Virus record (IMG/VR): IMGVR_UViG_3300027325_000012
Coordinates: 1 to 22,912 of that record
Reading direction: 5' to 3' (one strand)
Length of the DNA stretch: 22,912 nt
DNA from: a virus
The position numbers and the translations under genes were made by a program. Below are positions 1 through 22,912 of the stretch, piece by piece. Under the pieces are notes generated by a model. It saw only the letters and a program-made list of their open reading frames with translations, was not told the origin of the DNA and did no database searches. How positions within the stretch are numbered: position 1 is the first letter of the stretch; each line of letters begins with the position of its first letter.

Positions 1-427
1 GATTTGGATAGGTCTTACGACTGCCTAATTTCATATATGGCGTTTGGTCATCTACTTCGCCATCACCATCTAGATCAGCTAAACGTGGTGGTAAATCTGC
101 TTTACGTTTGCCTTCAGATACTTTGTCTAGCCAATTCATGGCTTCGTCATAATTCATCTGCATGGTTTCAGATATCGTTTGGGAGCGTATCGCATAGATT
201 TCTTTTATTACAATAGCCTTGAGATACTTTAAAAGCAACTTTGATCGTGCAGCACCTTCAGCAGCAAAAATCACGTCAGTATCATAATATTGAAATAAGG
301 CATTATGCATTACGTCAATGCTTTCTGCAATAATATCTTCAACCGTCAGCTCATCATCACCAACAATTAAATCAATGATTTGTATGGTTGATTTGGTCTT
401 TAATTCTTCTTTTGTTAAAAATGCCAT
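1..427 (-). CDS. DUF1320 family phage protein (Mu gp36-like), partial
   Basis: The frame opens with ATG (complement of 425-427) one base after the stop of the upstream 159-aa gene and stays open to the left edge, so the C-terminus is missing. About 142 residues are visible, beginning MAFLTKEELKT. The first part is acidic and helical (around DDELTVEDIIAESIDVM). A second helical part has the pattern AMNWLDKVSEGKRKADLPP, followed by an acidic DLDGDGEVDD stretch. This order matches the DUF1320 family typified by Mu gp36, found in the head-neck region of Mu-like phages. Mu gp36 has no fully settled role; a connector or neck function is the usual guess. It is the last visible gene of the leftward packaging operon, and portal and minor head genes would be expected further left. 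The family call comes from motif order only. Confidence 0.7.
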   Translation of the reverse strand, partial: MAFLTKEELKTKSTIQIIDLIVGDDELTVEDIIAESIDVMHNALFQYYDTDVIFAAEGAARSKLLLKYLKAIVIKEIYAIRSQTISETMQMNYDEAMNWLDKVSEGKRKADLPPRLADLDGDGEVDDQTPYMKLGSRKTYPN

Positions 428-428
428 A

Positions 429-908
429 TTAGTCCTGGTTAATTGTGATTTTACGTTTTTGATATTTAGGCTGAATCGTTCTGTAAATACGCGTGGTAAA
501 CGTACTTCTATAACTCATTATACCGTTTTGTGTAGCTTCCTCAGTCTCATCTTCGGTTTGTTGTAAGGGTTTAAATTGCTCACCTTTTAGAAACTGTAGT
601 TTATCTACGATAGCATCTTGCAGATCAATTTCTATTAATCCATGTTCTGGATCTGTGGTTCTATTATGCTGAGCCATCCAACCATCTATACAATACAGAA
701 TCACATCTACAGTTGCAATACTTTCTTGGTTATGCTCTGTCATGGTCTCATAGACAATATTATTAATACGGATTAATGCAGCTGTCCATAAATTGGGTTT
801 GGTGCTACCTTCAGAAAATTGCCCTCTAAAAAAGTCCACAAGCTCTAACTGAGGTATTGTAACCAATGCTTCTTTTACTGCAATAAATAACTCTTTTCGT
901 GGTGTCAT
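429..908 (-). CDS. Probable neck / tail-completion protein (159 aa)
   Basis: A 159-aa protein whose start codon overlaps the terminase large subunit stop by four bases (ATGA at 905-908), indicating translational coupling. It is mixed alpha/beta with no signal peptide or membrane segment. An N-terminal helix (about 1-20) is followed by a strand-rich core, then a distinctive RTTDPEHGLIEIDLQDAIVD segment, and it ends in a basic KYQKRKITINQD tail. Its size, acidic mid-region and place between TerL and the DUF1320 gene fit a tail terminator or head-tail joining protein such as Mu gp37 or lambda gpU-type proteins, but I do not recognise a definite family. The role is inferred from position. It is real coding sequence: it is tightly packed between two recognised genes and has no frame disruption. 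Confidence 0.6.
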   Translation of the reverse strand: MTPRKELFIAVKEALVTIPQLELVDFFRGQFSEGSTKPNLWTAALIRINNIVYETMTEHNQESIATVDVILYCIDGWMAQHNRTTDPEHGLIEIDLQDAIVDKLQFLKGEQFKPLQQTEDETEEATQNGIMSYRSTFTTRIYRTIQPKYQKRKITINQD

Positions 909-2458
909 ACTCTACGTCGTTTTTTCCGTTTGCCAATAAATGGACTTGGTGCTGCATCTACTTTAGAGTAGCCAAATAAGAGCCTACCTTTTCGCACACA
1001 TTGCTCCAGCACATCTAGGATATCATCTGGTGTTTTACATTTCTTTTCAAAGGCTAGGATATGATCTAGCGAATCATCCATATCCTTAGTATCGCGCAAG
1101 CGATCATCAAAGGTGATCATGCCTCTAAAAAATGCTCCAGTCAACGTGGCATCAATACGATCGTGCTTATCTCCAGAGGCATGATCTGGGAATGGAATAT
1201 CAACCGCATTATTTTCTTCACAGGCAATTAACCAGTCTGGTTCATAAACTGCCTTTTGTGCTGCTGTAGCATCATAAAACGATATAATACTCATCCCTTT
1301 GGCATTGTATTTTTGTTGCCACTCGTAATGCTTGGCCATAGCTTCTGTACGTGTACATTGTCTATTAAAAATCTCTAGCACGTGTGCATGGCCTTTCTCT
1401 ATAGACAGAACCGCTCCTGCTTTAAAATCTCCATCGTCGGTATAAGATAAATCCCAAAACGAGATTAAACCGTCGTGGATCTTATTGCCATGCGTGGTTT
1501 TAAACTTTATCCATTCCTCCTTAATGCGTTTGCCTTCCTCTACAGGATTATTAAAGTCCTCGCGTTGGCTGGTGTGGTAGTCATCGTTGTTAACGATTTC
1601 TATACATTCATCTTTAGTATAGCGTTCGTGCCAGGACGGATTAAAATCATCATCACACAAATTAATAGTTGAGATCTCGAAATTATCGGATTTCTTATGC
1701 TTATCGGCATAGCCTTCAATAATGCCTTTCTTTACAATAAAGTTATTTGGCATCACACGTCTAAAACGGCCACGTTGCCCAGCTTTACCCAAATCGCCTG
1801 TAAGCTTTCTTACATTCTCTTTAGTGAGCTCTATATTTTTAGCAGCTTTACGATCTTCCAAATCATCCATCGATGCAAAGTCTGGTCTGCGTCCATTATG
1901 GTTAAGTCCTCTAATCGGTTGGTTTAATCCTATGCCTTTAAAGTAGGTACCATCAGCACACTCAAAAATACCATCTGCCCAACCTCCATAACTCACTTGC
2001 TTACCAAAGTCTTTAATATACTTCTCATTGTTAGCCAACTGCACCTGTAAATTAGACAGCAGCTTCTTTGCCATATCTTCAGTACGGCCTAACAATACAC
2101 CAAAGTTTAATTCTTTATTTTGTTTGAGATGCGCTGTATTACCAACGTTGGTATGCATGGACTTTGCAGCACCTCTAAACCAACGCCTTTGCTGAATAAT
2201 CATAGGATTGGCAAAAACCGCTTCATAGCTCTCCTGGTGAAACCAAGAACTGGGAGCATCTGCAAAATCCTGACCTGAGTTAATACCAAAATAGAAGTCA
2301 AAGAACTCTACATAGTTTTCAGGTTTTAAAAGCCGTTTAATTCGTGCTTCCTGTTCCTCAGTAGTTTCACTAATGAGATTGGCAGCCGTTAATTTTTGTA
2401 TATGTTTAGAAAGCTCAAAATAACGTTCTTTTGCTTTCTTTAGATCCGTTTTAGTCAT
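905..2458 (-). CDS. terL: Terminase large subunit (ATPase-nuclease packaging motor)
   Basis: A 517-aa TerL that would drive DNA into the prohead through the portal and cut the concatemer or, in a Mu-like phage, the integrated copy. The N-terminal ATPase domain spans roughly residues 50-260. It has a deviant Walker A (RWFRGAAKSM, about 92-101) and a Walker B with catalytic acidic residues (DFASMDDLED, about 193-202). The C-terminal RNase H-like nuclease domain shows its expected acidic motifs in order: FWDLSYTDDGD (D336), ISFYDAT (D396) and KHDRID (D433/D436). A very basic tail (KRKKRRRV) ends the protein. Length is normal for the family. The start overlaps the small subunit gene by eight bases, and the stop overlaps the next gene by four. 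The nearest described relatives are probably the Mu gp28-type terminases of Bacteroidota prophages; the subfamily is an inference. Confidence 0.93.
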   Translation of the reverse strand: MTKTDLKKAKERYFELSKHIQKLTAANLISETTEEQEARIKRLLKPENYVEFFDFYFGINSGQDFADAPSSWFHQESYEAVFANPMIIQQRRWFRGAAKSMHTNVGNTAHLKQNKELNFGVLLGRTEDMAKKLLSNLQVQLANNEKYIKDFGKQVSYGGWADGIFECADGTYFKGIGLNQPIRGLNHNGRRPDFASMDDLEDRKAAKNIELTKENVRKLTGDLGKAGQRGRFRRVMPNNFIVKKGIIEGYADKHKKSDNFEISTINLCDDDFNPSWHERYTKDECIEIVNNDDYHTSQREDFNNPVEEGKRIKEEWIKFKTTHGNKIHDGLISFWDLSYTDDGDFKAGAVLSIEKGHAHVLEIFNRQCTRTEAMAKHYEWQQKYNAKGMSIISFYDATAAQKAVYEPDWLIACEENNAVDIPFPDHASGDKHDRIDATLTGAFFRGMITFDDRLRDTKDMDDSLDHILAFEKKCKTPDDILDVLEQCVRKGRLLFGYSKVDAAPSPFIGKRKKRRRV

Positions 2459-2933
2459 CTTGTAGCAGTTCGGTTATATAGGCATCAAACTGCACACGCA
2501 TTTCCTTTAAACTTTCTAAAATAGTCTCTCGTTTTTTACCTTTACTTTTAGCAGCTTTCTCAGTTTGAAACTCACAGAATCCATCAAAGCTCTCCATAGT
2601 ATAAACAGCAACTTTTCTATTGTCATTAATACGATCAAAGGCAGCAACGATTTTAGATATTGTGTCAGCCGTATAAGGTAGTTCCTCACCTTTTTGAATA
2701 GCCAAAGCACACTTCAACGTCATACGTCTAATGTTAGACGGTTTTAGTGTGGCCAATTCTTTCTCCTCTTCCCAATTGTCTGTATCGCGCCAATCGCGTA
2801 AGGTTTTTTCACCAACTTCAATGATTGCAGAAATATTAGACAAGGCAAAACCTTTAACAAACAATTGCCTGCCTTGGCTCATTTTATAATCGCGCTCAAT
2901 TGAGGTCATTCTGCCTCTTCTCTTTTTAGCCAT
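2451..2933 (-). CDS. terS: Terminase small subunit-like DNA-binding protein
   Basis: A 160-aa protein immediately before and overlapping terL. The N-terminus is highly basic (MAKKRRGRMTSIERDYK). A helix-turn-helix follows at about residues 20-52 (FVKGFALSNISAIIEVGEKT, then LRDWRDTDNWEEEK), which is the typical signature of phage terminase small subunits. These recognise the packaging site and load TerL. The C-terminal half is helical and charged (about 90-155) and probably mediates oligomerisation. Family length is usually 140-180 aa, so it appears complete. The start follows the preceding 95-aa gene by a single base. Mu gp27-like proteins hold the same place next to gp28. The role rests on the HTH pattern and the adjacency. 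Confidence 0.82.
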   Translation of the reverse strand: MAKKRRGRMTSIERDYKMSQGRQLFVKGFALSNISAIIEVGEKTLRDWRDTDNWEEEKELATLKPSNIRRMTLKCALAIQKGEELPYTADTISKIVAAFDRINDNRKVAVYTMESFDGFCEFQTEKAAKSKGKKRETILESLKEMRVQFDAYITELLQDD

Positions 2934-2934
2934 C

Positions 2935-3222
2935 CTATTTATAGTTACCGTCTATATTTAACTTACCATCACTGGTATAACTCACATTATTAATCTGCAT
3001 ACCATCGTACTGTAATTGCTTTTTAGTTTCAATTAGTAGCTCCGTATAAGCATCATCATTTAGCATCTCTTCAATACCAACACCCACTTCAGGGTGTGCT
3101 TTCCACTCACCCTTATTGCTTATAAGAATAAGTTTTTGGTTTTGTTCGTCAGATCTGCCAATAGCAAAGTCGCCATCGCTAATGATAATATCATTATTGG
3201 CGTCTAAAAGTATTTCTGTCAT
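2935..3222 (-). CDS. GPW/gp25-like baseplate wedge protein (Mu gp46-like)
   Basis: A 95-aa protein. The pattern DGDFAIGRSDEQNQKLILIS, then NKGEWKAHPEVGVGIEEMLND, is characteristic of the small gp25/gpW/Mu gp46-type wedge proteins. In these the sequence before and after the conserved glycine and proline gives the lysozyme-like gp25 fold; similar Bacteroidota proteins are sometimes mislabelled as oxidase. In contractile tails this protein joins the sheath to the baseplate wedge. It is the first gene of the leftward operon, one base before the terminase small subunit, and starts at the edge of the divergent promoter region. Its location is odd: all other tail and baseplate genes are on the plus strand 3-20 kb away. 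The family call is fairly good; the structural role is by homology only. Confidence 0.7.
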   Translation of the reverse strand: MTEILLDANNDIIISDGDFAIGRSDEQNQKLILISNKGEWKAHPEVGVGIEEMLNDDAYTELLIETKKQLQYDGMQINNVSYTSDGKLNIDGNYK

Positions 3223-3410
3223 ACAGACAAAACTAAACCCTTATTAAATATCTTTTAAATATTTAATCGACACGTGTAGAGTGATTTACAAGGGTTGATT
3301 AAAGTAATGCAACAATCGATAATGCATTTTTTTTAGCAAGGTTTTTATCTCAAATTTGTCACCTATTCAGAAATGAATCAATAACTATTATCGCTATGCT
3401 TAGATATTAA
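3223..3410. promoter_or_regulatory. Divergent intergenic region between packaging and late operons
   Basis: 188 bp of AT-rich DNA between the starts of two diverging operons, so promoters in both directions are expected here. It contains a perfect 9-bp inverted repeat ATTAAATAT / ATATTTAAT (3243-3251 and 3259-3267, 7-bp spacer), then a CACGTG palindrome (3271-3276) and an eight-T run (3327-3334). On the minus strand TAGTTTTG lies just before the 3222 start and matches the Bacteroidota -7 consensus TAnnTTTG, but it has no well-spaced TTG at -33 and would give an almost leaderless mRNA. No convincing plus-strand promoter was found. The inverted repeat is a candidate operator for a phage late regulator. 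Confidence 0.5.
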
Positions 3411-4394
3411 ATGACACACACATTCGTCGTAAATACAGAAAATGTAAATGAATACGGTTACCGTATTTTAACTGATGGTATAGATACCGATCAGTTTATG
3501 CGTAACCCTGTGGTGTTGTATTACCATGAGCGTGCGAGGCATCCAAAACAAGTTGTAGGTCGTGTTTTAAAGCTTTACAAAAAAGACAATGATCTGCTTG
3601 CAGATGTTGAATTTGATGTTGAAGATGAATATGCTGCGGAATTAGCAGGAAAAGTAGAGCGTGGCTATATAAGAATGTGCTCTTTACAGGCTGACGTTAT
3701 TGAGTCTTCAACTGATGCCAAATTACTATTACCAGGACAAACATTAGAAACGGTTACTAAGTGTAAACTCGTTGAAATATCAATAGTAGATATAGGTGGT
3801 AATGGAGATGCTTTAAAATTATCACGCGATGGCCAACCAATTCAACTAAAGAAAATCGAATTAAATAAAAAAGAAGATATGAGTTTTAAAACTATTGCAC
3901 TGGCTCTAGCAATGACAGAGAGTGCTACAGAAGCTGAAGTATTAGCAAAAGTAAATACGTTGACATTAGCAAAAGAAGCTGCTGATGCAAAAGTGATTGC
4001 ACTTACTCAAGAGATTAAAGACATCCAGGTGCAAGATGCTGAGATCTTGATTGATAAAGCCGTTGCACTTGGTTTGTTTCCAGAAGCTTTAAAAGCATCT
4101 CAATTAGCTGCTTTTGATAAAGACTATAATGGCCAAAAAGCCATGTTGTCTAAAATGGTTACAGACAAAGAAGCTGAGGCAGGTGTAGATGGTAAGCAAG
4201 AAACGCTTAAGGAAATCGCTTTAGCTGGTAAAGGTCAAAAACCAAATACAACATCTGCAACTGGTGAGAACTCTTTTGATTACTTACAGAAGCATAACGT
4301 TGTTGAGTTAAGACGTTTGCAAAAAGACGAACCAACAAAGTACGCTGAGTTAGCTAAAGGCTATGCTGAAGGCGTGCGTTACGTTAAGGCATAA
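3411..4394 (+). CDS. Prohead protease (HK97/S78-like) with C-terminal scaffold domain
   Basis: A 327-aa fusion of a capsid maturation serine protease and a scaffold-like tail. In the protease part (about 1-150), NPVVLYYHERARH carries the candidate catalytic histidine (H39), GYIRMCSLQADV the candidate nucleophile serine (S91), and the strand LVEISIVD the third-site acidic residue (E122). These are spaced as in HK97 gp4-type S78 proteases. Residues about 160-327 are Ala/Lys/Glu-rich and helical (for example TESATEAEVLAKVNTLTLAK), as expected of a scaffold that is digested during maturation. An internal in-frame ATG (codon 157, position 3879) after an A/G-rich stretch could make scaffold alone. 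It is the first gene of the plus-strand late operon and lies directly before the major capsid gene. Well supported. Confidence 0.87.
   Translation: MTHTFVVNTENVNEYGYRILTDGIDTDQFMRNPVVLYYHERARHPKQVVGRVLKLYKKDNDLLADVEFDVEDEYAAELAGKVERGYIRMCSLQADVIESSTDAKLLLPGQTLETVTKCKLVEISIVDIGGNGDALKLSRDGQPIQLKKIELNKKEDMSFKTIALALAMTESATEAEVLAKVNTLTLAKEAADAKVIALTQEIKDIQVQDAEILIDKAVALGLFPEALKASQLAAFDKDYNGQKAMLSKMVTDKEAEAGVDGKQETLKEIALAGKGQKPNTTSATGENSFDYLQKHNVVELRRLQKDEPTKYAELAKGYAEGVRYVKA
3879..4394 (+). other. Possible nested in-frame scaffold reading frame
   Basis: An ATG at codon 157 of the protease gene (protein start MSFKTIALALAM) is preceded by AAAAAAGAAGAT, a purine-rich leader suitable for initiation. 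It lies at the junction between the protease domain and the helical scaffold-like region. Initiation here would give a 171-aa scaffold protein sharing the C-terminus of the full product, the arrangement known for Mu I/Z and lambda C/Nu3. This is inference from ATG position and domain boundary. Confidence 0.35.
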
Positions 4395-4426
4395 TTAATA
4401 AGTATATAATTTAAACCAAGTATAAA

Positions 4427-5275
4427 ATGGCAGGATTGCAAAAGGAAGTATGGGTTGCTGGTATTAAGGAGAACCCTATCCCAGATCATTCATTCGTTAT
4501 GGCATCTACCGACATGTCGGAGTATGTTGAGAATAACAAATTACATTTAGCTGAAGCTGGTATTGAGCCAGACGTGCATGAGGATTATTTTAGTGGGAAT
4601 GAAGATCCTTTGCCTGTAGCAGCTATTACAGACATTCCTAATGAAGTGGTTTTAAAAACCTACTCTACAGACCAGACGCGTCATAGAGATCTTCAGGAAG
4701 TAGAGTTGCAGTATAACAAGCGTATGTCTGTTATTGGACGTCACAGAACGTCTTTAGCTAAAAACATTGGTCAACGTGCGTCTTATGCATGGACTCCAAG
4801 TGCAACTGATGCATTTAATAAGTTAACCATTTTAGGTGCTAACGATAGTTTTATCGATGCAGTTATCGATTTAGAAGCCTTCTTTGGTGAGTTAGATATC
4901 GATGGCCAAATAAACATTTGTTTAGATCCTAAGCACATGGCGATGATCCGTAAAGAGGATTACAAGCTGTACAAAATGATTAAGAGCGAAAAAGGTACAG
5001 ATCTTTACAGCTTTAAAATCTTTGGCTACAGCAAAAACCCATTGTTTACAGATGCTGGTGTTAAAAAACCATTCGGTTCTGTAGTAGAAGCTGGTGACAA
5101 ACGTTGCTCATTTGTTTGGGTTACTGAAGAGGTATTTAGATGCTTTGGTGAGGTAAAGATGTATGAGACTTTAAACGACTCAGGCTTACAAGCAGACGTC
5201 TTATCTTTTGCACAACGTGCATTAGTAGGTAAAATTAGAGCTAACAATCCTAAGTATTTAGGAGCAATCGTATAG
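4427..5275 (+). CDS. Major capsid protein (HK97-fold, Mu-like type)
   Basis: A 282-aa protein between the protease/scaffold gene and a small head gene, the usual place for the major capsid protein. It has no signal peptide. An acidic N-terminal arm is followed by a long central helix with regular charged residues (DLQEVELQYNKRMSVIGRH), as in the spine helix of HK97-fold capsids. Strand-rich regions follow, and near the C-terminus is the segment ADVLSFAQRALVGKIRANNP, typical of a P-loop/A-domain end. Length is short to normal for a capsid protein lacking an N-terminal delta domain, which fits the separate scaffold upstream. The call rests mainly on gene order and general composition, supported by resemblance to Mu-like Bacteroidota capsids. 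Confidence 0.82.
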   Translation: MAGLQKEVWVAGIKENPIPDHSFVMASTDMSEYVENNKLHLAEAGIEPDVHEDYFSGNEDPLPVAAITDIPNEVVLKTYSTDQTRHRDLQEVELQYNKRMSVIGRHRTSLAKNIGQRASYAWTPSATDAFNKLTILGANDSFIDAVIDLEAFFGELDIDGQINICLDPKHMAMIRKEDYKLYKMIKSEKGTDLYSFKIFGYSKNPLFTDAGVKKPFGSVVEAGDKRCSFVWVTEEVFRCFGEVKMYETLNDSGLQADVLSFAQRALVGKIRANNPKYLGAIV

Positions 5276-5280
5276 AAATT

Positions 5281-5661
5281 ATGGCAAAGAAAACACAAGC
5301 TGAGAAGGCTCAGGCCTATCTCGCAAAACACCCAAAATTAGCTGAAGTATTTGGCACATCTGATGGGTTCAACTTTGAGAAAGTGCAAGATGCTTTAGGG
5401 CATAGTACCACTTTAGAGAAAAAAGGAATTGAAGTCTTTAAAAGAGATGGAAAAACGGAAACTTTAGATACCTCTAAAGATGAAACTCCACAGTCTAAGT
5501 TCTTAAAGCAGAATGTAAAGCAGATCAATGAAGCTTTACCATCTATTACAGATGTAAAAGCTTTAGAAGGGTATTTAGCTGCTGAGAAAACCGTAACAGT
5601 TCCTAGAGCTACAGCAATTACAGCTATAGAAGCACGTATTGCTGAGTTAGCAAATAAATAG
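5281..5661 (+). CDS. Small head-associated protein of unknown function (126 aa)
   Basis: A 126-aa hydrophilic protein starting five bases after the capsid stop. It is Lys- and Ala-rich at the N-terminus (MAKKTQAEKAQAYLAKHP). A short domain at about residues 20-60 contains FGTSDGFNFEKVQDAL and IEVFKRDG. A helical C-terminal part (about 75-125) contains LPSITDVKALEGYLAAEK and ends ARIAELANK. There is no membrane segment. Its place directly after the major capsid gene suggests a decoration, head-completion or capsid-assembly protein. I do not recognise a family, so no specific role is claimed. A hairpin follows the stop codon. Confidence 0.6.
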   Translation: MAKKTQAEKAQAYLAKHPKLAEVFGTSDGFNFEKVQDALGHSTTLEKKGIEVFKRDGKTETLDTSKDETPQSKFLKQNVKQINEALPSITDVKALEGYLAAEKTVTVPRATAITAIEARIAELANK

Positions 5662-5670
5662 TATAACTAG

Positions 5671-5698
5671 GCTGGCTAACGTATTGCACGTAGCCAGC
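5671..5698 (+). terminator. Hairpin between head gene and endolysin gene
   Basis: GCTGGCT pairs with AGCCAGC, and inside it ACGT pairs with ACGT after a one-base bulge, with an ATTGC loop. The stem is stable and GC-rich for this AT-rich sequence, but no T-run follows, so it may be an attenuator or RNA processing/stability element, not a full terminator. It lies in the 51-bp gap before the endolysin start; an AAGGA motif lies five bases before that ATG. Confidence 0.45.
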
Positions 5699-5712
5699 TC
5701 CTTTAAGGACTA

Positions 5713-6156
5713 ATGAGTAGAACTAAAATATTAGATGTTGCCCTTTCTGAATTTGGTATCGCTGAGATAGCAGGTGCAAAAGACAATCCTAGAGTTTTAC
5801 AATATTTTGATGATACTGGTTTTAATGGCAAAGCTCTAAAGGATGAGACGTCCTGGTGTAGTGCCTTTATAAATTGGGTAGCCTTAGAAGCTGATGCACT
5901 TACAAGTGGTAAACTCACTGCTAGAAGCTGGCTAAATGTAGGTGAAGCTGTTGAGACACCAACTAAAGGAGATGTTGTTATTTTTTGGCGCGAAAGTCGT
6001 AAAAGCTGGAAAGGCCATGTTGGTATTTTCATTAGAGAAACACCAAGTTGGGTTTATGTTTTAGGAGGCAACCAAAATAACCGTGTTTGCATTCAGGCTT
6101 ATAGAAAAAAAAGGGTTTTAGGTTATAGAGATATTACCAAAAACCAAAGGGATTAA
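5713..6156 (+). CDS. Endolysin-like cysteine peptidase (TIGR02594/CHAP-type)
   Basis: A 147-aa protein of the NlpC/P60-CHAP-like class that cleaves peptidoglycan peptide bonds. The candidate catalytic triad is visible in order: Cys49 in ETSWCSAFINW, His102 in WKGHVGIF, and a polar third residue Asn120 or nearby in LGGNQNNRV. The starting segment KILDVALSEFGIAEI and the motif PTKGDVVIFWRE are typical of the TIGR02594 family common in phages of Bacteroidota. There is no signal peptide, so it would need a holin or would act during entry; the neighbouring 6248 gene encodes a membrane protein. The start is supported by AAGGA five bases upstream, unusual for this host group. It is probably the lysis enzyme, though a virion-associated role is possible because it sits among head and tail genes. 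Confidence 0.85.
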   Translation: MSRTKILDVALSEFGIAEIAGAKDNPRVLQYFDDTGFNGKALKDETSWCSAFINWVALEADALTSGKLTARSWLNVGEAVETPTKGDVVIFWRESRKSWKGHVGIFIRETPSWVYVLGGNQNNRVCIQAYRKKRVLGYRDITKNQRD

Positions 6157-6187
6157 TAACATTTACAATGCGTTTTTTCTTGTTAGT

Positions 6188-6231
6188 TTTTTTCGACTTC
6201 CTGCTGTGTAAACGGCAGGTTGTTGAAAAAA
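6188..6231 (+). promoter_or_regulatory. Long RNA hairpin before the spanin-like gene
   Basis: An 8-bp stem (CCTGCTGT / ACGGCAGG, one G-T pair, GTAA loop, 6200-6219) sits on a further 10-bp stem (TTTTTTCGAC, 6188-6197, with GTTGAAAAAA, 6222-6231), separated by a TT/TT internal loop. The hairpin fills most of the 91-bp gap. With the T-run on its 5' side it is not a classic plus-strand terminator, so a leader, processing or attenuation role is more likely. No gene was seen in the gap. Confidence 0.5.
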
Positions 6232-6247
6232 TTAAAGAGTAGATAGT

Positions 6248-6622
6248 ATGACAGTTAATTATAAGAATCTTGCAGAAAATCTAATCATTGTGATTGTAAG
6301 TGCCTTATTAGGAGCTGGCATAGCCTACTACGCTAGTACTAGAGCAAACGAGGAAACCATTGCCTTATTAACACCAACCATACGAGAGGCCATCGCTAGA
6401 GAAACGACCTCTATTAAAAATGAGATTACGCACGATATTAAGGTGGAGATAGATAAGATTAAGAAATCAGATTCTATTAACATCATTATAGATCAGAAAC
6501 CAAAAACAACGCAGAAACCAAAAAACAAAATCACCATTAAAAAGGATAGTGCAGCACCACCACCAGAAGAGAAAAAACGCAGTTGGTTAGGTCGCCTTTT
6601 TAAAGGTAAAAAAGATAACTAA
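6248..6622 (+). CDS. Small membrane protein, spanin/holin-accessory candidate (124 aa)
   Basis: A 124-aa protein with one N-terminal transmembrane helix (about 11-29: NLIIVIVSALLGAGIAYYAS) followed by a charged, predicted helical/coiled stretch (about 33-75: repeated EE, REAI, KNEI, KVEIDKIKK). A Lys/Pro-rich linker (QKPKTTQKPKNK, PPPEEKK) follows, then a basic amphipathic C-terminus (RSWLGRLFKGKK). The pattern resembles an Rz-like inner-membrane spanin, and it sits right after the endolysin gene, so a lysis accessory role is plausible. No family was recognised by sequence. The start is seven bases after a stable hairpin and there is only a six-base gap to the sheath gene. Alternatives are a holin or an unrelated membrane-bound tail assembly factor. 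Confidence 0.6.
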   Translation: MTVNYKNLAENLIIVIVSALLGAGIAYYASTRANEETIALLTPTIREAIARETTSIKNEITHDIKVEIDKIKKSDSINIIIDQKPKTTQKPKNKITIKKDSAAPPPEEKKRSWLGRLFKGKKDN

Positions 6623-6628
6623 AAAATT

Positions 6629-7801
6629 ATGGGTTTACCTAAAATTACATTTAACATCTCAGCAAACGGTTTAGACCGTTTAGGAGATGACGTACAAAAA
6701 ACACCAGGACTCGTTATTACAGGTGCAACTGTAGCTGCTGGTGTAACGCTTGGCGAATCTAATCAGATATTTAGCCTTGCAGATGCTGAAGATTTAGGTA
6801 TTGAAGCTGTTGGAGTCAATGCATTTGCTCACAAACATATATCCGATTTTTACACGTCGGCCGAGATAGGTACTCCATTGTGGATAATGTTAGTATCTGA
6901 TGCCACAACTATGGAGGACATGGCAGATCTAAATGAAGCCTATGCCAATAAGCTCATTGGAGATGCTAAAGGTGTTATACGTGTTTTAGGCCTGGTAAGA
7001 AAATCTAATGCAGCTGAAACCATTGTAGAGGCTCTAGATGAAGATGCAAAACTAGCAGCAATAAAATTACAAGCACTTGCCACGTATTACGAAGGTAAGT
7101 ATATGCCATTTAGAGCTGTGATCTCTGGTAACGTTTTTAGTGGTGTTACAGCAGATCTGTTTGACTACCAAACAGCAAACTATCCTAATGTAAACATGGT
7201 CATTGTCAACAATGATGGTGCACCAGAAGCATTTATAGGACGTGTACTTGGTAGAATTGCAAGCATACCATCGCAACGCAGCATGGCACGTGTTAAAGAT
7301 GGTGCAATAGAACCATTAGCAGCGTTCTTTACAGATGGCTCTACAGTAGAGTCTAAAATTAACGAATGGGATGCTATCCACGATAAAGGCTACACCTTTA
7401 TGAGAACTTTTGCAGGTCGTTCTGGGTATTACATGAGTGACGACAGAACGCTTTGTCCTGTAGAAAATGATTTTAGCGCATTAGGCCGTGGTTTTGTTAT
7501 GGACGAAGCTGTACTCATTGCTTACGATGTTTTAGTAGAGGAACTCTCTGAGGAAGTGCCATTAACTGAAGCTGGTCTTATACATCCTGCAATCATTAAA
7601 GGATGGCAAAGTAATATTGAAACACAGATAGAAGGGTTGATGGTTGCTGAAGGCAAACTCTCTGGTGTAGAGGCACTAATTGCTGAAGATCAAAACATTT
7701 TACAAGATGATACCTTAACCGTAACTGTGAGATTACAGCCTGTAGGTTATGCAAAATATATCGAAGTCAACATTGGCTTTACAACTCAAATTAATAACTA
7801 G
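6629..7801 (+). CDS. Tail sheath protein (DUF2586-like)
   Basis: A 390-aa protein that would polymerise around the tail tube and contract on infection. It starts MGLPKITFNISANGL and then has the segment TPGLVITGATVAAGVTLGES. The middle has the alternating strand/helix pattern of sheath domains (PFRAVISGNVFSG, NVNMVIVNNDGAP, GRVLGRIASIPSQRSMARV). The C-terminal core is conserved (GYTFMRTFAGRSGYYMSDDR, then CPVENDFSALGRGFVMDEA, ending LTVTVRLQPVGYAKYIEV), typical of sheath domain I. This pattern matches the DUF2586-type sheaths of Mu-like Bacteroidota phages. The tube gene follows with a three-base gap, the usual sheath-tube order. The length fits the short sheath class. Confidence 0.85.
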   Translation: MGLPKITFNISANGLDRLGDDVQKTPGLVITGATVAAGVTLGESNQIFSLADAEDLGIEAVGVNAFAHKHISDFYTSAEIGTPLWIMLVSDATTMEDMADLNEAYANKLIGDAKGVIRVLGLVRKSNAAETIVEALDEDAKLAAIKLQALATYYEGKYMPFRAVISGNVFSGVTADLFDYQTANYPNVNMVIVNNDGAPEAFIGRVLGRIASIPSQRSMARVKDGAIEPLAAFFTDGSTVESKINEWDAIHDKGYTFMRTFAGRSGYYMSDDRTLCPVENDFSALGRGFVMDEAVLIAYDVLVEELSEEVPLTEAGLIHPAIIKGWQSNIETQIEGLMVAEGKLSGVEALIAEDQNILQDDTLTVTVRLQPVGYAKYIEVNIGFTTQINN

Positions 7802-7804
7802 AAT

Positions 7805-8215
7805 ATGTTTAATAGTTCAGAATATTCGTGGTCAGATTTATCGATTGCTTTTTGTGGTAGAATCATCGAAGGTGTAACGGAATTAGAGTACACCGAAAAG
7901 CAGGAGAAAGATAAGCTATACGGACGTGGTAATAAACCGCATAAGATTTTACGAGGCAATAAGGATTACGAAGGTAAGATCACCTTGTGGCAAAGTGAAG
8001 TTGAAGCGATGATAGCAGCTGCTCCAGATAAAGACATTTTAAAACTCAATTTTGAGATTGTCTCAACTTACATTCCGCATGATGGTGGGCAAACTGTCAC
8101 AGACATTTGCACATCTGTAGAAGTCACTGAGCTTAAAAAGGGATTTAAGCAAGGTGATAAAAACATGCTCATAGAGCTGCCAATTGTCTTTTTAGACATT
8201 AAGAAGCAGCAATAA
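7805..8215 (+). CDS. Tail tube protein
   Basis: A 136-aa protein directly after the sheath gene. It is beta-rich with alternating strands (ITLWQSEVEAMI, LNFEIVSTYIP, EVTELKKGFKQGD, MLIELPIVFLDIKKQ), matching the beta-barrel fold of contractile-tail tube proteins. A conserved-looking loop LYGRGNKPHKILRGNKDYEG recalls the GRG-containing loop of related tube proteins. Size is normal (tubes are about 120-170 aa). In a myovirus-like tail it forms the inner channel, with a length set by the tape measure encoded two genes downstream. The 27-bp gap before the chaperone gene shows no structure. The call is from position and strand pattern. Confidence 0.8.
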   Translation: MFNSSEYSWSDLSIAFCGRIIEGVTELEYTEKQEKDKLYGRGNKPHKILRGNKDYEGKITLWQSEVEAMIAAAPDKDILKLNFEIVSTYIPHDGGQTVTDICTSVEVTELKKGFKQGDKNMLIELPIVFLDIKKQQ

Positions 8216-8242
8216 CACGTAACCCAGTAATACAATTACATA

Positions 8243-8878
8243 ATGAAAACTAAATTTTTAATCATGGCACTGATGCTGTTTACAGCCTTTGCCTTTTCTA
8301 ACACAAACGACGACATGGCAAAACCAACAAACAAAGAACTGATTGAATTGCAAGACAAACATGGTGATCTGTACGATCTGCCAGTAGGAGACAAATTAGC
8401 CATATTACGCGCTCCAAAAATGGCAGATTATAAGCGTGCTTTTACAGCCATGCAAAAAGGTGGAGACATCGCATTTGGTGAAGCCATGCTAGAAGCTTTA
8501 ATGGTAGCAGGTGATAAAGAGATTAAAACTATTGATGATTACTTCTTACCAGCGCGTAAAGAGCTGATGGACTTCTTTAATTATCCAGATGCTACTGTAG
8601 AAACCAAAGGTGCTAAAACAGAAATTACCATTGGCGATTATAGTTGTAAGGTTAGAAAAATAACCAGGGAAGATCTAAAGCTGGCCGAAAAACAGAATCC
8701 GAGTAATAAGCCTTTTGTAACTCAAGAGAAACTCTTTGACATTATATGTATTGAAAAGGACGACGCCTTTAACAATAGATCTAATGCGGAGATACGATTT
8801 CCTTTATTTCAGGCTATAGAGCAATTACAGGTCGTTAAAGTGGCAACGCTAAAAAAGCGCTCACCGATGCCATCATAG
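8243..8878 (+). CDS. Tail assembly chaperone, short form, with N-terminal signal-like segment
   Basis: A 211-aa protein just before the tape measure gene, in the place of lambda gpG-type tail assembly chaperones, which coat the tape measure during tube assembly. The central part is helical and charged: DYKRAFTAMQKGGDIAFGEA, then DKEIKTIDDYFLPARKELMD. The frame-0 product ends PMPS at the TAG at 8876. At codons 204-205 there is an A AAA AAG slippery heptamer (8851-8857) that probably redirects some ribosomes into a 65-codon extension. The first 24 residues (MKTKFLIMALMLFTAFAFSN) look like a Sec signal peptide, unexpected for a cytoplasmic chaperone. An in-frame ATG at 8315 (codon 25, MAKPTNKELIE) would give a normal 187-aa start. 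The upstream start has the A-rich leader usual here, so both remain possible. Confidence 0.78.
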   Translation: MKTKFLIMALMLFTAFAFSNTNDDMAKPTNKELIELQDKHGDLYDLPVGDKLAILRAPKMADYKRAFTAMQKGGDIAFGEAMLEALMVAGDKEIKTIDDYFLPARKELMDFFNYPDATVETKGAKTEITIGDYSCKVRKITREDLKLAEKQNPSNKPFVTQEKLFDIICIEKDDAFNNRSNAEIRFPLFQAIEQLQVVKVATLKKRSPMPS

Positions 8879-8896
8879 ATCCAGACGATGCATCGG
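8851..8896 (+). other. Programmed -1 ribosomal frameshift signal
   Basis: The heptamer A AAA AAG (8851-8857) lies in the frame needed for tandem slippage of tRNAs at AAA and AAG. It is followed by a 6-nt spacer and a perfect 7-bp stem CCGATGC / GCATCGG (8864-8870 and 8890-8896, 19-nt loop). The frame-0 stop TAG lies inside the loop. This is the classic layout of -1 frameshift signals, and the gene position (tail chaperone before tape measure) is where such signals are conserved in tailed phages. Confidence 0.87.
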
Positions 8897-9054
8897 CACA
8901 CAATTTAGTAAAGGAATACAATATTAGGCTGTTTGATGCCTATCTCAAATATTACATGCACATACGGCATCCGCAGAAACTTACGGATGCCGAATGGGCT
9001 GAGGAAATTCAAAATTTACATTACATAAGAGTTAAAGAAAAAAACGCGTCATAA
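8857..9054 (+). CDS. -1 frame extension of the tail assembly chaperone (long form C-terminus)
   Basis: After slippage, translation continues at GCG (8857) for 65 codons to TAA at 9052-9054, giving a long form of about 270 aa (205 + 65). In this frame there is a stop at 8836-8838 just upstream and no ATG before residue 34 of the extension, so it cannot be a normally initiated gene. The product is hydrophilic and helical with an acidic start (ALTDAIIDPDDASAHNLVKE) and an aromatic/charged middle (FDAYLKYYMHIRHPQK). It ends ten bases before the tape measure ATG. In lambda the equivalent G-T fusion recruits tail tube protein to the chaperone-coated tape measure; the same role is inferred here. Confidence 0.83.
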   Translation, partial: ALTDAIIDPDDASAHNLVKEYNIRLFDAYLKYYMHIRHPQKLTDAEWAEEIQNLHYIRVKEKNAS

Positions 9055-9063
9055 TCCTTATAA

Positions 9064-10782
9064 ATGAATGCCTATAGTTTCATCATAAAAATGAAAGATT
9101 ATGCATCTTCTGGTTTAAAGAAGATCGCGCAATCTGTTGGTGGAGTTACAAGACAAGTTAATACAGGGAATTCTGCAAACTCACGCTACTCTAGCGGATT
9201 GAGATCTATAATAGGCCTTGCTGGAGGCTTAGCTTTAGTATATGGCACATTAAACGTGGCATCAGCCTTATTCTTTAAAGGCGTAGAGTTAGAACAAACC
9301 AAAGTAAAATTTGAGGTACTACTGGGAAGTGTAGAAAAAGGGATTGGTCTCTTTAATGAGCTCAACGCCTTTGCCAATTTTACACCGTTTAGCAACGCAA
9401 GTGTTGTTAAAGCTTCAGAAACTATGTTAGGTTTTGGGATTACTCAAGATAAGATCATAGGCAATATGAAAATGTTAGGAGATGTCTCTATGGGTAACGA
9501 GCAAAAACTCGGCAGCTTATCCTTAGTCTATTCTCAAATTATGGCAACTGGCCGTTTAATGGGTCAGGATCTACTTCAATTAATTAACCAGGGTTTTAAT
9601 CCGCTTCAGGTCATTTCAGAAAATACAGGCTTATCAATGTCAGTGCTTAAAAAGCAGATGGAGAAAGGTGCTATTAGTGCTGGTATGGTAGAGGAAGCTT
9701 TTAGATTAGCAACCTCTGAAGGTGGTCGTTATTACGGTATGACCGAAAAGATGTCAGAATCTGCTGGAGGAAAGTGGAGCACATTAATGGGCAAATTTCA
9801 ATATGCAGTTTCGGTAATCGGTGAAAAGTTTTCTAATTGGATTAGTCCAATGATAGATATTGGTATTGCTGTAGTAGATAACATCATTCCGTTTTTAAAG
9901 ACACTAAGATCTATTTACACAGCGGTTTCACAAAACACACCTTTATTAGTTGCTATGACAGCAATAGTGACCTCTTTAGGTTTAGCCTATTTAGTGTCTA
10001 ATGCCAGCCTTATTGCTTCTACAATTTCTTTAGGTGCATACAATGTAGTCGCTTGGTTAGCAGTTACTGCCACAAGTGCATGGACAGCTGCACAAACTAT
10101 ATTAAATGTTGTAATGTCAATGAATCCTATTGGATTAGTGATTTTAGCCATTGGTGCCTTAGTGGCCATTGTTGCATTATTATGGAATAAGTTCGATTGG
10201 TTACGAGGTGGTGTAATGGGTATTTGGGAAGTGATGAAAAACTTTGGTGATATCATTAAAAATTATGTAACCAACAGAATACAAGAATTAATGACAGGTC
10301 TCTCTGGTATGGGCAAAGCTTTAATGCAGTTTTTTAATGGTGACTTTAAAGATGCCTGGGAAACTGGTAAGAAAGCAGCTGGTGATCTTATGGGTAAAAA
10401 CTCAGGTTTAGAAGCTGGTAAGGAAATAGCCAAGCAATTCAATAAAGGATACAATGATGAGTTGGCTTTAAAAACCGCAAAGTCTGAAGCTGAAAACGTT
10501 GGAGCCACAAAATCACAAAATTTTAAAAAGCAAGCTCCATCCTCAGTATTTGACAGTTTGCTTACAAACGATGCTGCTGACAAAAAGAAAAAGAAAAAAC
10601 GAGATAGCATTGTTTCTGGAGGTTCTAAAATGACCAACATTACAGTGACTATTGGTAAGCTACAGGACAAAACAGAAATACACGTCTCTCAAGTAGAAAA
10701 AGGCTTAGATAAATTAGGAGAAAAAGTACAGGAGATGATTTTACGTAGTGTTAATAGTGTTAACCAAATGCAAACAGGTTAA
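9064..10782 (+). CDS. Tail tape measure protein
   Basis: A 572-aa protein that sets tail length. The N-terminal region (about 10-35) contains DYASSGLKKIAQSVGGVTRQ, the start pattern of the tape measure family. A conserved domain at about 95-200 contains FNELNAFANFTPFSNASV and QLINQGFNPLQVISENTG. Hydrophobic segments lie at about 290-380 (SLGLAYLVSNASLIASTISL; LVILAIGALVAIVALLWNKF), as in tape measures that insert into the host membrane. The C-terminal part is helical with a Lys-rich stretch (KKKKKKRD, about 520). It is short for this family. On the common rule of about 0.15 nm per residue the tail would be roughly 85 nm long (an estimate only). The position just after the frameshifted chaperone supports the call strongly. 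Confidence 0.9.
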   Translation: MNAYSFIIKMKDYASSGLKKIAQSVGGVTRQVNTGNSANSRYSSGLRSIIGLAGGLALVYGTLNVASALFFKGVELEQTKVKFEVLLGSVEKGIGLFNELNAFANFTPFSNASVVKASETMLGFGITQDKIIGNMKMLGDVSMGNEQKLGSLSLVYSQIMATGRLMGQDLLQLINQGFNPLQVISENTGLSMSVLKKQMEKGAISAGMVEEAFRLATSEGGRYYGMTEKMSESAGGKWSTLMGKFQYAVSVIGEKFSNWISPMIDIGIAVVDNIIPFLKTLRSIYTAVSQNTPLLVAMTAIVTSLGLAYLVSNASLIASTISLGAYNVVAWLAVTATSAWTAAQTILNVVMSMNPIGLVILAIGALVAIVALLWNKFDWLRGGVMGIWEVMKNFGDIIKNYVTNRIQELMTGLSGMGKALMQFFNGDFKDAWETGKKAAGDLMGKNSGLEAGKEIAKQFNKGYNDELALKTAKSEAENVGATKSQNFKKQAPSSVFDSLLTNDAADKKKKKKRDSIVSGGSKMTNITVTIGKLQDKTEIHVSQVEKGLDKLGEKVQEMILRSVNSVNQMQTG

Positions 10783-10783
10783 T

Positions 10784-10802
10784 CCCCTAACCCCAAAGGG
10801 GA
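10784..10802. repeat. Short GC hairpin (CCCC-AAA-GGGG type)
   Basis: TCCCCTAACCCCAAAGGGGA follows the tape measure stop. GGGG can pair with either of two CCCC tracts (10784-10787 or 10791-10794). Similar CCCC(N)GGGG elements are, from memory, common between genes in flavobacterial chromosomes. No T-run follows, so it is not a clear terminator. Confidence 0.45.
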
Positions 10803-10811
10803 ATAAAAAAT

Positions 10812-11408
10812 ATGAGTAGTACTGAGTTTGACATAAAACAGTTAACGGCAAAGGCACATTTTGGGCACGTTGGTTTACCGTTTCCTGAGTGGTTTGGTGA
10901 AAATAAGAAATTGTTTGTTTTACCAAATCTTAAAAATATAGGTGCTGCACTTCGTAATGGTAATACACCTTATTTCATGCAAGTGAAATTAAGTTACCAG
11001 GGCGAAACTTTTACTTTACCAAATGAGCCTCTCGTTGGTATAGCATTAGCAAAGGTTATTGTAGAAACGGCAACGGTAGGTACCAACCGAAAAGGTACAG
11101 TTAAAGAATACATTACTACTGAAGATTATCAAGTCAGTTTTAGAGGTGTATGCTTTAGCGAGGATATGGAAAGCTATCCAGCAGATCAGGTAGATCTGTT
11201 AAATAGATTATTTGAAGTTGATGATGCTGTAGAGATTGAGAGCAATGCGTTCTTTGAATTATTTGGAATACGTAAACTGGTACTAAAGGATATTCAGTTT
11301 GATGAAATGGCAGGTGAACAAGGTTTACAGCGTTACATTATTACTGCGATTAGTGATCAAGATTTTTATGCAGATCTGAGTGATCGCGATTTAAACAGTT
11401 TGCTCTAA
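10812..11408 (+). CDS. Tail/baseplate-proximal protein (DUF6046-like)
   Basis: A 198-aa protein between the tape measure and the hub gene, in the place of proteins that cap the tail end (Mu N / P2 gpU or gpX-like region). The sequence is mixed, with a characteristic stretch GTVKEYITTEDYQVSFRG at about residues 95-115, which resembles the family known as DUF6046 in Bacteroidota phages. The C-terminus is acidic and helical and ends DLSDRDLNSLL. There is no signal peptide or membrane segment. The stop TAA overlaps the next ATG by one base, implying translational coupling. The family assignment is from memory and not certain; a tail-tube initiator or hub-adaptor role is the likeliest. Confidence 0.58.
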   Translation: MSSTEFDIKQLTAKAHFGHVGLPFPEWFGENKKLFVLPNLKNIGAALRNGNTPYFMQVKLSYQGETFTLPNEPLVGIALAKVIVETATVGTNRKGTVKEYITTEDYQVSFRGVCFSEDMESYPADQVDLLNRLFEVDDAVEIESNAFFELFGIRKLVLKDIQFDEMAGEQGLQRYIITAISDQDFYADLSDRDLNSLL

Positions 11409-12376
11409 TGTTTGTACTAGAAGCAAACATAAAGATTGGCAGTTATGAATTTAACCAGGTTAATGATGTAGAGATCATAAAGTCGGTTGACGAACTTGGT
11501 GACACGTGCACCATTAAACTACCAACGCGGTTTAAAGTGCGACAAAATAACATAGAGCTCTTTACTGAAGAAGCGATTAAAGTTGGTGATGAAGTTATAG
11601 TAACATTAGGTTATAGAGGTCAATATAAAGGTGTTGAGTTTGTTGGTTATGTAAAAAAGGTTAAGCCTATGTTTCCTCTAGAGATTGAGTGTGAGGATAA
11701 GATCTGGTTACTGAGACGTAAGCGGATCACCAAGGCCTGGAACGCTGGCACAACGTTAATTGAAATTTTAGAGGAAGTTGTAAAAGATACAGCTGTGCGC
11801 TTAGCTGATAACATACCAGACATTAAGCTCGATAAGTATATCATTAAAAATGCCAATGGAGCGCAAGTGTTACAGGCGATTAAAAAGAACATGTCGCTAA
11901 GTGTCTTTATTACGGATGATGATAAACTCTATGTTGGCCTACAGCAATTAACCAATATTGGTGAGACTGTGATTTACGATCTTAATTACAATTTGGTTGA
12001 AAATAACTTGGAGTATAAAAGTAGCGATGAACGACGTATAAAAGTCCGATACACCTACGTAGGTAAGGATAATAAGAAAAAGCAAATTGAGGTCGGAGAT
12101 GCTGATGGTGAGTTACGGACGTTTCATACCTCAGTCATTTCAGATGAAGCTCAGCTGAAGGCATTGGCAACTTCTGAAATAGAGCGTTTAAAGTATGATG
12201 GTTTTGATGGAGATGTGGTGAGTTTTTTAATTCCGTTTGCTACCAGAGGTATGCAAGCCCAGTTAATAGATGATCTGCATACGAGTAGAGAAGGCAACTA
12301 TTTTATAAAAAAAGTCATCACCACGTTTGGCACTGATGGAGCACGACGAAAAGTAAGCTTAGGGAATAAGTTATGA
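11408..12376 (+). CDS. Baseplate hub protein (gp27/gpD/Mu gp44-like)
   Basis: A 322-aa protein with the domain order of trimeric hub proteins. The first beta domain (about 1-100) contains EFNQVNDVEIIKSVDELGDT and KVGDEVIVTLGYRGQYKGVE with a following GYVKKVKP strand, as in gp27-like tube-forming domains. A middle helical part has LIEILEEVVKDTAVRLADNI and NGAQVLQAIKKNMSLSVF. A second beta domain is followed by the C-terminal EGNYFIKKVITTFGTDGARRK. In contractile tails the hub joins the tube to the central spike and is encoded next to the spike gene, as here. The start overlaps the previous stop (TAATG) and the stop overlaps the spike start by four bases (ATGA). Confident as to class. Confidence 0.8.
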   Translation: MFVLEANIKIGSYEFNQVNDVEIIKSVDELGDTCTIKLPTRFKVRQNNIELFTEEAIKVGDEVIVTLGYRGQYKGVEFVGYVKKVKPMFPLEIECEDKIWLLRRKRITKAWNAGTTLIEILEEVVKDTAVRLADNIPDIKLDKYIIKNANGAQVLQAIKKNMSLSVFITDDDKLYVGLQQLTNIGETVIYDLNYNLVENNLEYKSSDERRIKVRYTYVGKDNKKKQIEVGDADGELRTFHTSVISDEAQLKALATSEIERLKYDGFDGDVVSFLIPFATRGMQAQLIDDLHTSREGNYFIKKVITTFGTDGARRKVSLGNKL

Positions 12377-12903
12377 ATTTTGATTTAGAAATACAGAAGG
12401 CTTTTGAAGCTCTTAAAAAAAGAGATGTGTATTGCTTTGTGGCCACTGTTTTAGAAGTTGATAAAAACACCGGTGTTTGCAAAATTACCGATGGTGATCT
12501 AGAATACACTGACGTAAGGCTATCAGCGGTTATTGACGGTAAACAGGAAAAGGTTTTTGTATTCCCAAAAGTGAAAAGTACGGTTTTAGTAGAGCCGATT
12601 AATGAAGATTTAAAGCAATTGTATGTTGCCAAATATAGTGAAGTAGAAAGTATCTATGGATTAATAGATAATACGGAGTTTGAAATTGATAAGGATGGAT
12701 TTTTACTGAAGCGCAACAATGAGGATCTAAAAACGGTGCTGAATGATTTTATAGAAGAGTTTGGAAAGCTCTGTGATCAGTTAAATGCGGTTGTGGTTTT
12801 ACCAGGTAATGGCACTACACCAAATGTAGCTGCTATAACAGCAATAAAAACAAATGCTACAACAGCGATTAATCAACGTTTAAATAGCATTTTAAAAGCA
12901 TAA
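12373..12903 (+). CDS. Central spike/baseplate assembly protein (Mu gp45/P2 gpV-like)
   Basis: A 176-aa protein beginning with an OB-fold-like domain (about 20-110). It contains VATVLEVDKNTGVCKITDGD, then VFVFPKVKSTVLVEPINEDL, the strand pattern of the membrane-piercing spike proteins gp45/gpV/VgrG-type. The C-terminal third (about 110-176) differs from the usual beta-helix needle: it is helical (DLKTVLNDFIEEFGKLCDQL) with an Ala/Thr-rich end. So the piercing tip may be supplied by another protein or be unusually short. The four-base overlap with the hub gene indicates co-translation. The LysM gene follows after eight bases. Confidence 0.73.
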   Translation: MNFDLEIQKAFEALKKRDVYCFVATVLEVDKNTGVCKITDGDLEYTDVRLSAVIDGKQEKVFVFPKVKSTVLVEPINEDLKQLYVAKYSEVESIYGLIDNTEFEIDKDGFLLKRNNEDLKTVLNDFIEEFGKLCDQLNAVVVLPGNGTTPNVAAITAIKTNATTAINQRLNSILKA

Positions 12904-12911
12904 TTATAATA

Positions 12912-13202
12912 ATGGCCAATACCGTTACAGTTTTACATAATCAGTCACTTATGGATATCGCTATTCAGCAATTTGGCAATGTAGAAGCTGTAGTTGCTTT
13001 AGCGGTTTTAAATGATATAAGCATTACAGCAGATCTGGTAGCAGGACAAATTTTGTCCTTAGAAGGCATTGCAGTATTAGATGCTGATATAGTGAACTAT
13101 TATGAAATTAAGGCTATAAAACCAGCCACAGCGATTGTAGATCCATTTATGTATAACACACTATTTGCTGAAGGTTTATTTGCAAATGGATTATTTAAAT
13201 AG
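12912..13202 (+). CDS. LysM-domain baseplate protein (96 aa)
   Basis: A 96-aa protein whose first half is a LysM-like domain: TVLHNQSLMDIAIQQFGNVE (residues about 5-24), then ALAVLNDISITADLVAGQIL. In contractile tails LysM proteins of the gpX/gp53 class join baseplate and tube and need not bind peptidoglycan. The C-terminal half is not LysM and ends with a near-repeat, LFAEGLFANGLFK. No signal peptide. It lies between the spike gene and two unknown baseplate-region genes, with a two-base gap to the next. The LysM call is good; the exact place in the baseplate is by position. Confidence 0.75.
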   Translation: MANTVTVLHNQSLMDIAIQQFGNVEAVVALAVLNDISITADLVAGQILSLEGIAVLDADIVNYYEIKAIKPATAIVDPFMYNTLFAEGLFANGLFK

Positions 13203-13204
13203 AT

Positions 13205-13576
13205 ATGAACCAAGATAATATTAGAGATTTTAACAATGTAACGTACACTGTACCAGAAGGCAGTGCAATTGTAAAAGAACTGGATGATAGAACTAAGCAC
13301 AATGTAGATGGTTATAATTCTATTGCTGAGCTCGGTGCTAAGTTAAAGGCTCTAATAGATGGAGCAAAGCCTACTACGCTTTACAATGGTCAGATATTAC
13401 ATTATATAAAGCATCCAGATAACAATCCTAACAATGACTTTGAACAAAATGACTTTGTTGAAAATTTAGTGGTAGATAATACTTTGATTGTTAATCTCGG
13501 TCAGTATTTAGGTGGTGATAAAAGTGACATTAACAATATAGATCAGTTGAGCTATACCAGAATACAACCAATATAA
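13205..13576 (+). CDS. Unknown baseplate-region protein (123 aa)
   Basis: A 123-aa hydrophilic protein, acidic and rich in Asn and Asp, with no signal peptide or membrane segment. It begins MNQDNIRDFNNVTYTVPEGS. A helical stretch GYNSIAELGAKLKALIDGAK lies around residues 36-55, then KHPDNNPNNDFEQNDF, and it ends YTRIQPI. I do not recognise a family. It lies two bases after the LysM gene and five bases before an 89-aa gene, inside the late operon. It could be a baseplate or fibre-attachment component. Confidence 0.55.
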   Translation: MNQDNIRDFNNVTYTVPEGSAIVKELDDRTKHNVDGYNSIAELGAKLKALIDGAKPTTLYNGQILHYIKHPDNNPNNDFEQNDFVENLVVDNTLIVNLGQYLGGDKSDINNIDQLSYTRIQPI

Positions 13577-13581
13577 TAGAT

Positions 13582-13851
13582 ATGGAACTATTACAGAAAA
13601 AACAAAAACCGCTTTTGACTCTCATCTTAGAATGGTTTAGAGGCAAAGCCCATTTAGTAAAAAATGATGAGTTTACGCATTACAAAGGTTTAGGTAATGT
13701 GCTCGATAGCTATGAGACAGGTGACTACTTAATAGGTGTTGCCAAAGATGGTTTTAAAACTAAAGGAAATATTTTGGCCACTTATCTCATAAAAGAAGCT
13801 TCAACAGACCAAGTAAAATTAGAATTAATAGGATATCATAAAGCAATATGA
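13582..13851 (+). CDS. Small protein of unknown function before the fibre gene (89 aa)
   Basis: An 89-aa protein starting MELLQKKQKPLLTLILEWFR, which could form an amphipathic or weakly hydrophobic helix but is probably not a true membrane segment. A small beta-like domain follows with YETGDYLIGVAKDGFKTKGN and the strand KLELIGYHKA. The stop codon overlaps the start of the large fibre-like gene by four bases (ATGA at 13848-13851), so the two are probably co-translated and may work together, for example as a fibre attachment or assembly pair. Family not recognised. Confidence 0.53.
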   Translation: MELLQKKQKPLLTLILEWFRGKAHLVKNDEFTHYKGLGNVLDSYETGDYLIGVAKDGFKTKGNILATYLIKEASTDQVKLELIGYHKAI

Positions 13852-16190
13852 AACATTTAAAATTAGTAGTAGTAGCGTTGTTATTTTCAATTATAGCAAG
13901 CGCACAAAGTGGCTTAAAATCTCTAGAGATTAAAGAAGTAAGCGAAATTACACCTGTAGGTTTAGATCTTAGAATGATGGTTTGGGATAGCTTAAACTTT
14001 GGTAAAGTAAAATATGCAAAGCTGAGTGAAATTGCAGCAGCATTAGGGATTACAAACACAGCAGAATTAAATGATCTTAGTGCAGCTGTGGTTTGGGATT
14101 CTGTGCCAAATCCGTTTATAACTAGAGCTTCAGTATTACAACACCAGGCTTATTTTAATATTACCAAATCTCAAATTACAGATTTTGTAGAGGCTAATCC
14201 TGGCTTAGATGATGTTACAAGTGTAGATGATACATCTACCAGACCATTTATTGCAAGTGGCACTAATGGAACTACAGAAGTTGGCGGAGGCTATTTGAGT
14301 GTGTTTGGATTAAATAATCGTTTTTTTCAGATTAATCAAGCGGATGATCGCATGTACTTTAGAGGTAGTAACAATACATTAAATTGGTTAAACCTGCCAA
14401 ACTTTACGAGCTCATCGCTGAGCTGGAGTTTCCCTGAAGCTTCTGGTACTTTTGTTGTAGAAGTTGATCCTTCTGGTTTTAGTGGTAATTTATCATCTAC
14501 GGATGACACCTACCAAAAAGTGGCACAGAAATTTGATGCGTTTAATTCTGGTGCTGGCTCAGGACTGCAAAACATTGTAGAGGATTTGTCACCACAATTA
14601 GGCGAGGACTTAGACCTAAATGGTAACAATATTGTAAGCGGTGCATCCGATTTCATATATTTTAAATTAGGTTCAGAAGAATTATTAACAATAGCACCTT
14701 TTAACGTAGCGATAGGAAAAAACGATACTTATCAGGCTAATTTAAGGTTGTTTGGTGGCCCTGGAACAGGAGGTAATATGTTTTTTTATAATGGAAATTT
14801 TGATGATACTAATACGGACTTTTGGCAACTTATAGCTGATGAAGATTTTAAAATTTTTAATAGTGGTAATTCTAGTACAACTCCCGCTTTAGCGATAGAT
14901 GATTTAACTAATGTGGTAAGTGCGCCTTTAATGAGTGATGCAGACATCAATAGTTTTGGTGATAATGCTCTTATAACAAAACGCTATTTTGATAATAATT
15001 CAGGTGGTAGTTCATCCTCTGACTATATAGGTAACATATCTTTAACTTCCAATATATTAAGTTTTTCAGCAATAGGTACTGCATTTGATGGTAGTGTTGA
15101 TTTATCTGCTTACGACCAAGAAGCAGATGAAGTAACATTCACACCCTATTTAGAAAATACAGCTACAGATGTACAAGGTGCAATACAAAGTAATAAGGAT
15201 GAAATAAATGCTTTAGAAGCCTCTATACCAAGTAACATAATAGACGTTATAGAAATTACAGCAGATACGACTTTAGTAGAAGCAGACATTAAAGCAGGAA
15301 AAGTATTTGTAATTGTTGGTGATATAGACACAACAATAACATTACCAGAAATTACAACTACTGAATTTACACCTATAACTATACATCAAGAAGGTACAGG
15401 TACAGCTACAGTTATTCCAAGTGAAAACGTTAATCAAAAACAATACGAACAATCTTTTAATGGTAATGATACAAATGCTTTATCACTATATGCTAGAGAA
15501 GATAACACATACCACCTTCATCGTGGCGATAGTACCATTGTAAGTGTTTACACTCCGCCAAGTGGAAGTTTAAGACCTTCATGGGTAGATACATATAACG
15601 GAGTTAGCACAACCTTAACTACTACGGTAACAGCTACTCCTACGAGTGGTAATTATTTAGTCGCGAAAATATCCGCAGGTGATTTTAGCACAATAGACGC
15701 CCCTCCAGCAGGTTGGACAGAACTTCATAGAGTTAATAACAGCTTTGGAACTTTTGCGTTTTTTGTTAAAGAATCTGATGGTAGTGAAACTTCTGTAGAT
15801 TTCACTAAAACAGGTGGTAACGGAAGAATATTTTTAGCAACCATAGATGAATTTGAAAATGTAAGTGATGCTACTGCTTACGAAAGTTTACAAACAGGAA
15901 GTAGATTAGAAAATACAACCGCAACTATACAAAGCGTTACAAGTACAAATGCTAACTCATTGGCAGTGTCGTTTCTGGCAATGGAAGACATTAATAATAT
16001 CGATGATTCAATAACAGCCAACCCTTCGAACTATTCTATTATAGATGAATTTTCAAGCAACCTAGATAGTGGTGCATGGCATATTTTATTATCACAAAAT
16101 ATAGAGGTTGAAACTTTAGCTAGTGATTCAATTATATTCGACCACAGTGCAGTACACGTGGTTATGACCTTAGTACTAAACCCTAATTAA
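13848..16190 (+). CDS. Large fibre/adhesin-like protein with Sec signal peptide (780 aa)
   Basis: A 780-aa modular protein. The first 19-20 residues form a clear Sec signal peptide (MKHLKLVVVALLFSIIASAQ, cleavage after A19 likely), and the start is fixed by the ATGA overlap with the gene before. The body has phage fibre motifs: PQLGEDLDLNGNNI (about 249-262), NALITKRYFDN (about 373-383), and EVTFTPYLENTATDVQGAIQ (about 428-447) followed by a short helix. Residues about 575-780 form a beta-rich C-terminal domain, probably a jelly-roll-like binding or trimerisation module. So it is a fibre-type protein with an export signal, not expected for a cytoplasmically assembled virion. It may be surface-displayed by the lysogen or have an uncleaved leader. 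It has no recognisable type IX secretion C-terminal domain. Confidence 0.72.
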   Translation: MKHLKLVVVALLFSIIASAQSGLKSLEIKEVSEITPVGLDLRMMVWDSLNFGKVKYAKLSEIAAALGITNTAELNDLSAAVVWDSVPNPFITRASVLQHQAYFNITKSQITDFVEANPGLDDVTSVDDTSTRPFIASGTNGTTEVGGGYLSVFGLNNRFFQINQADDRMYFRGSNNTLNWLNLPNFTSSSLSWSFPEASGTFVVEVDPSGFSGNLSSTDDTYQKVAQKFDAFNSGAGSGLQNIVEDLSPQLGEDLDLNGNNIVSGASDFIYFKLGSEELLTIAPFNVAIGKNDTYQANLRLFGGPGTGGNMFFYNGNFDDTNTDFWQLIADEDFKIFNSGNSSTTPALAIDDLTNVVSAPLMSDADINSFGDNALITKRYFDNNSGGSSSSDYIGNISLTSNILSFSAIGTAFDGSVDLSAYDQEADEVTFTPYLENTATDVQGAIQSNKDEINALEASIPSNIIDVIEITADTTLVEADIKAGKVFVIVGDIDTTITLPEITTTEFTPITIHQEGTGTATVIPSENVNQKQYEQSFNGNDTNALSLYAREDNTYHLHRGDSTIVSVYTPPSGSLRPSWVDTYNGVSTTLTTTVTATPTSGNYLVAKISAGDFSTIDAPPAGWTELHRVNNSFGTFAFFVKESDGSETSVDFTKTGGNGRIFLATIDEFENVSDATAYESLQTGSRLENTTATIQSVTSTNANSLAVSFLAMEDINNIDDSITANPSNYSIIDEFSSNLDSGAWHILLSQNIEVETLASDSIIFDHSAVHVVMTLVLNPN

Positions 16191-16192
16191 TA

Positions 16193-18400
16193 ATGAAGAA
16201 ATTAATTTTAATATTTTTACTTTTTAGTGGGTTGAGCTATTCTCAAGAAGCTACTATTTACACTCATTTCAGTAGAGACTTTATTTCTTACGACTTGGAT
16301 AGTACGGTTGTCTATACCATAAATAGAGCTTTTGAAGTTGACGACCTTTTTAACACAGCCTTAGAAGTTTTTTATACGGTTAGTGGTAGTGGCACAAGCG
16401 AAGTTGATATAGTTAATGGTAGCGCAACTATTCCTATCGACAAGGCTTATGTAGATATTACTATAGCCTTAAATAGTAGTACTGCACCAAATTTAGCAGA
16501 TAGAGATTTAACAATTACAATTACAGCAAATTCAAATTATACGATAGGTGATAATTTTGGTACAAGTTTAGGTATTAGAACTATTGCAGTAATGGATGAA
16601 AGCCCTCTTAAAGCATTTCCTACAGCGTATGGAGGTGGAGCTTATGCAAAAGGTGGTAGAGGTGGTTTTGTTTATCATGTAACAAGATTAGATGATTACA
16701 TTCCTGGCTCTACTCCAATAATAGGAACATTTAGATGGGCAATAGAACAACCAAGACCAGCTACTATCGTTTTTGATGTAAGTGGTACAGTTGTTTTTAT
16801 AAGAAGTTTAATTGAAGATTTTCACGATTTGACTATAGCTGGACAATCTTCTCCTTTAGGTGGTATCACTTTAACCACTGACGGATTAAAGAATACTCAT
16901 TCAGGAGGAAATAATAACTATAAGCAAATAGAAGCTAGAGGTGAATGTGATAATTTAATCATGCGGTATATAGCCGTCAGACACCATTTAACAACTCTTG
17001 GCGGTTTCACGGTTTACAGTAATCAAGACTCCGCAAGAAATATGATTTTTGATCATTTATCTTTTAGTTGGGCTGGTAATTCATCTTTCAGTACTAGAGG
17101 TGGTTTCACTGAAAATATTACTATGCAGAACAGTATCATAGCTGAAAGTAAAGTCGGAGGTTTAATGACCAATAGCCAAGAACATGAAGACACGAACAAT
17201 ATTTCATATCATAACAATTTATTTTACAATGCGTCGCATAGACTATTCAACAACGGTGCGAATGGTCGTGTTGACAATGTCAACAACATCATACAAAGTT
17301 GGAAGTTTAGACTTTCTTATATAAATGGTGATATTCGTTACAACCATTTAAACAATTACTACGCTATGGGTGAGCGTACTGATATTGAAAATGCTTTTGG
17401 ACAAATATTTGTTAATTTCTTAGATACAAGTTTTGGAGCTAAAACGTCAGCAACTACGGAGGACACGGTTTTTGATTATGAAGTTTTTACAAACGGTAAT
17501 ATTATAGATAAATCCATACATAATATTAATGATGACAACAGAGATTTATGGGCTGAATTTGATGGCGAATATAAAACCTATGTTACAAAGGATAGTTTAA
17601 ACGCCGATTACCCTTTTATACATGCACAACACCCATTAATTGGAAGTACAGAATCAAGATTACCATTAAGAACTGCTAATGAAGTTTACAACGAGTTAAG
17701 AACTAATCCAAATGTAGGCTCTAATGCTTCACTTAATGCTGACGGAACTGTTACTAGAAAATTTGACAATATCGACGGGGAGTATATGTTAGTCATGGCT
17801 CAAGGAGAAGGCTCTCACGAAGCATATACCACAAGTGGCACAGCTGCTAACAGAAGTCACTATACCGAGCAAAGGTATTTGGATTTCGTAAACAATCTTA
17901 CGACCACACCTATAAATACCAGGCCATCAGATTTTTATAATTCTGCTAAAAGTGAACATATACCAGAGGAATTTTTTGAATTGTATATGTCAACAGGCGA
18001 CACGCATAATGATATTGCGCCAAGCGGTTACACTTGGATGGAAGAATATCTTAACAGCGGATTTAATACAACAATTACCAATGTTACTGAAGTAAACGTT
18101 AATCCGCCAACAATTACAATAGATGGAGGAAATTCTGTTCAATTAGGTGTTAGTTTTATTCCTTCAAATTCTACTAACAAAACAGGAAATTGGGGGAGTA
18201 GTAATAATGCAGTAGCTATTGTAAATCAAAAAGGTTTAGTGACCAGAGTAGCTGACGGACAAAGCACAATAGCTTTTACATCTAATGATGAAACTAATGG
18301 TATAATAACGGATACTTGCGTGGTTACTTTTATAAATGGAACAGTTCAAGTAAAAAGAATTTTAAGCCGAAAATCAAAATCTAGTTTAATATCAAATTAA
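16193..18400 (+). CDS. Secreted pectate-lyase-like beta-helix enzyme, possible tail depolymerase (735 aa)
   Basis: A 735-aa protein starting two bases after the fibre gene. Layout: Sec signal peptide (1-17, MKKLILIFLLFSGLSYSQ); a Calx-beta-like domain (about 25-135); and a right-handed beta-helix of the pectate lyase family 1 type (about 140-400, with AFPTAYGGGAYAKGGRGGFV, FRWAIEQPRPATIVFDVSGT, DLTIAGQSSPLGG and FDHLSFSWAG). A carbohydrate-lyase-like C-terminal linker follows (EHIPEEFFELYM, SGYTWMEEYLNSG), then a Big2-like Ig domain (about 635-715) and a short basic tail (KRILSRKSKS). Predicted activity is cleavage of a polyuronate-type polysaccharide; the true substrate is unknown, and the calcium-binding DGDGMPD-like motif common in host enzymes is not seen. 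It may be a tailspike depolymerase or an enzyme secreted by the lysogen. Confidence 0.78.
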   Translation: MKKLILIFLLFSGLSYSQEATIYTHFSRDFISYDLDSTVVYTINRAFEVDDLFNTALEVFYTVSGSGTSEVDIVNGSATIPIDKAYVDITIALNSSTAPNLADRDLTITITANSNYTIGDNFGTSLGIRTIAVMDESPLKAFPTAYGGGAYAKGGRGGFVYHVTRLDDYIPGSTPIIGTFRWAIEQPRPATIVFDVSGTVVFIRSLIEDFHDLTIAGQSSPLGGITLTTDGLKNTHSGGNNNYKQIEARGECDNLIMRYIAVRHHLTTLGGFTVYSNQDSARNMIFDHLSFSWAGNSSFSTRGGFTENITMQNSIIAESKVGGLMTNSQEHEDTNNISYHNNLFYNASHRLFNNGANGRVDNVNNIIQSWKFRLSYINGDIRYNHLNNYYAMGERTDIENAFGQIFVNFLDTSFGAKTSATTEDTVFDYEVFTNGNIIDKSIHNINDDNRDLWAEFDGEYKTYVTKDSLNADYPFIHAQHPLIGSTESRLPLRTANEVYNELRTNPNVGSNASLNADGTVTRKFDNIDGEYMLVMAQGEGSHEAYTTSGTAANRSHYTEQRYLDFVNNLTTTPINTRPSDFYNSAKSEHIPEEFFELYMSTGDTHNDIAPSGYTWMEEYLNSGFNTTITNVTEVNVNPPTITIDGGNSVQLGVSFIPSNSTNKTGNWGSSNNAVAIVNQKGLVTRVADGQSTIAFTSNDETNGIITDTCVVTFINGTVQVKRILSRKSKSSLISN

Positions 18401-18402
18401 GA

Positions 18403-18528
18403 ATGAAAAAAAAGAATCTATTTAATGAGTTAGGTGATGTTGCTGGATTTGCTATAGTCTGTTTTATTATTATTGGCTTAGTATTCGGTGGGTTAATTGT
18501 ATTTGGTATTAATTGGTTGTTAAAATAA
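18403..18528 (+). CDS. Tiny single-span membrane protein (41 aa)
   Basis: A 41-aa protein that starts two bases after the lyase stop and has a Lys-rich start (MKKKNLFNELGD). One transmembrane helix follows (about 13-36, with FAIVCFIIIGLVFGGLIVFG, containing GxxxG-like packing), then a short end (INWLLK). Small phage proteins of this kind can be holins, antiholins or membrane adaptors. The function is inferred only from the membrane helix and from the two membrane protein genes that follow. Its stop at 18526-18528 lies six bases before the ATG of the next gene, which helps set that start at 18534, not 18513. Confidence 0.58.
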   Translation: MKKKNLFNELGDVAGFAIVCFIIIGLVFGGLIVFGINWLLK

Positions 18529-18533
18529 AAATT

Positions 18534-18932
18534 ATGGAAACATTTAAAGAATTAGCACATCAGCTATTAGGTGAGCACGCAGTTGAAGTTTGGATTGCAG
18601 GAATATGGTGGTCATTCTTAGGAATTGTAGCGGTTAAATTATATTACTTAAATCCAAAAGTTAAGTTCAGTTTTAAATTTTGGATAAATGACAATTTTTT
18701 AGATGTAGTTAAAGGTTTGTTTTGGGCTTTAATTATTCTTAGACTTGGTGACTATATTATTCATTTAGCACAAGATAAATTAGACTGGTCTATTCCTGAA
18801 ACTACTGATTTTGTTATTTACATGATTGTCATTAGTGGATTCATTCAATATAAATTACATAAAAAGAGAAAGCCAGTTAGTAAGAAGATTGCTCAAGAAA
18901 TGCATATTCATAACGAAAATTGTAAACATTAA
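18534..18932 (+). CDS. Three-span membrane protein, holin candidate (132 aa)
   Basis: A 132-aa protein (start chosen at 18534: an upstream in-frame ATG at 18513 lies inside the 41-aa gene and lacks a leader). Three hydrophobic segments are seen: about 18-38 (VEVWIAGIWWSFLGIVAVKL), 57-78 (DVVKGLFWALIILRLGDYII) and 91-107 (TDFVIYMIVISGFIQY). They are followed by a basic, polar C-terminus (KLHKKRKPVSKK) ending in a His/Cys-rich HIHNENCKH. Three spans and about 130 aa fit class I-type holins, which form lesions that let the endolysin reach the wall. No family was recognised. The neighbouring small membrane genes support a lysis/membrane cassette role. Alternatively it may be a lysogenic-conversion membrane protein. 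Confidence 0.58.
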   Translation: METFKELAHQLLGEHAVEVWIAGIWWSFLGIVAVKLYYLNPKVKFSFKFWINDNFLDVVKGLFWALIILRLGDYIIHLAQDKLDWSIPETTDFVIYMIVISGFIQYKLHKKRKPVSKKIAQEMHIHNENCKH

Positions 18933-18937
18933 AAACA

Positions 18938-19381
18938 ATGGCGTTAAACGCACAAGATAAAAAAGAGATTGCTGAAATTATAGCTTTAAACGTGCCTAAG
19001 AAAAGAGGTGCGCTAGAAAACGTTAGTGTTACTAATATATTACAAGTCCTAATTGTTGCAGGTATTTTGGGCTTCATTGGTAATTATATAACTACTACTA
19101 AACAAAATGTGATTCAAGCTGAATTTAACAAGCAAGTAACATCGAGTATTGAGGATTTAAGCAATAATTTTATAAAGCTATCCGATAAAGTTCAAGAGAA
19201 TACAGCCATTGAGCGTTACACAAAATTTAACGCACAGGATGACTTAAATCCTTTGAAATTACAGATTGATGCCATTAAACAAGAGCGAGATAAAGACCAA
19301 GATTGGCGAAGCGAAATGGATAATTTTAAGCAAAAAATGTCGCTTGAAATTGAGTTATTAAAAGCTGATAAGAAACGATGA
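18938..19381 (+). CDS. Membrane-anchored coiled-coil protein (147 aa), spanin-like
   Basis: A 147-aa protein. An N-terminal cytoplasmic-like helix (about 5-30, QDKKEIAEIIALNVPKKRGA) precedes one transmembrane segment (about 31-51, NILQVLIVAGILGFIGNYIT). A long charged alpha-helical region follows (about 55-145, e.g. QVTSSIEDLSNNFIKLSDKV; KQKMSLEIELLKADKKR), probably a coiled coil. The layout is like an inner-membrane spanin or a membrane tether. It resembles the 6248 product in organisation, though not obviously in sequence. It starts five bases after the previous gene. Function is inferred from topology only. A 30-bp gap with no recognisable gene lies before the next baseplate gene. Confidence 0.55.
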   Translation: MALNAQDKKEIAEIIALNVPKKRGALENVSVTNILQVLIVAGILGFIGNYITTTKQNVIQAEFNKQVTSSIEDLSNNFIKLSDKVQENTAIERYTKFNAQDDLNPLKLQIDAIKQERDKDQDWRSEMDNFKQKMSLEIELLKADKKR

Positions 19382-19411
19382 AAGAACCAATTTATAAATA
19401 CAAGGAATAAA

Positions 19412-20323
19412 ATGGCTAGATCTATAAACGACATACAAAATGAAATGCTAGAGGCTATTGGCACTACTGATGAATTGGCAACACTAGATGTGCTTACTGA
19501 TGATGAGCAAACACAATTAGCAGATCGTTTAACCAGTGCGAGTAAGGTATCGGTTTGGCGATTGTTTATTTGGGTAGTGGCATACGGTCAATGGGTTTTG
19601 GAGTCGTTATTAGATCTTTTATATACGTCTATATCAACATTAATAGCTGAGAATACTTATGGTACTAAGCTATGGTACAATAAGACTGCTTTGGGCTATC
19701 AACACGGTTATTATTTACCTGAGACAGGTATTTACGCCTTGCCAATTACATCTGCTGAGATACAGGCTGTAAATGCCTCTAAAATTGTTGGTAAGGTATC
19801 TATACAACGTGTCGTTTTAAACGGTGTAGGATCATTACGAATTAAAGTGGCTAAGTCTGTTGACGGAGTGTTATCTGCATTTAGTGCTGCGGAGTTGGCA
19901 GGTTTTCAAACCTATATTGATTTAAAAGATACAGCTGGTGTTTACAAAGTTGCCACAAGTGGTGATGGTGATGATCTAAAGGTGCACTATAAAATTTACT
20001 ACAATGGCCTTATTTTAGATAATGAAGGCAAACGGTTAGATGGCACTGATGATACATCGGTGCAAGATGCGATAAAAGCATTCTTGGCCAATACTGAGTT
20101 TGATGGCCGTTTAGACATTAATGCCTTAACAGATGCTTTACAGAATGTAGATGGTGTAAGCTCACCACATAAAGTATTGGTTGCTTCTAAATTTGGTGAG
20201 TTTCAGTATAATTCTAGTAATACCATTGTAGGTGAAGTTATTGATTTTAGACAGCCAGACTCAGGCTATTTTGTTTTAGACGAAGTTAACAGCATTTTTG
20301 AATTTGTAGAGAGCTATGAGTAA
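19412..20323 (+). CDS. Probable baseplate wedge protein (J/gp47/gp6-like)
   Basis: A 303-aa protein in the late tail operon, followed at an eight-base overlap by another baseplate-like gene. A helical N-terminus (MARSINDIQNEMLEAIGTTD; ASKVSVWRLFIWVVAYGQWV) resembles the start of J-type wedge proteins. A beta-rich middle follows (KIVGKVSIQRVVLNGVGSLR; VHYKIYYNGLILDNEGK), and a C-terminal part includes IVGEVIDFRQPDSGYFVLDE. Gene order (wedge, smaller wedge, tail fibre) agrees with Mu gp47-gp48-gp49 and P2 J-I-H. Similarity to a named family was not clear to me, so the role is mostly by position. It is a full-length frame with an A-rich leader (GGAATAAAATGG). Confidence 0.62.
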   Translation: MARSINDIQNEMLEAIGTTDELATLDVLTDDEQTQLADRLTSASKVSVWRLFIWVVAYGQWVLESLLDLLYTSISTLIAENTYGTKLWYNKTALGYQHGYYLPETGIYALPITSAEIQAVNASKIVGKVSIQRVVLNGVGSLRIKVAKSVDGVLSAFSAAELAGFQTYIDLKDTAGVYKVATSGDGDDLKVHYKIYYNGLILDNEGKRLDGTDDTSVQDAIKAFLANTEFDGRLDINALTDALQNVDGVSSPHKVLVASKFGEFQYNSSNTIVGEVIDFRQPDSGYFVLDEVNSIFEFVESYE

Positions 20324-20825
20324 TTTTTTTAATGTTGATATAGAGCGTTTCATTAAACTGAGTTTACCAGTTAGCTTTAGGCAATCTAAAATATTGGCTT
20401 GGCTCAATGCTTTGTTTGCACCAATTAAAACTAATTACGCACGTTTTACAGCTTTTAAAATCTCAGTATTTTATATTCTATCTCACAATAGCAGTATTGT
20501 ATTACTACAAAAAATGCTCAACGATAAGTTTGATAATACTGAAAGACGAATTTACATTAGTAATGTGCAGCGTTCAGATATTAATCGGTTTTACTATGCT
20601 AATGAGAATAAGGAATTTGGAATATATAATGAAGGTAGTGTACAGAAGGGGTTTTATTATGTGTTTCAGAATCAGGACACGTCGCCAGATTATATAGTTC
20701 ATATACCTGAAGAGTATAAACCATTTCACCCTCTTAACCTAGAAAAGTTCTTAGTTAAAATTAGGTCTGAAATTAATCGTTACAATCACTATTCAAAATC
20801 TTATATCATAAAATGGATAAATTAG
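20316..20825 (+). CDS. Small baseplate/tail protein (gp48/I-like position), 169 aa
   Basis: A 169-aa protein with an eight-base overlap with the wedge gene and a 13-base overlap with the tail fibre gene. An amphipathic N-terminus (SNFFNVDIERFIKLSLPVSF) is followed by a helical, aromatic segment (ARFTAFKISVFYILSHNSSI), then a polar/acidic middle (NVQRSDINRFYYANENKEFG; DYIVHIPEEYKPFHP) and a basic, aromatic end (NRYNHYSKSYIIKWIN). The position between the J-like gene and the tail fibre matches gpI/gp48, which helps fix the wedge and fibre. No definite motif was recognised. The overlaps suggest coupled translation of all three. Confidence 0.57.
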   Translation: MSNFFNVDIERFIKLSLPVSFRQSKILAWLNALFAPIKTNYARFTAFKISVFYILSHNSSIVLLQKMLNDKFDNTERRIYISNVQRSDINRFYYANENKEFGIYNEGSVQKGFYYVFQNQDTSPDYIVHIPEEYKPFHPLNLEKFLVKIRSEINRYNHYSKSYIIKWIN

Positions 20826-21748
20826 TAATCTCTGGTACAGGAGTACCTGGTGCAATAGAACTGGTAGAGTTCTTAGAATCCGCATCGCACGATCAAATCA
20901 ATGCCATTGTCTTAGCAATTGGCAATAATGTTATTTTTAATGGTATTATAGATGATGATGGGGAAACCAGCAGCGGTTGGCTTGTTTATAACAATGAAAT
21001 ACTCCCATTTGTAGCTAGTGCAACGGATGAGAATGTTGTTATTAAACAATTGATTACAGAGGCCGCTTATGATAATACGCAATCTGGCAACTTTGATCAG
21101 ATTCAACCTATATGGAAAAAAAGACATTGTGAGTTTGGTGAACTTACTGATGATGATGTGGTTGCTTCGTTTAAATTTGATATTCTTACCAGGATTAATT
21201 CTTTAGAGGTACTTAATGGGTTATTGTCACAGGCAACTGAAGACAAAATAGGTTTGGTTGAATTAGCTACACAAGGAGAAGCTAATACAGCTGACAATGA
21301 TACACGTGTTATTACACCAAAAAAATTGAATGATAGAACTGCTACAGCTGCAAGGCGTGGTGTAGTTCAATTGGCATCTTCAGCAGAAGTAGTAACAGGT
21401 ACGGATGAAAGTAAGGCCGTTACAATTAAAGCTCTTAAAGATGCTGGTTATAAGATTACTAAAGTACAGTTTGGAACTGTCATCACAGACAATAGATCTA
21501 ATGGCCAAAACCAGAATGATTATACTGAAAACTTTAAGGAACTATTCCCTCCAGCAGGTTATACGATTGCTAATTTAGTTGGTTTTCAATGTGGTATTGC
21601 GGAGATTTATTTTGGTGGTAATGTTGATGGTAATGATTCTATATGGTGTAATTACCAGGTGGAGAGTGATAGAATTGTTGTTATATGTAACGCTTCAGAA
21701 AATAACAGTAATAGTAAAGTGAATTATATGGCCGTTTGGCAAAAGTAG
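20813..21748 (+). CDS. Tail fibre protein with Phage_fiber_2-like repeats (311 aa)
   Basis: A 311-aa tail fibre. Two repeats with the tail fibre consensus are visible: IGLVELATQGEANTADNDTR with VITPKKL (about 146-172) and GVVQLASSAEVVTGTDESKA with VTIKAL (about 183-208). This GVVQLA...VT.xAL pattern is typical of the Phage_fiber_2 family. The N-terminal part (about 1-130) probably binds the baseplate (MDKLVISGTGVPGAIELVEF; WKKRHCEFGELTDDDV). The C-terminal part (about 215-311) is strand-rich with AEIYFGGNVDGNDSIWCNYQ and is probably the receptor-binding tip. It has no signal peptide, unlike the two large proteins at 13848 and 16193, so this is the most standard fibre here. It is the last gene of the late operon, followed by hairpins and a terminator. 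Confidence 0.82.
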   Translation: MDKLVISGTGVPGAIELVEFLESASHDQINAIVLAIGNNVIFNGIIDDDGETSSGWLVYNNEILPFVASATDENVVIKQLITEAAYDNTQSGNFDQIQPIWKKRHCEFGELTDDDVVASFKFDILTRINSLEVLNGLLSQATEDKIGLVELATQGEANTADNDTRVITPKKLNDRTATAARRGVVQLASSAEVVTGTDESKAVTIKALKDAGYKITKVQFGTVITDNRSNGQNQNDYTENFKELFPPAGYTIANLVGFQCGIAEIYFGGNVDGNDSIWCNYQVESDRIVVICNASENNSNSKVNYMAVWQK

Positions 21749-21755
21749 AGGTAAT

Positions 21756-21772
21756 GAGGTTATAAAAACCTC
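21756..21772 (+). other. Small hairpin after the tail fibre gene
   Basis: GAGGTT (21756-21761) pairs perfectly with AACCTC (21767-21772) around an ATAAA loop, eight bases after the fibre stop. No T-run follows, so it is probably a 3' stabilising structure on the fibre transcript, upstream of the real terminator. Confidence 0.4.
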
Positions 21773-21782
21773 GACCTTGCAG

Positions 21783-21804
21783 CCGTAAGTTCTCACGCAT
21801 ACGG
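21783..21804 (+). other. Hairpin whose loop matches the methyltransferase leader
   Basis: CCGTA (21783-21787) pairs with TACGG (21800-21804). Its 12-nt loop contains TTCTCACG (21790-21797), perfectly complementary to CGTGAGAA (21879-21886), which ends ten bases before the methyltransferase ATG. The short stem alone is weak; the long-range complementarity makes it notable. Confidence 0.4.
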
Positions 21805-21812
21805 AAACAATT

Positions 21813-21877
21813 AAGGTGCTAACACACCAAGCCGAGGAAATGGTTTCCTTGCTAAATGGTGTGTTAGCACCTTTTTT
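21813..21877 (+). terminator. Strong rho-independent terminator with inner hairpin
   Basis: AAGGTGCTAACACACCA (21813-21829) is perfectly complementary to TGGTGTGTTAGCACCTT (21857-21873), a 17-bp stem running into a six-T run (21872-21877). The loop holds a second hairpin, AGGAAA-TGG-TTTCCT (21835-21849). This is the clearest terminator in the window and probably ends the long late transcript. On the minus strand there is no comparable T-run. It lies in the leader of the following gene, so some read-through or a separate promoter must supply that gene. Confidence 0.85.
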
Positions 21878-21896
21878 ACGTGAGAATTGCAAATAT

Positions 21897-22721
21897 ATGA
21901 ATTTAAAGACACCAACAAGTTACTACGGAGGTAAACAAAATCTAATTAAAACAATACTCCCATTATTGCCTAAACATAAATTGTATGCTGAAGTTTTTGT
22001 AGGTGGAGGCGCAATATTTTGGGCTAAACCACAAAGTGAAATTGAAGTCATAAATGACACTAATAGAGAGTTGATCAACTTTTATGAGGTTGTACAGAAT
22101 CAGTTTATAGAGTTAGAAAAAAAGATAAGAATAAGTCTCCATTCCAGATCTCTATTCAATGACTCATCTGTGATTTATCAAAACCCTCATATGTTCAATA
22201 GGATTGATAGAGCTTGGGCTGTTTGGACACAGGCAGCTCAAAGCTTCAGTTCTATGTTAGATGGGTCTTGGGGTTATGATAAATCCAAGAACACAACATC
22301 CCAAAAGATTACTAACAAACGTGATGCTTTTAGTGAGGATTATGCTATTAGGATTCAAAACGTTCAAATAGAATGTACTGATGCGCTACGTATTATAACA
22401 AGTCGTGATACTAAAGATAGTTTCTTTTATTGTGATCCTCCTTATTTTAATAGCGACTGTGGCCATTATGATGGTTACAGCCGTGAGGACTTTGAAATGC
22501 TATTAAATACGCTCTCTAAGATAGAAGGAAAGTTTTTATTAAGTAGTTATCCTAGTGATCTCTTAACGGAGCACACAGAGACTAACGGATGGTTTAACAT
22601 TAAGCTTGAGCAAAGTGTTAGTGTGGCCAACAACTCATCTAAGCCACCAAAGAAAAAAATTGAGGTTATGACTGCTAACTATGACCTGAGTAATCCACGT
22701 GATGATTTAAAGCTATTTTAA
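21897..22721 (+). CDS. DNA N6-adenine methyltransferase (D12 class, Dam-like)
   Basis: A 274-aa protein when started at 21897 (MNLKTPTSYYGGKQN). An upstream ATG at 21816 in the same frame lies inside the terminator stem and would add 27 unrelated residues, so it was not chosen. D12-class motifs are seen: the YYGGK start (about 9-13), the SAM-binding motif EVFVGGGAIFW (about 32-42), then INDTNRELINFYE, and the catalytic DPPY in FFYCDPPYFNSD (about 177-188). These enzymes transfer a methyl group from S-adenosylmethionine to adenine N6; the target site cannot be read from the sequence. No restriction endonuclease gene is nearby, so it is probably an orphan phage methyltransferase protecting phage DNA or altering regulation. 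It lies after the terminator, outside the structural operon, as a moron-like gene. Confidence 0.9.
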   Translation: MNLKTPTSYYGGKQNLIKTILPLLPKHKLYAEVFVGGGAIFWAKPQSEIEVINDTNRELINFYEVVQNQFIELEKKIRISLHSRSLFNDSSVIYQNPHMFNRIDRAWAVWTQAAQSFSSMLDGSWGYDKSKNTTSQKITNKRDAFSEDYAIRIQNVQIECTDALRIITSRDTKDSFFYCDPPYFNSDCGHYDGYSREDFEMLLNTLSKIEGKFLLSSYPSDLLTEHTETNGWFNIKLEQSVSVANNSSKPPKKKIEVMTANYDLSNPRDDLKLF

Positions 22722-22724
22722 ATG

Positions 22725-22746
22725 GTGTTTTAACAGTGTTTCAATA
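22725..22746 (+). repeat. Imperfect 11-bp tandem repeat
   Basis: GTGTTTTAACA (22725-22735) and GTGTTTCAATA (22736-22746) match at 9 of 11 bases, just after the methyltransferase stop. The element is short and may be chance in AT-rich DNA; it is recorded because it lies where the phage-host junction is suspected. Confidence 0.3.
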
Positions 22747-22761
22747 TATTTGTTGTGAGCA

Positions 22762-22798
22762 AAAAATGTACGATTTAAATTAAAATCGTGTACTTTTT
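22762..22798. terminator. Hairpin terminator between methyltransferase and SPOR gene
   Basis: CGATTT (22771-22776) pairs with AAATCG (22783-22788); a lower stem GTA/TAC (22768-22770 with 22791-22793) follows after a two-base bulge, then A-run (22762-22766) against T-run (22794-22798). With T-runs on both strands it can act bidirectionally, ending the methyltransferase transcript on the plus strand and the SPOR transcript on the minus strand; the SPOR stop codon falls inside it. Confidence 0.6.
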
Positions 22799-22912
22799 AA
22801 TTTTCGGATTATACTTTGGCTGAAGAATATTGGCATACATATATTTCTTCTTAATTTTCACTAAAGCACGATCTGCCTCAATTCTTGTAGCAAAATTACC
22901 AACCCAAACTTT
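22775..22912 (-). CDS. SPOR-domain protein, C-terminal fragment
   Basis: A minus-strand reading frame enters from the right edge and ends at TAA (complement of 22775-22777), with 45 residues visible. The sequence KVWVGNFATRIEADRALVKI, then KKKYMYANILQPKYNPKIKK, is the C-terminal half of a SPOR (septal peptidoglycan-binding) domain: WVGNF...EADRAL...K...AxI..PKY. SPOR proteins bind denuded glycan at the division septum and are common chromosomal genes in Flavobacteriaceae, but are not usual in phage tail operons. The fragment therefore probably belongs to the host, and the phage end would lie between 22721 and about 22775. The N-terminus, and so the full protein class, is off-window. Confidence 0.72.
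   Translation of the reverse strand, partial: KVWVGNFATRIEADRALVKIKKKYMYANILQPKYNPKIKKYTILI

Follow-up and report, generated by a model that had tools for sequence, protein, structure and literature searches.

The window analysed here – the whole of a 22,912-base IMG/VR virus record, IMGVR_UViG_3300027325_000012 – has the gene content of a myovirus fragment, as read from its open reading frames (ORFs) and their PHROG matches. Minus-strand terminase genes, a prohead protease, a capsid region, a CHAP endolysin, sheath, tube, tape measure and hub occur in that order, followed by a fibre region and a D12 methyltransferase. A nucleotide search with the window found no named phage related at the DNA level, while contig L003 is 100% identical to it across 14 kb. 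Relatives of the hub protein are flavobacterial phages, those with names including Winogradskyella phage Peternella_1 and Flavobacterium phages such as pippi8-1; the named phages nearest to the window have Winogradskyella and Flavobacterium as hosts. A search for the hub in six host genomes gave no match and is uninformative. Judged by sequence, the window is a fragment of a Winoviridae-like flavobacterial phage.

The gene of interest encodes a pectate-lyase-like protein (Table 1). It lies in the tail gene cluster, which also includes the sheath, tape measure and baseplate genes, starting 2 bases past a fibre-like gene and ending 2 bases ahead of a small ORF. The body of that upstream fibre is common to fibres lacking a signal peptide, and its N-terminal module is kept in Winogradskyella prophages; tblastn searches gave no match to the window fibres in named phages. 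Peternella gp53 is a 679-aa protein (L129:11578-13617) whose N-terminal module is split off in the window as the protein at 13205-13576. Elsewhere in the window, the tail-chaperone-like ORF at 8243-8878 begins with a predicted signal peptide. The relatives L004 and L011 have a separate small signal-bearing ORF ahead of the tail chaperone, so the true start of the window ORF may be an internal Met at residue 25.

Table 1. Features of the lyase gene and its immediate surroundings in the window.
Feature	Position	Strand	Basis
123-aa protein, first 50 aa 78% identical to the Peternella gp53 N-terminus	13205..13576	+	
89-aa protein kept in the slot	13582..13851	+	37-47% identity to prophages L140 and L139
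Fibre-like protein, 780 aa, own predicted signal peptide, directly upstream of the lyase	13848..16190	+	ORF; strict signal heuristic
Lyase gene, 735 aa, ATG start, no internal stop	16193..18400	+	ORF; PHROG, PDB and fold matches
Predicted Sec (SPI) signal peptide, residues 1-17, MKKLILIFLLFSGLSYS/Q	16193..16243	+	Hydrophobic core, Q+1 site; strict heuristic; aligned with the L023 signal end
Calx-beta-like domain, residues 18-136	16244..16600	+	Foldseek to 3ead, 2dpk, 3gin
PL1-type beta-helix lyase domain and C-terminal linker, residues 137-625	16601..18067	+	9buj Z 38.5, VexL Z 28.6; alignment
Arg350, predicted catalytic base of the PL1 R-x-P motif	17240..17242	+	Alignment
Big_2 (bacterial Ig-like group 2) domain, residues 631-700	18083..18292	+	PF02368, E 7.1e-16
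Basic/hydrophobic C-tail, residues 717-735, resembling other phage lyase tails	18341..18397	+	pLDDT under 50
41-aa small membrane protein 3' of the lyase	18403..18528	+	Read from sequence
Membrane protein, TTG start as listed	18513..18932	+	Similar gene 3' of the lyase in phage L113

Domain layout, fold and active site

An initial annotation of this DNA had described the gene as pectate-lyase-like, with a Sec signal and Calx-beta-like and Big2-like domains, inside a phage tail operon. That description was borne out by the ORF, a strict SPI heuristic, Foldseek and Pfam PF02368. The N-terminus, MKKLILIFLLFSGLSYS/QEA, satisfies the strict heuristic rule, as do only 20 of 464 viral ORFs. A model of residues 18-136 matched the Calx-beta structures 3ead, 2dpk and 3gin with TM-scores, normalised by target, of 0.65-0.71 and Foldseek E-values of about 2e-3 to 6e-3. 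No virion-anchor family was recognised at the N-terminus in Pfam or PHROG, this region being occupied by the signal peptide and the Calx-beta fold.

The expected PL1-type beta-helix was recovered by structure prediction (AF2 model of the 735-aa protein: mean pLDDT 75, pTM 0.73). Among solved structures PfPL1, 9buj, ranks first (Z 38.5 over 404 residues), ahead of Jun a 1 and VexL, and the top 25 VIA-align rows (Z 24-38) consist of pectate and pectin lyases and kin such as the latter two; the fold is a right-handed parallel beta-helix of PL1 type. Sequence comparison agrees, with matches to phrog_27797, 'pectate lyase' (E 3.9e-16), and to PDB 9buj (E 5e-14). Pfam PF00544 gave no match for the window lyase itself and matched four of 12 aligned relatives (best E 4.7e-11); an NCBIfam search returned no real match.

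A predicted lyase active site, which the initial annotation had named for checking, was recognised as well. Arg350 aligns with the R-x-P arginine of 9buj, VexL, 7xks, Jun a 1 and 3zsc and is invariant in 19 aligned proteins, and the conserved DH, NN and R residues around it are all kept. Phe352 stands where the R-x-P proline is near-invariant, the window protein alone among the 19 having Phe, and this substitution counts against an active enzyme. On balance we regard the protein as an active-looking PL1-type lyase. Its C-tail, VKRILSRKSKSSLISN, stands in place of a type IX secretion (T9SS) signal, as had been noted from the sequence: the T9SS sorting domain Por_Secre_tail (PF18962) found no match in the window lyase.

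Relatives in host EPS loci and in other phages

The closest full-length relative of the window lyase comes from Winogradskyella bathintestinalis, where it makes up the N-terminal third of a 1991-aa protein (L023). The two are collinear, with 39-43% identity across signal, N-terminal domain, lyase and Big_2, and among the chromosomal lyases compared only L023 aligned in the Calx-beta-like domain. Beyond Big_2, L023 continues into Ig/PKD-like repeats and then a Por_Secre_tail T9SS domain. It sits in an EPS cluster, among asparagine-synthase-like, glycosyltransferase, Wzx-like and Wzy-like genes, with a UDP-sugar dehydrogenase and a UDP-glucuronate-epimerase-like gene on the other side (all named by eye from sequence). 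The initial suggestion of a captured host enzyme turned depolymerase is well supported by this collinear relative and by the missing T9SS tail.

Homologues of the lyase are present in 48 of 68 Winogradskyella genomes (E 1e-20 or better) and in 22 of 397 genomes drawn from the family Flavobacteriaceae (E 1e-30). Among 34 chromosomal loci with usable flanks, 33 share one or more genes with the L023 EPS locus; UGDH is found at 23 of the 34 and a UDP-uronate-epimerase-like gene at 21. Lyase identity rises with the sharing of EPS genes (Mantel r 0.48, p 0.001), and a partial rank correlation of 0.27 remains given a two-gene species proxy, which was available for 190 of 561 pairs; the co-variation is partly shared ancestry. 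Six chromosomal lyases fall in the clade containing the window lyase (SH-aLRT 98-99), and their loci are the ones at which an L023-type Wzy was detected. Lyase type thus appears to track EPS-locus type. In most Winogradskyella genomes (L062-L101) the EPS locus includes a single, very large secreted PL1-type lyase, encoded on the strand opposite to the biosynthesis genes.

A profile-guided scan of IMG/VR for phage lyases yielded 26 loci, three of which (L116, L122 and L126) are of doubtful viral or Bacteroidota origin. The phage lyases are scattered among host lyases in the tree; a grouping of the phage lyases in a single clade was rejected (AU p about 1e-119, with long branches omitted), and the supported branches require eight or more changes between phage and host labels. 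Given this scatter, transfer has been repeated. We infer a direction for each event: phages appear to have borrowed such lyases many times, and the purpose was probably the dissolving of the host polysaccharide coat. Fecal contigs labelled 'Bacteriophage sp.' (L017-L021, MT835778 and others) were rejected as sources of phage lyases. They look like Bacteroides utilisation-locus DNA, several of their flanks having SusC/SusD-like and tandem pectate-lyase genes of Bacteroides type (judged by eye).

The lyase is missing from all hub relatives searched and is therefore an accessory in this phage lineage. Absence from related prophages had been named in the initial annotation as grounds for doubt. 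It holds for these hub relatives but not for a prophage syntenic with the window in Winogradskyella genome G033 (locus L140), where another lyase occupies the slot. Three genes on one side of that slot are 54-67% identical to those of the window, and the slot itself encodes a signal-bearing protein of 934 aa that combines a diverged PL1 domain with Big_2 and a C-tail of similar type; the slot is thus one that takes different lyases. A C-tail pattern of a Lys/Arg run, a few aliphatic residues and Asn-like ends occurs in eight of 638 viral ORFs, all of them lyases, a count that is descriptive because the pattern was written after seeing those eight. The L140 lyase, from outside the pattern-building set, matches it, as do two of 226 other ORFs of the second set.

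Further arrangements were seen among the phages. In the Winogradskyella prophage L139 (5095-7876) the fibre slot encodes three consecutive signal-bearing proteins, and no lyase was recognised there. A 2116-aa phage protein (L106:4276-10626, also L107) apparently contains three tandem lyase-like segments by blast. One prophage with both fibre and lyase (L090/L141 and L108) was met in IMG/VR and in Winogradskyella genome G038, so that a host is known for that type.

Possible export, virion attachment and substrate

Signal peptides recur on fibres as well as on lyases. Scoring by eye and by the heuristic, in phages that are related and not independent, we counted 11 loci with a signal on both the lyase and the preceding fibre, two with one on the lyase alone, none on the fibre alone and nine with neither (11/2/0/9, Fisher p 2e-4). 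Distance to the lysis genes, judged by eye, did not separate signal-bearing from signal-less lyases. In Cellulophaga phage phi10:1, gp091-gp094 are structural by MS/MS according to their GenBank notes, and all four signals pass the strict rule; this rule is passed by four of 12 virion proteins versus two of 49 others (Fisher p 0.011). MS-recorded virion fibres with textbook Sec signals imply either that the signals are unused or that some of a tailed virion is put together after export, and raise the question of the route by which Sec-tagged fibres reach a tailed virion.

We think it probable, if some way from secure, that the window encodes a PL1-type lyase taken by a Winoviridae-like flavobacterial phage lineage from the class kept in Flavobacteriaceae EPS loci. 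The enzyme would be made late in infection together with the tail proteins, exported by Sec, and would cleave host-made uronic-acid-containing EPS or capsule by beta-elimination, giving virions a way to or from the cell surface. The most likely target is EPS made by the host itself and not algal polyuronates, since the chromosomal relatives are found within EPS biosynthesis loci and vary together with the gene content of those loci. Counting against this explanation are Phe352, the hub relatives without a lyase, and the pectate lyase of phi10:1, gp095, which bears no virion note.

The enzyme may act as a virion depolymerase, a reading we hold tentatively, in which it is mounted on the tail, possibly via the adjacent fibre or the C-tail, despite its signal peptide. 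The position in the tail operon beside a fibre-like gene suggests as much, as do the co-occurrence of lyase and upstream-fibre signals, the virion status of the signal-bearing phi10:1 fibres, and the similar C-tail on divergent enzymes. Proteins annotated as pectate lyases in phages Nekkels and phi13:2 also begin with the N-termini of phi10:1 gp093 and gp094, so that in Nekkels fibre N-termini are found on annotated lyases. The window lyase, however, shows no recognisable anchor domain and, as tailed virions assemble in the cytoplasm, a Sec-exported part would need some other route.

Alternatively, the lyase may be a free egress enzyme, exported to the periplasm, never in the virion, and freed at lysis to dissolve the EPS around the burst cell. 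This we hold about as tentatively as the virion reading. The predicted signal peptide and the want of a recognisable virion anchor are consistent with it, as is phi10:1 gp095, a signal-bearing lyase encoded right after the four MS-detected fibres and lacking a virion note although the portal and capsid carry one in the same GenBank record; VexL, too, works in the periplasm by its entry title. Against this, a missing MS note is weak evidence, and the annotated lyases of Nekkels and phi13:2 share N-termini with MS-detected virion proteins. A bolder proposal, which we rate as unlikely, is that in some flavobacterial tailed phages both fibre and lyase are exported by Sec and join the virion only once out of the cytoplasm, either in the periplasm or when the cell lyses. 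Host EPS lyases would then be exchangeable in the tail-operon slot, which would serve as their mount, and the short basic/hydrophobic C-tail would do the docking.

Two further readings seem very improbable. The hosts are marine bacteria that degrade polysaccharides, and pectate is the usual substrate of PL1 enzymes, so a lysogen might gain the use of algal pectin or alginate, much as the initial annotation had offered access to polyuronates as an option. That option found no support: the gene is packed in a tail operon, promoter scans with simple consensus motifs gave counts no higher than in shuffled sequence, its kin lie in EPS rather than utilisation loci, and it has no T9SS signal for reaching the outside. 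Retention of an inactive lyase as a carbohydrate-binding fibre domain would accord with Phe352 but not with the intact catalytic arginine and its conserved surroundings.

Comparison with known systems

Among solved structures, PfPL1 of Pseudoalteromonas fuliginea is the best match in both structure and sequence (26% identity) but covers residues 137-625 only and is not phage-borne. VexL (PDB 6fi2) shares the PL1-like fold and an aligned R-x-P arginine, and its entry title describes a periplasmic capsular-polysaccharide depolymerase tied to capsule secretion; it is a non-phage protein, 19% identical, and covers only the lyase part of the window protein. The EPS-locus lyases (L023/L062, L063, L064 and L092) are closer, with a signal peptide and a PL1 domain 43-48% identical over the lyase region, and L023 has signal peptide, Calx-beta domain, PL1 and Big_2 in the same order as the window lyase. 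They differ in being mostly 900-2500 aa long, many with T9SS-like ends (PF18962 was confirmed in L023), and in lying inside EPS loci, whereas the window lyase lacks a T9SS sorting domain and belongs to a phage tail operon.

Of the phages, Peternella_1 (Winoviridae) resembles the window in tail gene order, in a hub 29% identical, and in homologues of the N-terminus of the 123-aa protein and of the last fibre, but its slot holds neither a lyase nor a signal-bearing fibre. The pectate lyases of phi10:1 (gp095), Nekkels and phi13:2 are, like that of the window, signal-bearing and placed in a tail-fibre cluster with signal-bearing fibres. Their sequences are distant, giving no tblastn match to the window lyase, and they are without the C-tail motif; those of Nekkels and phi13:2 differ further in their fibre N-termini.

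Phage-borne pectate lyases in general are already known (PMC5380687). Pectin and alginate lyase domains were described by Bartlau and colleagues in the flavophages Leef, Ingeline and Nekkels; the authors remarked on signal peptides and suggested that enzymes of this kind act against the polysaccharides surrounding the host (PMC8776804). A limited literature search found no published description of signal-bearing tail fibres or of Winogradskyella EPS-locus lyases. Within the scope of that search, the EPS-locus kinship, the match of lyase type to EPS type, the fixed slot with swapped lyases, the common C-tail and the co-occurrence of lyase and fibre signals are apparently new. They tie phage depolymerases to host EPS-locus lyases through repeated transfer, and suggest a rule by which the type of EPS that a flavophage attacks might be predicted.
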